Assembly: GCF_016595675.1 (NCBI RefSeq) | Contig: NZ_JAENJH010000005.1 | Coordinates: forward strand, 124,001-188,000 | Direction: 5' to 3' | Length of the DNA: 64,000 nucleotides | Origin: Prauserella cavernicola | Lineage (GTDB): Bacteria > Actinomycetota > Actinomycetes > Mycobacteriales > Pseudonocardiaceae | In this document: one piece after another, positions 1 to 64,000 of the stretch | Position numbering within the stretch: the stretch's first letter is position 1 | Layout: every line of letters starts with the position of its first letter | Translations under genes and position numbers: made by a program | The notes under the pieces: generated by a model | The model's database searches: none | Seen by the model: only the letters and a program-made list of their open reading frames with translations | Told to the model about the DNA's origin: nothing

Positions 1-1272
<1,272 letters not shown>

Positions 1273-1332
1273 GCGAACACCTCAGAGTCAGCTCAGGATA
1301 ACGATCATCTTGTTTTACATGTCGGACTATAG

Positions 1333-1348
1333 TTTCTACATTGCGGAA
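1333..1348. promoter_or_regulatory. candidate IclR operator between aceB and the regulator
   Basis: An imperfect dyad reading TTTCTACATTGCGGAA lies in the 98-bp divergent region, about 60 bp upstream of aceB and 22 bp upstream of the regulator start. Eight of sixteen positions are symmetric, with TT-C outer half-sites and AT in the centre, which is the general layout of IclR-family operators. It would allow autoregulation and control of aceB. The assignment rests on position and symmetry only. Confidence 0.35.
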
Positions 1349-1370
1349 GCTCAACGGGAGAGGAGACGGA

Positions 1371-2144
1371 GTGGCCCCCGAGAGGTCAGGTAACGGTGGG
1401 GTGCAGTCGCTGCAACGCGCCTTCGAGCTGCTGGAGCGGCTCGCGGACGCGGGGGGCGAAGCGAGCCTCTCGGAGCTGGCGACGTCGTCCGGACTGCCCA
1501 TGCCCACGATCCACCGGCTGATCCGCACGCTCGTCGCGCTCGGGTACGTCCGGCAGAACACCAACCGCCGCTACGCGCTCGGCGCCAGGCTGATCCGGCT
1601 CGGCGAGAACGCGAGCCTGCAGTTCGGCACGTGGGCGCGGCCGCTGCTGGCCGAACTGGTGGACGAGGTCGGCGAGACGGCGAACCTGGCGGTGCTGGAA
1701 CGCGACGAGGTCGTGTACGTGTCTCAGGTGCCGTCGAAGCACTCGATGCGCATGTTCACCGAGGTCGGCCGCAGGCTCCTGCCACACGGCACCGGCGTGG
1801 GCAAGGCCATCCTCGCCGGGCTGCCGGCCGAGGAGGTGCGGGCGCTGCTCGGACGCACGGGAATGCCGTCCTACACCGAGCACACCCACACCGACGTGGA
1901 CAAGTTCCTCCGCCACCTCGCCAGGATCGCCAAGCAGGGCTACGCGCTGGACGAGAGCGAACAGGAACTCGGCGTGCGCTGCCTGGCGGTACCGGTTGAG
2001 GGCGCGCCGACCCCGGCCGCGGTGTCGGTGTCCGGCCCGGAGGGCAGGCTGACGAAGGAGGCGGTCACGCGCATCGCACCGGTCGTGCAGCGCATCGCCT
2101 CGGAACTGTCGGAGCAGCTGTCCTCGCACGACCTCACGGCCTGA
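1371..2144 (+). CDS. IclR-family transcriptional regulator
   Basis: A 257-residue IclR-type regulator. An N-terminal winged helix-turn-helix (about residues 10-70: SLQRAFELLERL, then SELATSSGLPMPTIHRLI) is followed by the effector-binding GAF-like domain, with the conserved GVGKAILAG near 145 and DESEQELGVRCLAVPV near 195-215. I chose GTG 1371 because GGAGAGGAGAC precedes it at good spacing; an in-frame TTG at 1341 lacks such a site. Divergence from malate synthase points to control of glyoxylate metabolism, as for IclR and AllR types. Its effector (glyoxylate, allantoin or another acid) cannot be read from the sequence. Confidence 0.93.
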   Translation: MAPERSGNGGVQSLQRAFELLERLADAGGEASLSELATSSGLPMPTIHRLIRTLVALGYVRQNTNRRYALGARLIRLGENASLQFGTWARPLLAELVDEVGETANLAVLERDEVVYVSQVPSKHSMRMFTEVGRRLLPHGTGVGKAILAGLPAEEVRALLGRTGMPSYTEHTHTDVDKFLRHLARIAKQGYALDESEQELGVRCLAVPVEGAPTPAAVSVSGPEGRLTKEAVTRIAPVVQRIASELSEQLSSHDLTA

Positions 2145-2150
2145 GGCGGC

Positions 2151-2633
2151 TCAACGGTCCTCGGGTGAGCTGAAGACGTCGAAGTCGGTGAAGAAGTCCT
2201 CGTCGTCAGTTCCACCGCCGCGCCTGGCCGCTGGAACTGGCGCGGCGATGGGCCGCGAACGCTGGTCGCCGAAGAGCCGCTCGTCAGATTCGAGCACCCG
2301 GTCCAACAGCTCGGAGCTGCCCAAACCCTGCCGCACGATCTCCGCCTGCCGCCTGGCCGCCTCGGCGACGGCTGCGGCGATCGTCTGCCGCACCGTAGCG
2401 GACAAGGCCTGGGGCGAGACCTCGCGGACCCCGTCGGCGAACGTCACCGACGTGATCGCCCCACCCGGACCAGCGACGACGGTTACCACACCGTCAGGTG
2501 ACGTGGCGGTGGCGTCGGCCGACTTGAGGTCCTGCTCCATGCGCCGGTACGCCTCGGCCCGCCTGCGGTTGTCGGCCGCCGCACTGTCCAACGCCTCGAT
2601 CCTGCGCAGCAGCTGCGCTGCGAACTCAGTCAT
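2151..2633 (-). CDS. YbaB/EbfC-family nucleoid-associated-like protein
   Basis: A 160-residue protein with a YbaB/EbfC core: an N-terminal helix (AAQLLRRIEALDSAAADNRR), the strand region VVTVVAGPGGAITSVTFADG (residues about 49-68), then a long helix (LSATVRQTIAAAVAEAARRQ). An acidic disordered tail (DDEDFFTDFDVF) ends it. ATG 2633 overlaps the TGA of the upstream lipoprotein gene as TGATG, so translation is probably coupled; GTG 2636 one codon earlier is an alternative. Such proteins commonly sit beside T7SS substrates in Pseudonocardiaceae and Streptomyces. DNA binding is the family expectation; its role in this cluster is unknown. Confidence 0.8.
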   Translation of the reverse strand: MTEFAAQLLRRIEALDSAAADNRRRAEAYRRMEQDLKSADATATSPDGVVTVVAGPGGAITSVTFADGVREVSPQALSATVRQTIAAAVAEAARRQAEIVRQGLGSSELLDRVLESDERLFGDQRSRPIAAPVPAARRGGGTDDEDFFTDFDVFSSPEDR

Positions 2634-3523
2634 CACGCCCCCTCAGGCCGGACGGTGGACAGGAAGTCCTGAAAATCGCCGACCAGCTGGTCGAACTGCT
2701 CGGGTAGTGCGCTCAACACCACCTGAGTCACGGCCCTCCGGCTCGGGTCACCGGTGTCGGCCATGCCGATGAACGCCTGCAGCTGAACGAGGTACAGCTG
2801 CTTGCCCTCATACGGGATCGACAGCCGCACCGCCTGTGTCAGGCCGGGGTTGTCGTCGGTGCCCACCTCGTTGCGCTTGCCGAGCTCCACGTCGGACGCT
2901 CCGGCACGCAAGTCGTCCAGCGCCTGGTCGGCGGCCCGGGTCAGTGGCTCGTCGGCACTGCGCACATCGCCGGTGATGGTGATGTTGGCGGTGAACCCTT
3001 TACTTGAGGCGGGATGCACTGCGACGAACGCGGCGCCCTCGGCATTGACCTCCTTCGGCGGCACCGAACGCCAGCCGTCCGGCAGGGAGAACTCAATCGG
3101 CACCGGCAGCGTGGAGACCGTACTCATGTTCCCTTTTCCTTCCGTCGGCGCGGCTTTGACCTCGTCGTCGACCTGGATGTCTAGCTTGGCCTTGCCCTTG
3201 TCGTACGAGGTGACCGTGACCGTGAATCCGACGCTGCCGCCATCCTCGGCGGTGAGATCGCACCGCGCGGACTCGCCTTGCTTGGCCGCAAGCGGGCCAG
3301 GACACTCGACGGAGGCGGGCCGTTGGCCCGCCATCTCGGTGAGCGCCTCGGTGGAGCGCTCTTCCAGTTCATGCTTGGTCAGCGTCGGTTCGGCGGGCTC
3401 ACCGGATGAGGTCACAGTGGCCGTGCACGCTCCAAGAGTCAGAGCTGCGCACGCGCTCACGAGTGCGGCCATTCTTGCGGGCCGGAACATCCTGGACACG
3501 TCCTTCGACATCGTGGTGGTCAC
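2633..3523 (-). CDS. lipoprotein with DUF4333-like and LpqN-like domains
   Basis: A 296-residue predicted lipoprotein. The N-terminus has a basic stretch (MFRPARM), a hydrophobic core and the lipobox LTLGAC, so the mature protein starts with a diacylated cysteine. A first module (VECPGPLAAKQGESARC, two cysteines, residues about 72-115) resembles the DUF4333 fold. The second (from LPVPIEFSLPDGWRSVPP) resembles LpqN/LpqT proteins of the mycobacterial envelope. That second module is closely repeated as the free-standing protein at 4236-4730, so one arose from the other by duplication. GTG 3523 overlaps the upstream TGA as GTGA; ATG 3511 and TTG 3529 are alternatives. A cell-surface role is inferred; the ligand is unknown. 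Confidence 0.8.
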   Translation of the reverse strand: MTTTMSKDVSRMFRPARMAALVSACAALTLGACTATVTSSGEPAEPTLTKHELEERSTEALTEMAGQRPASVECPGPLAAKQGESARCDLTAEDGGSVGFTVTVTSYDKGKAKLDIQVDDEVKAAPTEGKGNMSTVSTLPVPIEFSLPDGWRSVPPKEVNAEGAAFVAVHPASSKGFTANITITGDVRSADEPLTRAADQALDDLRAGASDVELGKRNEVGTDDNPGLTQAVRLSIPYEGKQLYLVQLQAFIGMADTGDPSRRAVTQVVLSALPEQFDQLVGDFQDFLSTVRPEGA

Positions 3524-4239
3524 GCCCAAACGGCAGCAGGCATGCGGTCGAGAATGTCGCAGCGCAGGTCGAGCGCCGGAATGAGCTCACGAGGATCGCG
3601 ATGCTCGCTGATCGCGTCGAACACTTCGAGTTGGTCGCCGATCAGCATGAAGCCGCGCAACCGGGCCTGCCCCTCCAACAGATACTGGACCAGATCAGGG
3701 CTCAGCGCCGCCGTCGCGAACTGCGCGTTCTTGGTCCGCACGTCGAATCTCGCGTCGAAATCCGGATCACCGCTCTGCACGTCTCCGGTGCCGATCATGT
3801 CGTTGACACCGCTCGCCATCGGAACGACCTTCTGCACCGTCAGGGCGGGCCGTGCGACAGGCGTGCGGACCCAGATAGCACGGTGTGACGTGTACTGGCC
3901 CTTGTGAAGCGTGTCGAACACCGCTGCGACGAACGGCCTGCCGCGGTGCACGCCGGTGATGACCATTCTTGCAGCCTTTGCGTGTGGTGGCGCCACGAAT
4001 GGCTCGAGCACGTATGGCTGCGTGTGCTGCTGGTAGAGCTGGTTGTAGAAAGGTACGAGGTCGTCATCGCGCTCGGCGTAGGTCCACCCACGTCGCGGCA
4101 ATTCCTCGGCCATCCGCCCTTCCCAGCCCTCAGTCTTGGCCGAAACCGCACGGTTCACCTTGCTAATGAGGAAACCGAGCCCTCCGAGTAGGACGAGGCC
4201 GCCGACGACCGAAATGGCGATGATGATGCCAGTGCTCAT
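3520..4239 (-). CDS. membrane-anchored protein, DUF3137-like
   Basis: A 239-residue protein with one N-terminal transmembrane segment (IIIAISVVGGLVLLGGLGFL) and a soluble remainder. GVHRGRPFVAAVFDT followed by FDARFDVRTKNAQFATAAL and LVQYLL resembles the DUF3137 pattern, in which a membrane-bound domain binds an unknown partner. It sits between two LpqN-like genes with 4-nt overlaps at both ends (ATGA at its start, GTGA at its stop), so it is translated as part of the T7SS-substrate operon. No catalytic motif is evident. The family assignment is tentative and no function is proposed. Confidence 0.7.
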   Translation of the reverse strand: MSTGIIIAISVVGGLVLLGGLGFLISKVNRAVSAKTEGWEGRMAEELPRRGWTYAERDDDLVPFYNQLYQQHTQPYVLEPFVAPPHAKAARMVITGVHRGRPFVAAVFDTLHKGQYTSHRAIWVRTPVARPALTVQKVVPMASGVNDMIGTGDVQSGDPDFDARFDVRTKNAQFATAALSPDLVQYLLEGQARLRGFMLIGDQLEVFDAISEHRDPRELIPALDLRCDILDRMPAAVWA

Positions 4240-4730
4240 ACTGTCCTCTTCTCGGGACGGATGGTCGACAGAAACCTCTGGAAGTCCTCGACCAGCCGCG
4301 CGAACTGCTCTGGCAGACCGCTGAAGACCACGTGCAAGACCACGCGACGGTTATCGTCGTGCAAGTCCCGCATCCCAATAAACACCTGTAACTGGACGAT
4401 CTGCGTAGGTACGCCGGCGACCGTCGCGGCGAAACGCACGGCCTGAGTGAAGCCGGGGTTGTCCGTAGACCCGACCTCGTTGCGTCGTCCCACTTGGACG
4501 CTCGAGCTCTCCTGTCGCAGCCGCTCAACTGCCTCGGCGGCGATCTCCGCCAACTCCACCTCCACCTCACGAATCTCGCCGCTGATGGTGATGTTGGCCG
4601 TGAATCCCTGGCGCGAAGCTGGGTGTAGCGCCACGAACGCTGCTCCACCAGCACTGACGGAGCTCGGAACCACCGACTGCCAGCCCTCGGGCAACGAGAA
4701 CTCGATCGGCACTGGGATGGTCGCTACCAC
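4236..4730 (-). CDS. LpqN-like protein without signal peptide
   Basis: A 164-residue protein almost entirely made of the LpqN/LpqT-like module, beginning MVATIPVPIEFSLPEGWQS. It aligns over its full length with the C-terminal half of the lipoprotein at 2633-3523: both carry VPIEFSLP-GW, AFVA-HPAS--GFTANITI, RNEVG--DNPG-TQAVR and the ending FQ-FLST-RPE. No signal peptide or lipobox is present, so this copy is probably cytoplasmic or escorts a partner, while its paralogue is surface-exposed. GTG 4730 has GGAGA 5 nt upstream; the next gene overlaps by ATGA. It lies 17 nt downstream of the T7SS-substrate gene. Confidence 0.75.
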   Translation of the reverse strand: MVATIPVPIEFSLPEGWQSVVPSSVSAGGAAFVALHPASRQGFTANITISGEIREVEVELAEIAAEAVERLRQESSSVQVGRRNEVGSTDNPGFTQAVRFAATVAGVPTQIVQLQVFIGMRDLHDDNRRVVLHVVFSGLPEQFARLVEDFQRFLSTIRPEKRTV

Positions 4731-4747
4731 GCTGTCTCCGTATCCGT

Positions 4748-6148
4748 TTAGAAGAGTCCGCCGACGAAGTCGACGACGCCCTCTGCGGCGTCGGCGACAC
4801 CACCGGCGACGTCCGACGCGACTTCGCCCACATCGTCGGCCACGCCTTGCACGGTGTCCACGACCTCGCCCGGGTCGATCGCGATGTCAAAGCCCAGAGA
4901 GGCACCGACCCCCACAGTGAGCCCCGCCGACGCACCGATGTGGAACTTGCCGTCGTCACCCATTCCGAACTGACCGCTCGCCTCGGCGCCGAGCCCATAG
5001 CGCACCTCGGCGTGGCCGCCCGCGTTGACGCCCGCGATCTCGGCGTTGCCGTCGACACCCGCCTGGCCTCCAACAAAACCGCCCACCCTGCCCTGTGCGC
5101 CGGTGAGCCCGATCGATCCCTCAGCGGAGGCCTCCGCGCCGACCGACGCCTCGGCGGTGCCCGAGAGCGACGTGTGCTCGCCGTAGTTCAGCTCCCCCTG
5201 AGCGCTGCCTTTCGCCAGGTAAGCCTCAGCGCTCGCCCCGGCCTCAACACCCAGCGCGCTCGCACTCGCATGCGCGTCGGCGCCCGCCCCGAGCAGTGAG
5301 CCTTCCAGCTTGCCGCTGCCCGCCCAATCACCGCTGTCGAACTCGCCCTCGACACCCCCGCCGAGCACGTCGACATTCGCCGAGCCCTCCCACTCTTTCG
5401 TCGGTATGTCGATGCCGAACTGCTCGAGGGTCTCCTTGACCGCGTCGTGCAACATTCCTTCGGATTGGCTGCCCCACTGCCCACTCCAACTGCTGCCGCC
5501 ACGGTGCCGCTGCCAACCACCCGGGTCCTCCTCGACCCATTGGCCGCTCTCCGGGTCCCACCGCCGCTGTTTGTCACGCCGGGAACTGCCCCACTCAGTG
5601 CCACCGATGTCCTTCTTGAATCCACCCTCGCCGTCCGGCTCGAGACCGAACATCCTGGCCGCGCCATCACCCGCCTGCTCGAGCAGGCCACGCGCGTTGT
5701 CCAGCACCGCCTGGGCTTCCTGTGCCAGGGTCTCGCCGGGGTCGGAGAACGCCGCTCGCACCTCGTTCGCGGTGGAGCTCTGCGCCCACGCTTCGTACTG
5801 CGCCGCTGCGGCGCGGGATGCTGCCTGCGCCTGCGTGAACATCTCGATCGCCCGCTGGGCCTCGCCCTGACCCCAGACCAGCACGTCTGCGTAGTCGGCG
5901 AGCGCCTTACCTCCCTGGTTGGCGCGGTCAACGGCCTCGAACCATCTCGGCGGCTCAGCGGTGAACACATCGCGAAACGCAGTCGCCGCCTCGCCCGCCC
6001 ACGAGCCCGCATCGACCCCTGAGAGGCCCTCACCAGTGGTGCCGAGCGCATCGATATTGATCGCCAGGTCACGGAGGTCACCGGTGATCAGCTCTGGTTC
6101 TCCAGGGATCAGTTCCTTGGGATCGGTGGTCTGCCCTAGCTCGGCAAT
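4748..6148 (-). CDS. putative T7SS-secreted protein, apparent ATT start
   Basis: A 466-residue protein with an N-terminal T7SS-signal domain: AELGQTTDPKELIPGEP at the very start, then a WXG-type turn (SWAGEAATAFRDVF, about residues 47-60), then a helical stretch rich in Ala and Gln to residue 130. A Trp/Gly-rich linker (RRWDPESGQWVEEDPGGW) leads to a long Gly/Ala/Ser repeat region typical of secreted beta-rich passenger domains. The canonical start GTG 5968 would delete most of the signal domain. The reading frame stays open to 6151, and homology-type conservation begins exactly at ATT 6148, which overlaps the TGA of the preceding gene. A CTG at 6151 is the other option. No toxin catalytic motif is recognised. 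Confidence 0.75.
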   Translation of the reverse strand: MAELGQTTDPKELIPGEPELITGDLRDLAINIDALGTTGEGLSGVDAGSWAGEAATAFRDVFTAEPPRWFEAVDRANQGGKALADYADVLVWGQGEAQRAIEMFTQAQAASRAAAAQYEAWAQSSTANEVRAAFSDPGETLAQEAQAVLDNARGLLEQAGDGAARMFGLEPDGEGGFKKDIGGTEWGSSRRDKQRRWDPESGQWVEEDPGGWQRHRGGSSWSGQWGSQSEGMLHDAVKETLEQFGIDIPTKEWEGSANVDVLGGGVEGEFDSGDWAGSGKLEGSLLGAGADAHASASALGVEAGASAEAYLAKGSAQGELNYGEHTSLSGTAEASVGAEASAEGSIGLTGAQGRVGGFVGGQAGVDGNAEIAGVNAGGHAEVRYGLGAEASGQFGMGDDGKFHIGASAGLTVGVGASLGFDIAIDPGEVVDTVQGVADDVGEVASDVAGGVADAAEGVVDFVGGLF

Positions 6149-6651
6149 CAGGACTGGATCCCGCTGTCCTCATGACCGGCCGGGTCGGTGTCGGGCTTGT
6201 CCATGCCCTGCGACTCAGCCAGCGCCCGTGCGCGTTGGGGGCTCATGACCCCGCCCGGTGCGTCGCCGGTCTCGTCCTGGCCGGCGCTGGAGAGCACATC
6301 GGCGATCCCGCCGGCGAATCCACCACCCGGCACGACGCTCGGATCGAGCCCGTCACCGTCCAGCAGGTCGCCGAGTCCGTCAACGACTCCTCCGACGTCG
6401 GCCTCGTTCGCGAGATACCTGCCGGCGGCAACGCGCAGGCCCTCGCCGTGTTCAGTCGCCTTTCCGTAAAGGATCTCCACCTGGCGCTGGGCGTTCTCGA
6501 TGAAATCGGCCCAGCCCCGCTGGACGCCAGAGTGCCCGTACTCGCCGCTGGGCCCACGCCAGAGCAGCTGCAGCACGCCGCCCGCCACATCGTCGATCTT
6601 GCCCGCCGCCTGCCGCAGTTCCTCCGGGACGGCTCCGAACCCACCGGTCAC
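6148..6651 (-). CDS. EspC-like type VII secretion target protein
   Basis: A 167-residue protein whose first 85 residues form two helices separated by a Gly-rich turn (LLWRGPSGEYGHSGVQRGWADF), then QRQVEILYGKATEHGEGL and AAGRYLANEAD. This matches the ESX-1 EspC-like secretion-target family; the YLANE end resembles the YxxxD/E export signal. The C-terminal half is Gly/Asp-rich and probably disordered. It opens the operon (GTG 6651, after 91 bp of non-coding DNA) and its stop overlaps the downstream T7SS substrate, so the two are probably co-translated and co-secreted as a pair. No ESX ATPase or membrane component lies in this window, so export must depend on a locus elsewhere. Confidence 0.8.
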   Translation of the reverse strand: MTGGFGAVPEELRQAAGKIDDVAGGVLQLLWRGPSGEYGHSGVQRGWADFIENAQRQVEILYGKATEHGEGLRVAAGRYLANEADVGGVVDGLGDLLDGDGLDPSVVPGGGFAGGIADVLSSAGQDETGDAPGGVMSPQRARALAESQGMDKPDTDPAGHEDSGIQS

Positions 6652-6670
6652 GCAGAACAGCGTGCAGACA

Positions 6671-6685
6671 GCGCGGTCACCGCGC
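6671..6685. promoter_or_regulatory. perfect 7-1-7 palindrome upstream of the T7SS-substrate operon
   Basis: GCGCGGT-C-ACCGCGC lies 20 bp upstream of the EspC-like start codon, inside the 91-bp gap after ftsY. Its position over the probable promoter or 5' leader suggests an operator, though in GC-rich DNA such short dyads arise by chance. No cognate regulator is encoded nearby. Confidence 0.25.
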
Positions 6686-6742
6686 GGACGAATCGCACGG
6701 TTTACACCCGATCAAGGGACCCCCGGCCCCTCGCGTCGCAGG

Positions 6743-8143
6743 TCAGCCGAGCAGCGCGTCGACGAAGGCCTCGGGCTCGAACGGAGCGAGGTCGTCAGGG
6801 CCCTCGCCGAGTCCGACGAGCTTCACCGGCACGCCCAGCTCGCGCTGCACCTGGAACACGATGCCGCCGCGCGCGGTGCCGTCGAGCTTGGTCAGCACGA
6901 TGCCCGTCACGTCGACGACCTCGGAGAACACGCGGGCCTGCGTGAGCCCGTTCTGGCCCGTGGTCGCGTCGAGCACCAGCAGCACCTCGTCGACCACGGC
7001 CTGCTTCTCCACGACGCGCTTGACCTTGCCGAGCTCGTCCATGAGGCCCGTCTTGGTGTGCAGCCTGCCCGCGGTGTCCACGAGCACGGCGTCCACACCG
7101 GCGTCGATGCCGCGTTTGACGGCGTCGAACGCGACCGAGGCCGGGTCGGCGCCCTCCTTGCCGCGCACGACCTCGGCGCCGACGCGCTCCGACCACGTCT
7201 GCAGCTGGTCGGCCGCGGCCGCACGGAAGGTGTCGGCCGCGCCGAGCAGCACCCCGCGGCCCTGCGCCACGAGCACACGCGCGAGCTTGCCGGTGGTGGT
7301 GGTCTTTCCCGTGCCGTTGACGCCGGTGACCAGCACGACCGCTGGCTGCTTGGTGCCGTCGACGGTGTGCGGCAGCGCGCGCACGGACCGGTCCGTGGCG
7401 GGCGTGAGCGCGTCGATGAGCACCTCGCGCAGCAACGCCCTCGCGTCGTCGGCGGTGCGGACACCGCGGGTCGACAGCTCCGAGCGCAGGCGCTCCACGA
7501 TCTCGGTGGTGGTCGCCGCGCCGAGGTCCGCGATCAGCAGGGTGTCCTCGACGTCCTGCCACGAGTCCTCGTCGAGGTCTCCAGCGCCGAGCAGGCCGAG
7601 CAGGCCCTGGCCGAGCGCCGAGCGGGACTTCGACAGCCGTCCGCGCAGCCGCTCCATGCGGCCCGAGGCGGACGGCACCTCCTCAAGCTCCGGCTCCGGC
7701 TCCGGCGCGGTCTCCGGCTCCGGAGTGGGGGCGGGCTCCGGCACGGCGGGCGCCTCGGGCTCGGCCACCGGCTCGTCGGACTTGTCCTCGACCGGAGCCG
7801 CCTGCTCGGGCACGGCGGACTGCTCGTCCGGCAGACCGACGTCCACGATGCCGCGGCGAGGCGTGTCCCTCGGCACGGCGGCGTCGTCGCCGACGCCGGG
7901 CTCACCGTCGGTCTCGGTGCGCTCCTCCGCCGGATGCTCGGGAGCCTCGACTCCACCCGACGAGAACGCGAAGCCGCCTTCGGCCTGGTAACGACCGCCC
8001 TTGGGCTTCTCCTCCGGCTCACGCTCGAGGCTGATCCTGCGCTTGTTGCGCGCGACGATGAGCCCGGCGACGAGCGCGACCAGCAGAACGACGGCCGCGA
8101 CGGCGATGATCCAGATCAAGGTGGTGCTCGACACGACAGTCAT
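6743..8143 (-). CDS. ftsY: signal recognition particle receptor FtsY
   Basis: A 466-residue SRP receptor GTPase that docks SRP-ribosome complexes at the membrane. It has an N-terminal transmembrane helix (LIWIIAVAAVVLLVALVAGL), as in other actinobacterial FtsY, then an acidic Pro/Glu-rich linker to about residue 165 (the A domain), then the NG domain. The P-loop GVNGTGKTTTT is near residues 272-282, with AADTFRAAAADQL, the DTAGR box and TKLDGTARGG following. ATG 8143 starts it. In many actinobacteria ftsY lies directly beside smc; here about 4 kb of accessory genes and repeats separate them. It ends 91 bp before the T7SS cluster, on the same strand. Confidence 0.97.
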   Translation of the reverse strand: MTVVSSTTLIWIIAVAAVVLLVALVAGLIVARNKRRISLEREPEEKPKGGRYQAEGGFAFSSGGVEAPEHPAEERTETDGEPGVGDDAAVPRDTPRRGIVDVGLPDEQSAVPEQAAPVEDKSDEPVAEPEAPAVPEPAPTPEPETAPEPEPELEEVPSASGRMERLRGRLSKSRSALGQGLLGLLGAGDLDEDSWQDVEDTLLIADLGAATTTEIVERLRSELSTRGVRTADDARALLREVLIDALTPATDRSVRALPHTVDGTKQPAVVLVTGVNGTGKTTTTGKLARVLVAQGRGVLLGAADTFRAAAADQLQTWSERVGAEVVRGKEGADPASVAFDAVKRGIDAGVDAVLVDTAGRLHTKTGLMDELGKVKRVVEKQAVVDEVLLVLDATTGQNGLTQARVFSEVVDVTGIVLTKLDGTARGGIVFQVQRELGVPVKLVGLGEGPDDLAPFEPEAFVDALLG

Positions 8144-8276
8144 CCTCGCATCCGTCGACAGGGCGAGCCTGGCAACCCTTGAGGAAGCGTGGGAACTTAA
8201 CGTCCGACGAACTTTTCCAGAGAATATTTCACCGAAAGTCTTGCCACAGTGGGCTGACCTGGACTAGACCACTGCC

Positions 8277-9482
8277 GTGGCGGATTCCAATGGTGCACCC
8301 GTGCGCGTGGCCGGGCTCCTCTCCGGCACGTCGATCGACGGTATCGACGTGGCGCTCGCCGACGTGCGCGCGGAGGGCGACGGCCTGGTCCTCACGCCGC
8401 TCGGCCATCTCGAGGAGCCCTACCCCGACGCCCTGCGCGCCGACCTCCTCGCCGCCCTGCCGCCAGGTCCGTGCACGGCCGAGCAACTGACCAGGCTCGA
8501 CACCCGGGTCGGGCAGGCCTTCGCCGCGGCGGCGAGACGGGCGCTCGACGAGCTGGGCCCGGCAACGCTCGTCGCCTCACTCGGCCAGACGGTGTTCCAC
8601 TGGGTCGAGGACGGTCGCGCACGCGGCACGCTGCAGCTGGGCCAGCCCGCGTGGATCGCCGAGCACACCGGCCTGCCCGTGGTCGCCGACCTGCGTGTGC
8701 GTGACGTCGCCGCGGGCGGGCACGGCGCACCGCTGGCCAGCACACTCGACGGGCTGTGGCTGCGCGGCCTCGCCGACGAGCGTGGCGAACCCGCCGCGGC
8801 GCTCAACATCGGCGGCATCGCCAACCTCACCGTCGTCCAGCCAGGCGGCGACGTCCTCGCCTACGACACCGGCCCCGGCAACGCGCTGCTCGACGCGGCC
8901 GCGGCCGAGCTCACCGGCGGCGCCGCGCGCAGCGACGTGGACGGAGCTCTCGCCGCGCGGGGCGAGGTCCGGCCCGACCTGCTCGAGCGTCTGCTCGCCG
9001 ATCCCTACTACGCCGCGGCCGCGCCCAAGTCGACCGGCAAGGAACACTTCCACTCCGGCTACCTGCGCGACGCCGTCGCGGGACTGCCCACCGTCACCGG
9101 GCCCGATCTGCTGGCCACGCTCACCGAGCTGACCGCGGCGACCATCGCGCGCGAATGCGAACGGCACCACGTGCGCACCGTGGTCGCCTCGGGCGGCGGA
9201 ATCCGCAACCCGGTTCTACTGCGCGCACTCGCCGCGAGGCTTACCGTCGTGCCCAGCGACGAGCTCGGCCTTCCCGCCGACGCCAAGGAGGCCTACCTGA
9301 CCGCCCTGCTGGGGTGGCTGGCCTGGCACGGCGTGCCGGCGAACGTGCCGGGCGCGACGGGCGCGCGCGGACCCCGGCTGCTCGGCAGCTTCACCCCCGG
9401 CTCCTCCCCGCTCGTGCTGCCATCGCCGCTACGGACGGTGCCCTCACGTTTGCGGGTAGCGAAGACCTCCGAGAAACGGTAG
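8277..9482 (+). CDS. anmK: anhydro-N-acetylmuramic acid kinase
   Basis: A 401-residue AnmK that phosphorylates and hydrolyses 1,6-anhydro-MurNAc to MurNAc-6-phosphate during cell-wall recycling. The ASKHA nucleotide-binding motif GLLSGTSIDGIDVAL is at residues 13-27; ASLGQTVFHW, ALNIGGIANLTV, DTGPGNALLD and VVASGGGIRNP follow in the family order. GTG 8277 lacks a strong ribosome site, but the protein aligns from there. The length is slightly above the usual 370-390, with an extra tail after LLGSFTPG. It runs divergently from ftsY and is followed after 10 bp by a sodium symporter, suggesting uptake and phosphorylation of a muropeptide-derived or amino sugar. No MurQ etherase gene is present here. 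Confidence 0.95.
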   Translation: MADSNGAPVRVAGLLSGTSIDGIDVALADVRAEGDGLVLTPLGHLEEPYPDALRADLLAALPPGPCTAEQLTRLDTRVGQAFAAAARRALDELGPATLVASLGQTVFHWVEDGRARGTLQLGQPAWIAEHTGLPVVADLRVRDVAAGGHGAPLASTLDGLWLRGLADERGEPAAALNIGGIANLTVVQPGGDVLAYDTGPGNALLDAAAAELTGGAARSDVDGALAARGEVRPDLLERLLADPYYAAAAPKSTGKEHFHSGYLRDAVAGLPTVTGPDLLATLTELTAATIARECERHHVRTVVASGGGIRNPVLLRALAARLTVVPSDELGLPADAKEAYLTALLGWLAWHGVPANVPGATGARGPRLLGSFTPGSSPLVLPSPLRTVPSRLRVAKTSEKR

Positions 9483-9492
9483 GAGATACCAG

Positions 9493-11076
9493 ATGCGGGC
9501 ACTGGACCTCGTCATCATCGCGGTCTTTCTGGTGGGGATGCCGCTTCTCGGCATCCTCATCGGAGGACGCCAGAAATCGGGCAACGACTACTTCGTCGGC
9601 GAGGGCAAGATCTCGTGGTGGGTGGCGTGCCTCTCGGTCGTCTCCGCCGAGACCTCCACGCTCACGGTCTTGTCGGTGCCCACCGTCGCCTACCTCGCGA
9701 CGCCCGAGTCCGGCGGCATGACCTACCTGTCACTGGCGATCGGCTACATCTGCGGCCGCGTCGTGGTGGCCTTCGTGCTGCTGCCCCGTTACGTCGCGGG
9801 CAATCTCGTCACCGCCTACGCGTTCCTCGGCAAACGCTTCGGCGGCGGCCTGCAGGGCACCGCGTCGGTGACGTTCCTGATCACCCGACTGCTCGCGGAC
9901 GGCCTGCGGCTGTTCGCCACCGCCATCCCGATCCGGGTTGTGCTCGCCGCCTACGGGCTGGACGTCGGCTACTGGACGATCGTGGCCGCGCTCGGCCTCG
10001 CGATGGTGGTCTACAGCTTCTTCGGCGGCGTCCGCGCGGTCGTGTGGGTCGACGCCATCCAGATGCTCTGGTACGTCCTGGGTGGCCTCGCGGTGATCTG
10101 GGCGCTGTCGAGCAGCCTGCCCGACGGCTGGTTCGGCGCCGCCGTCGACGCGGGCAAGTTCGAGATCCTCGACTTCGGCTCCAACCCGCTCACCGGCCAG
10201 TACGCGATGGTCACCGCCGTCATCGGTGGTGCGGTGCTGTCGATGGCCTCGCACGGCTCCGACCAGCTGATCGTGCAGCGCCTGCAGTCGACCAACAACC
10301 TGCGCGCCAGCCAGAAGGCGATCATCGCGAGCGGTTTCGTCGTGTTCCTGCAGTTCGCGCTGTTCCTGTTCATCGGCGTGCTGCTGTGGGCCTTCTACCA
10401 GGGCGCCGACCCCGTCGAGGGGCTCGGACTGAACAACAACGACGAGCTCTTCGCCAACTACATCGTCAACGAGCTGCCGAGCGGACTCTCCGGGTTCGTC
10501 ATCGCGGGCATTCTCGCCGCGGCTCTGAGTTCGTCGCTGGGAGCGCTCGCGTCGTCCACCGTCACCGACGTCTACGAACGGATCATCGGCCGCGAACTGT
10601 CCGACCAGGACCGGCTCAAGCAGGGCCGGATGTGGACGGTGATCTGGGCCGGGCTGCTGATCGTGTTCGCCGGGCTGTTCGCGTCCTTCGCCTCCAGCAG
10701 CGACCCCATCGTCGTGCAGGGGCTGTCGATCACCGGCTACACCTACGGCGCACTGCTGGGCGCGTTCCTGCTCGGGCTGCTCATCAAGAAGGCGAGGCAG
10801 GTCGACGCGATCATCGCGTTCGTCGCCACGGTGGTGGTGATGGGCTTCGTGATCCTCGGGGTCAAGTTCGACCCGGAGACCGGTTCGCTGCTGGGCATCG
10901 ACTTCTCCGGCACGTCCGACACGTCCGTGGCGCTCGCGTTCCCGTGGTACACCTTGCTGGGTGTGCTGATCACGCTGGCCGTCGGCGGGCTGCTCTCGCT
11001 GCGGCACGCGACGCCGGACCCGAGGTCGGCCGAACTGGAGCGCAAGCCCGCCGAACACGAACAGGAGACCGCCTGA
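9493..11076 (+). CDS. sodium:solute symporter (SSS family)
   Basis: A 527-residue polytopic membrane protein of the SSS family with about 13 hydrophobic segments, beginning LVIIAVFLVGMPLLGILIGG. SSS features include the early GGRQKSGNDYFVGEGKISWW loop, SVVSAETSTLT in the second helix region, SHGSDQLIVQRL in the middle and AALSSSLGALASSTVTD, the Ser-rich stretch holding the second sodium site. Its start lies 10 bp after anmK and its stop 1 bp before the next gene, so the three form an operon. By context the substrate may be an amino sugar, sialic acid or anhydro sugar; sequence alone does not decide. A charged cytoplasmic tail ends it. Confidence 0.88.
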   Translation: MRALDLVIIAVFLVGMPLLGILIGGRQKSGNDYFVGEGKISWWVACLSVVSAETSTLTVLSVPTVAYLATPESGGMTYLSLAIGYICGRVVVAFVLLPRYVAGNLVTAYAFLGKRFGGGLQGTASVTFLITRLLADGLRLFATAIPIRVVLAAYGLDVGYWTIVAALGLAMVVYSFFGGVRAVVWVDAIQMLWYVLGGLAVIWALSSSLPDGWFGAAVDAGKFEILDFGSNPLTGQYAMVTAVIGGAVLSMASHGSDQLIVQRLQSTNNLRASQKAIIASGFVVFLQFALFLFIGVLLWAFYQGADPVEGLGLNNNDELFANYIVNELPSGLSGFVIAGILAAALSSSLGALASSTVTDVYERIIGRELSDQDRLKQGRMWTVIWAGLLIVFAGLFASFASSSDPIVVQGLSITGYTYGALLGAFLLGLLIKKARQVDAIIAFVATVVVMGFVILGVKFDPETGSLLGIDFSGTSDTSVALAFPWYTLLGVLITLAVGGLLSLRHATPDPRSAELERKPAEHEQETA

Positions 11077-11077
11077 C

Positions 11078-11676
11078 ATGGACGCGACCGCGTTGCGCAG
11101 AGCAGGTCAGGACAGCACCGGATTCCTGCTCGCGCACGCGGACGCGGACTGGTCCTCGCACGCGCCGGACATGTCGTGGAGCACCGCCGAGGTCGTGGCG
11201 CACACCGCGGACACGCTGATCTGGTACGCCCACGACCTCGCGGCCGGCCCCGACGAGCTGTCCGCCACGGACATCACGGTCCGCAGGAACGCCCCTCGCC
11301 GGAGGAACTCACGCGGACGTTGTCGGTGGGTGTCTCGCTGCTCGGGGCCCTGCTCGCGCAGGTCGACAGCGGAACCCGCGGGTGGCACCCGTGGGGCAAC
11401 GCCGACGCGTCGGGATTCGCGGCGATGGCGTGCGACGAGCTCCTCGTGCACACCGACGACGTGGCCCGCGGTCTCGGTGTGCCGTTCGCGCCGAGGCTGG
11501 AACTCGTCGACGCGACGTTGCGGCGGTTGTTCCCTTGGGCGCCCGAAGGGCAGGACCCGTGGCAGACACTGCTGTGGGCCAACGGCAGAGCCGCGCTGCC
11601 GGGCCACCCCCGGCTGGAGAAGTGGCGCTGGCACTGCGCCCCCCTGTCCGAATGGGACGGCCACACCCCCGGGTAA
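11078..11676 (+). pseudogene. mycothiol maleylpyruvate isomerase-like (DinB-fold) gene with frameshift
   Basis: The gene opens with ATG 11078, 1 bp after the symporter. The frame codes for a DinB/MDMPI-type N-terminus (STAEVVAHTADTLIWYAHDL with the metal-ligand His of the fold, then ELSATDITVRRNA). At the C-run 11292-11295 the sensible sequence jumps to the -1 frame: SPEELTRTLSVGVSLLGALL, then DELLVHTDDVARGLGVPF with a second His-x3-D ligand pattern, and ends EWDGHTPG at 11676. Restoring one base gives about 199 residues, a normal length for the family. It is therefore a recent single-base loss, a sequencing error in a homopolymer, or much less likely programmed slippage. Confidence 0.75.
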
Positions 11677-11686
11677 CGCCCACCCG

Positions 11687-12190
11687 CGAGTCCCCCGCCC
11701 GGGCACGCGAGTCCCCCGCCCGGGCACGCGAGTCCCCCGCCCGGGCACGCGAGTCCCCCGCCCGGGCACGCGAGTCCCCCGCCCGGGCACGCGAGTCCCC
11801 CGCCCGGGCACGCGAGTCCCCCACTCGAGCACGCGAGTCCCCCACTCGAGCACGCGAGTCCCCCGCCCGGGCACGCGAGTCCCCCGCCCGGGCACGCGAG
11901 TCCCCCGCCCGGGCACGCGAGTCCCCCACTCGAGCACGCGAGTCCCCCGCCCGGGCACGCGAGTCCCCCGCCCGGGCACGCGAGTCCCCCGCCCGGGCAT
12001 GCGAGTTCCCCGCTCGAGACAACGGCGAGGCGAGTGCCCCGCACAACGGCAACGAAAGCCCCTCGTCCGTTCCCCACAGAGCGCGCCGACAAGGTCGGGT
12101 GGCCGTCAGGAGCGGGGAACTCGCGCGCCCTGACGGGGAACTCGCGAGCCGTAACGGGGGACTCGCGCGCTGGAGCGGGGGACTCGCAGC
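11687..12190. repeat. 21-nt tandem array with inverted second arm, 3' of smc
   Basis: From 11687 fifteen to sixteen head-to-tail copies of a 21-nt unit with core CGAGTCCCCCGCCCGGGCA run to about 12014; copies 7, 8 and 12 carry CCCCACTCGAG in place of CCCCGCCCGGG. A degenerate centre follows. Then four units in the opposite orientation have ACTCGC at exactly 12119, 12140, 12161 and 12182. The second arm ends 7 bp from the smc stop codon. Because 21 is a multiple of three, all six frames stay open and produce long artefactual ORFs; none has protein-like composition. The array fills the gap between two convergent genes. No spacers are present, so it is not CRISPR. Confidence 0.9.
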
Positions 12191-12193
12191 TTG

Positions 12194-15100
12194 TTACGCC
12201 GGGGACGGCTCGGGGGTCGGCTCCGGGGTCGGGGCTTCGGCTTCTTGTTCGATCGGTTCCGCTCGCATGCGTTGCGAGATGACCTTGGTGATGCCGTCGC
12301 CCTGCATGCTCACGCCGTAGAGCGCGTCGGCGATCTCCATCGTCGGCTTCTGGTGCGTGATGATGATCAGCTGCGAGTTGGCCCGCAGCTGCTCCAGCAG
12401 GCCGATCAGCCGGCGCATGTTGGTGTCGTCCAGCGCGGCCTCGACCTCGTCCATCACGTAGAACGGCGACGGCCTCGCGCGGAAGATCGCGACGAGCATG
12501 GCTACCGCGACCAGCGACTTCTCCCCACCCGAGAGCAGCGACAGCCGCTTGACCTTCTTGCCGGGCGGGCGCGCCTCGACGTCGACGCCGGTGGCGAGCA
12601 TGTCGCCGGGCTCGGTGAGCACCATCCGGCCGTCGCCGCCGGGGAACAGCACGGAGAACACGATCTCGAACTCCCGCGCCACGTCGTGGTAGGCGGACTC
12701 GAAGACCTCGAGGATCTTGTCGTCCACCTCCTTGATCACCGTGAGCAGGTCCTTGCGGGTGGCCTTGAGGTCCTCGAGCTGCGTGGAGAGGAACTTGTAG
12801 CGCTCCTCCAGCGCGGCGAACTCCTCCAGCGCCAGCGGGTTGACCTTGCCCAGCAGGGTGAGGTCCTTCTCCGCGCGCTTGGCCCGCCGCGTCTGGGTGT
12901 CGCGGTCGTACGGGATGGGCTGCGGCGCCATCACCGTCTCGCCCTGTTCCTTCGCGGCCTCGTACTCGGCCATCTCCCCCGCGCCTGGCGGCACGGGCAC
13001 GTCGGGGCCGTACTCGGCGACCAGGTCCTCGAGGCCGATCCCGAACTCCTCGGTGATCTTGGCTTCGAGCTGTTCGAGGCGCAGGCGCTGTTCGGCACGC
13101 AGCACCTCGTCCCGGTGCACGGCGTCGGTGAGCTTCTCCAGTTCGCCGGTGAGCTCCCTGACCCGGCTGCGCACCTGCGCGAGCGCGGTCTCGCGGTGTT
13201 CCCTGCGCGCCTGCGCGGCGTCGCGTTCCTCGGCGGCGCGCAGCAGTGAGGTCTCGATGCGCTCCAGCGCGAGCTCGCCGCCGTTGACGACGGCGGCCGC
13301 GATCTCGGCGCCGCGCGCCCGCGCGACCCTGGCCTTCTCGGCGCGCTCGCGCGCCTGGCGCTCGGCTTCGGCGGCGCGGCGCAGCGAGTCGGCCTTGCCC
13401 GCGATGCCGCGGGCCCGCTCCTCGGCGGTGCGCAGTGACAGCCGCGCGTCGACCTCTTCCTGGCGCACCTCGGTCAGCGAGTCGGCGGCCTCGTCGCGCT
13501 CGCTGGTGTCGGGGTCCTCGTCGACGGGCTGGTCGGCGACCGCGGAGAGCCGCTCCTCGAACTCGCTGAGCTTGGCGAGGACCTCCTCGCGGTTCTGCTC
13601 GACCTTGGCGCGCTGGTTCCGGAGCCGGTCGACCTCGGACGACGCGGAGCGGGAAGCGCGTTCGAGGCTGCTCAGCCGCTCGGACGAGCGGGCCTGCCGG
13701 ACCTTGGACTCGTTGAGCGCCTCCTTGGCCTGCGCGACCTCGGTGCGCCGGTCCTGCTGGTCGGCGCGGGCGCCCTCCAGCTCGGCGCCGGTGCGCTGCA
13801 GCGCACGCTCGGCGGCGGCGAGCCGGTCCTGTGCCTCGTCGACGGCGGCCTGCACCTCGATGACGCTCTCGTCGCGGGCCGAGCCGCCCGCGGCCCAGTG
13901 GCTGCCGAAGACATCACCGTCGGTGGTCACAGCGGTGACGTCGGGGTGGGCGGCCACGAACTCGCGGGCCTCAGCGAGCCCGGCGACGACGGCGACGCGC
14001 TCCAGCGCCCGCTCGACGGCGGGCCGCAGCGGCTCCGGCGACTTCACGACCTCGCGCGCCCACCTCGCACCGCCGGGCAGCGCGGGCCAGCCCGCAGTGT
14101 CCACAGTGGCCCCGGCACCGCCGAGCAGCAGGCCGGCACGGCCGGATTCGTTGTCCTTCAAGTACTTCAGCGCCGCGAGCGCGTCCTGGCCCGCCGACAC
14201 GGCGACGGCGTCGGCGACGGGACCGAGCGCGGCGGCCAGTGCGACCTCGAAGCCCGCGTCGACCGTCAGCAGCGCGGCGACGGAGCCGAGCAGACCGGGC
14301 AACTCGTCGGCCGCGCCGAGCAGCGCGCCCGCGCCGTCCTTGCGCTTGAGGCCCATCGACAGCGCGTCGACCCTGGCCTTCTCGGAGGCGATGTCACGCT
14401 CGGTGGTGCGCTCGGCCTTGACGAGCTCCTCGACACGGGCCTTGGCGGCGTCGTTGGCCGCGACGGCCCGGTCGTGGCGCTCCCGTAGTCCCTCGTCGTC
14501 GGACTCCTCCACGCCGCCCTCGGCGCGGGCCTGCTCCAGGTTCTCGGCGGCCTCCTCGGCGCGAGCCGCGGCCTCCTCGATGCCTGCGGTGAGGCGCTCG
14601 ATCTCCTCCGCCGTGGCCCCGCTCTTGCTGCGCAGCGCCTCGACCTGGCCGGTGAGCTTCGCGATGCCCTCGCGCCGGTCGGCGATGGCGCGGACGGCGG
14701 CCATGTGCGCGCGTTCGGCGGCCTGCACGGCGCGTTCGAGGTGCTCGCGGCGCTCGACGGCGTCGGAGAGCATGGCCCTGGCCTCGACGACGGCCTCGTT
14801 GAGTTCCTCTTCCCGCTCGGCGGCGCGCTCGGCCTCCGCGAGCAGCTCCTCCGGGTCACGGCCGGTGCCGCCGGTCTCGACCTCGGCCGAGAGGTGCCGC
14901 TGCCGCTCGACGGCGAGCCGCACGGTGCCCCGCAGCCGCTCCGCCAGCGACGACAGCTTGTACCAGGTGTCCTGCGCCGCGGCCAGGCGCGGCGCGTCCT
15001 CGGCGAGGGAGCTCTCGAGCTCGACCTCCTCCGTGGTGGCCGCCTCCAGGGTCTGCTCCACCTCGGCGCGGCGCGCGCGGGCGGCGCTCTCGTCGGCCTC

Positions 15101-15832
15101 GTCCCTGGCGATGTCGGCGCGCTGGGTCACCAGATCGTCGGCGTGCAGGCGCAGGCGCGCGTCCCGCAGCTCGGACTGGACCACCTGGGCGCGGCGAGCG
15201 ATCTCGGCCTGCTTGCCCAGCGGCTTGAGCTGGCGGCGCAGCTCGGTGGTGAGGTCGTTGAGGCGGTCGAGGTTGGCCTGCATCGCCGTGAGCTTGCGAA
15301 GCGCCTTCTCCTTGCGCTTGCGGTGTTTGAGCACGCCCGCGGCCTCTTCGATGAACGCCCGGCGTTCCTCCGGCTTGGCCTGCAGGATCTCGGCGAGCTG
15401 GCCCTGACCGACGATGACATGCATCTCGCGGCCGATACCGGAGTCGGACAGCAGCTCCTGCACGTCGAGCAGGCGGCAGCCCTTGCCGTTGATCTCGTAC
15501 TCGCTGGCGCCGTCGCGGAACATGCGGCGGGTGATCGAGACCTCGGTGTACTCGATGGGCAGCGCGCCGTCGGTGTTGTCGATCGTGAGCGTCACCTCGG
15601 CGCGGCCGAGCGGGGCGCGGCCCGCGGTGCCGGCGAAGATGACGTCCTCCATCTTGCCGCCGCGCAGGTCCTTGGCCCCCTGCGTGCCCATCACCCAGCG
15701 CAGCGCGTCGAGGACGTTCGACTTGCCGGAGCCGTTGGGGCCGACCACGCACGTGATGCCGGGCTCGAAGCGCAGTGTGGTCGCCGACGCGAACGACTTG
15801 AAGCCTTTGAGCGTCAAGCTTTTCAGGTGCAC
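12194..15832 (-). CDS. smc: chromosome segregation protein SMC
   Basis: A 1212-residue SMC ATPase, the core of condensin, which extrudes DNA loops and aligns chromosome arms with ScpA and ScpB. The Walker A motif GPNGSGKSNVLDALRWVMG is near residues 32-50, followed by VIVGQGQLAEIL (Q-loop region). Long Ala/Glu/Arg-rich coiled coils flank a hinge near residues 510-650 (SVAALLTVDAGFEVALAAAL onward). The ABC signature LSLLSGGEKSLVAVAML and Walker B FYVMDEVEAALDD lie near the C-terminus. An unusual Pro/Glu tail (TPEPTPEP) ends the protein right beside the 21-nt array. ATG 15832 begins MHLKSLTLKGFKSF, the standard N-terminus. acyP lies 161 bp upstream on the same strand. Confidence 0.98.
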   Translation of the reverse strand: MHLKSLTLKGFKSFASATTLRFEPGITCVVGPNGSGKSNVLDALRWVMGTQGAKDLRGGKMEDVIFAGTAGRAPLGRAEVTLTIDNTDGALPIEYTEVSITRRMFRDGASEYEINGKGCRLLDVQELLSDSGIGREMHVIVGQGQLAEILQAKPEERRAFIEEAAGVLKHRKRKEKALRKLTAMQANLDRLNDLTTELRRQLKPLGKQAEIARRAQVVQSELRDARLRLHADDLVTQRADIARDEADESAARARRAEVEQTLEAATTEEVELESSLAEDAPRLAAAQDTWYKLSSLAERLRGTVRLAVERQRHLSAEVETGGTGRDPEELLAEAERAAEREEELNEAVVEARAMLSDAVERREHLERAVQAAERAHMAAVRAIADRREGIAKLTGQVEALRSKSGATAEEIERLTAGIEEAAARAEEAAENLEQARAEGGVEESDDEGLRERHDRAVAANDAAKARVEELVKAERTTERDIASEKARVDALSMGLKRKDGAGALLGAADELPGLLGSVAALLTVDAGFEVALAAALGPVADAVAVSAGQDALAALKYLKDNESGRAGLLLGGAGATVDTAGWPALPGGARWAREVVKSPEPLRPAVERALERVAVVAGLAEAREFVAAHPDVTAVTTDGDVFGSHWAAGGSARDESVIEVQAAVDEAQDRLAAAERALQRTGAELEGARADQQDRRTEVAQAKEALNESKVRQARSSERLSSLERASRSASSEVDRLRNQRAKVEQNREEVLAKLSEFEERLSAVADQPVDEDPDTSERDEAADSLTEVRQEEVDARLSLRTAEERARGIAGKADSLRRAAEAERQARERAEKARVARARGAEIAAAVVNGGELALERIETSLLRAAEERDAAQARREHRETALAQVRSRVRELTGELEKLTDAVHRDEVLRAEQRLRLEQLEAKITEEFGIGLEDLVAEYGPDVPVPPGAGEMAEYEAAKEQGETVMAPQPIPYDRDTQTRRAKRAEKDLTLLGKVNPLALEEFAALEERYKFLSTQLEDLKATRKDLLTVIKEVDDKILEVFESAYHDVAREFEIVFSVLFPGGDGRMVLTEPGDMLATGVDVEARPPGKKVKRLSLLSGGEKSLVAVAMLVAIFRARPSPFYVMDEVEAALDDTNMRRLIGLLEQLRANSQLIIITHQKPTMEIADALYGVSMQGDGITKVISQRMRAEPIEQEAEAPTPEPTPEPSPA

Positions 15833-15993
15833 GCGGTGTCGACCTTCCCCTGCCGGCGGTACTCCCTCTTCAGTCGGACGATGCTACCCGGGGCTCTGGT
15901 GAGGCCGTGGGACGTGGGGCCGGACTCGCCCGGGGTCGTGCCGTGGCAGAGCCACACGAGCACCACCGGTCACAACGGGCTCACGCGCCGCGC

Positions 15994-16281
15994 TCAGCGT
16001 TCGACGAAGCCGCGCAGACCGCCGCGAGGATCAGACCAGCGCTCGGCGACGTGATCCACTCGACCGGGTGACCGATCGGACCGCAGGGCGGTCAAGAGCC
16101 GCTCACAGTTGTCCTTGGCACCCTCCGCGACGACCTCGACCCTGCCGTCCCTGAGGTTGGTCGCGGTGCCGACGAGCCCGAGCTCGAGCGCCCGGCTCCG
16201 CGTCCACCAGCGGAAACCAACGCCCTGCACCAGACCGTGGACCCATGCGGTGAGCCGGGCCGTGTCCTGTTCCTCAGCCAC
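15994..16281 (-). CDS. acyP: acylphosphatase
   Basis: A small cytosolic hydrolase of carboxyl-phosphate bonds such as acetyl or carbamoyl phosphate. From GTG 16281 it is 95 residues, the usual size; earlier starts would add an unconserved extension. [13 protein letters not shown] carries the catalytic arginine and [13 protein letters not shown] the catalytic asparagine; the C-terminus LRGFVER matches the family ending. It precedes smc on the same strand, the arrangement also known in mycobacteria, but it has no obvious functional link to segregation. Confidence 0.95.
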
Positions 16282-16423
16282 GGATCCATCGTGCCGCACA
16301 CCGGGTGGTCGCACTGCGTTAACCCATGCCACGGAGGCGTTCGCCCGGTGTCACCCGCCGGTGGTACTGTGCCCGCCGGGTAAGCCAGTTGGTGAACAAC
16401 CAGCAACTCCGAAGGAGTCGTGA

Positions 16424-17107
16424 ATGACCCCGTCCCCAGGGTCACGGCCGCGCGCCGAAGTCGCTCCACCCCGCGAGTCCACCGGCAAGCTGCAGCGCAC
16501 GGGCTACATCGCGCTCGCGGCCAGCGGACTCGCCCTGGCCACCGCGTTCGGCGCCGTCGCGCAGGTCGCGGGCGGCGCTTCCGGCTCGAGCACCGTCGAC
16601 AGGACCGCGTCCGAGAGCACCGACAACGGCAGCTCCGGCGGCAACGGCGGCCCCGACCTCGTTCCCGGCCAGGCCGTCCCCGGCCAGACCCAGGTGATGG
16701 TGGACGGCGTCGCCGTCACCGGCACGCTGCCTCCCGCGACGACGTCCCCGACCACGGTCGTGCGCGTGCTGCCCGACGGGACCACGACGACCACCGTCAT
16801 CACGCCGACGAGGGACTCCTCGTCGAACTCCCGGCCGGGCACCCCGCCGCCCGATGGCGGCAGCGACCTGCCGCCGTCCAGCGACCCGACGACGTCCGAC
16901 CCGGGGCCGGATCCCACGGACCCGACCGATCCGTCGCCGGATCCCACAGACCCGTCGCCGGACCCGACGGACCCGGACCCGCCGGAGTCGAGCACACCGG
17001 GCGAGCCCAGTGACACGGAACCGAGCCCGTCGGGCGACAATCCGACGAGCAACCCCACCAGCAGCGACGGTGGCGCCGGCAGCGTCACCGCGCAGCCCGG
17101 CCGGTAG
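16424..17107 (+). CDS. membrane-anchored Pro/Ser/Thr/Asp-rich protein
   Basis: A 227-residue protein of unknown function. A short cytoplasmic N-terminus is followed by one hydrophobic segment (YIALAASGLALATAFGAVAQ, about residues 28-47), then an extracellular low-complexity region with no fold-like sequence. That region contains a short Val-rich patch (VMVDGVAVTGTL, TTVVRVLPDGTTTTTVI) and then tandem DPTDPSPDP-type repeats. ATG 16424 follows AGGAG at proper spacing. Such proteins act as wall-spanning stalks or are shed; nothing here indicates a catalytic role. It converges with kdpE, with a 3-bp gap between the stops. Confidence 0.75.
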   Translation: MTPSPGSRPRAEVAPPRESTGKLQRTGYIALAASGLALATAFGAVAQVAGGASGSSTVDRTASESTDNGSSGGNGGPDLVPGQAVPGQTQVMVDGVAVTGTLPPATTSPTTVVRVLPDGTTTTTVITPTRDSSSNSRPGTPPPDGGSDLPPSSDPTTSDPGPDPTDPTDPSPDPTDPSPDPTDPDPPESSTPGEPSDTEPSPSGDNPTSNPTSSDGGAGSVTAQPGR

Positions 17108-17110
17108 GCC

Positions 17111-17806
17111 TCAGCACTCGAAGCGGTAGCCCATTCCCGGCTCGGTCAGCAGGTGGCGCGGCCGGGAGGGCTCGGGTTCGAGCTTGCGGCGCAGCTGCGC
17201 GACGTACACGCGCAGGTAGTGCGACTCCGAGTCGTAGGTCGGGCCCCACACCTCGTGCAGCAGCTGTTTCTGCGTGACGAGCCGGCCCTGGTTGCGAACG
17301 AGGATCTCCATCAGCCGCCATTCGGTCTTGGTCAGGTGCACCTCGGCTCCGTCGCGGCGCACCCGCTTGGCGGCGAGGTCGATCGTGAACGTCCGCGTCT
17401 CCACCACCGCCTCGGCCTCGGCCGCCGAGACCCCCGAGCGCCGCACCGCCGCCCGCAGCCGGGCGAGCAGCTCGTCCATGCCGAACGGCTTGGTGACGTA
17501 GTCGTCGGCGCCCGCGTCGAGCGCGTGCACCTTGTCGGTGGAGTCGCCGCGTGCGGAGAGCACGATGATCGGCACCTGGGTCCAGCCGCGCAGGCCGCCG
17601 ATCACGTCGACGCCATCGATGTCCGGCAGGCCGAGGTCGAGCACCACGACGTCCGGGCGGATCTCGGCCACGGCCTTGAGCGCCGCCGTGCCGTCGTGTG
17701 CGGTCACCACGTGGTAGCCACGTGCGGAGAGGTTGATCCGCAGCGCCCTCGCGATCTGCGGGTCGTCGTCGACGACGAGCACCGTGCTCGGCTCCGGGTC
17801 AGGCAT
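17111..17806 (-). CDS. kdpE: KdpE response regulator
   Basis: A 231-residue OmpR/PhoB-type response regulator of the potassium-limitation system. The receiver domain has VVDDDPQIARAL at the start, the phospho-acceptor Asp in DVVVLDLGLPDIDG (about residue 56), VLSARG with the conserved Ser/Ala switch and VTKPFGMDEL with the Lys. The winged-helix domain spans about 130-231, with LTKTEWRLMEILVRNQGRLV and the closing ESHYLRVYVAQLRRKL and GMGYRFEC. It overlaps kdpD by 8 nt and ends the kdp operon. It presumably binds upstream of the operon, where TTGACGCGGC repeats are found. Confidence 0.96.
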   Translation of the reverse strand: MPDPEPSTVLVVDDDPQIARALRINLSARGYHVVTAHDGTAALKAVAEIRPDVVVLDLGLPDIDGVDVIGGLRGWTQVPIIVLSARGDSTDKVHALDAGADDYVTKPFGMDELLARLRAAVRRSGVSAAEAEAVVETRTFTIDLAAKRVRRDGAEVHLTKTEWRLMEILVRNQGRLVTQKQLLHEVWGPTYDSESHYLRVYVAQLRRKLEPEPSRPRHLLTEPGMGYRFEC

Positions 17807-20357
17807 GATCCTCCAGTCCGTGGAAGGCGGGCAGCGACAGCACGACGGTCAGGCCTCCGCCCGGCGTGTCCTCGGCGCGGATCGTGCCGCCCATCGCCTC
17901 GGTGAATCCTTTCGCGACGGACAGCCCGAGGCCGACCCCGGACGTCGCGTCCCGGTCGCCCGCGTACCTTCCGCCACCGTCGGCCTTCGACAAGCGCTGG
18001 AACGGCACGAACGCGGACTCGGCCGAGCCCTTCGGCAGCCCCGGCCCGTGGTCCACTATCCGCAGCTCCACGTGCTCGGCGTGCGCGCTGGCCCGCACGG
18101 CGACCGACTCGCCGCCGCCGTGCCGCAGCGCGTTGTCCACCACGTTGGCCACCACGCGCTCCAGCAGTCCGGGATCGGCGAGCACCCACGGCAGGTCCTC
18201 GCACACGTCGACCGACACGGGCGCCGAACCGTCCAGGTTGGACAGTGCTAGTGCCACCACCTCGTCGTAGCCGACCGGCTGCAGCTGCGGGCGCACGGCG
18301 CCGGTGGCCAGCCGGGACGAGTCGAGCAGGTTACCCACGAGCCCGGTCAGGCGGTCGGTGGAGACCTCGATGGTCTCCAGCAGCTCCGCGGTGTCCTCAT
18401 CGGACAGGCTCAGGTCGGGCGCGCGCAGGCTGCCGACCGACGCCTTGATCGACGTCAGCGGGGTGCGCAGGTCGTGGCCGACGGCCGAGAGCAGCGCCGT
18501 GCGCAGCTCGGTCGCGCGGGCCTTGTGCTCGGCCTCGGCGGCAGCGGCCGCCATCCGCTGCTGCCGCAACGCCAGCAGCGCCTGGCCCGCGGCGGCCTCC
18601 AGCACGCCGCGGTCGGCGGCGGGCAGCGACCGCCCGCGCAACGTCAGGTGCACGTCGGCGGTCACGGGGATGTCGACGTCGGCGTCATCCGGCTCCGGGC
18701 ACTGCTCGGGTCCGGACTGCGCGATGCGCCGCCACTGACCGTCGGTGCGCTCGACGATGCCCACCGACACCTGGCCGAAGTTCTCCCGCACCTTCTCCAG
18801 CAGCCGCTCCAGCGGCTGTGGGTTGGTCAGCACCGTGCGCGCGTAGGAGCCGAGCAGCGAGGCCTCCGTGCGGGCGCGCGCGGCGAGGCTCGCTCTCCGG
18901 GCGGCGGACCCGACCACGAGCGCCACGAGCACGGCGACCACGAGCATCACCGCGAGCGTCACGATGATCCGCGGCGACGACACCCCGAGCGTGTAGTAGG
19001 GCGAGGTGAAGAAGAAGTTCAGCAGTCCAGCCGAGACCAGCGCCGCCGCCAGCGCGGGGCCGAGCCCGCCGACCAGCGCCACCACCACGATCGCCAGGAA
19101 GAACGTGACGACGTCGGTGGAGAAGTCCAGCTGCTCGCGCAGCAACAGCCCGATCCCGGTCGCCAGCAGGGGAAGCCCGGCGGCGAGCGCCCAGCCGGTG
19201 AGCACGCGCGAACGGTCGAGCGCGCTGTGCCCGAACTTCGCGCGCAACCGCCCGCCCGCCTCGGCGTGGGTCACCATGTGCACGTCGATGGCGCCGGACT
19301 TCTGCACCACGGCGGCGCCGATGCCCTCGTCGAACAGGCGCGCCACGCGCGAGCGCCGGGACGTACCGAGCACGAGCTGGGTGGCGTTGACGCCGCGCGC
19401 GAAGTCGAGCAGCGCCGTGGGCACGTCGTCGCCGACCACGTTGTGGAAGGTGGCGCCCACGTCCTCGGCCACCGTGCGGAACGTGCCCACCGACGCGGGA
19501 CCGAGCCCGGTGAGCCCGTCGCCGCGCAGCACGTGCAGCACGAGCAGCTCCGCGCCCGCCCTGGTGGCGATGCGGCGGGCGCGGCGGATGAGCGTCTCGC
19601 TCTCGGGGCCGCCGGTGATCGCGACGACGACGCGTTCGCGCGCCTCCCAGGTCTCGGTGATCTGCTGCTCGGCGCGGTAGCGCTGCAACGCGACGTCCAC
19701 CTGGTCGGCCACCCACAGCAGCGCCAGCTCGCGCAGCGCGGTGAGGTTGCCGAGCCGGAAGTAGTTGCCCAGCGCGGCGTCGATCCGCTCGGCCGGGTAC
19801 ACGTTGCCGTGCGCGAGCCTGCGGCGCAGTGCCTCCGGCGTGATGTCGACGAGCTCCACCTGCTCGGCCCTGCGCACCACCTCGTCGGGCACGGTCTCCT
19901 GCTGCTGCACCCCGGTGATGCGCTCGACGACGTCGTTGAGGCTCTCGAGGTGCTGCACGTTCACGGTGGTGAGCACGGTGATGCCCGCCTCGAGCAGCTC
20001 CTCGACGTCCTGCCAGCGTTTCGCGTTGCGCGAGCCGGGCGCGTTGGTGTGCGCGAGCTCGTCCACCACGGCCACCTCGGGCTTGCGCGACAGCACCGCG
20101 TCGGTGTCCAGCTCGGCGAGCGCGGTGCCCCGGTACTCCACCGTCCGCCTCGGCAGCTGCTCGAGCCCGCCGAGCAGCTCCGCCGTCCGCTGCCTGCCGT
20201 GCGCCTCGACGACACCCACGACGACGTCGGTGCCTCTGCCGAGCCTGCGGTGGGCCTCGCCGAGCATCGCGTAGGTCTTGCCGACGCCGGGAGCCGCGCC
20301 GAGGTAGATGCGCAACTCCCCCCGGCGCGGGCGTCCGTTGTCCTGCTCCACGCTCAC
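17799..20357 (-). CDS. kdpD: KdpD sensor histidine kinase
   Basis: An 852-residue potassium and turgor sensor. The N-terminal KdpD domain has the P-loop GAAPGVGKTYAMLGEAHRRL near residues 19-38 and VAVVDELAHTNAPGSRNAKR. A universal-stress domain covers about 240-370 (ERVVVAITGGPESETLIRRA). Four closely spaced membrane helices lie at about 385-480, followed by a GAF-like region. The kinase core has the H-box SAVGHDLRTPLTSIKA near residue 626 and the G-box GLGLSVAKGFTEAMGG. The start codon is GTG 20357, 15 bp after the kdpC stop, in the operon order C-D-E. Confidence 0.96.
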   Translation of the reverse strand: MSVEQDNGRPRRGELRIYLGAAPGVGKTYAMLGEAHRRLGRGTDVVVGVVEAHGRQRTAELLGGLEQLPRRTVEYRGTALAELDTDAVLSRKPEVAVVDELAHTNAPGSRNAKRWQDVEELLEAGITVLTTVNVQHLESLNDVVERITGVQQQETVPDEVVRRAEQVELVDITPEALRRRLAHGNVYPAERIDAALGNYFRLGNLTALRELALLWVADQVDVALQRYRAEQQITETWEARERVVVAITGGPESETLIRRARRIATRAGAELLVLHVLRGDGLTGLGPASVGTFRTVAEDVGATFHNVVGDDVPTALLDFARGVNATQLVLGTSRRSRVARLFDEGIGAAVVQKSGAIDVHMVTHAEAGGRLRAKFGHSALDRSRVLTGWALAAGLPLLATGIGLLLREQLDFSTDVVTFFLAIVVVALVGGLGPALAAALVSAGLLNFFFTSPYYTLGVSSPRIIVTLAVMLVVAVLVALVVGSAARRASLAARARTEASLLGSYARTVLTNPQPLERLLEKVRENFGQVSVGIVERTDGQWRRIAQSGPEQCPEPDDADVDIPVTADVHLTLRGRSLPAADRGVLEAAAGQALLALRQQRMAAAAAEAEHKARATELRTALLSAVGHDLRTPLTSIKASVGSLRAPDLSLSDEDTAELLETIEVSTDRLTGLVGNLLDSSRLATGAVRPQLQPVGYDEVVALALSNLDGSAPVSVDVCEDLPWVLADPGLLERVVANVVDNALRHGGGESVAVRASAHAEHVELRIVDHGPGLPKGSAESAFVPFQRLSKADGGGRYAGDRDATSGVGLGLSVAKGFTEAMGGTIRAEDTPGGGLTVVLSLPAFHGLEDHA

Positions 20358-20372
20358 GTGACCAGTGTGCTC

Positions 20373-20984
20373 CTAGCCGGCCGCCGTGGCGCGCACGGCG
20401 AGGTTGAGTTCCAGCACGTTCACCGATGGCACGCCGATTCCGTCCCCGCTGGTGTATTTCGCGACGAGCGCCCGCACCTGCGCGTCACCGAGCCCGTTGT
20501 TGCGCGCGACGCGGTCAGTCTGCAGCCGCGCGTAGGCCGGGCTGATGTCGGGATCGACGCCGGAGCCCGACGCCGTCACCGCGTCGGCCGGCACGGTGGA
20601 GGGCGCCACACCCTCCCGTTCCGCGATGAGCTGCCTGCGCTCACGCACCAGCGTCACCTGCTCCGGGTTGAAGGCGGAGAGGTTGGAGCCGCCGGAGGTC
20701 GCGGGATCACCCTGGCCGAGCGGCGTGTCCGCGCTGGCCGAGGGGCGCGTGTGGAACCACGGGTCGCGCGTGGGCGGGCCGTCGAAGGTCGGGTTGATCC
20801 CGATCAGCGACGAGCCCACCACGGTGTCGTGGCGTTCGATCAGCGAGCCCTCGGCCTGGTGCTCGAGGCCCGGGACCCGGGAGAACGCCCAGACTCCCAG
20901 TGGATAGGCCACCCCGAGCAGCACCGTGAACACCAGCAGCACGCGCAGCGCGGCGCCGGACTGTTTCGCGAGAGACTTCAGCAT
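20373..20984 (-). CDS. kdpC: KdpC subunit of potassium-transporting ATPase
   Basis: A 203-residue subunit that stabilises the KdpFABC complex and raises ATP affinity. One N-terminal membrane helix (VLLVFTVLLGVAYPLGVWAF) is followed by the periplasmic-type domain with conserved GSSLIGINPTF, DPWFHTRPSA, SGGSNLSAFNPE, PADAVTASGSGVDPDISPA and the end motif VNVLELNLAV. ATG 20984 lies 7 bp downstream of the kdpB stop and begins MLKSLAKQSG; a longer open frame into kdpB is spurious. Length and motifs are normal. Confidence 0.96.
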   Translation of the reverse strand: MLKSLAKQSGAALRVLLVFTVLLGVAYPLGVWAFSRVPGLEHQAEGSLIERHDTVVGSSLIGINPTFDGPPTRDPWFHTRPSASADTPLGQGDPATSGGSNLSAFNPEQVTLVRERRQLIAEREGVAPSTVPADAVTASGSGVDPDISPAYARLQTDRVARNNGLGDAQVRALVAKYTSGDGIGVPSVNVLELNLAVRATAAG

Positions 20985-20991
20985 CACGGAT

Positions 20992-23079
20992 TCACCCGAT
21001 TCCTGGAATGAGCCGGACCAGCTGGTCGATGAGCCAGATCCCCGCGAACGGGGTGACGATGCCACCGAGGCCGTAGACCAGCAGGTTGCGCCGCAGCAGC
21101 GCGGACGCGGTCGACGGGGTGTAACGGACACCGCGCAGTGCCAACGGGATCAGCGCCACGATCACCAGCGCGTTGAAGATCACCGCGGAGAGGATCGCCG
21201 ACTCCGGGGTGGCGAGGTGCATGATGTTGAGCGCGCCGAGCTGGGGATAGATCGCCAGGAACATCGCGGGCAGGATCGCGAAGTACTTGGCGAGGTCGTT
21301 GGCGATGCTGAACGTCGTCAGCGCGCCGCGGGTGATGAGCAGCTGCTTGCCGATCTCGACGACCTCGATGAGCTTGGTCGGGTCGGAGTCGAGGTCGACC
21401 ATGTTGCCGGCCTCCTTCGCGGCCGACGTGCCGGTGTTCATGGCCACGCCGACGTCGGAGGCGGCGAGCGCGGGCGCGTCGTTGGTGCCGTCACCGGTCA
21501 TCGCGACGAGCCTGCCGCCCTCCTGTTCCTCGCGGATGAGGGCCATCTTGTCCTCGGGCTTGGCCTCGGCGAGGTAGTCGTCGACCCCGGCGTCGGCGGC
21601 GATCGCCTTGGCGGTCAGCGGGTTGTCGCCGGTGATCATCACCGTGCGGATGCCCATGTCGCGCAGGCGCAGGAAGCGTTCCCGCATCCCCGGCTTGACC
21701 ACATCGGACAGCCGGACCACACCGTGCACGAGCGCCGTGCCGTCGCGCAGCTCGGCGACCACGAGCGGGGTGCCGCCCTGCTCGCTGACCTCCTCGGCGA
21801 TCCGCGTGACCTCCTCCGGCAGCAGGCCACCGTGCTCGGCGACCCACCCGCGCACCGCGTCGGTGGCCCCCTTGCGCACCTGCCTGCCGTCGACATCGAG
21901 CCCGCTCATGCGTGTCTGCGCTGTGAAGGGCACGAACTCGCCGCCCGGCTCGCCACCGGCGCCGGGATGCTCGGCCTCGATCAGCTCGACGATGCTGCGG
22001 CCCTCCGGCGTGCCGTCGGCGAGACTGGCCAGGCGCGCCGCCTCGGCGAGCCGGTCCGGTGTGGACTCCGATGCGGCGATCAGCCCGGTGGCCCTGCGGT
22101 TGCCGAAGGTGATGGTGCCGGTCTTGTCGAGCAGCAGGGTCGACACGTCGCCGGCGGCCTCCACCGCGCGGCCCGACGTGGCGAGGACGTTGCGCTGCAC
22201 GAGCCGGTCCATGCCCGCGATGCCGATGGCCGAGAGCAGTGCGCCGATCGTGGTCGGGATCAGGCACACGAGCAGCGCGGTGAGCACCACCACCGACTGC
22301 GTGCTGCCGGAGTAGCGCGCCATCGGCTGCAGCGCCACCACGGCCAGCAGGAAGATGATCGTGAGCGTGGAGAGCAGGATCGTCAGCGCGATCTCGTTGG
22401 GCGTCTTCTGCCGGGTGGCGCCCTCCACGAGCGCGATCATGCGGTCCACGAAGGACTCGCCCGGCTTGCTGGTGATGCGCACGACGACGCGGTCGGAGAG
22501 CACCGTCGTGCCGCCGGTGACGGCGCTGCGGTCGCCGCCCGACTCGCGGACGACGGGCGCGGACTCACCGGTGATGGCGGACTCGTCCACGGTCGCGATG
22601 CCCTCGACGACGTCGCCGTCACCGGGGATGGTCTGCCCGGCCTCCACCACCACGCGGTCGCCGACGCGCAGCCGCACGCCGGGCACCTCCTCCTCGCCGC
22701 CGTCGTCGTCGAGCAGTCTGCGCGCGACCGTCTCCTTCTTGGTGCGCCGCAACGACTCCGCCTGCGCCTTGCCCCTGCCCTCGGCGACCGCTTCGGCGAG
22801 GTTGGCGAACAGCACGGTGAACCACAGCCAGGCGGCGATGAGGATCGAGAACACCCCTGGCTCGGCGATCGCGAACACGGTGACCAGCACCGAGCCGACC
22901 CAGACCACGAACATGACGGGGTTCTTGAGCTGGTGCCTCGGGTCGAGCTTGCGCAGTGCGTCGGGCAACGACGTGAGCAGCTGGCGAGGGTTGAACACGC
23001 CCGCGCCGACCCGGCCCGCGTTCTCGGCGTGGTGGGCGCTCGCCTCCTCGGGGGGACGTTGCGGCGTGGTGACGGTCAT
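20992..23079 (-). CDS. kdpB: KdpB catalytic subunit of potassium-transporting ATPase
   Basis: A 695-residue P-type ATPase that energises high-affinity potassium import. After two helices ([15 protein letters not shown] region) the actuator loop carries [12 protein letters not shown]. The phosphorylation motif [18 protein letters not shown] lies near residue 316, and [20 protein letters not shown] closes the P domain before the last membrane helices. ATG 23079 overlaps the kdpA TGA as ATGA. The frame is open upstream through kdpA, but that part is a shadow and the protein aligns only from [12 protein letters not shown]. Confidence 0.97.
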
Positions 23080-24740
23080 GCGAGTGCCTCCGCGATGGGC
23101 CCGAGCGCGAGCGCCGGGATGAAGGTGAGTGCGGCCACGAGGACGACGGTTCCCGCGAGCAGCGCGCCGAACAGCGGGCTCGCGGTGGGCAGCGTGCCCG
23201 CCGTCTCGGGCACCTTGCGCTGGGCGGCAAGGGAACCGGCCAGGCAGAGCACGGCGATGATGGGGATGAATCTGCCGAGCAGCATGGCGATGCCCAGTGA
23301 CGACTGGAACCAGTCGCTGGTCACCGTGAGCCCGGCGAAGGCGCTGCCGTTGTTGTTGCCCGCCGAGGCGTAGGCGTAGAGCACCTCGGACAGTCCGTGC
23401 GGCCCGGTGTTGCTCAGTGCCGAGGCGACCTCGCCGGGGACGAGCAGCGCGGCGCCGGTGCCGAGCAGCACCACGGTGGGCATCGCGAGCATCGCGATGG
23501 CGGCACACGTGACCTCGCGGCGGCCGAGCTTCTTGCCCAGGTACTCCGGCGTTCTGCCGACCATGAGCCCGGCGAGGAACATCGCGATGATCGCGAGCAC
23601 GAGGATGCCGTAGAGCCCGGCACCGACCCCGCCAGGCGTCACCTCGCCGAGGAGCATGTTCAGCAGCGGAACCCCGCCGCCGAGGCCGCTGTAGCTGTCG
23701 TGCATGGAGTTCACGGCACCGGTCGAGGTGCCCGTGGTGCTCGTCGCGAACAGCACCGACTGGCCGATGCCGAAGCGCTGTTCCTTGCCCTCCAGGCTCG
23801 CGCCCGCGAGCAGCGCGGCGGGCCCGTTGGGGTGCGTCTCGGCCCACCAGGCCACCGCGAGCATCGCGCCCCACAGCGCGGCCATCACCGACAGCAGCGT
23901 GTAGCCCTGCTTGCGGTTGCCGACCATCGTGCCGAACGCCCGCGTCATCGACACCGGGATCACCAGCAGCAGGAAGATCTCGATGAGGTTGGTCCACGAG
24001 TTCGGGTTCTCGAACGGGTGCGCCGAGTTGGCGTTGAAGATCCCGCCGCCGTTGGTGCCGAGCTGTTTGATGGCCTCCTGGCTGGCGGCGGGAGCCAGCG
24101 GGATCGTGCTGCTCGTGCCGTCCGGGTTGGCCACGGTGACGCCCGAGCGCAGGCTCTGCACCACGCCGAACGCCACCAGCACCAGTGCGGCGACCACGGA
24201 GATGGGCAGCAGCACGCGGATCGTGCCCCTGGTGAGGTCCACCCAGAAGTTGCCGAGCCGGTCGGTCCTGCGGCGCACGAATCCGCGGACCAGCACCACC
24301 GCCACGGCGAGGCCGACCGCCGCGGAGAGGAAGTTCTGCACCGTCAGTCCCGCCATCTGCACGAAGTGGCCCATCGCCACCTCTCCGGAGTAGGACTGCC
24401 AGTTGGTGTTGGTGACGAAGCTGATCGCGGTGTTGAAGGCCATGCCGGGTTCGATGGCCCCGCGGCCGAAGTTCCACGGCAGCACCGACTGCAGGCGCTG
24501 CAACAGGTACAGCAGCACGATCGAGACGAACGAGAACGCCAGGATCGACACCGCGTAGGTGCTCCAGCGCTGCTCGGACTCGGGGTTCACGCGAAAGAGC
24601 CGGTACAGCCCCCGCTCGATCTTCCAGTCCCGCTCACTGGTGAACACGCGCGCGAGATAGTCGCCGAACGGCCGGTACACGAGCGCGAGCGCGGCGAGCA
24701 GGATCGCCGCCTGCACCAGGCCGGCCGCGAGGTCGCTCAC
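23076..24740 (-). CDS. kdpA: KdpA potassium-binding and translocating subunit
   Basis: A 554-residue channel-like subunit with about ten membrane helices derived from four MPM repeats. Selectivity-filter segments are visible as [55 protein letters not shown] and [14 protein letters not shown] 24740 overlaps the kdpF stop as GTGA, so the subunits are made in coupled sequence. No deviation from the family is seen. Confidence 0.97.
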
Positions 24741-24841
24741 TGGAACTTCTCCGGCCTGACCAGTGCGACGACCAGGTAGGCCAGCAGTCCCAGCGCGAGC
24801 AGCCCGCCGACGACGTTGGCGACCACGCCAGCGGCGCTCAC
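24737..24841 (-). CDS. kdpF: KdpF small subunit
   Basis: A 34-residue single-helix subunit that stabilises KdpFABC in the membrane. It begins MSAAGVVANVVGG and ends [12 protein letters not shown], the typical KdpF ending with a positive Pro-Glu-Lys-Phe tail. GTG 24841 overlaps the stop of the preceding 28-codon ORF as GTGA, and its own TGA overlaps the kdpA GTG. The short length and hydrophobic core match KdpF of other actinobacteria (about 29-34 residues). Confidence 0.88.
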   Translation of the reverse strand: MSAAGVVANVVGGLLALGLLAYLVVALVRPEKFQ

Positions 24842-24924
24842 AGTTTCTCCAGTCCGCGCACCGCGAACGCGAGCACGAGGAATCCGCCGATCAACAGGAC
24901 GGCGAACAGCACATCGGCCACCAT
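24838..24924 (-). CDS. 28-residue membrane peptide at the head of the kdp operon
   Basis: A very short ORF starting at ATG 24924, with GAGAGG six to eleven bases upstream. The peptide begins MVADVLFAVLLIGG, is almost wholly hydrophobic for 20 residues and ends VRGLEKL. Its TGA overlaps the kdpF GTG by 4 nt, the same coupling used by every following kdp junction, which argues for real translation. It is neither KdpF nor KdpC. It could be an extra accessory helix of the pump, a regulator of it, or a leader whose translation opens the kdpF start. Confidence 0.6.
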   Translation of the reverse strand: MVADVLFAVLLIGGFLVLAFAVRGLEKL

Positions 24925-25017
24925 GCACCTCTCTTCGGGGGTCACCAGTGGTGGTGAACCCGTTCGAGGTCAGCCTGCGGCCGCGGCGAGGTGGATCGGG
25001 GCCCGCCTGATAGGTCC

Positions 25018-25056
25018 TTGACGCGGCCCTGAGGACTGTTGACGCGGCTTTGACGG
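25018..25056. promoter_or_regulatory. candidate KdpE operator repeats upstream of the kdp operon
   Basis: TTGACGCGGC occurs at 25018 and again at 25039, exactly 21 bp apart (two helical turns), followed at 25050 by a third TTGACGG. On the kdp-coding strand these read as GCGTCAA direct repeats, ending about 95 bp upstream of the first ORF. OmpR-type regulators bind phased direct repeats, and no good -35/-10 pair is visible downstream, as expected for an activator-dependent promoter. Assignment to KdpE is an inference from position. Confidence 0.35.
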
Positions 25057-25216
25057 CCGGTGAGACCGGCCACACCGAGTGCGACGGAAGGGCGAGGGGT
25101 CAGCGCTGGACACGACGTCCTTACGCTTTCGATCTTCCCTCTATTGCATGTAACGTACAGAAGTTTTGCACTTTCCGAGATATGATGGAGGACACCACAC
25201 ATAAGGGGGTCCCACG

Positions 25217-26488
25217 GTGGAGGAGCCGAGCGCCGAGCTGCTGGAGAGCTATACGCGGCTCCTGGATCTGGTGCGCACAGGGCAGGCGGACACCCGCCCC
25301 GCCCTGAGCGAACGCACCGGGCTCGGCCGTACAGCGATCACGCAGCGCACCACGACCCTGCTCGAGGCAGGGCTGCTCGAGGAGGGCGATCTCAACCCGT
25401 CCACCGGCGGCAGACAGGCCAGAACGCTGCGTTTCCGCAGAGACGCGGGCCGGATCCTCACGGCCGAGCTCGGCGCCACCAGCTTCACCGCGGGCGTCAC
25501 CGATCTGATGGGCACCGTGCTCGCCATGCGGCACCGCGACTGCGACATCGCGCAGGGCCCCGACCCCGTGCTCACCGAGGTTGAGGACACCCTCGACCAG
25601 CTGCTCGCCGAGCTCGGGGCCACCGACGGGGACGTCTGGGGCGTCGGCCTCGGCCTGCCGGGACCCGTCGAGTTCGCCACGGCGAGGCCGTCGGAGCCAC
25701 CGATCATGCCCGGCTGGAACAACCACCCCGTGCGCGATCGGCTCTCCAAGCGCTACGACGCCCCCGTGTGGGTCGACAACGAGGTGAACCTGCTCTGCCT
25801 CGGCGAGCTGCGCACGCCCGGTCTGCCCGCCTCCGGTGACCTGCTCTACATCAAGATCGGCACCGGTATCGGCGCGGGCATCAGCAACGCCGGCAGGCTG
25901 CACCGGGGTGCGCAGGGCTGCGCGGGCGACATCGGCCACGCCGCCGTCTCCGACGACAGCTTGGTGGTGTGCCGCTGCGGCAAGACCGGCTGCCTCGAGG
26001 CCGTCGCGGGCGGAGCCGCGCTCGCCAGGGACGGTGAGGCGCTGGCCCGCTCCGGCACGAGCGCCATCCTGGCCGCGGCGCTCGACGCGCACGGCACCGT
26101 CACGGGCGGAGACGTCACCGCCGCCGCGCGAGCGGGCGACCACCACGCCGTGCGGCTCCTCGTGGACGCGGGCAGGCGCATCGGCGCGATGCTCGCCACG
26201 ATGGTGAACTTCTACAACCCCTCGATGATCCTGCTCGGCGGCAAGCTGGCCGGCGCCGGTGACCTGTTCCTCGCCACCATCAGGGAGACGATCTACCGCC
26301 GGTCACTGCCACTGTCCACGCGGGAGCTGCGCATCGAGCGCGCCCGGCTCGGCGAGGAGGGCGGGCTCGTCGGCGCGGCGTACATGGTGCTCGACGAGCT
26401 GTTCTCCGTGCGCTACTTCGGACAGTGGCTGCCGATGGGCTCCCCGAGCGGCCCGCTGAGCAGGCACGTGGCTGAGAGCACTCTGTGA
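25217..26488 (+). CDS. ROK-family transcriptional regulator
   Basis: A 423-residue ROK protein with an N-terminal winged helix (about residues 10-75: LLDLVRTGQADTRPALSERTGLGRTAITQR) and a sugar-kinase-like domain. The ROK signature is visible as LYIKIGTGIGAGISNAGRL with GAQGCAGDIGHAAV, and the zinc-type cysteine cluster appears as CRCGKTGCLEAVAGG. The ATP-binding start (LTAELGATSFTAGVTDL) is degenerate, as in regulators rather than kinases. GTG 25217 follows AAGGGGG. It faces away from the kdp operon across 292 bp. The ligand is probably a sugar; it is unlinked to an obvious sugar operon here. Confidence 0.9.
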   Translation: MEEPSAELLESYTRLLDLVRTGQADTRPALSERTGLGRTAITQRTTTLLEAGLLEEGDLNPSTGGRQARTLRFRRDAGRILTAELGATSFTAGVTDLMGTVLAMRHRDCDIAQGPDPVLTEVEDTLDQLLAELGATDGDVWGVGLGLPGPVEFATARPSEPPIMPGWNNHPVRDRLSKRYDAPVWVDNEVNLLCLGELRTPGLPASGDLLYIKIGTGIGAGISNAGRLHRGAQGCAGDIGHAAVSDDSLVVCRCGKTGCLEAVAGGAALARDGEALARSGTSAILAAALDAHGTVTGGDVTAAARAGDHHAVRLLVDAGRRIGAMLATMVNFYNPSMILLGGKLAGAGDLFLATIRETIYRRSLPLSTRELRIERARLGEEGGLVGAAYMVLDELFSVRYFGQWLPMGSPSGPLSRHVAESTL

Positions 26489-26578
26489 ATTCGTCAGGGC
26501 GGGCACTGATCGGCGCCGATCCGACGTTGACATCGGTGTAAGGACAACAACCGGTATCGCCCCCGAGGTGAGCACACA

Positions 26579-27097
26579 ATGACCACAGCGTTCTCCCAGT
26601 CCGCGTTCGGTGCGGCGCAGCGAGCGCCACAGCTGCCGACGCCGCCCTCCGGCTGGCCGATCGGTTCGTACGACACGTACGAGCAGGCGCAGAAGGCGGT
26701 CGACCACCTCGCGGACAGCGACTTCCCCGTGCAGGACGTCACGATCGTCGGCGTGGAGCCGATGCTCGTCGAGCGCGTCTCCGCGCGGCTGACCTGGGGC
26801 AAGGTCCTCGGCAGCGGCGCGATGTCCGGTGCGTGGTTCGGCCTGTTCGTCGGTCTGCTGCTGAGCATGTTCACGCCGGGCGCCGGGCTGCTGCCGATCA
26901 TCATCGGCCTGGTCGCCGGTATCGGGTTCGGCCTGATCTTCGCCGCGCTGGGCTACGCCGCCACCAAGGGCCGTCGCGACTTCGTGTCGCACAGCCAGCT
27001 GGTCGCCCGTCGCTACGACGTGCTCTGCCAGCCCCGCAACGCCGAGAACGGCCGCGAGCTCCTCGCCAAACTGGCGATGCGCTCCTACAACTTCTGA
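26579..27097 (+). CDS. general stress protein-like membrane protein
   Basis: A 172-residue protein of the actinobacterial general-stress (YflT/GSP17M-like) group. The soluble N-terminus includes PSGWPIGSYDTYEQAQKAVD and DFPVQDVTIVGVEPMLVERV, an alpha-beta unit. A GAMSGAWFGLFVGLLLSMF helix and a second helix (LLPIIIGLVAGIGFGLIFAA) follow, then a basic tail (TKGRRDFVSHSQLVARRYDV). ATG 26579. The family name rests on similarity to a stress-induced Bacillus domain; a function is not established. It stands alone downstream of the ROK gene, with a long palindrome 11 bp after its stop. Confidence 0.75.
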   Translation: MTTAFSQSAFGAAQRAPQLPTPPSGWPIGSYDTYEQAQKAVDHLADSDFPVQDVTIVGVEPMLVERVSARLTWGKVLGSGAMSGAWFGLFVGLLLSMFTPGAGLLPIIIGLVAGIGFGLIFAALGYAATKGRRDFVSHSQLVARRYDVLCQPRNAENGRELLAKLAMRSYNF

Positions 27098-27107
27098 CGC
27101 CTACTGA

Positions 27108-27156
27108 GGTGAAGGGCACCTTTACTGCGTTGAATGCAGTAAAGGTGCCCTTCACC
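27108..27156. repeat. dispersed palindrome copy 1 (21-bp arms), probable bidirectional terminator
   Basis: Perfect 21-bp arms with core AAGGGCACCTTTACTGC surround a 7-nt loop GTTGAAT. The element lies between the convergent stress-protein gene and the HAAS membrane-protein gene, so it could stop transcription from both sides. The same sequence, with loop GTTCAAT, recurs at 43915-43967, and 14 nt of the arm (GTGAAGGGCACCTT) recur at 27196-27209 within the neighbouring coding region. It lacks a clear U-tract but has an internal TTTA. It is a family of repeats rather than a unique hairpin. Confidence 0.85.
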
Positions 27157-27176
27157 GCGTTCGGGGCTCCGCGCTC

Positions 27177-28307
27177 CTAGTCGGGGATCGCCGCCGTGAA
27201 GGGCACCTTGTCGCTCTCGGCGCAGTCGGGGCGGTAGGCGTTGTACCCGTTGTAGTTGCCCTGGTCGTCGTAGCCGCCCTGCTGGATCCGCGGGCGCGGG
27301 AACTTGTTGTCCCTGCCCGTGGTGACCCTCGTCTCAGTCGACTCCTCGCAGCCGTAGCGCGGCACCGTCAGCGGCCTGCCGTCGGCGGTGTAGAGGTAGA
27401 CGTCGGTGAGCGGCTTGCCCTCGGCGTCGAAGACGTAGAGGTTGTCCAGCTCCTCGTCCCCGTAGTTCAGCGCGGGCTCGCCGTCGTAGGACGTGTTGGC
27501 GGTGTAGTTGTAGGGATAGTCGTCAGACGGCCGGTCGATGCTGCCCGCGAGGTAGGTGACGAGCCCCGCGCCGACGGCGAGCACGAACACCGAGACCGGC
27601 ACGCTCGCCCACAGCAGCCTGCGATCGGACTCGGTCCTCGGCCCTGCCCACAGCGCGAGCGCGGCCATCGCGACGAACAGCGGCAGCCCGATGATCGCGT
27701 GCCTGCTCTTGACCACCAGCAGCAGCGCGACGAGCGCCAGAACCACCGCGCACAGCACCCACCACGCGGGAGCCATCAGCCGCAGCTGGCGAAGCGCCGG
27801 GCCCGCCTTGGTCCGGAGCGTGTCGCGCAGCGCCTTGATCTCCGGCAGCTGCGCGACCGGGCTGGTGCCCTGCGCCCAGACGAACCAGGCCCCCGCACCG
27901 ATCACCGGCACGATCACGAGCAGCCCGAAGAGCACACCGTCGTCGAGGTCGGAACCCAGCGCGAATCCGACCAGTCCGAGGGCGAACGCGCCGAGCACGA
28001 GCGACCACACCGCCAGCCGCGCGGGTGCCGTCGCAGGCCCGGTGTCCTCGGTGGTCGCCGTGTCCTCGGTCGGCGCGGGAGGGTAGTCGCCGGTCGCCCG
28101 CACCTCGGCGGCGTAGCTCTCCGGGGTGCCGAGCTGCTCGGTCATCGACTCGACGGTGGCCGCCTCCCCTAGGCCCTCCGCGATCTCCAGCAGGTGCGGG
28201 CGGACGTCCTCGACGATCTCGTCGACCTCCGCGGTGGGCAGGTCGGCCAGCGCCGTCCGCACGCGCGACAGGTAGGCGCGAACGGCGGGCGGGGTCTGTG
28301 TGCTCAT
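27177..28307 (-). CDS. HAAS-domain membrane protein
   Basis: A 376-residue membrane protein. The N-terminus is a HAAS-type helical domain (VRAYLSRVRTALADLPTAEVDEIVEDVRPHL, where VDEIVEDVR is typical) coupled to about six or seven membrane helices between residues 95 and 270. A soluble C-terminal region rich in Tyr, Asn and Asp ends it (NYTANTSYDGEPALNYGDEEL). ATG 28307 overlaps the PadR stop as ATGA, the common PadR-HAAS operon in which the regulator controls the membrane protein. The last residues DKVPFTAAIPD are encoded by a fragment of the dispersed palindrome, so the present stop may derive from repeat insertion. Function unknown. Confidence 0.8.
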   Translation of the reverse strand: MSTQTPPAVRAYLSRVRTALADLPTAEVDEIVEDVRPHLLEIAEGLGEAATVESMTEQLGTPESYAAEVRATGDYPPAPTEDTATTEDTGPATAPARLAVWSLVLGAFALGLVGFALGSDLDDGVLFGLLVIVPVIGAGAWFVWAQGTSPVAQLPEIKALRDTLRTKAGPALRQLRLMAPAWWVLCAVVLALVALLLVVKSRHAIIGLPLFVAMAALALWAGPRTESDRRLLWASVPVSVFVLAVGAGLVTYLAGSIDRPSDDYPYNYTANTSYDGEPALNYGDEELDNLYVFDAEGKPLTDVYLYTADGRPLTVPRYGCEESTETRVTTGRDNKFPRPRIQQGGYDDQGNYNGYNAYRPDCAESDKVPFTAAIPD

Positions 28308-28627
28308 CGTGGATCTCCCAACAGGCTGTTCATCGTGCTCGCGAAGGTCCGCCACGTCGTCGCCGACTCGGCGAGGCGGGCGCGGCCCTGCTCGTTCACG
28401 CTGTAGTACTTGCGGTGCGGTCCCTCTTCGCTGGCGACGACGTACGACGTGAGCAGCCCGGCCTTGTACAGCCTGCGCAACGTGCCGTACACCGAGGCGT
28501 CGCCCACCTCGTCGAGCCCCGCCTGCCGCAGGCGGCGGAGGACGTCGTAGCCGTAGCCGTCCTCCTCGCTCAGTACCGCGAGTACAGCGAGATCAAGTAC
28601 CCCCTTGAGCAGCTGACTGATCTCCAC
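28304..28627 (-). CDS. PadR-family transcriptional regulator
   Basis: A 107-residue PadR regulator of the short type. A winged helix covers nearly all of it: QLLKGVLDLAVLAVLSEEDGYGYDVLRRL, then DASVYGTLRRLYKAGLL and the wing RKYYSVNEQGRARL. GTG 28627 follows GGAGGACGC at good spacing; a longer frame to 28696 is unlikely. It is coupled to the HAAS membrane protein and probably autorepresses the pair in response to membrane or antibiotic stress, as reported for related pairs. Confidence 0.9.
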   Translation of the reverse strand: MEISQLLKGVLDLAVLAVLSEEDGYGYDVLRRLRQAGLDEVGDASVYGTLRRLYKAGLLTSYVVASEEGPHRKYYSVNEQGRARLAESATTWRTFASTMNSLLGDPR

Positions 28628-28726
28628 CGCGTCCTCCAGTTGTGTGCCAGAGAAGCTACCACGCAATGCGCAATAGCGTGCACAGCACCACGCCATCCGG
28701 CCGAACGGGACATCTCGAGAGGTTTG

Positions 28727-29593
28727 TCAGGCGGCTTTGCGTCGCGGCTTCGGCTGGCAGCGAGGGCAGGAGAACGACGAGCGGTTCATGAATGCCTCTC
28801 GGATGATCCACGTCCCACAGCGCCGGCACGGTTCACCAGCCCTGCCGTAGGCGTCGAGCGAACGGTCGAAGTAGCCGGACTGGCCGTTGACGTTGACGTA
28901 GAGCGTGTCGAACGAGGTCCCGCCCGCGACGAGAGCCTCGGCCATCACCTCCGCAGCCGTACCCAGCACCGCCTCGGCCTGCTTGCCGGTGAGCCGGTCC
29001 GTGGGCCGTGCCCAGTGCAGGCGAGACCGCCACAGCGCCTCGTCGGCGTAGATGTTGCCGACCCCGGACACCAGCGTCTGATCCAGCAGCGCGCGTTTGA
29101 CCTCGGTGCGTTTGGCCCGCAGCAGCCGTACGGCCAGCGCCGCGTCGAACAGCGGATCCATCGGGTCGCGGGCGATGTGGGCGATCGTGTTCGGCACGGG
29201 CGTGCCGTCCACCTCGACGAGCTCGGCCAGCGACAACCCGCCGAACGTGCGCTGGTCGACGAATCGCAGCTCCGGGCCTTCGTCGGCGAACCGGAACCGG
29301 GCGCGCAGGTGCTTCTCGTCGGGAGTGCCCTTGGGCTGGACGAGCAGCTGACCGCTCATACCGAGATGGGCGAGCATCGCCTCGCCGTCGGCCAGGTCGA
29401 GCCACAGGTACTTGCCGCGGCGGCGGGCCGCGTCGATCTTGAGGCCGCCGAGGCGGCCGGTGAAGTCCTCGGCACCGGGAACGTGGCGCCGGATCGCGCG
29501 TGGGTGCAGCACCTCGGCGGAGGTGATCACTCGCCCGGCGACGTGGCGTTCAAGACCTGCGCGGACGGTTTCGACCTCGGGAAGCTCGGGCAC
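28727..29593 (-). CDS. mutM: formamidopyrimidine-DNA glycosylase
   Basis: A 288-residue bifunctional glycosylase/AP lyase removing 8-oxoguanine and FaPy lesions. The N-terminus [18 protein letters not shown] gives the catalytic Pro2 and Glu3; GKYLWLDL carries the beta-lyase Lys; [11 protein letters not shown] is the void-filling Met region; [16 protein letters not shown] is the helix-two-turn-helix. A C-terminal zinc finger has CRRCG and SCPRC with normal spacing. GTG 29593 is 26 bp after the rnc stop, on the same strand, the mycobacterial order rnc-fpg. Confidence 0.96.
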
Positions 29594-29619
29594 CGGGCCA
29601 GTTTAGTGGCCCGTGCTCC

Positions 29620-30357
29620 TCAGCTTTCCTGGTCGGGCTTGAGCTCGTCGGAGAGCGAGCGCCAGGCCGACTCGGCGGCCTTCTGCTCCGCTTCCTTCTT
29701 CGTCGTGCCATCGCCGAGGCCGAGATTGCGGCCACCGACGAACACGGTCGCGTTGAACTCCTTGCGATGGTCCGGACCGGTGTCCTCGACCTTGTACTCG
29801 GGCACGCCGAGACCCGCGGAGGCGGTGAGCTCCTGCAGGCTGGTCTTCCAGTCGAGCCCGGCACCACGCAGCGGCGCTTCGGCGAGCAGGTCGTCGAAGA
29901 GCCGGTGCACCAGCTCGCGGGCGATCTCCATGCCGTGCGCGAGATACGTCGCGCCGATCACGGCCTCGAGCCCGTCGGCGAGAATGCTCGCCTTGTCCCG
30001 GCCGCCCGTCAGCTCCTCGCCCTTGCCGAGCAGCAGATGAGCGCCGAGTCCCCCCGGACCGAGCCCACGAGCCACACCCGCCAGCGCGTGCATGTTGACC
30101 ACGCTGGCGCGCAGCTTCGCGAGCTGACCCTCCGGCAGGTCAGGATGCTGCCGGTAAAGATGATCCGTTACCACGAGACCCAGCACCGCGTCCCCGAGGA
30201 ACTCGAGCCGCTCATTCGGCGGCAACCCACCGTTCTCGTACGCGTACGAGCGGTGAGTGAGCGAGAGCGTGAGCAGCTCGGTGTCGAACTCGACACCGAG
30301 CGCCTCGAGTAGCGGTGTGGGATCTGCTGCCGGACCTGTAGGCGACTTACCCCCCAT
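29620..30357 (-). CDS. rnc: ribonuclease III
   Basis: A 245-residue endonuclease for double-stranded RNA acting in rRNA and mRNA processing. The RNase III signature [18 protein letters not shown] is near residues 47-64, and [16 protein letters not shown] holds the second set of metal-binding acidic residues. The dsRNA-binding domain runs from about residue 160 ([20 protein letters not shown]) to the end. ATG 30357 lies 11 bp after rpmF. The upstream in-frame extension is a shadow of rpmF. Confidence 0.96.
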
Positions 30358-30368
30358 GGCCGACAGCC

Positions 30369-30551
30369 TTAAGCGGGCTCGACAACCTGACGGCCGCTGT
30401 ACTGGCCGCACGCCGGGCAGGCGACGTGCTGGGGCTTCGGCTGCCTGCACGCGCGGTTGGAACAGGCCACCAGCACCACCGGCGCGGCCTTCCACTGGGC
30501 GCGGCGCGAGCGGGTGTTGGAACGCGACATCTTCCGCTTCGGGACGGCCAC
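30369..30551 (-). CDS. rpmF: 50S ribosomal protein L32
   Basis: A 60-residue ribosomal protein beginning [20 protein letters not shown], the family hallmark. Four cysteines (CSNRAC and CPAC) form a zinc-binding site, so this is the zinc-containing C+ form. GTG 30551 has GAGGAGAA upstream. It lies between DUF177 and rnc, the order also seen in mycobacteria and in many bacteria where yceD-rpmF is an operon. Confidence 0.96.
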
Positions 30552-30633
30552 GACTGGTTCTCCTCATCAAGATCTGCTCGCGGGCGCGAGCGTGCTTGCC
30601 TCACAAATGGTCGAGCTCGGTGCTCGCCGGGCG

Positions 30634-31236
30634 TTACCGGTCGGAACCGTTCGCCGGGTCGTCGCCCTGAGTATCCTCGAGGCGCTCGACCAGCGCGGCC
30701 CACCGAGGGTCTATCGTCTCATGCCCGTGTCCGGGCTCGAGATCGGCCCACTTCACGCCGCATTCGGCGCACAGGCCTGCGCAGTCCTCGCTGCACAACG
30801 GCACCAGCGGGAGGGCGAGCACGATCGCGTCGCGCACGAGCGGCTCGAGGTCCACCCGGTCGTCGACGACTCGGCTGACCTCGTCCTCCTCGGTGGTCTC
30901 GTCCGTCGTCGAGTCCGGGTAGGCGTACAGCTCGGTGAGGTCGACCTCGACCTCGTCGGAGATCGGGTCGAGGCAGCGCGAGCACTGACCCGAGGTCGGC
31001 GCGGCGGCGGTGCCCGTCACGAGCACGCCCTCGACCACCGACTCCATCAGCAGGTCGAGCCCGACGTTGGCGCCCTTGGGCACGACGATGACGTCGGGAA
31101 CGCCGAGCGGGGTGTCCACGGGCACGTCGCGCTGGAGCGGCCGGCTGGAGCCGGGACGGCGGCCGAGTTCGTGGGTGTCGAACAGCCACGGGTTGCGCGC
31201 GTCGGGGCGCGCGGGGCTGGTGCTTTCGTCAGGCAT
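30634..31236 (-). CDS. DUF177 (YceD-family) protein
   Basis: A 200-residue YceD/DUF177 protein, linked elsewhere to 23S rRNA accumulation and always next to rpmF. The core has a SGQCSRCLDPI motif and a later CSEDCAGLCAECG cluster, together a probable metal site. The acidic stretch STTDETTEEDEVSRVVDD separates them. ATG 31236 begins MPDESTSPARPDARN. The tail is acidic and likely disordered. Context and motifs are firm; the biochemical role remains poorly defined in the family. Confidence 0.9.
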   Translation of the reverse strand: MPDESTSPARPDARNPWLFDTHELGRRPGSSRPLQRDVPVDTPLGVPDVIVVPKGANVGLDLLMESVVEGVLVTGTAAAPTSGQCSRCLDPISDEVEVDLTELYAYPDSTTDETTEEDEVSRVVDDRVDLEPLVRDAIVLALPLVPLCSEDCAGLCAECGVKWADLEPGHGHETIDPRWAALVERLEDTQGDDPANGSDR

Positions 31237-31320
31237 CGGACTTTTCGTGAAGATCGAGTGTCAGGACAGCGGCTCGCCGGATCGGGCGAGCGCCTGATCC
31301 AGAGTACGCCAGCGGGGCCG

Positions 31321-32043
31321 CTAGTGAGCCTGGTAGTCGTACACGGCTCCGCGGCCGCCGATACCCGGCGTTCCGCGCAGGTGGTTGCGGCCGGAGTCGA
31401 CAGTGCGCAGCGTGGTGGACAGCAGCTCGGAGAACTCGGCGAGTTTGCCGTCGACGTAGGCGTCGCAGTCGCCACGCTGGCGGTCGGCCTCGGCGTGCGC
31501 CTCGTCCACGATGCGCGCGGCCTCGCCATGCGCGGCCTGCACGACCTCAGTCTGGGCGACGAGCCTGGCCTGCTCGTGCCTGCCCTCCTCGACCGCGCGG
31601 TCGTAGGCGTCGCGGCCTGCCTGGACCATGCGCTCGGACTCGGCGCGGGAACGTTCGGTGAGGTCGCGGTACTCGGCCTGACCGGCGGCGACGGCACGGT
31701 CGGCCTCGGCGATCGCGTCGGCGTGCAGCTGCTCGGCCCGCGCGCGGGCCTCGGCGACCAGGCGCTCCGCCTCGGCGGTGGCCTCGGCGAGCGTGCGCTC
31801 GGCCTCGGCGTTGGCCGAGGTCACGGCGGTCTCGGACTCCTCACGTGCCCGGTTGACGATCTCGTCGCGCTTGTCGAGCACGTCCTGCGCGTCGTCGACC
31901 TCGCCCGGCAACGCGTCCCTGATGTCATCGAGCAGCTCGAGCGCGTCACCACGAGGGACGACGCAGCTGGAAGTCATCGGGACGCCCCGCGCCTCTTCCA
32001 CGATCGTGACGAGCTCGTCGAGAGCCTCGAACACCCGGTACAC
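31321..32043 (-). CDS. sepIVA: SepIVA-like DivIVA-domain cell-division protein
   Basis: A 240-residue coiled-coil protein matching SepIVA (Rv2927c), a septation regulator of mycobacteria. The N-terminus MYRVFEALDELVTIVEEARG, then PMTSSCVVPRGDALELLDDI and PGEVDDAQDVLDKRDEI, form the DivIVA-like membrane/curvature domain. A long Ala/Glu/Arg heptad region spans about 60-215 (ERLVAEARARAEQL and similar), ending LSTTLRTVDSGRNHLRG. GTG 32043. It lies upstream of DUF177-rpmF-rnc, as in M. tuberculosis. I assign the symbol by similarity and synteny. Confidence 0.88.
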   Translation of the reverse strand: MYRVFEALDELVTIVEEARGVPMTSSCVVPRGDALELLDDIRDALPGEVDDAQDVLDKRDEIVNRAREESETAVTSANAEAERTLAEATAEAERLVAEARARAEQLHADAIAEADRAVAAGQAEYRDLTERSRAESERMVQAGRDAYDRAVEEGRHEQARLVAQTEVVQAAHGEAARIVDEAHAEADRQRGDCDAYVDGKLAEFSELLSTTLRTVDSGRNHLRGTPGIGGRGAVYDYQAH

Positions 32044-32154
32044 GGCAACTCCCTCGCACCATTGACCCCACGTGTGCAGGGCACCAGTCTGCCCGGTTCC
32101 GAGGGAGATTGCCGTGACCGTCGCGGGTACGGGCGTGTCAGGCCCCCGATGGGG

Positions 32155-32559
32155 TCAGATCCGGATCAGCACGAAGCTCTCGTAGTGGTCGGCGGTGTAG
32201 AAGAACTCGCCGCCGTCGCCGGTCACGATGCGGCGGGCGCCGCGGTGGTCGATGCCCGGGGTCTCGACGGTGAACTCGGCGTAGTAGCCGGTGTCGCAGT
32301 CGGGCAGCAGACCTTCGCGGTTCTGGAAGGTGGTGCCGTCCTGCGGGTAGGGATACGGCCCATCGGTTTCGATCAGCTCGTAGGTGTCAGTGGCTTCGGC
32401 GGGCAGGTCCCCCAGCGGCACCTGCTCGAACTCGGACGTGTCGCCACACTCGGCCTGAGCCGTGGCGAGCGGTTGTGCGACGACCGTGCTCGCACCCCCG
32501 AGGAGGGCGACGATCAGGGCCAGCAGGACTGCGGTGACGCGTGATCGGTAGTTGGTCAT
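32155..32559 (-). CDS. secreted guanyl-specific ribonuclease, RNase Sa type
   Basis: A 134-residue secreted RNase. A signal peptide (AVLLALIVALLGGASTVVA, probable cleavage after AQA) precedes a mature domain of about 96 residues, the size of Streptomyces RNase Sa. Shared features in order are LPAEATDTYELIETDGPYPY, QDGTTFQNREGLLP, YYAEFTVETPG with the catalytic Glu, RGARRIVTG with the catalytic Arg and ADHYESF with the catalytic His. Both disulfide-type Cys near the start and in PDCDTG are present. No barstar-like inhibitor is encoded next to it. It sits alone between sepIVA and coaD on the same strand. Confidence 0.9.
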   Translation of the reverse strand: MTNYRSRVTAVLLALIVALLGGASTVVAQPLATAQAECGDTSEFEQVPLGDLPAEATDTYELIETDGPYPYPQDGTTFQNREGLLPDCDTGYYAEFTVETPGIDHRGARRIVTGDGGEFFYTADHYESFVLIRI

Positions 32560-32608
32560 TTTCGAACCGTAACCGCAACACGTGATCGAGATGTGGCTTT
32601 CGCGTGAA

Positions 32609-33091
32609 CTATCCGCGTTCGGCCAGCCTGGCGGTGAGCCGTTCCTGGACGACTCCGGGCACCATCTGCGACACGTCGCCGCCGTAGGTCGCGACCTCCT
32701 TGACCAGCGAGCTGGACAGGAAGCTGTAGGCCGGGTTGTTCGACATCAACAGGGTCTCGACCCCGGAGAGCTCCCGGTTCATCTGCGCCATCTGCAGCTC
32801 GTAGTCGAAGTCGCTCACCGAGCGCAGGCCCTTGGTGATCGCCGCGATGTCGTGCTGCCTGCAGTAGTCGACGAGCAGCCCGTGCCACGAGTCCACCCGC
32901 ACGTTCGGCAGCTTGACGGTGACCTCGCGCAGCATCTCCATGCGCTCCTCGATGGAGAACAGGCCCTGCTTCTTCTTGTTGATCAGCACCGCGACCACGA
33001 CCTCGTCGAAGAGCTGGGCCGATCTCTCGATGATGTCGAGATGCCCGTTGGTCGCTGGGTCGTAGGAACCGGGACACACCGCTCGACGCAT
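32609..33091 (-). CDS. coaD: phosphopantetheine adenylyltransferase
   Basis: A 160-residue enzyme that makes dephospho-CoA from 4'-phosphopantetheine and ATP, the fourth of five steps in CoA synthesis. The nucleotidyltransferase motif CPGSYDPATNGHLDII is at the N-terminus. TKGLRSVSDFDYELQMAQMN and the SSSLVKEVATYGGDVS phosphate-binding loop are typical. ATG 33091 gives the usual 159-161 residues; earlier starts add an unconserved stretch. rsmD ends 29 bp upstream, the common rsmD-coaD order. Confidence 0.96.
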   Translation of the reverse strand: MRRAVCPGSYDPATNGHLDIIERSAQLFDEVVVAVLINKKKQGLFSIEERMEMLREVTVKLPNVRVDSWHGLLVDYCRQHDIAAITKGLRSVSDFDYELQMAQMNRELSGVETLLMSNNPAYSFLSSSLVKEVATYGGDVSQMVPGVVQERLTARLAERG

Positions 33092-33119
33092 GGCGCGGAC
33101 GGTACCAATCGCCATCGGG

Positions 33120-33683
33120 TTACGCGCGAGATGTGACGCACTCCGCCCAGAACAGGGCCGTGTCGCCGTAGCGCTTCGTGCGCAGCGGCTCCAGGTGCTC
33201 CGGCCAGCGGGGTTCGCCGCTGCGCAGCGCCCGCTCCACGATCACCAGGCTGCCCTCGGCGACCCAGCCGCGGACCACAAGGTCACCGAGCACCGCGGCG
33301 AGCCGGTCGTCGTCGAGGTCGTACGGCGGATCCGCCACCACCAGTTCGAACGCCCTGGGCGCCTGCTCGGCGACCACCGACTCGACCTTGCCGTGCCGCA
33401 CCTCGCCACCGAGCCCGAGCTGCCCGGCGTTGGCCCGCAGCACCTCGGCCGCTCGGCGGTCGGCCTCCACGAACAGCGCGTCCCGCGCACCCCTGGACAG
33501 CGCCTCCAATCCGAGTGCGCCGGAGCCGGCGTAGAGATCGAGCACGCCCGCGTCGTCGAGCTCACCGGCGACCTCGAGTGCGTTGAACAGCGCCTCGCGC
33601 ACCCGCTCGGAGGTGGGCCGGGTGCCGCGCGGCGGGACACGGAGCTTCCTGCCACCCGCGCTGCCGGCCACGATCCTGGTCAC
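33120..33683 (-). CDS. rsmD: 16S rRNA (guanine966-N2)-methyltransferase RsmD
   Basis: A 187-residue methyltransferase modifying G966 of 16S rRNA. The N-terminus [20 protein letters not shown] and [13 protein letters not shown] are family-specific. SAM binding uses [20 protein letters not shown], and the catalytic motif ADPPYDL is near residue 118. GTG 33683 starts it. It is upstream of coaD on the same strand and divergent from the HelR-like gene across 119 bp. Confidence 0.95.
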
Positions 33684-33802
33684 GGGAGCATCTTCGCAGC
33701 CGCTTGCCGACTGTGACGCGTGCCAGGACCTCGTGAACCGTTGGCGAGGAACGCGTATTGTCGTTCTTCCACTTCCCGGCGATTTTGCTGCAGGAGCGCT
33801 GA

Positions 33803-35953
33803 GTGTCGGAACCTCGGGTCAGACGGGCCGAGATCGCCATCGAACAGTCCCACGTGGACCGGGTCTATGCCCGGCTCGCGGAGCTGCGCACCCAGGCGGA
33901 GGCCATGCGCGCCAAGGGATACGAGATCGGCCACGGCGCCCAGCGCGAGGCCGTCTTCGAGCAGGCCTCGATGCTGTTCGAGCGGGACATGATGGTCTAC
34001 CACGCCAACCAGACGCTGCAGACGCTCGACGCCGAGTACGAGGGCCTGGTGTTCGGCAGGCTCGACCAGTCCGCTCCCGAGACCGTCTACGTCGGCAGGC
34101 TCGGCATCCGCGACGCCGAGTTCGAGAACCTCGTCACCGACTGGCGCGCACCGGCGGCGGCCGCTTTCTACCAGGCCACGGCCGAGGAACCGATGGACGT
34201 CGTGCGCCGCAGGGTGATCCGCTGCTCAGGGCAGTCGGTGCTCGATGTGGACGACGACGTGCTCATCCCCGACGCCGTGCCCGAGGACATGAACGTCGTC
34301 GGCGAGGGCGCCCTCATGGCGGCGCTCGGCCGCGCCAGGGGCGAGAAGATGCGCGACATCGTCGCCACGATCCAGAAGGAACAGGACGACGTCATCCGCG
34401 CGCCGTGGCGCGGGGTCACCGAGATCACCGGAGGTCCCGGCACCGGCAAGACGGCCGTGGCGCTGCACCGCGCCGCGTACCTGCTCTACCGCTACCGCCG
34501 CCAGCTGGGCGGCGCCGGTGTGCTCGTGGTCGGACCCTCCGGTGTGTTCACCAACTACATCTCGCGCGTGCTCCCGTCGATGGGCGAGACCAACGTCGAA
34601 CTGCGCGCGCTGAGCGAGGTGCTCGACGGGATCGAGGCCACCCACCACGACCCCGCTCCCCTGGCGGCGGTCAAGGGCTCGCTGCGGATGCGCAAGGTGC
34701 TGCTGAAGGCGCTGCGCGACACCCCGCCGGACGCGCCGACCGAGATGAAGATCGTCTACCGGGGCGAGGTGCTCAAGCTCGGGGGCAAGGAGCTGGAGCG
34801 CGTGCGCCGCAAGGTGCACGGCCACGGCGGCCCGCCCAACCGCGCCAGGGTGCGCGCGGCGGAGACACTGCTGGAGGCGCTGGCCGACAAGGCCGAGGAG
34901 TACGCGAAGGCCGACGGTCGCACGGTCGACCGTCAGGAGCTGATCACCGCGCTCGGCGAGCGCATCGACTTCCACCGCTTCCTCGTCGTGTGGTGGCCGG
35001 TGCTGTACCCGGCCGAGGTGCTGCGCTGGCTCGGCGACGAGCGCAGGCTCGCGCGGGCGGCCAAGCAGGCGCTGCGCCGCGACGAGATCACCCTGCTGGC
35101 CGCGTCGATGGCCGACCGCTCGCGGGGCTGGTCGATGGCCGACATCGCGCTGCTCGACGAGCTGCGCGTGCTCATGGGCACCCCGCCGAAGCGCCGCAGG
35201 CGTCAGCTCCTGCAGCTCGACGCCGAGCAGGACAGGGACTCGCGCCAGCAGCCCACCCGCAACAGGCCCGAGCACTACGACGAGTACTCGCACATCGTCG
35301 TCGACGAGTCGCAGGACCTCTCGCCGATGCAGTGGCGGATGGTCGGCAGGCGCGGCAAGTACGCGAGCTGGACCATCGTGGGCGATCCCGTGCAGAGCTC
35401 GTGGCCCGATCCCGCCGAGGCCGCGCAGGCGCGCGACCAGGCGTTCGGCACGCACACGGCGCGCAGGCGCTACACGCTGCGCACGAACTACCGGAACTCG
35501 GCGGAGATCTTCGACCTCGCCGCGCGCGTGGTCGCGGGCCACGCCGAGGAGGGCGACCTGCCGCACGCCGTGCGCACCACGGGCCTCGTCCCGCAGGTTC
35601 GCCCCATCGAGCCCGCGGACACCGAGCTCGCCGTGCACGCCGCGGCCAAGGAGCTGCTGGACAGCGTGGACGGCACGGTCGGCGTGATCTGCGCGATGGA
35701 CCGCGTCCCCGAGGTGGAGGACTGGCTCGCCGGCCAGGCCGAGGAGCGGCTCAAGGTCGTGGGCAGCCTCGACTCCAAGGGACTGGAGTACGACGGCGTG
35801 GTGCTGCTGGAGCCCACCGAGCTGATCACCGAGTCGCTCACCGGGCGGCGAGTGCTCTACGTGGCGCTCACCCGCGCCACCCAGCAGCTCACGGTGCTCG
35901 CCTCCGACGACGAGTGGCTCGACGGGAATGCCGCCGAGCCGACGGCGCGTTGA
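33803..35953 (+). CDS. helR: HelD/HelR-type RNA polymerase-recycling ATPase
   Basis: A 716-residue superfamily-1 helicase-like ATPase. HelD/HelR proteins release stalled RNA polymerase; actinobacterial HelR also displaces rifamycins. An N-terminal coiled coil (about residues 1-60, [20 protein letters not shown]) fits the arm that enters the secondary channel. The P-loop is [20 protein letters not shown] (about residue 212), Walker B-type [13 protein letters not shown] (about 500), and the helicase end motifs are [17 protein letters not shown] and [16 protein letters not shown] 33803 follows CAGGAGCGC. The rifamycin-associated element typical of induced helR promoters is not seen upstream, so the resistance role is uncertain. 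Confidence 0.85.
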
Positions 35954-35961
35954 CGCCTGGT

Positions 35962-36966
35962 GTGACCTCCCTGCGTGACATCCCGTTCTCGGTACTGGAC
36001 CTCGCTCCCGTCGTGAGCGGAGGAGACGCGCGCGACGCGTTCCGCAACACCCTCGACCTCGCCCGCAACGCGGAGCGGCTCGGCTACCACCGCTACTGGC
36101 TGGCCGAGCACCACAACATGCCGGGCATCGCGAGCTCGGCCACGGCGGTGCTGATCGGCCGCGTCGCCGACGCCACCGAGCGGATCAGGGTCGGCTCCGG
36201 CGGCGTGATGCTGCCCAACCACGCGCCGCTGGCCGTCGCGGAGCAGTTCGGGACGCTGGAGGCACTGCACCCCGGGCGCATCGACCTCGGCATCGGCCGC
36301 GCACCGGGCACCGACCAGCGCACGGCCCACGCGCTGCGCGGGTCGGCCGGGCTCGGCGCCGAGGACTTCCCGCAGCGCCTCGCCGAGCTCATCGGCTACT
36401 TCGAGCACGACGACGACCGCGCGGTGAACGCGGTGGCCGCCGAGGGCAACCGGCCGCCCGTGTGGCTGCTCGGCTCGAGCGGATTCAGCGCGCAACTGGC
36501 CGGGATGCTCGGCCTGCCGTTCTCGTTCGCCCACCACTTCAGCTCCGAGAACACGCTGCCCGCTGTGCGCCTCTACCGCGAGTCGTTCCGCCCCTCGGCC
36601 GTGCTCGACCAGCCGTACGTGCTGCTCGGCGCGGCCGTGACCTGCGCGGACACCGAAGAGCAGGCGCGCTGGATCGCAGGGTCCTACGGCCTGACGTTCC
36701 TGAGCCTGCGCAAGGGACGGCCGATCCCGCTGCCGTCGCCGCAGGAGGCCGCCGACTACCCGTACACCGATCTCGACCGCGCGTTCCTCGACGACCGGAT
36801 GGCGAGCACCATCGTCGGCTCGCCCGAAACCGTCCGAAAGGGACTCGAGTCGTTGCTGGCCGACACCGAGGCCGACGAGATCATGGTCACGACCATGGTG
36901 CACGACCACGCCGACCGGCTGCGCTCTTACGAACTGCTCGCCGACCTCGTCAACGAGACACCATGA
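35962..36966 (+). CDS. LLM-class flavin-dependent oxidoreductase
   Basis: A 334-residue luciferase-like monooxygenase of the small-group type (MsnO8/YvbT-like). The N-terminus has [31 protein letters not shown] contains the AEHH motif; [20 protein letters not shown] and [13 protein letters not shown] are characteristic, and [15 protein letters not shown] closes the barrel. GTG 35962 begins 8 bp after the HelR stop; TTG 35950 overlapping that stop is an alternative. Cofactor is FMN or F420; the motif pattern favours FMN. It is probably co-transcribed with the HelR-like gene and the SagB-like gene. Confidence 0.88.
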
Positions 36967-37031
36967 TTTCACTCGGACGGGCTACCATGCGGACATTCAT
37001 GGAGGTACCCGGACCGGGACCGGAGGTGTAG
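36963..37031 (+). CDS. possible 22-residue peptide ORF ahead of the SagB-type gene
   Basis: ATG 36963 overlaps the stop of the LLM oxidoreductase gene as ATGA, and the TAG at 37029 abuts the ATG of the SagB-type gene. The peptide ends [12 protein letters not shown]; in-frame ATGs at 36987 and 36999 would give 14 or 10 residues. SagB-type enzymes often oxidise ribosomal peptides, so a precursor is conceivable. Against it, the same bases form the ribosome-binding site GGAGGTG of the SagB gene, no cyclodehydratase partner lies nearby, and the peptide lacks Cys and has only one Ser and two Thr. Confidence 0.25.
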
Positions 37032-37745
37032 ATGAGCGGCCGCGAGACCACCGAGCGTGCCTTGGCGGTGCACCGGCTGCTGAACTCCCAGAGCCAGCAC
37101 GCCGCACGACCACTGCCGAACGGGCGCCGGTTCCCGCTGCCGGACGTGCACCCTCCGCAGGCCGACCTCGTCGCGACACTGGCGCGCCGTCGCTCGTCGT
37201 ACTCCTACGCCGACCGCGACCTGGAGCTGACCGCACTCAGCGCGTGGCTGCGGTTCTCCGTGGGCGTGCAGCGCTTCGTGCCCGCGTTCGGCGTCGCCGA
37301 CTACCCGCTCGGCATGGCGCCGAGTGCGGGTGGACTGGACATCCTGCGGGCCTACCTCATCGTGCGCAGGGCCGAGCAGCTCGACCCCGGCGTCTACCGC
37401 TACGAGGCCGTGTCCCACGAGCTGGTGGAGCTGGGTGAGAGCGACCCGGTTCCGGCGTTGCAGGAGGTGTACCTGCAGCCCGAGTTCATCCCGAGGGCAG
37501 CGGTGTCGCTCGCGCTGACGGCGCGCCTGGACGTGGCGTTCGACAAGTACCCGCTGCGGCACTACCGCACGCTGCACGTCGACACCGGCGTCGCGGTGCA
37601 GAACCTGTACCTCGTCGGCACCTCCCTCGGGCTCGCGTGCTGCGCGGTCGCCGGGTTCGACGACGCGGCGCTCGCGAACCTCCTCGGCGTCACCGACACC
37701 GAGATCCCGACGATGCTCGTCGCGGCGGGCCACGCGGCTCTCTGA
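37032..37745 (+). CDS. SagB/ThcOx-type nitroreductase-fold oxidoreductase
   Basis: A 237-residue FMN-dependent enzyme of the SagB/ThcOx group, which oxidises azolines to azoles in some peptide natural products. LARRRSSYSYADRDLELTAL is the FMN-phosphate region; FGVADYPLGMAPSAGGLDIL is the conserved PSAGGL motif; VYRYEAVSHELVEL and the closing TSLGLACCAVAGFDD-ALANLLGV match. ATG 37032 has GGAGGTG immediately upstream. No YcaO, E1-like or precursor gene is recognisable nearby, so the enzyme may act on another substrate. It converges with the arginase-family gene, with stops 3 bp apart. Confidence 0.85.
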   Translation: MSGRETTERALAVHRLLNSQSQHAARPLPNGRRFPLPDVHPPQADLVATLARRRSSYSYADRDLELTALSAWLRFSVGVQRFVPAFGVADYPLGMAPSAGGLDILRAYLIVRRAEQLDPGVYRYEAVSHELVELGESDPVPALQEVYLQPEFIPRAAVSLALTARLDVAFDKYPLRHYRTLHVDTGVAVQNLYLVGTSLGLACCAVAGFDDAALANLLGVTDTEIPTMLVAAGHAAL

Positions 37746-37748
37746 GCG

Positions 37749-38564
37749 TCAGGCCAGCAGCCCGGCCACCGCTTCGAGCACGGGGAGCAGGACCTCGACG
37801 TCCTCCCGTCGTGCGGCCGTGCATTCGGCGATGCAGGCGCCCACGACCTCGAACGCGGCCAGGCTCTCGATGCCGGCGACGAGCTGCTCGACCGACAGTC
37901 CGCCCGGCTCGTGGTAGTACGCCAGTGAGCCGAACTCGGCGGGGTCGAGTACGTCGAGGTCGAGGTGCAGATAGACCTTCGTGTCGCCCGAGGCGGTGAC
38001 GGCGCCGGTGATCGCGGCCGGCTCGGCGGGCACGTGGCGCACGAGCCCGTCGGCGACGGCGCGCCGCTCGGCGGAGTCGAACGCCCGGGTGCCGACGAGC
38101 ACCGCGCGACCGCGTTCGAGCGCTGGGCTCGCGGCGAATCCGGGGTCACCGTCGCCGAGCAGCGAGCGCAGGACCATGCCGTGGAAGGCGCCCGACGGTG
38201 AGGTGGCGGCGGTGTTGCAGTCGGCGTGCGCGTCGAACCAGACCGCGCCGAGGCCCGGCCCGTAGCGGTAGCGGGCGACGCCGAGGGGAACCAGGTCGGC
38301 GGAGCAGTCCCCGCCGATGGTGAGCACCGGACCCTGCGGGTCCTCCAGCGCGGCGAGCTGGGCGCGACGGTTGCCGACGAGCGCGGCCCTGTTGGCGATG
38401 CCGTCCACTGTGGAGGAGCCGGTGGCGCCGACGGGCACCTCGCGCACCGGCGTGCCCAGGACGTCGGCCGCGAGCGCCGCGAGCAGCCGGCACCCGGCGC
38501 CGAGCCGCTCCCGCGCCCCGTCCCAGGTGGCCCCCTGCCACTGCGGCACCGCGAACACCACCAT
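37749..38564 (-). CDS. arginase-family (ureohydrolase) protein with atypical metal motif
   Basis: A 271-residue arginase/agmatinase-fold protein. The dimanganese motifs are VLTIGGDCSADL (canonical GGDHS has His where this has Cys), VWFDAHADCNT, and LHLDLDVLDPAEFG. A first-ligand His to Cys change is a recurrent variant in actinobacterial ureohydrolase-like proteins and suggests a different substrate or single-metal use. ATG 38564 begins MVVFAVPQWQGATWDGARERL; a TTG at 38576 is an alternative. Its upstream region is occupied directly by the second 21-nt array. The substrate cannot be assigned. Confidence 0.82.
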   Translation of the reverse strand: MVVFAVPQWQGATWDGARERLGAGCRLLAALAADVLGTPVREVPVGATGSSTVDGIANRAALVGNRRAQLAALEDPQGPVLTIGGDCSADLVPLGVARYRYGPGLGAVWFDAHADCNTAATSPSGAFHGMVLRSLLGDGDPGFAASPALERGRAVLVGTRAFDSAERRAVADGLVRHVPAEPAAITGAVTASGDTKVYLHLDLDVLDPAEFGSLAYYHEPGGLSVEQLVAGIESLAAFEVVGACIAECTAARREDVEVLLPVLEAVAGLLA

Positions 38565-38595
38565 GCCCCCACCCAAGCACCCACGCCCACCCCCC

Positions 38596-39428
38596 GCGAG
38601 TCCCCCACTCCAGCGCGAGTCCCCCGCTCAGGTCCGCGAGTCCCCCGCTCCGACGCGCGAGTTCCCCACTCCTGTCCACGAGTTCCCCAATCGAGCTCGC
38701 GAGTCCCCCGCTCCAGCGCGCGAGTCCCCCGCTCAGGTCCGCGAGTAGCGCAATCGGGCTCGCGCGCCGTGAGCTCCGCGCCGCGAGTCGTGCGCTCGGG
38801 CACGCGAGTGCTGCGTTAGGGCCCGCGAGCCGGACGCCAGGCGTGCGAGTCATGCGCTCGGCCGCGAGTCCCCGCTCCGGCGCGCGAGTCCTGCGCTCGG
38901 GTTCGCCAGTCGTGCACACCAGACGGTGAGTCCTGCGTTCGGGCCAGAGAGTCTGGTGCCACGCGTGCGAGTCACGCGCTCCCGTCGCGCGAGTTCCCCG
39001 CTCCGACGCGCGAGTTCCCCACCCAGGCGCGCGAGTCCCCCCGCCCAGGCTCGCGAATTCCCTGCTCCGGAAACGACTTGGGGCCGCGAGCCGTGTCGTT
39101 CGGTCCGCTTCGCGGTACCAACGCACAACTCGCGGCCCCAAATGCACAACTCGCGGTCCTGGAGGCGCGACTCGCGCCCGAACGGGCAACTCGCGCACCC
39201 AGCGGGCACTTCGGCCGCCCGAGCGGGCACTTCGCCCACCCCAACGAGCACTTCGCCCGCCCGAACGGGCAACTCGCCCACCCCAACGAGCACTTCGCCC
39301 GCCCGAACGGGCAACTCGGCCGCCCAACGGGCACTTCGCCCACCCCAACGGGCAACTCGCCCACCCCAACGGGCAACTCGCCCGCCCGAGCGGGGGACTC
39401 GCGCGCCTCGGCGGGGGACTCGCGGCCG
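38596..39428. repeat. large degenerate 21-nt array with inverted arms, between pyc and the arginase gene
   Basis: About 24 diverged units with the core GCGAGTCCCCCGCTC run rightwards at a nearly constant 21-nt pitch: 38615, 38636, 38657, 38678, 38699, 38720, 38741, then 38783, 38804, 38825. Pitch varies only 19-22 nt. Between about 39060 and 39120 the orientation flips, and about 15 units of the opposite sense (GGGCAACTCGC or GGGGGACTCGC) follow to 39428, three bases before the pyc stop codon. This fills 866 bp without a plausible gene; long open frames through it are artefacts of the triplet-multiple pitch. The last units match the array at 12119-12190 closely, so both belong to one repeat family. 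Confidence 0.88.
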
Positions 39429-39430
39429 GG

Positions 39431-42400
39431 TTACTCCAGGACTATCAGGAGGTCGCCGCCTTCCACCTGTTGGACTTTGCCGATGGCCAGGCGGGCGACG
39501 GTGCCGCCTTCCTGGGCGGTGATCGCGGCCTCCATCTTCATGGCCTCGATGGTCGCCACGGTGTCTCCGGCGGAGATCGTGTCGCCCTCGGCCACCTGCG
39601 CCGTCACCACGCCCGCGAACGGAGCCGCGACGTGCTTCGGGTTGTTCTTGTCCGCCTTCTCCTTGGCGGGCAGGTCCGAGGCCACCGAGCGGTCACGCAC
39701 CTGGATCGGCCGCAGCTGGCCGTTCAGCGTCGCCATCACCGTCCGCATCCCGCGTTCGTCGGCCTCACCGATCGCCTCGAGCTCGATCAAGAGCCGCACG
39801 CCCGGATCGAGGTCGACCTGGTACTCCTCCCCCGGGCGCAGCCCGTAGAAGAAGTCCTTGCTCGGCAGCACACTGGTGTCGCCGTGCGCCTCGCGGTGCG
39901 CCTCGAACTCCCTGGTCGGCGCGGGGAACAGCAGCCGGTTTAGCGTCGTGCGGCGGTCCTGCGCCAGCGCCGTGCGGTCCTCTTCGGACAGCTCCACCAC
40001 CGGCTTGGGCTCCGCCCTGCCCTCGAGTGCCTTGCTGCGGAACGGCTCCGGCCAGCCACCGGGCGGGTCGCCCAGCTCGCCGCGCAGGAACCCGATCACC
40101 GAGTCCGGAATGTCGAACTTCGACGGCTCGGCCTCGAACTCCTCCGGCGAGACCCCGGCACCGACGAGGTGCAGCGCGAGGTCACCGACGACCTTCGACG
40201 ACGGTGTCACCTTCACCAGGTGACCCAGCATCGTGTCGGCGGCCTCGTACATCTTCTCGATGTCCTCGAACCGGTCGCCCAGCCCGAGCGCCCTGGCCTG
40301 CGTGCGCAGGTTCGACAGCTGCCCGCCGGGGATCTCGTGGTGATACACGCGCCCGGTCGGAGAGGCCAGCCCCGCCTCGAACGGCGCGTAGATCTTGCGC
40401 ACGATCTCCCAGTACGGCTCCAGCTCACCGATCGACTGCAGGTCCAGACCGGTCGGCCGCTCGGAGTAGTCGGTGGCCGCCACGATCGCCGACAGCGACG
40501 GCTGCGACGTCGTGCCCGCCATCGACGCGACGGCTCCGTCCACGGCATCCGCGCCCGCACCGATCGCCGCGAGATAGGTGCCCAGCTGACCACCCGCGGT
40601 GTCGTGGGTGTGGATGTGCACCGGCAGGTCGAACTCCCTGCGCAGCGCCGTCACCAGCTTCACCGCCGCCGGTGCCCGCAGCAGGCCCGCCATGTCCTTG
40701 ATGGCCAGCACGTGCGCGCCGGCCCCGACGATCTGCTCGGCCAGCTTCAGGTAGTAGTCGAGCGTGTAGATCTTCTCCGCCGGGTTGGACAGATCCGAGG
40801 TGTAGCACAGCGCCACCTCGGCCATACCCGTTCCGGTGTTACGGACCGCCTCGATCGCCGGCCGCATCTGCTCGACGTCGTTGAGCGCGTCGAAGATCCG
40901 GAAGATGTCGATCCCGGTCGCGGCCGCCTCCTCGACGAACGCGTCGGTGACCTCGGTCGGATACGGCGTGTAGCCCACGGTGTTGCGACCACGCAGCAGC
41001 ATCTGCAGGCAGATGTTGGGCATCGCCTGGCGCAGCGCCGCGAGCCGCTCCCACGGATCCTCGGCCAGGAAGCGCAACGCCACGTCGTAGGTCGCACCAC
41101 CCCAGCACTCCACCGACAACAACTCCGGCACCGTGCGCGCCACCACCGGCGCGATCGCCAGCAGGTCCTTGGTGCGCACCCGCGTGGCCAGTAGCGACTG
41201 GTGCGCGTCGCGGAAGGTCGTGTCGGTGACCCCGACCGTCGGCGACTCGCGCATCCACCGCGCGAAGCCCTCCGGACCCAGCTCGGTCAGCTTCTGCTTC
41301 GACCCCGCCTTCGGCTCACCGTCGGGCAGCTCCGGCAGCTTGCGCTCCGGATCGATCAGCCTCGGCCGCTCGCCGTGGGGCTTGTTCACCGTGACGTCGG
41401 CCAGATAGGTCAGCAGTCGCGTACCGCGGTCGGCCGAGTGCCGCGCGGTCAGCAGATGCGGCCGCTCCTCGATGAACGCCGTGGTGACCCGCCCCTGCTG
41501 GAAGTCCGGGTCGTCCAGCACGGCCTGCAGGAACGGAATGTTGGTGGCCACACCACGAATCCGGAACTCCGCCACGGCACGCCGCGCTCGGCCCACCGCG
41601 GTCGCGAACGTCCGCCCCCGGCACGAGAGCTTCACCAGCATCGAGTCGAAGTGCGCGCTGATCTCGGTGCCCGCGAACGCGGTACCACCGTCGAGCCGGA
41701 TACCCGAGCCGCCCGGCGAACGATAGGCGCTGATCATGCCGGTGTCCGGGCGGAACCCGTTGGCGGGATCCTCGGTGGTGATCCGGCACTGCAACGCCGC
41801 GCCCCGCAGGTAGATCTTGTCCTGCGCGAGGTCCAGATCGGCCAGCGACTGACCCGAGGCGATCCGCAGCTGCGACTGCACCAGGTCGACGTCGGTGACC
41901 TCCTCGGTCACCGTGTGCTCCACCTGGATCCGCGGGTTCATCTCGATGAAGACGTGGTTGCCGTCGCGGTCGACGAGGAACTCCACCGTGCCCGCGTTGC
42001 GGTAACCGATCTGCTCGGCGAACTTCACCGCGTCCGCACAGATCTGCTCACGCAGCTTCGGGTCGAGGTTCGGCGCGGGCGCCAGCTCGATCACCTTCTG
42101 GTGCCTGCGCTGCACCGAACAGTCGCGCTCGTAGAGGTGGATCACCCCACCCTGGCCGTCACTGAGGATCTGGACCTCGATGTGACGCGGCTCCACCACG
42201 GCCTTCTCGATGAACACCGTGGGGTCCCCGAACGCGGACTCGGCCTCGCGGGCCGCCGCCTCGATCGAATCCCGCAGCTGAGCCGGATCCTCGACCCGGC
42301 GCATACCACGCCCGCCACCACCGGCCACGGCCTTGACGAACACCGGGAAGCCCAGCTCCCCCGCCGCCTCCGCCAGGGTGTCCACATCGGACGACGGCTC

Positions 42401-42805
42401 CGACGAGCCGAGCACCGGCACACCCGCCGCCTTCGCCGCGGCCACGGCACGCGCCTTGTTACCGGTCAGCTCCAGAATGTCGGCGCTCGGGCCGACGAAC
42501 GTGATCCCAGCCTCCTCACAGGCCCGGGCCAGATCCGGGTTCTCGGACAGGAAGCCGTAGCCGGGATACACGGCATCAGCACCAGCCCTGACCGCGGCGC
42601 GGACAATCTCGTCCACGGAGAGATACGCGCGCACCGGATGACCCGGCTCGCCGATCTCGTACGCCTCATCGGCCTTCAGCCGGTGCAGCGAATTACGGTC
42701 CTCATGCGGGAACACGGCCACCGTTCCCGCACCCAGTTCATAGGCGGCGCGGAACGCACGAATGGCGATCTCGCCGCGGTTGGCGACGAGTACTTTGCGG
42801 AACAT
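39431..42805 (-). CDS. pyc: pyruvate carboxylase
   Basis: A 1124-residue biotin enzyme that carboxylates pyruvate to oxaloacetate for anaplerosis. The biotin carboxylase domain covers about 1-450 (KVLVANRGEIAIRAFRAAYE, the ATP-grasp GGGGRGMR near 170). The carboxyltransferase domain begins near 524 (VTDTTFRDAHQSLLATRVRT) with CWGGATYDVAL, the carbamylated Lys in LAIKDMAGLL and the zinc ligands HIHTHDTAG. The biotinyl domain holds IEAMKMEAAI near residue 1086. ATG 42805 follows GGAAAGGA. The stop codon abuts the 21-nt array. The single-chain form and length are normal. Confidence 0.98.
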   Translation of the reverse strand: MFRKVLVANRGEIAIRAFRAAYELGAGTVAVFPHEDRNSLHRLKADEAYEIGEPGHPVRAYLSVDEIVRAAVRAGADAVYPGYGFLSENPDLARACEEAGITFVGPSADILELTGNKARAVAAAKAAGVPVLGSSEPSSDVDTLAEAAGELGFPVFVKAVAGGGGRGMRRVEDPAQLRDSIEAAAREAESAFGDPTVFIEKAVVEPRHIEVQILSDGQGGVIHLYERDCSVQRRHQKVIELAPAPNLDPKLREQICADAVKFAEQIGYRNAGTVEFLVDRDGNHVFIEMNPRIQVEHTVTEEVTDVDLVQSQLRIASGQSLADLDLAQDKIYLRGAALQCRITTEDPANGFRPDTGMISAYRSPGGSGIRLDGGTAFAGTEISAHFDSMLVKLSCRGRTFATAVGRARRAVAEFRIRGVATNIPFLQAVLDDPDFQQGRVTTAFIEERPHLLTARHSADRGTRLLTYLADVTVNKPHGERPRLIDPERKLPELPDGEPKAGSKQKLTELGPEGFARWMRESPTVGVTDTTFRDAHQSLLATRVRTKDLLAIAPVVARTVPELLSVECWGGATYDVALRFLAEDPWERLAALRQAMPNICLQMLLRGRNTVGYTPYPTEVTDAFVEEAAATGIDIFRIFDALNDVEQMRPAIEAVRNTGTGMAEVALCYTSDLSNPAEKIYTLDYYLKLAEQIVGAGAHVLAIKDMAGLLRAPAAVKLVTALRREFDLPVHIHTHDTAGGQLGTYLAAIGAGADAVDGAVASMAGTTSQPSLSAIVAATDYSERPTGLDLQSIGELEPYWEIVRKIYAPFEAGLASPTGRVYHHEIPGGQLSNLRTQARALGLGDRFEDIEKMYEAADTMLGHLVKVTPSSKVVGDLALHLVGAGVSPEEFEAEPSKFDIPDSVIGFLRGELGDPPGGWPEPFRSKALEGRAEPKPVVELSEEDRTALAQDRRTTLNRLLFPAPTREFEAHREAHGDTSVLPSKDFFYGLRPGEEYQVDLDPGVRLLIELEAIGEADERGMRTVMATLNGQLRPIQVRDRSVASDLPAKEKADKNNPKHVAAPFAGVVTAQVAEGDTISAGDTVATIEAMKMEAAITAQEGGTVARLAIGKVQQVEGGDLLIVLE

Positions 42806-42894
42806 CCCCGGTCCTTTCCTTCACCCGGATCGGTCGCGAAGGACGTTACCCCTAAAGTCCCGCCTACCGGGAGTTCACTCCCAGGGTCTGGAAT

Positions 42895-43836
42895 TCACCG
42901 GCCGCCCGCCGGGACAGGGCCGGCGTGGAGCACGCGATTGGCGGTGCCGTCCCGCACGCCCGTGAGCCCGTCAGGGGTCGCCCCGGCGACGATCGCCTCG
43001 GTCACCTGCTGCGGAGTCGCGTCGGGATGCGCGGCCCGGTAGAGGGCCGCGACGCCCGCCACGTGCGCGGCCGCCACCGACGTCCCCGTCAGCTCCGAGG
43101 TGCCGCCCCGCAGCGCGGGCGCCAGCACGTCCGCGCCCGGCGCGTACAGGTCCACCGCGGCGCCGAAGTTCGAGTCGGGGACCACCGCGTCGGTCCTGTC
43201 GCTCGCCCCGACGGTCAGGACCTCGGGCACACGCCCCGGGGAGCTCTGGCCCGCGTCGGAGTTCGTCCCACCCGCGGGCACCGCCACGGGCATGACCTCG
43301 GCGAGACCGCGCACGGCCTCGTCCACCACCTCGCTGGCGGGTCCGCCGATGCCGATCACGGCGACGGCGGGCTGCCGCGCGTTGTTGGCGACCCAGTCGA
43401 TGCCGGCGAGCACGCTCAGCCCGTTGCCGCCGCCGTCCTGGTCGAGCACCCGCACGGGCACCACGCGGGCCGCCTTGGCGACGCCGTGCGCCTGACCGGC
43501 CGCGACACCGGCGAGGCTCGTCCCGTGCCCGTTGAGGTCGACGGGGTGCTCGTCGCCGTCGACGAAGTCCTTGCCGCCGGAGACCCGGCCGCCGAAGTCG
43601 GGATGCGTGCCGTCGACTCCGGAGTCGATCACGTACACCGTGACGCCCTCGCCGTCGCCCGCGTAGTGGTAGCGCTGGTCGAGCTGGTCGCCGCCCTCGC
43701 GCTGGTCGATCCGGTCGAGTCCCCAGTTGGGTGGGTCCTGCTGCACCCCGGCGTCGGCATGGGCGGGCGCAGCCGTGGCCGCGAGCAAGGCGACGGAGGA
43801 GGCGGCGAGCAGGGCGCGGGCGGGTCGAATACGCAT
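42895..43836 (-). CDS. secreted S8 subtilisin-like peptidase, atypical oxyanion site
   Basis: A 313-residue secreted subtilase. A signal peptide (ARALLAASSVALLAATAAPAHA) is followed, without a long propeptide, by GLDRIDQREGGDQLDQRYHY. The catalytic triad appears as Asp in VYVIDSGVDGTHPDF, His in DLNGHGTSLAG and Ser in LTGTSVAAAHVAG. The oxyanion-hole motif, normally AAGN, reads PAGGTNSDAG, so the expected Asn is Gly. There is no C-terminal membrane anchor, so it is not a mycosin. The closest layout is the proteinase K/aqualysin group. ATG 43836 was chosen because it starts the signal peptide. Confidence 0.88.
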   Translation of the reverse strand: MRIRPARALLAASSVALLAATAAPAHADAGVQQDPPNWGLDRIDQREGGDQLDQRYHYAGDGEGVTVYVIDSGVDGTHPDFGGRVSGGKDFVDGDEHPVDLNGHGTSLAGVAAGQAHGVAKAARVVPVRVLDQDGGGNGLSVLAGIDWVANNARQPAVAVIGIGGPASEVVDEAVRGLAEVMPVAVPAGGTNSDAGQSSPGRVPEVLTVGASDRTDAVVPDSNFGAAVDLYAPGADVLAPALRGGTSELTGTSVAAAHVAGVAALYRAAHPDATPQQVTEAIVAGATPDGLTGVRDGTANRVLHAGPVPAGGR

Positions 43837-43895
43837 GGGCACCCGTCTACCGGCTGCGCGCGCCACCCGCAGGCGGAGTACCACGATCGGGCAGT

Positions 43896-43982
43896 CGGCG
43901 AGGCAGTGACGACTGCGGTGAAGGGCACCTTTACTGCGTTCAATGCAGTAAAGGTGCCCTTCACCGCGGCGAGGCAGTGACG
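43896..43982. repeat. dispersed palindrome copy 2 flanked by 16-bp direct repeats
   Basis: The palindrome at 43915-43967 has perfect 23-bp arms with core AAGGGCACCTTTACTGC and a 7-nt loop GTTCAAT. It lies between two identical 16-bp copies of CGGCGAGGCAGTGACG, at 43896-43911 and 43967-43982. The direct repeats look like a target duplication made when the element inserted 3' of recG. It could also end recG transcription (stop at 43997 on the minus strand). No transposase is encoded within it. Confidence 0.85.
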
Positions 43983-43996
43983 CTGGGCGCGGTGGG

Positions 43997-46156
43997 TCAG
44001 GACTTTTCCAGGAACTCCGCTCGGTCCGCGTCCACGACGTCGGCGAGCAGGCGCGCCAGTCCGGGATGCTCGCCGAGGCCGGGATCGGAGCCCACGACCT
44101 CCTGCGCGACGACGCGCGCCTGCTCGATCACGGCCTCGTCCTCCAGCAGCGAGAGCAGCTTGAGACCCGAACGCTTGCCGGACTGCGCAGCGCCGAGGAT
44201 GTCGCCTTCCCTGCGCAGCTCTAGATCCAGCTTGGAGAGCTCGAATCCGTCGAGCGTCGACTCCACGGCACCGAGCCGGGCCCGCGTGCTGGTGCCGTCG
44301 AGCGCTTCCGTCACGAGCAGGCACAGCCCCGGCACGGAACCCCGGCCGACCCGACCGCGCAGCTGGTGCAGCTGGCTCACGCCGAACCGGTCGGCATCCA
44401 TGATCATCATGACCGTCGAGTTGGGCACGTTCACGCCGACCTCGATCACGGTGGTGGCCACGAGCACGTCCACCTTGCCCGCGGCGAACGCACGCATCAC
44501 GGCGTCCTTGTCGTCGCTGGGAAGGCGGCCGTGCAGCACACCGATGCGCAGGCCCTTCAACGGTCCGTCGGCCAGCTGTGGCGCCAGGTCCAGCACGGCG
44601 ATCGGGGGACGTTTGTCGCTCTTGTCCGACGGCGGCTCGTCGCCGATGCGCGGGCACACGATGTAGGCCTGGTGGCCCTTGCCGACCTCCTCGGCGACGC
44701 GCCGCCACGCCCGGTCGAGCCACGCGGGCTTCTCCGCGACGGGCACCACGCTGGTCGAGATCGGCGAGCGCCCCGCGGGCAGCTCACGCAGCGACGAGGT
44801 CTCCAGATCGCCGTACACGGTCATCGCGACGGTCCTCGGGATCGGCGTCGCCGTCATCACCAGCACGTGCGGGCTCGTCGAGTCGGCGCCGCGCGAACGC
44901 AGCGCGTCGCGCTGTTCGACACCGAACCGGTGCTGCTCGTCCACCACGACGAACCCGAGGTCGGCGAACGACACGTGGTCCTGGATCAGCGCGTGCGTGC
45001 CCACGACGATCCCGGCTGCGCCGCTCGCGGTGTCCAGTAGCGCCTGCTTGCGTTCCTTCGCCGACATCGACCCGGTGAGCAGCGTGATCCTGGTGGCGTT
45101 GTCCGCGGCACCGAGCTCGCCCGCCTGGCCCAGTTCGCCGAGCATCTCTCGCAGCGAGCGCGCGTGCTGCGCGGCCAGCACCTCGGTGGGCGCCAGCATG
45201 GCGGCCTGCCTGCCCGCGTCGACGGCCTGCAGCATCGCCCGCAGCGCCACGATCGTCTTGCCACTGCCGACCTCGCCCTGCAGCAGCCGGTTCATCGGGT
45301 GCTCGGTCGCGAGGTCCGCGGCGATGGCCTCGCCGACCTGCCGCTGCCCCTCGGTGAGCTGGAACGGCAGCTTCTCGTCGAACGCCGCCGCGATGCCACC
45401 GGGCTTCGACGGACACGATGGAGCGGGCCGCGACACCGCGGAATGCCTGCGCTGCGCGAAGATCAGCTGCACCGCCATCGCCTCGTCCCACTTGAGGCGC
45501 TCGCGCGCGGCGTCGAGCCGCTCCCAGCTCTCCGGCCGGTGGATCTGGGTCAGCGCGTCGTGCAGCCCGTCGAGGCCGTGCCGTTCCCGAAGCCCTGGTG
45601 GCAGCGGGTCGTCGACGGGTTCCAGGGTGTCGAGCACCTGGCGCACCGCGCGGCCGATCGTCCACGACTGCACGCCCGCGGCCGCCGGGTACACGGGGAT
45701 GATCTGGGCGAGGAAGCTGTCCATCGCGCTGGACTCGTCGCCGTCGGGATCGATGAGCTCGTACTCGGGGTTGGCCAGCTGCAGCGTGGTGCGAAACGCC
45801 GTGACCTTGCCCGCGAACAGCCCGGTGCGGCCGGGCCGCAGCTCGCGCTCGCGCCACACCTGGTTGCCGAAGAACGCGCACGAGATCCGGCGCTGGCCGT
45901 CGGTGATGGTGACCTCGAGAATCGAACCCTTGCGCTGGCGCATCGGCTTCTTCGTGGCGCCCTCGACCCTCGCGAGCACCGTGGCGTGCTCGCCGATCTC
46001 CAGCCCCGCGATGTCGGTGAGCTCGCCCCGCCTGGCGTAGCGGCGCGGGTAGTGCCGGAGCAGCTCGGCGACGTTGCCGATGCCGAGGGAGCCGTCGAGC
46101 GCCTTCGCGGTCTTGGCCCCGAGCACCCTGTCCAGGCCGTCGGTCAGCTCAGTCAT
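43997..46156 (-). CDS. recG: ATP-dependent DNA helicase RecG
   Basis: A 719-residue helicase that remodels stalled forks and Holliday junctions. The N-terminal wedge (OB fold) covers about 1-200 (RYARRGELTDIAGLEIGEHA). Helicase motifs are LLQGEVGSGKTIVALRAM (motif I), LTGSMSAKERK, VVDEQHRFGVEQRDAL (DEQH box), VMTATPIPRTVAMTVYGD and HGRLPSDDKDAVMRAF, with VGRGSVPGLCLLV near the end. ATG 46156 starts 4 bp after the DAK2 gene's stop; an upstream GTG is less likely. The order rpmB, DAK2 gene, recG is shared with mycobacteria. Confidence 0.96.
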   Translation of the reverse strand: MTELTDGLDRVLGAKTAKALDGSLGIGNVAELLRHYPRRYARRGELTDIAGLEIGEHATVLARVEGATKKPMRQRKGSILEVTITDGQRRISCAFFGNQVWRERELRPGRTGLFAGKVTAFRTTLQLANPEYELIDPDGDESSAMDSFLAQIIPVYPAAAGVQSWTIGRAVRQVLDTLEPVDDPLPPGLRERHGLDGLHDALTQIHRPESWERLDAARERLKWDEAMAVQLIFAQRRHSAVSRPAPSCPSKPGGIAAAFDEKLPFQLTEGQRQVGEAIAADLATEHPMNRLLQGEVGSGKTIVALRAMLQAVDAGRQAAMLAPTEVLAAQHARSLREMLGELGQAGELGAADNATRITLLTGSMSAKERKQALLDTASGAAGIVVGTHALIQDHVSFADLGFVVVDEQHRFGVEQRDALRSRGADSTSPHVLVMTATPIPRTVAMTVYGDLETSSLRELPAGRSPISTSVVPVAEKPAWLDRAWRRVAEEVGKGHQAYIVCPRIGDEPPSDKSDKRPPIAVLDLAPQLADGPLKGLRIGVLHGRLPSDDKDAVMRAFAAGKVDVLVATTVIEVGVNVPNSTVMMIMDADRFGVSQLHQLRGRVGRGSVPGLCLLVTEALDGTSTRARLGAVESTLDGFELSKLDLELRREGDILGAAQSGKRSGLKLLSLLEDEAVIEQARVVAQEVVGSDPGLGEHPGLARLLADVVDADRAEFLEKS

Positions 46157-46160
46157 CGGT

Positions 46161-47726
46161 TCACTCAACACCCATCAGCAGCAGCGCGTCCGTCTGTCCA
46201 CCGGAATAGCACACCAGTTCGACTTCGGGGTGTGCGGCACGCAGGTGGGCCGCGATCGCGTCCTCGAGCCCGTCGGGCGCGCCGGCCCCGGTGAGCACGG
46301 TGACGAGTTCGCCGCCCACCACCAGCATCCGCTCCAGCACGGCGATGGCGGCGGCCTCGACGCCCTCGCGCCCGATGAGCACCACCTCGCCGTCGACGAG
46401 GCCGACCAGGTCTCCGGCCTGTGCCCGGCCGACCCAGGTGATGGACTCCTCGCTCGCCACCACGAGGTCGCCGCGGCGGGTGGCCGCCGCGGCCTCGGCC
46501 ATCCCGACCACGTCGGCTCCCGCCCTGCGGTCGGCGTCGTGCACGGCCAGCGCCGCGAGCACCTGCACCGGCGAGGCGCACGGCACCACCACGACGTCAC
46601 GGTCCTCCAGCATCACGTGCCCGGCGATCCGTTCGGCGGCCGCCGTGAGGTCGACGCCGCCGGGCAGCACGGTGACGTGGCTCGCGGCGGTCTCGGTGAC
46701 CAGTCCGAGCAGCTCCTCCGCGCTCGGCTCGCCGTCGACGGGCACCGCCAGCACGGGAACACCCTCGTCGGCGACCAGCGCCGCCAGCCCCTCGCCGCGC
46801 ACCACCGCGACGACCGCGCGATCACCTCGCACCGAGCTGGTCTCGACGGGAGGCGGGGTCATCAGCGGCTCGACGCGGACGCGGTGTGGCCTGCCGTGGG
46901 TGAGACCGGCCTCGATGGCGGCGCCGATGTCGGCGCAGTGGACGTGCACGGCGTGGTTGCCCGCACCGTCGCCCGCCACAGTGACGCTGTCGCCGAGTCC
47001 GGACAGCGTCCTGCGCAGGGCGGGCAGTGCGGCGTCGTCGACGTCGGCGAGCAGGTACATGACCTCCCACGCACGCGGCGCGGGCGTGGGAGCCGCGGGC
47101 ATCGACAGCGCCCGCTCGGGCTCGCTCGTGCCCGAGACCACGCCCACGAGTGCGTCGAGCACGGCCACCAGACCGCGGCCGCCCGCGTCCACCACCCCGG
47201 CCACGGCGAGCGCGGCGAGCTGGTTCGGTGTCTCCTCCAGTGCGTCGGCGGCCGCCTTCGCCGCGGTGGTCGCGACCTCGGCGGGCGAGCCGTCGTCCAC
47301 CGCCGTGGCGACGGCGTGCAGCACGCTGAGCATCGTGCCCGCGACGGGCCTGGCGACGGCGTCGGTGGCGAGTGCGTCGGCACGTTTGAGCGCGGAGGCC
47401 AGCCCGGGCCCGTCGAGCTCGGCGGTCTCGCCCGCCGACTCCGCGAGCCCGCGCAGGACCTGCGAGATGATCACGCCCGAGTTGCCGCGCGCCGCGGCCA
47501 CGGCGCCGCGCGCGAGCAGGCCCAGTGCCTCGCCCGCGCCGCTGACCTCGGGTCGCTCCGTCAGCTCCGCCTGCGCGGCGGTGAGCGTGTACAGCAGGTT
47601 CGAGCCCGTGTCGGAGTCGGCGACCGGGTAGACGTTGATGCCGTCGATGTCCGCGCGCAGCGCCGAGAGGCTGCGGACGCAGGCGCCTGCCCACGCCCGC
47701 ACAGCCACCGCGTCCAAGGCCCGCAC
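46161..47726 (-). CDS. DAK2-domain (FakA-like) protein
   Basis: A 521-residue protein with an N-terminal DAK2/DhaL-type ATP-binding domain ([21 protein letters not shown] near residues 28-48, then [18 protein letters not shown]) and a long C-terminal FakA-like region (VIVLNAD-type strands such as [11 protein letters not shown] and [17 protein letters not shown]). Firmicute FakA phosphorylates fatty acids with FakB; a FakB partner is not in this window. GTG 47726 is preceded by GGAGGATAC. It runs divergently from rpmB, and recG follows at 4 bp. Actinobacterial members lack a proven substrate. Confidence 0.88.
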
Positions 47727-47874
47727 CGCGTATCCTCCGTGCTGGTTTCGAAGGGGTCGCCGCGAGCGTATCGACCCGGCGGCGGCCGCCGGGAGCGCAC
47801 CGGTTACGCTTGTCGAGTTGCCCGGCTTTCGCTGGGCGGATTTTGTTGACCTATTTCTTCGAGGAGTGTTCGAC

Positions 47875-48066
47875 GTGGCTGCCGTGTGCGACGTCTGTGG
47901 CAAGGGGCCGGGCTTCGGCAAGTCGGTCTCGCACTCTCACCGGCGTACCAACCGCCGGTGGAACCCGAACATCCAGACCGTGCACGCCAAGATCGGGCTT
48001 TCCCAGAAGAAGCGCCTGAACGTGTGCACCTCCTGCCTCAAGGCGGGCAAGGTCGTTCGGGGCTGA
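47875..48066 (+). CDS. rpmB: 50S ribosomal protein L28
   Basis: A 63-residue ribosomal protein beginning [20 protein letters not shown], with [20 protein letters not shown] and [13 protein letters not shown]. The two CxxC pairs form a zinc site, so it is the C+ form. GTG 47875 has GAGGAG upstream at 8 nt. It is divergent from the DAK2 gene, as in related genomes, and ends 16 bp before a strong terminator hairpin. Confidence 0.96.
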
Positions 48067-48082
48067 CCCCAGAGTCTTTGCC

Positions 48083-48120
48083 ACAACGGCCCGGTGACCT
48101 TCTGGTCGCCGGGCCGTTGT
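48083..48120. terminator. bidirectional hairpin terminator between rpmB and ung
   Basis: Seventeen-bp arms (left ACAACGGCCCGGTGACC, right GGTCGCCGGGCCGTTGT, one G-T wobble) surround a TTCT loop. The hairpin sits between the convergent stops of rpmB (48066) and ung (48142) and has A/T-rich ends on both sides. It therefore probably terminates both transcripts. Confidence 0.8.
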
Positions 48121-48141
48121 CATGTTCGGGTCATGGTCCGC

Positions 48142-48819
48142 CTACGGCAGCTTCCAGTCGATCGGCTCGGCGCCCTGCTGTTGCAGTAGCTCGTTGACGC
48201 GGCTGAACGGACGGGAGCCGAAGAAGCCGTTGTGCGCCGAGAGCGGGCTCGGGTGCACCGACTCGACGCACGGAATGGCGCCGAGCAACGGCTTGAGCCT
48301 GCGCGCGTTGCTGCCCCAGAGGATCGCCACCATCGGCTCCTCGCGCGCGGCGAGTGCCTTGATGGCCTGCTCGGTGATGTCCTCCCAGCCCTTGCCCTGG
48401 TGGGAGTTCGGCTTGCCGGGCTGCACCGTGAGCGCCCTGTTGAGCAGCAGCACACCCTGCTCTGTCCACGGCGTCAGGTCGCCGTTGGAGGGCGGCGGGT
48501 GGCCCAGGTCCTCGCAGTACTCGCGGTAGATGTTGATGAGGCTCTTCGGCAACGGCCGGACCTCCGGCGCCACGGCGAAGCACAGGCCGATCGGGTGGCC
48601 GGGCGTCGGGTACGGGTCCTGGCCGACGATGAGCACGCGCACGCCGTCGAACGGCTGCTGGAACGCGCGCAGGATGTGATCGCCGGAGGGCAGGTACTTG
48701 CGGCCCTGGGCGACCTCCTCGCGCAGGAACTCGCCCATCGCGGTGATCTTGGCCTCGACCGGGGCGAGTGCGCTCGCCCAGCCCGGTTCGATGATCTCGT
48801 GCAGCGCTCGTCCGGTCAC
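48142..48819 (-). CDS. ung: uracil-DNA glycosylase (family 1)
   Basis: A 225-residue enzyme that removes uracil from DNA. The water-activating loop [18 protein letters not shown] carries the catalytic Asp, and the leucine intercalation loop is [18 protein letters not shown] with the second catalytic His. [20 protein letters not shown] is conserved. GTG 48819 gives a normal length. The gene is last in a minus-strand series after thiL, the GNAT gene and carbonic anhydrase. Confidence 0.97.
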
Positions 48820-48839
48820 GGCACGCAACCCTAGCGGGC

Positions 48840-49361
48840 TCAGTCCAGGCGCCTCAGTTCGGCACGGAACCGCTTGGCCCGCTCCACGTAGCTGTTCACC
48901 ACACGCGCGATCTTGTCCGGACCGAACGAGGTGTTGGGCCGCGTCTTCGCCGGAACACCCAGTGCGATGTGCCCCGCGGGAACGTGGCCGTTGTACGAGA
49001 CCACGGCACCGGCCCCGACCATCGCGCCGTCCTCGACCACAGTGCCGTTGAGCACCACCGAACCCGACGCGATGAGGCAGCCCGTGCCGATCCGCGCGCC
49101 CTCGACGTGCACCGCGTGCCCGATGGCCGAGTCGGCGCCGAGGATCGTCGGGTCCTTGCGCGTGCAGTGCACCACGCAGCCGTCCTGGATGTTGGAGCGC
49201 TCCCCCAGCTCGATGTAGCCGTTGTCGCCCCGCAGCACGGTCTGCGGCCACACCGAGGCGAACGCGCCGATCCGCACGTCACCGATCACGGTGGCGTCGG
49301 GGTGCACGTAGGCGTCGGAGTGGATCGTGGGCTCGAGCTCACCGAGTGCGTAGATCGCCAT
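48840..49361 (-). CDS. gamma-carbonic anhydrase-like protein
   Basis: A 173-residue left-handed beta-helix protein with hexapeptide repeats ([21 protein letters not shown] and onward). Three zinc-ligand histidines appear in VVHCTRK and IGHAVHVEG, and the RGD and NIQDG motifs are those of the gamma class. ATG 49361. The terminal helix ([19 protein letters not shown]) supports trimer packing. Family members include active anhydrases and PaaY-like thioesterases; the conserved ligands do not decide between them. It lies 20 bp before ung and 7 bp after the GNAT gene. Confidence 0.92.
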
Positions 49362-49368
49362 GGGGTCG

Positions 49369-49848
49369 CTAGCTCTCCTTCAGTTCCTTCGCGAGGTACA
49401 CGCTCTCCGGCTCGTCGCGGTAGACGCCGAAACCGGGGATGTCGCCGTAGCCCGAGGAACGGTACAGCGCGATCGCCTCCGGCTGTTCGGTGCCGGTCTC
49501 GAGCACCGCGCGCCTGCGACCGGCGGCGAGAGCGGTGCGCTCCAGTTCCGCGAGCAGCGCGCGGGCGAAGCCCTTGCCGCGTTCGGTGTCCAGCACGAAC
49601 ATCCGTTTGAGCTCGGCGTCGCCCGGCCGGAACGTGGGCTCGGGTCCGTCGTGCGCCCGCCAGCCGCCGCACGCCACGGCGACGCCCGCGAGGTAGCCGA
49701 CCAGGAACAGGCCGCGCGGCGGCGCGAACTCCCTCGGCGCGACCGGAGTCACGTCGGGATCGCCGTAGCGCGTGACGTACTCCTGCTGCACGAGGTCGAT
49801 CAGCTTCACCGCGTCCGGGTGATCGAACGGCACTACTCGAATGTCCAC
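49369..49848 (-). CDS. GNAT-family N-acetyltransferase
   Basis: A 159-residue acetyltransferase. The acetyl-CoA binding A motif is ELKRMFVLDTERGKGFARAL (R-x-x-G-x-G-type loop) followed by AIALYRSSGYGDIPGFGVY, the B motif. GTG 49848 begins MDIRVVPFDHPDA; a long upstream frame is an artefact of thiL. It follows thiL by 17 bp and precedes carbonic anhydrase by 7 bp. The acyl acceptor is unknown. Confidence 0.85.
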   Translation of the reverse strand: MDIRVVPFDHPDAVKLIDLVQQEYVTRYGDPDVTPVAPREFAPPRGLFLVGYLAGVAVACGGWRAHDGPEPTFRPGDAELKRMFVLDTERGKGFARALLAELERTALAAGRRRAVLETGTEQPEAIALYRSSGYGDIPGFGVYRDEPESVYLAKELKES

Positions 49849-49865
49849 GCCGCCATGAAACCCGA

Positions 49866-50858
49866 TCAGCGCCAGTGCTCCCAACCGCTTTCGTGCTCGT
49901 ACGGTTTGCCGTCCACGGTGAGCCCGGTGTCGGGCAGCAGCACGGTGCCGATGCGCAGCCAGCCCTCCGGCAGGTCGGTGAACGAGGGGAACGTCGCGGC
50001 GAGCGCGTGGTCCTCGCCGCCGGTGAGCACCCAGTGCAGCGGGTCGGCGCCGAGCGCGGTGCCGACGTCGGTGAGCTTGCGGCCGACGTCGAGGCGGTCG
50101 GTGTGCACGTCGATGCCGACGCCGGACTCCTCGGCGAGGTGGCCGAGGTCGGCGAGCAGGCCGTCGGAGACGTCGATCATCGACGTGGCGCCCGCCAGCG
50201 CGGCCGCGGGTCCCGCGGCGTAGGGCGGCTCGGGGAAGCGCTGCGCGTTGACCACGCCCACCGGCGACCGGAAGCCCCTGCCCAGCACGGCGAGCCCCGC
50301 CGCGGCCCAGCCGAGCCGTCCGCACACGGCCACGATGTCGCCGGGCCGCGCGCCGGACCTCGTCACGGGAGGCCGGCCGCCGAGGTCGCCCAGCGCCGTG
50401 ACACTGATCACCAACTGCTCCGAGCGCACCATGTCGCCGCCGACCAGGCCCACACGTGCGCGGCCCGCCTCCGCGGCAACGCCGTCCATGAGCTCGGTGA
50501 TCACCGCGGTCTTCTGGTCGGGAGGGCAAGCGATCCCGACCACGACGGAGGTCGGTACGGCTCCCATCGCCGCGATGTCCGCCAGGTTCACGGCGACGGC
50601 CTTGTGCCCGACCTGCTCTGGAGTGGACCAGTCCAACCGGAAGTGCACGCCGTGCACCAGCACGTCCGTCGACACCACGACCCTGCCGTCGGGCGCGGCG
50701 ACGACGGCCGCGTCGTCGCCGGGCCCGAGCAGCGTCGTCGACGGCTGGGTGCGGTTCGCGGTGACCGCGCGGATCAGGCCGAACTCGCCGACCGAGGCCA
50801 CGGTGTCGCCCGCGCCACCCGCGGCGTGTCCGGTCACTGGTCTGTCCTCCACTGTCAC
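49866..50858 (-). CDS. thiL: thiamine-monophosphate kinase
   Basis: A 330-residue kinase converting thiamine monophosphate to the active diphosphate. LGPGDDAAVVAAPDGRVVVS holds the metal-binding Asp pair, VHGVHFRLDWSTPEQVGHKA and VNLADIAAMGAVP are typical, then GGDMVRS and SMIDVSDGLLADLGHLAEES. The closing VLTGGEDHALAATFP is conserved. GTG 50858 was kept; an in-frame GTG 50852 is possible. It heads a minus-strand group with the GNAT gene, carbonic anhydrase and ung. Confidence 0.95.
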   Translation of the reverse strand: MTVEDRPVTGHAAGGAGDTVASVGEFGLIRAVTANRTQPSTTLLGPGDDAAVVAAPDGRVVVSTDVLVHGVHFRLDWSTPEQVGHKAVAVNLADIAAMGAVPTSVVVGIACPPDQKTAVITELMDGVAAEAGRARVGLVGGDMVRSEQLVISVTALGDLGGRPPVTRSGARPGDIVAVCGRLGWAAAGLAVLGRGFRSPVGVVNAQRFPEPPYAAGPAAALAGATSMIDVSDGLLADLGHLAEESGVGIDVHTDRLDVGRKLTDVGTALGADPLHWVLTGGEDHALAATFPSFTDLPEGWLRIGTVLLPDTGLTVDGKPYEHESGWEHWR

Positions 50859-50970
50859 CTCCGGTGTAGCCCGAGACTCATTGGATGTCCGATCGTTGTC
50901 CCGTTGGGGTACGTTGCTTCAACGTTCCTATCTTGAGCTTGCCGAACCCATCCAGACGAAGGGGCGCGCC

Positions 50971-51204
50971 GTGGTCCACGCATACATCCTCATCCAGACC
51001 GAGGTAGGCAAGGCAGCCTCCGTCGCGGCCGAGATCGCCGGGATCCCCGGCGTCACGAGCTCGGAGGATGTCACCGGTCCCTATGACGTCATCGTCCGCG
51101 CCGAGGCCGACAACGTCGACCAGCTCGGCCAGCTGGTGGTCGCGAGGGTGCAGAACGTGGAGGGCATCACGCGGACGCTGACCTGTCCCGTGGTCCACCT
51201 GTAG
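50971..51204 (+). CDS. stand-alone AsnC/Lrp ligand-binding (RAM) domain protein
   Basis: A 77-residue protein consisting only of the RAM domain: VHAYILIQTEVGKAASVAAE, GVTSSEDVTGPYDVIVRAEA and VARVQNVEGITRTLTCPVV. No helix-turn-helix precedes it; GTG 50971 has AAGGGGCG upstream. Such single-domain proteins bind amino acids or modulate Lrp-type partners by co-assembly. It is upstream of the DUF3515 gene by 21 bp and divergent from thiL. Confidence 0.9.
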   Translation: MVHAYILIQTEVGKAASVAAEIAGIPGVTSSEDVTGPYDVIVRAEADNVDQLGQLVVARVQNVEGITRTLTCPVVHL

Positions 51205-51225
51205 GCCTGTGCTGTAGTTGGGGGC

Positions 51226-51759
51226 GTGACCGACGCAGGTGGACCTCCCCGGGTGTTGATCGTCGTCGCCGCCGTGCTCGCGGCGGCACTCGCGGCCGTG
51301 GTGGCCGTCCTGGGCCTGACGTCCTCCGGCGAGGAGGAACCCGGCACCGGCCCGCTGCCCCTCGTGTCGATCCCCGCACCTAAGTCCGGCTCCGCCGACT
51401 GCCGGTCACTGATCGAGGCGGCGCCCGCCGAGCTGGAGTCCTCCGGCGAGACGCTGGAGCGGCGCGAGCTCGCCGAGCCCGCTCCCCCGGCGACCGTCGC
51501 GTGGGGCGAGGGCGATCCCGTGGTGCTGCGCTGCGGGCTCGACCGCCCGCCGGAGCTGAGCCCGACGTCGTCGCTGCGCCAGATCAACGGCGTCCAATGG
51601 CTGGACGTGCCCGGCGAGGGCGCGGCCACCTGGTACGTCGTGGACCGCGCCACCTACCTGGCGCTCACCGTGCCCGCCGGATCGGGCACGGGCCCGCTGC
51701 AGCAGATCTCGGACACCGTCGCGGGCGCGCTGCCCGCGACGGAGGTCCGGACCAACTAG
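51226..51759 (+). CDS. DUF3515 membrane-anchored protein
   Basis: A 177-residue protein with one N-terminal membrane helix ([20 protein letters not shown]) and an extracytoplasmic domain. Two cysteines ([15 protein letters not shown] and LRCGLDRP) probably form a disulfide, and [20 protein letters not shown] is a DUF3515 hallmark. The function is unknown. The position next to ddl is shared with mycobacteria, where the equivalent is Rv2980. Its stop overlaps the ddl stop by 4 nt, tail to tail. Confidence 0.88.
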
Positions 51760-52853
51760 CGCAGGCCGGTGCCACGCGCGAGCGCGGTCTCCACCAGCGT
51801 CTCGAGCAACCTCGGGTAGTCGACGCCGGTGACCGTCCACATCTTCGGGTAGGCCGAGGTGGAGGTGAATCCGGGCATCGTGTTGACCTCGTTGATGGTC
51901 AGCTCGCCGTCCTCGCCGACGAAGAAGTCCACGCGGGCGAGGCCCTGGCAGTCGAGCGCGGCGAACGCGCGCACCGCGGCCGCCCGCAGCCGCTCTGTCA
52001 CGGAGTCGTCGAGCTTCGCGGGAATGTCGAGCTCGGCGGCCTCGCCCAGGTACTTGGTCTCGAAGTCGTACCAGGCGTCCTCGGCCTCGGCGAGCACCCT
52101 GATCTCGGCGGGCAGCGAGGCTTCCACGCGCCCGTCGGGGAACTCCAGCACGCCGCACTCGACCTCGCGGCCCACGACCGCGGCCTCCACGAGCACCTTG
52201 GGGTCGGTCTGCCTGGCGAGCGCGATGGCCTCGTCCAGCTGCGACCAGTCGGTGACCTTGGTGATCCCGATGGACGAACCCGCCCTCGCCGGCTTGACGA
52301 ACACCGGCAGCCCGAGCCGCTCGCGGTCGGCGTCATCCAGAGTCGACTGTCCACGCCGGACCGTCGCGTAGGTGCCGACCGGCAGGTCCTCCGCGGCGAG
52401 GAGCTTCTTGGCGAACTCCTTGTCCATCGCGGCGGCGCTGGCCAGCACACCGGCTCCCACGTAGGGGATGTCGGCGAGCTCGAGCAGTCCCTGGATGGTC
52501 CCGTCCTCGCCGAAGGCCCCGTGCAGCACGGGGAACACGACGTCGACGCCGCTGAGGACCTCGCTCTCGCTGCCGGGTTCCAGGCTCACCACGCCCTGCG
52601 AGGTGGGGTCTCCCGCCAGCACGAGCGCCTTGCCGTCCTCGACGGCAGGCAGGCGCGTGCCCTCGATCCGCAGCGCCTGCGGGTCATTCGTGCCCAGCAC
52701 CCAGCCACCGGCCTCGGTGATGCCGATGGGGACGATCTCGAACCGGTCGGGATCGAGGTTCGCCAGCACGCTGCCTGCCGATACGCAGGAAATGGTGTGC
52801 TCGGTGCTGCGGCCGCCGAATACGACGGCCACTCGCGTCTTGCGGCTACTCAT
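51756..52853 (-). CDS. ddl: D-alanine--D-alanine ligase
   Basis: A 365-residue ATP-grasp ligase making the D-Ala-D-Ala dipeptide for peptidoglycan; it is the target of cycloserine. [22 protein letters not shown] is the N-terminal signature (HTIS replaces the usual HEVS), [17 protein letters not shown] is the dipeptide-site loop, [10 protein letters not shown] and [17 protein letters not shown] are ATP-grasp segments, and [21 protein letters not shown] is the metal site. ATG 52853. An ending QGLARVDFF gives normal order. It is the usual D-Ala type. Confidence 0.96.
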
Positions 52854-52864
52854 GGCCGGTCACC

Positions 52865-54247
52865 CTACCGGGGCCGTTGACGCAGGAGGTCGACGAGCAC
52901 CCACAGCGACTCCTGCAGCCCCTCGCGGGAGCAGCCCGCGTAACCGACGGCGACGCCGTAGACGGTGGGGGTGCGGGCGAAGTGCCTGCCGAGTCCGTCG
53001 AGCAGCACACCACGCCGTTTGCCCGCGCTCACGCGCTCGCGTTCGTCCTCCTGCGTCGGCAGTGGCACGACCAGGTGCGCGCCCGCGTCGTCGCCGAGCA
53101 CGGGAACGCCCGCCTTCTTGAACGCCCCCACGAGCATCGTCCTTCGCTCGGAGAGTTCCCGGCGCAGCCTGCGCAGGTGCCTGCCGAGGTCGCCGTGGCG
53201 CGCGAGCTCCACGAGCACCCACTGCCCCGCGGGCGAGGGCCGCGTGCCGGTGAGCTCGCGGTAGTCGAGCACCGCGGTGGTCACCGAGGGCGGCGCCACC
53301 ATCCAGCCCGCGCCGAGCGTCGGCGTGAGGATCTTGCTCGTGGTTCCCAGGTGCACCACCACATCGGGGGCCAGCGACGCCAGCAGCGGCAGCGGCGCGA
53401 CGTCGTAGCGGAGCTCACCGTCGTAGTCGTCCTCCACGACGAGGAAGTGCTCCGCACGCGCCCGCTCCACCAGCTCGACGCGGCGCGCCGCGCTCATCCG
53501 GCAGCCCAGCGGGTACTGGTGCGCGGGTGAGCAGTACACGGCGCGAACTCCCGAGGGCAGCGCCTGTGGGCGCAGCCCCTGGCCGTCGATCGGCACACCC
53601 ACCACGCGCACGCCCGCGCGCCGGAAGGCCTGCACAGCACGCTGGTAGCCGGGTTCCTCCACGGCCACGAGGTCGCCCGGCCGCAGCACCGCGCTCGCCA
53701 GTTCCACCACCGCGGCGGTGGTGCCACCGGTCGCCAGCACGGAGTCGGTGCCCGCGTCGAGCCCCCGGTGGCGCAGCAGGTGTTCCGAGATGGCGGCGCG
53801 GTATTCGGTGATGCCGGCCCGGTTGAGGTACGCGGCGGGCGCGGTGTCGGCGGCTGCGCGCCACGCCCTGCGCCACGCGGCGCGGTCGAGCCCGTCGGCC
53901 CACGGCACCCCGGGGGTGAGCATGAGCAGGTTGTCGGGGGCCTCGTCGTTGGTGACGAAGCCCCTGCGCTCCGGCCGCGCGGCGGGCGGCGAGGTGGTGA
54001 CGTAGGTGCCGGAACCGTGCCTGCCGAGGATCCAGCCCTCGGCGTGCAACTGCTCGTAGGCGGCAGAGGTGACGGTCCTGCTCACCCCGAGCCGGTCCGC
54101 GAGCGCCCTCGTGGACGGCAGCCGGTCGCCGCCGCGCAGGTGCCCTGTCGCCGCCGACTCGCGCAGCTTGTCAGCCAGCTGCACGGCGAGCGGAACAGCG
54201 GAGCCCCGATCGAGCGTGACCGGCAACGCGGTATCACCCCGAGTCAA
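52865..54247 (-). CDS. MocR/PdxR-type GntR regulator with aminotransferase domain
   Basis: A 460-residue MocR regulator: a GntR winged helix at about 15-75 (LADKLRESAATGHLRGGDRL then LGVSRTVTSAAYEQLHAEGW) fused to a fold-type-I aminotransferase domain. The PLP Lys is in HLGTTSKILTPTLGAGWM, and VVEDDYDGELRYD carries the PLP-ring Asp. TTG 54247 is supported by GGAGG 6 bp upstream. The divergent neighbour is a PPOX-type protein, matching the PdxR habit of controlling vitamin B6 or a linked gene. A GTGGC-N11-GCCAC dyad lies between them. Confidence 0.9.
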   Translation of the reverse strand: MTRGDTALPVTLDRGSAVPLAVQLADKLRESAATGHLRGGDRLPSTRALADRLGVSRTVTSAAYEQLHAEGWILGRHGSGTYVTTSPPAARPERRGFVTNDEAPDNLLMLTPGVPWADGLDRAAWRRAWRAAADTAPAAYLNRAGITEYRAAISEHLLRHRGLDAGTDSVLATGGTTAAVVELASAVLRPGDLVAVEEPGYQRAVQAFRRAGVRVVGVPIDGQGLRPQALPSGVRAVYCSPAHQYPLGCRMSAARRVELVERARAEHFLVVEDDYDGELRYDVAPLPLLASLAPDVVVHLGTTSKILTPTLGAGWMVAPPSVTTAVLDYRELTGTRPSPAGQWVLVELARHGDLGRHLRRLRRELSERRTMLVGAFKKAGVPVLGDDAGAHLVVPLPTQEDERERVSAGKRRGVLLDGLGRHFARTPTVYGVAVGYAGCSREGLQESLWVLVDLLRQRPR

Positions 54248-54272
54248 AGTGGCCTCCTATACTTCCGCAACT

Positions 54273-54293
54273 GTGGCCATTCTATGGTGCCAC
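54273..54293. promoter_or_regulatory. candidate MocR operator
   Basis: GTGGC (54273-54277) and GCCAC (54289-54293) form an inverted repeat with an 11-bp spacer in the 67-bp divergent region. A further direct copy of GTGGCC lies at 54249-54254, 24 bp away. MocR proteins often bind paired direct or inverted repeats over the regulated promoter. Position over both probable promoters fits autoregulation plus control of the PPOX gene. Confidence 0.35.
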
Positions 54294-54314
54294 TATCGGT
54301 GTCAGGCTCTGCGC

Positions 54315-54974
54315 ATGCCCGCACCACTGTCCTCCACCACGCGCAGCACGCTCACCCGCAAGAAGAACCGGGCCGCACTCGACCGCGCGGACCTCCACGG
54401 CGTTCTCGACGAGGCGCTCATCTGCCACGTTGGCCTCGTCCTGAACGGATCTCCCGTGGTCCTTCCCACCGGCTACGGCCGGGACGGCGACACGCTCTAT
54501 TTTCACGGTTCGACGGGCTCTGGAAACCTCCGAGCGGCCGCCGCACACGTCGACGTCTGTGTGACGGTGACGATTCTGGACGGAATCGTCTACGCCCGCT
54601 CACTGAACAACCACTCGATGAACTACCGCAGCGCGGTCGTCCACGGAAGGGCCAGAGCGGTCACCGAGGCCGAGGAGAAGCTGCACGGCCTGCGGACCAT
54701 CACCGATCACCTCACGCCGGGATCGTGGGAACACGCGCGCGAAGTGAACTCGAAAGAGCTCGCCGCGGTGGCCGTGCTGACGCTCGATCTCACCGAGGCG
54801 TCGGTGAAAATCCGGTCCGGCGATCCCTCCGACGAGCCCGAGGATCTGGCCGAGGGCACCGCGTGGGCCGGCGTCCTGCCGCTGCGCACGAGCTTCGGCG
54901 AGCCGACTCCGGCCCCCTACGTGCCGGGCGAGACCCCGATTCCGGACCACGTCGTCGCGCGCACGCATCCCTGA
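54315..54974 (+). CDS. pyridoxamine 5'-phosphate oxidase-family protein
   Basis: A 219-residue flavin/nitroreductase-like split-barrel protein (MTH/FMN-binding PPOX group): CHVGLVLNGSPVVLPTGYGR, LYFHGSTGSGNLRAA, SLNNHSMNYRSAVVHGRARAV and a C-terminal region with YVPGETPIPDHV. The HSMNYRSAV motif is typical of a PPOX-related group in actinobacteria. ATG 54315 follows only 67 bp of intergenic DNA and may be close to the transcript start. It is divergent from the MocR gene. Whether it acts on B6 vitamers is inferred from that pairing only. Confidence 0.85.
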   Translation: MPAPLSSTTRSTLTRKKNRAALDRADLHGVLDEALICHVGLVLNGSPVVLPTGYGRDGDTLYFHGSTGSGNLRAAAAHVDVCVTVTILDGIVYARSLNNHSMNYRSAVVHGRARAVTEAEEKLHGLRTITDHLTPGSWEHAREVNSKELAAVAVLTLDLTEASVKIRSGDPSDEPEDLAEGTAWAGVLPLRTSFGEPTPAPYVPGETPIPDHVVARTHP

Positions 54975-55537
54975 CGGGTCACGCCGAAGGCAGCGAGCGC
55001 GGCGAGCACCGAGCCGAACAACGCGGTCCCGGAGCACACGCCGGAGACGAGTCCGACGACGCCGAGGTCCGCACCCGCCGCCGCGAGCACGGCTCCCGCG
55101 GCACCGAACACGACGAGCACCGCGCCCAACGGCACGAACAGCGCGAGCCGCCACACCTTGGCCAGCGCCACGAAATGGACGCCCACCACGAAGGCGATCC
55201 ACGGCACGACGAACTCGGGACGGTCGAACACCGCGTTCAGCACGACGATCCCGCCGAACAACGCGAGCCCCTCGGCACCGGCGACCGCCCAGTACCTCCG
55301 CACGGCGAGCCCGGAGTCCCCGGCGGGAGTGTCCACGGGCCCGCGCGCGACCCGCAGCACCGCGACGGCGAGGACGAACGCGACCACGCCGCCCGCGATC
55401 CGGATGCCCAGCGCGACACCGGCGGGCAGCTCGCCCACGGTGGCCACGACGAAAACCAGGCCGAACCCGATCGCGATCAGCGAACCGATCGCCGTTCCCA
55501 CGGGCCTGGTTCCCGTGGCTCCCGCGGCCACCACCAC
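54917..55537 (-). CDS. multi-pass membrane protein of unknown function
   Basis: A 206-residue very hydrophobic protein with about six predicted helices, for example AIGSLIAIGFGLVFVVATVG, GIRIAGGVVAFVLAVAVL and FVVPWIAFVVGVHFVALA. A charged loop (RGPVDTPAGDSGLAVRRYW) separates the second and third helices. No family motif is recognised. Its 3' end overlaps the PPOX 3' end by 58 nt on the opposite strand. It follows cysteine dioxygenase by 37 bp on the same strand and could be co-transcribed, for instance as an exporter of a sulfur product, but that is a guess. Confidence 0.65.
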   Translation of the reverse strand: MVVAAGATGTRPVGTAIGSLIAIGFGLVFVVATVGELPAGVALGIRIAGGVVAFVLAVAVLRVARGPVDTPAGDSGLAVRRYWAVAGAEGLALFGGIVVLNAVFDRPEFVVPWIAFVVGVHFVALAKVWRLALFVPLGAVLVVFGAAGAVLAAAGADLGVVGLVSGVCSGTALFGSVLAALAAFGVTRQGCVRATTWSGIGVSPGT

Positions 55538-55574
55538 GACCCCTTGCGCGCTGTCGTGAGGTTGGTGAGCGAGG

Positions 55575-56060
55575 TCAAACCCGCACGGGGCCGGTCAGCG
55601 GGTCGAGGTGGTGCGGGCGCAGCGTGCGGCCGCCCTCGCGGTAGACGTGCACGCTCACGGCGGGATCCGGTCCGTCGTTGCGCACCTCGTGCACGTAGCC
55701 GGGACCGAAGACGCGCGACTGTCCCGCCGACGGCGTGTGCAGCTCGGTCAGCACGCGGCCACCGGGAGCCCTGCGCGTGACGGTCTCGGTGAGGGTTCCG
55801 CTGACGATGGTGAAGGCGCCGGTCGACTCGCCGTGGTCGTGCAGACCGGTGTGCTGGCCGGGAAGCCAGCTGAGCAGCCAGATCTCCTCGTCGGCTGTGC
55901 GCTCGAGCAACGCGGCGAAGCGCTCGTCGGGGTCGTAGCGCAGCACATTGCGCCAGCGGTCGCGATCGGCCGCGTACTCGAGCGCGGTGCGGACGGGGTG
56001 GCGCAGCACCGGGTTGGGCGCGGCAGCGGAGGCAATGGTGTTCTCGGGAACAGCGAACAT
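55575..56060 (-). CDS. cysteine dioxygenase
   Basis: A 161-residue cupin that oxidises cysteine to cysteine sulfinate. The iron ligands are in LPGQHTGLHDHGESTGAFTI (His-x-His) and GPGYVHEVRNDG (third His), the order for bacterial cysteine dioxygenases. Downstream SVHVYREGGRTLRPH ends the barrel. ATG 56060 follows AAGGACC; the frame stays open for another 62 codons upstream, which I reject as a start region because it holds the leader peptide in another frame. The gene is preceded by a polycysteine leader ORF, so expression probably responds to cysteinyl-tRNA supply. Confidence 0.85.
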   Translation of the reverse strand: MFAVPENTIASAAAPNPVLRHPVRTALEYAADRDRWRNVLRYDPDERFAALLERTADEEIWLLSWLPGQHTGLHDHGESTGAFTIVSGTLTETVTRRAPGGRVLTELHTPSAGQSRVFGPGYVHEVRNDGPDPAVSVHVYREGGRTLRPHHLDPLTGPVRV

Positions 56061-56130
56061 GGGGGTGACAGGTCCTTGCTGGCAGAGCTGGGGCGAAATG
56101 GCTGAAGTCGAGAGATCCGGGACTAGTCGG

Positions 56131-56220
56131 TCACCGGCGACAACAACAAGGACACGGCGCGCAGACGACGGCGCGGAGACCGGAAAGGCCCCACGCTCCG
56201 TACCCAGCTCGCGCCGACAT
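56131..56220 (-). CDS. polycysteine leader peptide upstream of cysteine dioxygenase
   Basis: A 29-codon ORF from ATG 56220 to TGA 56131, ending in VVCAPCPCCCRR, with five of its last ten residues cysteine. It has no Shine-Dalgarno sequence, and a plausible promoter places the transcription start at its ATG, so it is probably leaderless. The stop lies 70 bp before the cysteine dioxygenase start. Short leaderless polycysteine ORFs act as cysteine-responsive attenuators in mycobacteria; here the controlled gene would be a cysteine-degrading enzyme rather than an assimilation operon. In the +1-type alternative frame the stretch LVCCAACRREL also occurs. Confidence 0.65.
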   Translation of the reverse strand: MSARAGYGAWGLSGLRAVVCAPCPCCCRR

Positions 56221-56227
56221 GCCGCAC

Positions 56228-56256
56228 AGCAAACCAGCGCCGACACAGCGCGTCAA
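56228..56256 (-). promoter_or_regulatory. candidate promoter of the polycysteine leader
   Basis: On the minus strand TTGACG (56256-56251) and TTTGCT (56233-56228) are separated by 17 bp, with the ATG of the leader beginning 7 bp further on. That spacing puts the expected transcription start on or next to the ATG. The -35 is near consensus; the -10 is weak, which is common in this GC range. The promoter lies between the gpsA stop (56282) and the leader, so it would drive leader and cysteine dioxygenase. Confidence 0.5.
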
Positions 56257-56281
56257 ACCGATTCCAGCCCGTGGGCGCCCT

Positions 56282-57301
56282 TTACGACCACTCGTGTTTC
56301 TGCTGCCTGCCCAGCAGCTCCGCGCCCACGCGCACCGGGTCCATCCCCTCGTGGCACACGCGGTACATCGCCTCGGTGATGGGCATGTCCACCCCGACGC
56401 CGCGGGCGAGCTCACGGATCGACTGGCATGACATGACTCCCTCGGCCACCTGCCCGCCGACGGCTTCCTGCGCCTGCGCGGTCGTCTCGCCGCGCCCGAT
56501 GCGCTCGCCGAAGGTCCGGTTGCGCGACAACGGCGACGCGCACGTGGCGACCAGATCGCCCACGCCCGCCAGCCCGGCGAACGTGAGCGGGTCCGCGCCG
56601 AGCTTCGCGCCGAGCCTGGCCGTCTCCGCGAGCCCGCGGGTGATGAGCGTCGCCATCGTGTTGGCCCCGAAACCGAGCCCGGAGGCGATGCCGCAGCTGA
56701 GCGCGATCACGTTCTTGCACGCGCCGCCGAGCTCGCACCCCACGACATCGGTGTTGGTGTAGGGCCGGAAGTAGCTGTTGAAGCTCGCCTGCTGGATCGC
56801 CACCGCGCGGTCGTGGTCCGCGCTCGCGAGCACCGCCGCGGCGGGCTGGCGCTGCGCGATCTCCTTGGCGAGGTTGGGTCCCGACACCACGACGACGTCG
56901 CCGGAGGGCACCTCCGCGATCTCGCTGATGACCTCGCTCATCCGCTTGAGCGAACCGAGTTCGACGCCCTTGGCGAGACTCACCAGGATCGCCTCGCGCG
57001 GCAGCAGCTCGCGCCAGCCGGTGAGGTTCGCGCGCAGGCTCTGGCTCGGCACGGCGAGCACCACGGCCTCCGCGCCCGCGAGCGCCTCAGCGGGATCGGA
57101 CGTGGCGGTGAGCCGCGAGGGCAGCTCGACGCCGGGCAGGTAGCGGCTGTTGGTGTGGCCGTCCCGGATCTCGGCCGCGACCTCGGCGCGGCGCGCCCAC
57201 ATCGTGACGTCGCGGCCCGCGTCGGCGAGCACCTTGGCGAACGTGGTGCCCCACGAACCCGCGCCGAGCACCGTGACCGACTGCACAGTGACGCCGGTCA
57301 T
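56282..57301 (-). CDS. gpsA: glycerol-3-phosphate dehydrogenase (NAD(P)+)
   Basis: A 339-residue enzyme that makes sn-glycerol-3-phosphate for phospholipid synthesis. The dinucleotide motif [18 protein letters not shown] is at the N-terminus, [16 protein letters not shown] mid-protein, and [20 protein letters not shown] contains the catalytic Lys; [14 protein letters not shown] binds substrate phosphate. ATG 57301 follows the plsC stop by 1 bp; an overlapping GTG 57310 is an alternative. Pairing with plsC puts both steps of lysophosphatidate and phosphatidate synthesis in one operon. Confidence 0.96.
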
Positions 57302-57302
57302 G

Positions 57303-58007
57303 TCAGCCACGGTCCTCCGCGTCGCTCTTGGCGGGCGGCTCTTCGCCCCTGACGTCGACGAGCAGCTTCAGCACCTCGGCCATGAGCAGGTCGGTGACCT
57401 CGCGCAGCACGGCCGGCGTGGGTTCGAGGTCGCGGTACTTCGCCAGCTCCACCGGCTCGCCGACGGAGTGGACCACCGTCTTGCGCGGCAGGGGACGGAA
57501 CTTCTTGGTGTAGCCGTTCCAGATCTTCTGCGTGCCCCAGCGCGCCACGGGCACCACCGGCACGTCGTTCTGCAGCGCCAGCCTGGCCACGCCGGTGTAG
57601 GAACGCTTGGGCCAGCCCTCGGGGTCCTTGGTGATCGTCCCCTCTGGATAGATGAGGACGAGCTTGCCGTTCTGCAGTGTCTCGTGCGCGGCCTTGAGGC
57701 TATCGCCCGCGCTGGAGCTGCCGCGGTAGACGGGAATGCCGCCCGAGCCGCCGAGGATCTTGCCGAAGACCGGGATCCGGAAGAGGCTCTCCTTGGCCAT
57801 GAACCGGGGCACCCGCTTGTTGCGGTGCACGAACACCGCGTCCACGGCGGGGTCGAGGTGCGAGACGTGGTTCATGACGAGCAGTACGGGTCCGTCCTTC
57901 GGGATCCGCTCGGCGCCGTGGTAGACGCTCCTGCTCATCCAGGTCAACGGATAGAACAGCACCGCGGCCGCCCCGACCCAGAAGCCACCCTTCTCCCGAT
58001 CAGCCAA
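57303..58007 (-). CDS. plsC: 1-acyl-glycerol-3-phosphate acyltransferase
   Basis: A 234-residue acyltransferase with the catalytic NHVSHLD (H-x4-D) motif near residue 46, the GGIPVYRG block, the YPEGTIT block and [10 protein letters not shown]. An N-terminal hydrophobic stretch ([15 protein letters not shown]) associates it with the membrane. TTG 58007 is supported by GGAGGAG at good spacing. It begins the plsC-gpsA operon and is divergent from cofC. It may act on lysophosphatidate or a related acyl acceptor; the name reflects the family. Confidence 0.9.
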
Positions 58008-58087
58008 GACTCCTCCTCAACCTGTTGCACGAGCTCAGCCGATCCTCCCACAGGCACGTCACGGCCTGGATGGGTAAAGATGGGGGC

Positions 58088-58738
58088 GTGGCCACAGACC
58101 TCATCGTGCCGATGAAGCCGCCCCGCGCAGGCAAGTCGCGGCTGCGGGGCGCACTCGGCTACCCGGCGGACACGGACCGCCACGCGGCGCTCGTGCTCGC
58201 GCTCGCCTCGGACACGGTGCGGGCCGCGACGGCGGCCTCCGGAATCCGCAGGCTCCTCGTCGTCGGCACCGACCCGGAGGCGCTGGCCGCGTTGCGCGAG
58301 CTCGGCGCCGAGGTGACGGGCGAGCACGGCCAGAACGGCGAGCACGGCCTCAACGGCGCGCTGCGCACCGGCGAGCGATTGCTCCGGTCGGCCGATCCCG
58401 GTGCCGTCGTCGGCGCGTTGCAGGCCGACCTGCCCGCGCTGCGCTCCGCCGACCTCGCGGCCGCGCTCACGGAGGCGGGTGAGCGCAGGTCGTTCACCGC
58501 CGACCGTCACGGCACGGGCACGACGCTGCTCCTGTCCGGGCGCGGGGAACCACTCGCGCCCCGCTTCGGCGAGGGCTCCGCGGACGCGCACTCCACCTCC
58601 GGCGCCGTCGCGCTCGAGCTCGCCGCGCCGTCGCTGCGCAGCGACGTCGACACCGCGGACGACCTCGAACACGCCCGACTGCTGGGTCTCGGTCCCAGCA
58701 CCACGGCGCTGCTCGAAAGCACATGCGTGCCGCACTGA
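58088..58738 (+). CDS. cofC: 2-phospho-L-lactate/phosphoenolpyruvate guanylyltransferase
   Basis: A 216-residue CofC/FbiD nucleotidyltransferase that activates phosphoenolpyruvate or phospholactate with GTP in coenzyme F420 synthesis. [19 protein letters not shown] is the nucleotide-binding start, [17 protein letters not shown] carries the metal-binding Asp, and [17 protein letters not shown] and [17 protein letters not shown] are conserved. GTG 58088; ATG 58070 is possible. It sits between plsC-gpsA and ppk1, where M. tuberculosis has fbiD (Rv2983). The other F420 genes are not in this window. Confidence 0.92.
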
Positions 58739-58803
58739 GTGTCGTGCGGGCCGTGCTCGATTTGATCTGCGCAACCGCCCGCTTCGTGGGGAACAATGCA
58801 AGG

Positions 58804-61032
58804 GTGAGCAACGACGAGAGCATCTCCCCAGCCGGTGGGTCGCCGGACGGGCAGCGGGTCCGTGCAGCCACCCAGCCCCCTCCCTCCCCCGCCGTCCCCG
58901 ACCACGGGCCCGCCATCGTGACGGGCGCCGTGCCCTCGGCCCCACCCGCGGCCACGGGCGCTCAGGAGCTCGTCGACTCGTTGCCCGACGACCGGTACTT
59001 CAACCGGGAGCTCTCCTGGCAGGACTTCAACGCGAGGGTGCTCGCACTGGCCGAGGACGAGTCCCAGCCGCTGCTCGAGCGCGCCAAGTTCCTGGCCATC
59101 TTCGCGTCCAATTTGGATGAGTTCTACATGGTGCGGGTCGCGGGCCTGAAGCGCAGGGACGAGACGGGCCTGTCCGTGCGCAGCGCCGACGGCCTCACCC
59201 CGCGCGAGCAGTTGTCCTACATCGCCAAGCGCAACCAGGATCTCGTGGAGCGGCACACCGAGGCGTTCGAGGAGCACGTCCGGCCCGCGCTCTCGGCCAA
59301 GGACATCCGCATCGTCCGGTGGTCCGATTTGGAGGGGACCGACCGGGAGCGGCTCTCCCGGTACTTCACCGATCAGATCTTCCCGGTGCTCACACCGCTC
59401 GCCGTCGACCCGGCCCACCCCTTCCCCTACATCTCGGGGCTCTCGCTCAACCTGGCCGTGACCGTGCGCGACCCGGAGGGCGGCACGGAACGCTTCGCCC
59501 GCGTGAAGGTGCCGAACAACGTGCCCCGGCTCGTGCGCATCGAACGCCAGCGCGACAGCGCCGCGGCGACCTTCCTTCCGCTGGAGGAACTGATCTCCGC
59601 CCACCTCGGGGAACTGTTCAGCGGTATGGAGGTCACCGAGCACCACGTGTTCAGGGTCACGCGCAACGCGGACTTCGAGGTGGAGGAGGACCGCGACGAG
59701 GACCTCCTGCAGGCGCTCGAACGCGAACTGGCGCAACGCCGCTTCGGCCCGCCGGTGCGGCTCGAGGTCGCCCAGGACATGAGCGAGCACATGCTCGAGC
59801 TGCTCCTGCGGGAGCTCGAGGTCGACCCGCGCGACGTCGTGGAGGTGCCGGGGCTGCTCGACCTCAGCTGCCTGCACCAGCTCTCCGGCGTCGACCGCAA
59901 GGAGCTCAAGGACCGTCCGTTCGTCCCGGCGACACATCCGGCCTTCGGTGAACGCGAGACGCCCAAGAGCGTGTTCGCGACCCTGCGCGAGGGCGACGTG
60001 CTGGTGCACCACCCGTACGACTCGTTCTCGACGAGCGTGCAGCGGTTCATCGAGCAGGCTGCCGCCGACGAGAAGGTGCTGGCGATCAAGCAGACGCTGT
60101 ACCGCACCTCCGGCGACTCCCCCATCGTCGACGCGCTCATCGACGCGGCGGAGGCCGGCAAGCAGGTCGTGGCGCTCGTGGAGATCAAGGCGCGCTTCGA
60201 CGAACAGGCCAACATCACGTGGGCGCGCACACTGGAACGCGCGGGCGTGCACGTGGTCTACGGCCTCGTGGGTCTGAAGACGCACTGCAAGGTGTCGCTC
60301 GTGGTGCGCCAGGAGGGCTCCACCATCCGCCGCTACTGCCACATCGGCACCGGCAACTACAACCCGAAGACCGCGCGGCTGTACGAGGACATGGGACTGC
60401 TCACGGCCGACCCCGCGATCGGGGCGGACCTCACGGACCTGTTCAACGTTCTCACCGGATATTCGCGGCAGGCGACCTACCGCAACATCCTCACCTCGCC
60501 CAACGGCATCCGGCGCGGCATCCTCGACTGCATCGCGACCGAGATCGAGCTGGCCGCCTCGGGCGCGCCCGCGGGAGTGCGCATCAAGTGCAACTCCCTG
60601 GTCGACGAACAGGTCATCGACGGGCTGTACCGGGCGTCGCAGGCAGGCGTGGCCGTGGACATCGTGGTGCGTGGCATCTGCGCGCTGAAGCCGGGTGTGC
60701 CGGGGCTGAGCGACAACATCCGCGTGCGCTCGATTCTCGGCCGGTTCCTCGAGCACTCGCGGATCTTCCACTTCACGGGAGCCGACGCCTACTGGATCGG
60801 CAGCGCGGACATGATGCACCGCAACCTCGACCGCAGGATCGAGGCGCTGGTGCAGGTGCAGGATCCGAAGCTGACCGGACAACTGGACGACGTGTTCGAC
60901 TCGGCGCTGGATCCGCTGACGCGCTGCTGGGTGCTCAGCTCCACCGGCGAGTGGATGCCGTCCCCTGCCGACTCGTCCCAGGTTCGCGACCACCAGGTCG
61001 AGTTGCTGCGCAGGCACGGAGCCAACGGGTGA
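58804..61032 (+). CDS. ppk1: polyphosphate kinase 1
   Basis: A 742-residue enzyme reversibly polymerising ATP gamma-phosphate into polyphosphate. After a Pro/Ala-rich N-terminal extension (about residues 1-55) the conserved start is [33 protein letters not shown], the first catalytic His in [12 protein letters not shown] (near 493) and the second in [17 protein letters not shown] (near 512) are intact, with [16 protein letters not shown] and [16 protein letters not shown] later. GTG 58804 is used. mutT1 overlaps its stop by 4 nt. A nucleotide/phosphate pairing with MutT1 is conserved in mycobacteria. Confidence 0.97.
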
Positions 61033-61973
61033 ACGCTGCGGACCAGCAGACCGTCAGGGCCGCCGGAGCCGTGTTGTGGCGGCTCCGGCGATCCGGCGAG
61101 ATCGAGATCGCCGTAGTGCACCGGCCCCGCTATGACGACTGGTCACTGCCGAAGGGAAAACTCGACCACGACGAGACGGCACCGGTCGCGGCCGTGAGGG
61201 AACTGGCCGAGGAAACGGGGTTCACAGCCGTTCTCGGACGTTTCCTGAAAAGGACCGAATACGACGTCGCCAAGGGTCCGAAAACGGTCGACTACTACGC
61301 CGCCAGTGCCGGTGAAGGACGATTCACCCCGAACGAGGAAGTCGACGAACTGCGCTGGCTGACGCCCGCCGAGGCCGAATCGCTGCTGAGCTACGGCAGC
61401 GACAGGCGGGTGTTACGGGAGTTCACGACGCTGCCCGCCGGTCTGACGACGCTGCTGCTCGTCCGCCACGGCAAGGCAGGCAAGCGGGAGGAATGGACGG
61501 GCGACGACGATCTGCGGCCGCTCTCGGAGGCGGGACTGCGCCAGGCCGACGCGTTGCGCGTGCTGCTGCGGACGTTCGGACCGGACCGCGTCTACTCGGC
61601 TCCTCGGCTGCGGTGTGTCCAGACGGTGCAGGGAGTCGCCGAGGAGCTGGGCTCCGAGATCGCGCACGAGTCCCTGCTGTCCGAGCAGACGTACTGGCAG
61701 GACCCGATGGCGGCGTGGGACCGGTTGCTCGGAATCGTCGCCGAGGGCGGCACAGCGGTGGTGTGCAGCCAGGGCGGTGTCATTCCCGACGCGGTCAGCG
61801 CGCTCGCCGAACACGGCGGAGTCGACCTGCCCGGCACGAAGGCCGATGGCGTCGCGAGCAAGAAGGGTTCGGTGTGGTTGCTGTCGTTCGCGCCCGGCGA
61901 GCAGGGACCGCGACTGGTGGCGGCGACGTACCTGCCGAGCCCGATGCCCGCGCCGGAGCCCGCGAAGCACTGA
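61029..61973 (+). CDS. mutT1: MutT1-type NUDIX hydrolase with histidine phosphatase domain
   Basis: A 314-residue two-domain enzyme that degrades 8-oxo-GTP nucleotides and diadenosine polyphosphates. The N-terminal Nudix box GX5EX7REXXEEXG is present from [17 protein letters not shown] to EETGF at about residues 40-62. The C-terminal domain has the RHG motif [15 protein letters not shown] near 145 and the closing His region of the phosphatase family. GTG 61029 overlaps the ppk1 stop as GTGA. The two-domain form is characteristic of mycobacteria and relatives. Confidence 0.95.
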
Positions 61974-62009
61974 GCGCGGCCGGAGGAATCCGGGACTGAG
62001 TACCGAACG

Positions 62010-62048
62010 CGGCAGGGCCCCGCGCCGAGTTGGCGCGGGGCCCTGCCG
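62010..62048. terminator. bidirectional hairpin terminator between mutT1 and hupB
   Basis: Perfect 17-bp arms (CGGCAGGGCCCCGCGCC and its complement) surround a GAGTT loop in the gap between the convergent stops of mutT1 (61973) and hupB (62090). The stem is strongly GC-rich. No long T-run follows on either side, as is usual for actinobacterial hairpins. Confidence 0.8.
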
Positions 62049-62089
62049 AGAAGTGTCGCCGGAATGAACCGGCACAGCCCGGTACGGAC

Positions 62090-62761
62090 TTACTTCTTCT
62101 TCTTGGCGGCAGCGGTGGTCCGCTTCGCCGTGGTCTTCGGAGCCGCCTTGGTGGTGGCCTTCGCCGTGGTCTTGGCGGGGGCCTTCTTCGCCGTGGTCTT
62201 CGCGGCGGTGGCCTTGGCGGTGGTCGCCTTGGCCGTGGTCTTGGCGGCAGTCTTCGCGGCGGTCTTCGGAGCAGCCTTGGTGGCGGTGCTCTTCGCGGCC
62301 GTCCGCGTGGAGGTGGCCTTGGTCGCCGTGCGGGTCGCGGTGCTGCGAGCCGTCGTGGCGCGCGTGCGCGTGGTGGTGCTGCGCGTCGCGGTCGGCCTGC
62401 TGGCGGCCGCACGGGTGGTGGTGCCAGTGCTCCGCGACGTGGAAGCCGTCGCGCGCTTCGGCGTGGTGGCCTTCGGCAGCTTCTTAGCGCCGCTCACCAC
62501 GTCCTTGAAGGTCGTACCGGCGCGGAAGGCCGGAACGTTGGTCTTCTTGACGCGCACGGTCTCGCCGGTGCGCGGGTTCCTGGCGGTACGGGCAGCCCTG
62601 GCGCGCTTCTCGAACACACCGAAGCCGGTGATGTTCACCTTCTCGCCCTTGTTGACCGTACGGATGATGATGTCGACGAGGTTGTCGACAGCCTGCGAAG
62701 CGACCTTCTTGTCGCCCAGACGCTCGGAGAGCGCCTCGATCAGTTGGGCCTTGTTGGCCAT
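62090..62761 (-). CDS. hupB: HU-type nucleoid protein with Lys/Ala/Thr tail
   Basis: A 223-residue HupB. The N-terminal HU domain (about 1-92: [59 protein letters not shown]) binds DNA. From about residue 105 a histone-H1-like tail of Lys, Ala and Thr with PAKTTAK- and RTATK-type repeats runs to the KKKK end. Such tails compact DNA and bind RNA in actinobacteria. ATG 62761 has GGAGGA 5 bp upstream. The 228 bp upstream of it, to the leuD stop, is somewhat AT-richer and probably holds the promoter; no gene is seen there. Confidence 0.97.
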
Positions 62762-62989
62762 TCCAGTCCTCCAAGAAGAACTACTTGTTACCCGGCCACA
62801 CCGGCCGTCATGCGCACACGGTATTACCAACGCAGCACAAATTCCAAACGGCACGCGGATTTTTTCCTTATCGGGTGCGCTGTTACGCCCCCGCGAAGCC
62901 CCTTCCGGGGCCCTTCCGGAGCCGTTCGGCGTGGTTTCGCCGGCCGGTGGCCGAGCGCGGATTCCCTTTCTGAGCAGGGAATCCGTGTC

Positions 62990-63592
62990 TCAGGAAGCCG
63001 CTAGAGGGGTGGTCACGGGCTTCCAGGAAGGCCGTTGCCCCTCGAACGAGGCGATCTCGTCGGCGTGTCGAAGGGTGAGAGCGATGTCATCGAGTCCCTC
63101 GAGCAGCCGCCAGCGCGTGTAGTCGTCGATCTGGAAGGTCGCGACGAAGTCCTTGGCCCGTACTGTCTTCTCCGCGAGGTCCACCGTGACCTCCGTGCCG
63201 GGCTCGTTTTCGAGCAGCTTCCACAGCAGTTCCACATCCGCCTGCTCGCACTGGGCGGCCACGAGACCCTGCTTGCCGGCGTTGCCGCGGAAGATGTCGG
63301 CGAACCGGGCGGAGATGACCACCCGGAAGCCGTAGTCCATCAGTGCCCAGACGGCGTGCTCGCGCGAGGATCCGGTGCCGAAGTCGGGGCCCGCGACGAG
63401 GACGCTGCCCCGGTTGAACGGCTCCTGGTTGAGCACGAACTGCTCGTCGCCGCGCCAGGCGGCGAACAGCCCGTCCTCGAAGCCCGTCCGGCTCACGCGC
63501 TTGAGGTAGACGGCCGGGATGATCTGGTCAGTGTCCACGTTGGACCTGCGCAAAGGCACCCCGACGCCGGTGTGCTTGGTGAACGGCTCCAT
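62990..63592 (-). CDS. leuD: 3-isopropylmalate dehydratase small subunit
   Basis: A 200-residue swivel-domain subunit of isopropylmalate isomerase in leucine synthesis. The N-terminus [20 protein letters not shown] and [20 protein letters not shown] are typical. [20 protein letters not shown] is the substrate-binding motif, and [18 protein letters not shown] closes the fold. ATG 63592 is 25 bp after leuC. The start, length and order leuC-leuD are normal. Confidence 0.97.
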
Positions 63593-63617
63593 GGTTCGGT
63601 GACTCCCTGGCTGAGGT

Positions 63618-64000
<383 letters not shown>

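Follow-up and report, generated by a model that had tools for sequence, protein, structure and literature searches.

The window, a stretch of 64,000 nt, belongs to a Prauserella genome of 7.21 Mb (G000) and carries an array of tandem 21-nt units between a pyruvate carboxylase gene (pyc; best named match Prauserella endophytica, 95%) and an arginase-family gene (Table 1). Both genes lie on the minus strand, that is, the gap is codirectional, and the left arm of the array abuts a gene start.

Table 1 Features of the window discussed in the text.
Feature	Position	Strand	Remarks
Sister array, left arm	11685..12013	+	nearly homogeneous 21-nt units
Sister array, right arm	12109..12187	-	stops 7 nt short of the end of smc (12194)
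Members of a dispersed G000 hairpin family (GGTGAAGGGCACCTTTACTGC)	27106-27158 and 43913-43969		between genes
Arginase-family gene	37749..38564	-	start faces left arm of target array; alternative TTG start 38576
Target array, left arm	38594..39062	+	about 22 units of 21 nt (about 470 nt), CGCGAGT first
Left-arm units, outer	about 38594-38760		CCCC-type
Left-arm units, middle	38760-38980		mixed, mostly GTGC-like
Left-arm units, inner	38980-39062		CCCC-type
Target array, centre	39063..39115	none	orientation flip
Target array, right arm	39116..39428	-	about 15 inverted units (313 nt), adjoining the pyc stop
Pyruvate carboxylase gene (pyc)	39431..42805	-	stop faces right arm of target array

Autocorrelation over 38596-39428 peaks at lag 21, followed by lags 42 and 63, and its value of 0.586 is far above those of 500 dinucleotide shuffles (mean 0.31, sd 0.015, maximum 0.358; z 17.9); the periodicity is significant in all four sub-segments tested (z 5.3 to 13.6). 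Steps in the left arm, read inward from the unit at 38615, are 21 (ten times), 20, 19, 20, 21 (three times), 20, 22, 21, 21, 22 and 20 nt, with the outermost unit (38596) lying 19 nt before that at 38615, and steps in the right arm are 21 (four times), 20 and 21 (four times) nt for the ten units followed by an automated walk. An earlier note on this locus had proposed exactly such a pitch, kept through variation of 19 to 22 nt, and both this and the orientation flip that it placed at about 39060-39120 are borne out, the centre lying at about 39063-39115. Positions 39078-39095 are 89% complementary to 39124-39141, and the inner part of the right arm carries a G-rich sub-variant (GGCGAGTTGCCCGTT / GGCGAAGTGCCCGTT in sense). 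The supposed total of about 40 units in two arms is correct as to the arms, but comes to about 37 units by arm length and 27 by a strict detector; likewise, the inverted arm ends three bases from the pyc stop if counted from 39428, but its outermost anchor ends at 39424, six bases from the stop codon (39431-39433).

A sister array at 11685-12187 occupies a convergent gap, with a plus-strand frame on one side and smc on the other, and matches the target array in core and arm order, as the proposed membership of one family would have it. The arm order is the same at both loci, as had been claimed, with the arms pointing inward, but their relation to gene ends agrees only in part, since the sister gap is convergent, the target gap is codirectional and the target's left arm stands at a gene start. 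The suggestion that the target is the older of the two fits its mixture of CCCC-type units with GTGC-type units, the common type in the congener G084, but its innermost left units are of the CCCC type again. The gene to the left of the sister array (11078-11676) seems to be split over two frames, one opening with the ATG at 11078 and the other with the GTG at 11176, and no Pfam match was found for 11326-11676.

The pattern CGCGAGTYCCCC has 140 and 137 matches on the two strands of G000, where its reversal has 2 and 0. For placement we took those clusters that fell within the first 100 of the 277 listed matches, together with one whole contig (C55), using gene boundaries from a home-made codon-usage gene caller and leaving out two regions with no array above threshold (L047 and L049). 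Thirty arrays were above threshold, and 17 lie in convergent, 13 in codirectional and none in divergent gaps. Compared with the 179 gaps of at least 60 nt on C55 (26 convergent, 94 codirectional, 59 divergent), arrays are enriched in convergent gaps (17/30 versus 26/179; Fisher p 2e-6) and depleted in divergent ones (0/30 versus 59/179; p 3e-5). Arrays sit between called genes, none wholly inside one; they are open in several frames, yet a coding role was rejected because the 22-nt pitch found in other genera (see below) excludes a common reading frame.

All 21 two-arm arrays of G000 have the inward order. The earlier note had inferred a shared arm order from two loci, and for two-arm arrays of this genome this stands; however, 9 of the 30 arrays are one-armed (4 plus only, 5 minus only; two of these nine, L039 and L052, are not behind a gene on their strand), and the order varies in other genomes. 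Among the 60 outer ends of the 30 arrays, 38 point inward at no more than 60 nt from a stop on the matching strand, 2 point inward farther from such a stop, 11 point inward beside a gene start and 9 point outward. The inward ends behind a stop (n=40) have a median distance of 10.5 nt, 22 of them lying within 12 nt. The two congeners taken together (G053 and G084) have 8 of 12 arrays inward and 4 one-armed; 1 of the 12 gaps is divergent. Outside Prauserella, divergent gaps hold 1 of 6 arrays in G031 and 2 of 19 in the set g15 (one of its 20 arrays, lacking a right-hand gene, was left out), and arm order is variable: 4 of 12 two-arm arrays are reversed in g15, one is reversed and one mixed in G031, and one is mixed in G147.

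In seven genome sets the unit consists of CGCGAGT, a variable 5-mer and a tail of approximately G(C/T)TC and another six or seven bases, g15 being the exception with CTCC after the 5-mer and a tail ending in ATCAC; the exact anchors in this tally were selected by the detector, for which GCGAGT was the search word. The main 5-mer is CCCCC in G000 (138/287 units) and G053 (33/83, followed by TGCCC with 19), CGTGC in G084 (35/47), CGTAC in G031 (34/35), CGTAA or CGTAC in G142 (40/49), CCAAC in G147 (27/36) and TACGC in the mixed g15 (31/117). It recurs across records, in 22/22 of G000 (C55 counted as one), 6/6 of G031 and 6/6 of G147. Unit length is constant within the detector range of about 19-23 nt, at 21 nt in Prauserella and g15 (250/265 spacings of G000, 111/114 of g15) and at 22 nt in three genomes of other genera (29/29 spacings in G031, 25/27 in G147, 40/41 in G142). 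By eye, the pyc gap of G054 closely resembles that of A. oliviviridis, which makes Amycolatopsis the probable identity of the set g15.

The anchor pattern was found in 51 of 200 Pseudonocardiaceae genomes and in 22 of the 46 genera sampled, with a patchy distribution within genera; the reversed pattern has few matches in most genomes. Two of 196 other genomes of the class matched, each once. A spread of the arrays by viruses was rejected, no exact match having been found in IMG/VR for one CCCC-type pair pattern, the only type searched. Downstream of pyc in Williamsia maris there are two 21-nt arrays, apparently of opposite orientation, built on another word, GCGGAGTTACGTGCCCAACTG (L133 7411-7505 and 8117-8231), so that such arrays may exist outside the Pseudonocardiaceae with a different anchor. 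Several 19-nt arrays (CCGCGGATCACAGCGCGCC and relatives) lie near pyc in Pseudonocardia endophytica (L110 8455-9222).

A two-arm array stands behind pyc in G000, P. endophytica and G084; the orthologous gaps of two congeners thus hold arrays too, where random GC-rich sequence would have spoken against the earlier note. We inspected the pyc gaps of 12 further genomes, chosen mainly for having arrays somewhere. Five contain an array, with z values of -0.8 to -2.3 for the next 100 nt: the array is long and begins about 300 nt after the stop in G014, has two or three units in G044 and G077, and is small with reversed arms in G129 and G019. The G014 array (L246) is a higher-order repeat in which TTCCCC, TTCTGC and ATCCGC unit types alternate in blocks. 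Three genomes have a strong hairpin behind pyc (G172, z -8.0; G054, -6.1; G142, -3.9), and G191 has z -4.4, but its next gene seems to start at once. In G147, G031 and G121 the end of pyc showed neither an array nor a hairpin. When the pyc loci of named relatives were folded (20 loci and P. endophytica, out of 80), z was below -3 in 12 of the 21, the strongest folds being those of A. oliviviridis (-9.4), A. dendrobii (-9.0) and Lentzea flava (-8.5), and above -2 in L063, L064, L092, L100, L110 and L115. Array and hairpin occur together in A. thailandensis (L060, a small array behind pyc) and in L050.

In a scan of the 80 nt after the stop in the three congeners, strong hairpins (z < -3) stood behind 52% of the convergent stops free of arrays (n=123) and 22% of the codirectional ones (n=231), but behind 4% of the stops bearing an array (n=55). 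The rate at array-bearing stops differs from that at array-free convergent stops (Fisher p 3e-11), a difference that is in part trivial, since the array itself occupies the stretch scanned, and the whole z distribution at array-bearing stops does not differ from that at codirectional stops (p 0.69). In none of the seven array gaps of C55 was there a strong hairpin not built of array units. The hairpins of G000 include a dispersed, near-perfect intergenic family (GTGAAGGGCACC; GGTGAAGGGCACCTTTAC; GGTGAAGGGCACCTTTACTGC) that makes up 12 of the 50 strong hairpins on C55. G053 and G084 have a similar family in other wording (GTGAAGGCCACCTTCAC), which suggests that the hairpins too may be homogenised by species. 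A hairpin ancestor of the arrays, with CGTGAGT or CGCGAGT in its 5' arm, was rejected, there being none among the 50, 56 and 45 strong hairpins of three congener contigs and one in Pseudonocardia oroxyli.

Based on these observations, we propose that the array is an alternative gene-end boundary element, most likely one bound on DNA (or on nascent RNA) by a sequence-specific factor, and we give this reading a probability of roughly 0.4. The position, orientation and pitch of the arrays, and the occurrence of array or hairpin at one and the same gene end across relatives, can be read directly from the genomes compared; a layout with a function, as the earlier note supposed, gains indirect support from the exclusion with hairpins. 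Right behind the stop codon, units of 21 nt, equal to two helical turns of B-DNA, are lined up head to tail with GCGAGT first on the coding strand, and where two genes converge, as well as in part of the codirectional gaps, a second arm faces the first. A putative factor could read GCGAGT together with the species-variable 5-mer, and a row of bound proteins may then stop or insulate transcription in place of a hairpin terminator. A trans-acting reader is favoured by the single main 5-mer across records, by the anchor in 22 of 46 genera, and by arms that are no more alike in their 5-mers within a locus (0.77) than between loci (0.76; 20 loci). Such a row would resemble in layout the rDNA terminator arrays of eukaryotes, where oriented tandem sites behind genes are bound by TTF-I or Reb1; this is an analogy only. 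The DNA uptake sequence dialects of Neisseriaceae, short words with a conserved and a species-specific part that often stand as inverted pairs behind genes, are likewise an analogy, but they are single words and not 21-nt arrays. Counting against a boundary element are the coexistence of array and hairpin in L050 and A. thailandensis, the pyc ends with neither in G147, G031 and G121, the left arm of the target at a gene start, some arrays in divergent gaps, the variable arm order outside Prauserella and the partly trivial nature of the hairpin exclusion.

Three syntenic contig pieces (425, 400 and 391 kb) were compared among the three congeners, of which G053 and G084 are nearest to each other (median identity of proteins 95.8; difference at four-fold sites 0.174, versus 0.31 to G000). 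Of seven G000 arrays, four have adjacent orthologous neighbours in both congeners, with arrays there in all four cases, and for two others an array adjoins an ortholog. The seventh, at 375644, has no array at its non-adjacent G053 orthologs, and the G084 piece contains no ortholog. One array is present in G053 and G084 and absent from G000. An array of this distribution (L166 19734-19862; G084:C13:239734-239862) has flanks that look similar by eye and could copy the last 40 nt of the gene. Beyond congeners, a single pair of shared positions (L031 and L227) was found among array-flanking proteins, in a comparison of low power. Gaps of at least 60 nt were retained between G000 and G084 in 4/4 array gaps and 26/30 ordinary gaps, so that retention alone is no evidence of selection, a result that also counts against the boundary element.

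Within shared arrays, units turn over. In G053-G084 alignments at pyc and at locus D the inner sequence is shared and the outer units have been replaced. Four aligned units at locus C have changed, each at the same positions; the picture is less clear for loci A and B, while at locus E both genomes retain units of the GTGC type. G084 has mostly CGTGC, whereas its sister G053 and the outgroup G000 have mostly CCCC-like units with some CGTGC, and the common type therefore departs from the phylogeny. Outer-unit replacement between sister species and a unit type shared across loci are visible in the sequences themselves. A general polarity, with more current-type units at outer than at inner positions, was rejected: it is marked in G000 (37/48 versus 17/48, p 7e-5), yet not significant in G053 (13/15 versus 8/15) and G084 (5/6 versus 4/6), and a current-type stretch at the inner end of the target array runs counter to it.

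Pitch is kept better than sequence, in line with the earlier note. When adjacent units are compared, the ratio of gap events to substitutions is 0.042 (G000), 0.047 (G053) and 0.013 (G084), whereas ordinary intergenic DNA of orthologous gaps gives 0.212 and 0.217 under the same aligner settings, the array ratios being biased low by the detector step window (about 19-23 nt) and by in-register copying; these values are unfiltered, since dropping units with internal indels gives 0.0075, which is too favourable. The pitch is 21 nt in 9 of the 18 most diverged neighbour pairs of G000, in an ungapped and hence partly circular comparison. The earlier note took the kept pitch as an argument for selection on spacing, but in-register copying would keep the pitch without selection.

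The turnover fits a serious rival to which we attach a real, if minority, chance of being right, namely that the arrays are a satellite without a cellular job, whose units are amplified and homogenised by slippage and ectopic exchange and which survives mainly behind genes because it is harmful elsewhere. Outer-unit replacement and changes of array length between sister species, the ordinary retention of array gaps, the patchy occurrence (51 of 200 genomes, with differences inside genera) and the local higher-order repeats in G014 are all in its favour. However, mere tolerance would not predict the inward order (21/21 in G000), starts that typically lie within tens of nt of a stop, or the hairpins that relatives carry at the corresponding gene end, and divergent gaps are equally non-coding yet hold 0 of the 30 arrays in G000.

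An RNA device, in which the two inverted arms pair as one long stem of the transcript that terminates transcription or protects the 3' end, we consider unlikely. Folds are strong for the target gap (z -9.9), for its G084 ortholog (-10.8) and over 28 two-arm gaps (median z -9.05), but this is to be expected from inverted arms made of one genome-wide unit. Taken together, the one-arm gaps (n=12) fold no better than shuffles (median z -0.05; 3/12 below -3), yet they are placed at gene ends in a similar way; co-variation of the arms was looked for and no left-right coupling within loci was found, and no Rfam match up to E 0.1 was obtained over 36000-44200. Hairpin terminators, the dispersed family of G000 among them, likewise stand at gene ends, and some relatives have them after pyc, but one-arm arrays do not fold as a group, no T-run was seen in the sequence behind the target array, and the GC-rich hairpin with T-run of an intrinsic terminator is not the rule at array-bearing stops (z < -3 at 4% of 55). 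Since two-arm gaps fold strongly, one-arm gaps do not and arms are unmatched within loci, the common denominator is an oriented tandem word behind the stop and not a stem.

Two further explanations fare worse. A Rho-loading region, where C-rich, G-poor sense RNA is exposed once the ribosome leaves, would suit the pooled arms of G000 (sense strand C 0.444, G 0.318), but the C excess is slight in G084 (0.383 versus 0.345) and the composition of the pyc arm, which is G-rich in sense (G 0.454, C 0.284), contradicts it, so that we regard this as very improbable. Least credible of all is the view that the arrays are REP-like and owe their spread to a REP-associated transposase or to a reverse transcriptase. 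The REP/BIME elements of enterobacteria are dispersed at 3' ends and between convergent genes in inverted arrangement, with a proposed boundary role, and our arrays resemble them in being dispersed, in their gene-end location and in their inverted arms. They differ in having tandem in-register units that are not palindromic by their folding (the one-arm gaps above), and the transposase domain Y1_Tnp (PF01797) has no match in G000, G053 and G084 and matches in only 3 of 35 genomes overall. The reverse transcriptase domain RVT_1 is present in these three array-rich Prauserella genomes and absent from the array-poor G014, but among the genomes chosen it occurs in 8/17 array-rich and 5/18 array-poor ones, and most comparable array positions are common to congeners; neither enzyme shows a clear link with the arrays, and both were rejected as drivers.

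Constant-size tandem repeats of 20-23 nt have been described in bacteria, including Actinobacteria, by Subirana and Messeguer, as species-specific, non-coding sequences of fixed unit size and variable sequence that keep a short word and whose function is unknown; in the part of that text available, a row of proteins on the DNA is suggested (PMC8161180). Related reports, as far as the available portions go, describe 20-21-nt and 52-nt repeats with constant size, variable sequence, a short conserved word and no known function (PMC8161180, PMC6749651, PMC8625621). Each of these traits was found in the Prauserella arrays, which combine a constant unit length and varying sequence with species-specific units, a short kept word and non-coding location. 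Relative to the repeats as portrayed in the available part of PMC8161180, the arrays add placement at stop codons, inward arms, positions shared by congeners, unit types that switch across loci, and hairpins as the alternative. No title on gene-end arrays in Pseudonocardiaceae was found in the open-licence literature, and we provisionally regard the gene-end layout and the type switching as new, the bacterial 20-23-nt constant-size repeats themselves having been described already.

Such repeats have been called enigmatic, having a size but no known role, in the available text of PMC8161180. For the present arrays a place can be named: they stand behind stop codons, for the most part pointing inward, at sites that carry hairpins in other relatives. 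Between sister species the common unit type has changed at many loci, which amounts to a natural experiment. The role of the arrays is thereby made testable. Going further, and with appreciable doubt, the Pseudonocardiaceae may possess a private boundary system, in which a putative factor, its site made up of a fixed word and a species-variable 5-mer, would assemble on oriented two-turn arrays behind genes and end or insulate transcription, and renewal of the gene-proximal units would let many loci track the specificity of that factor.
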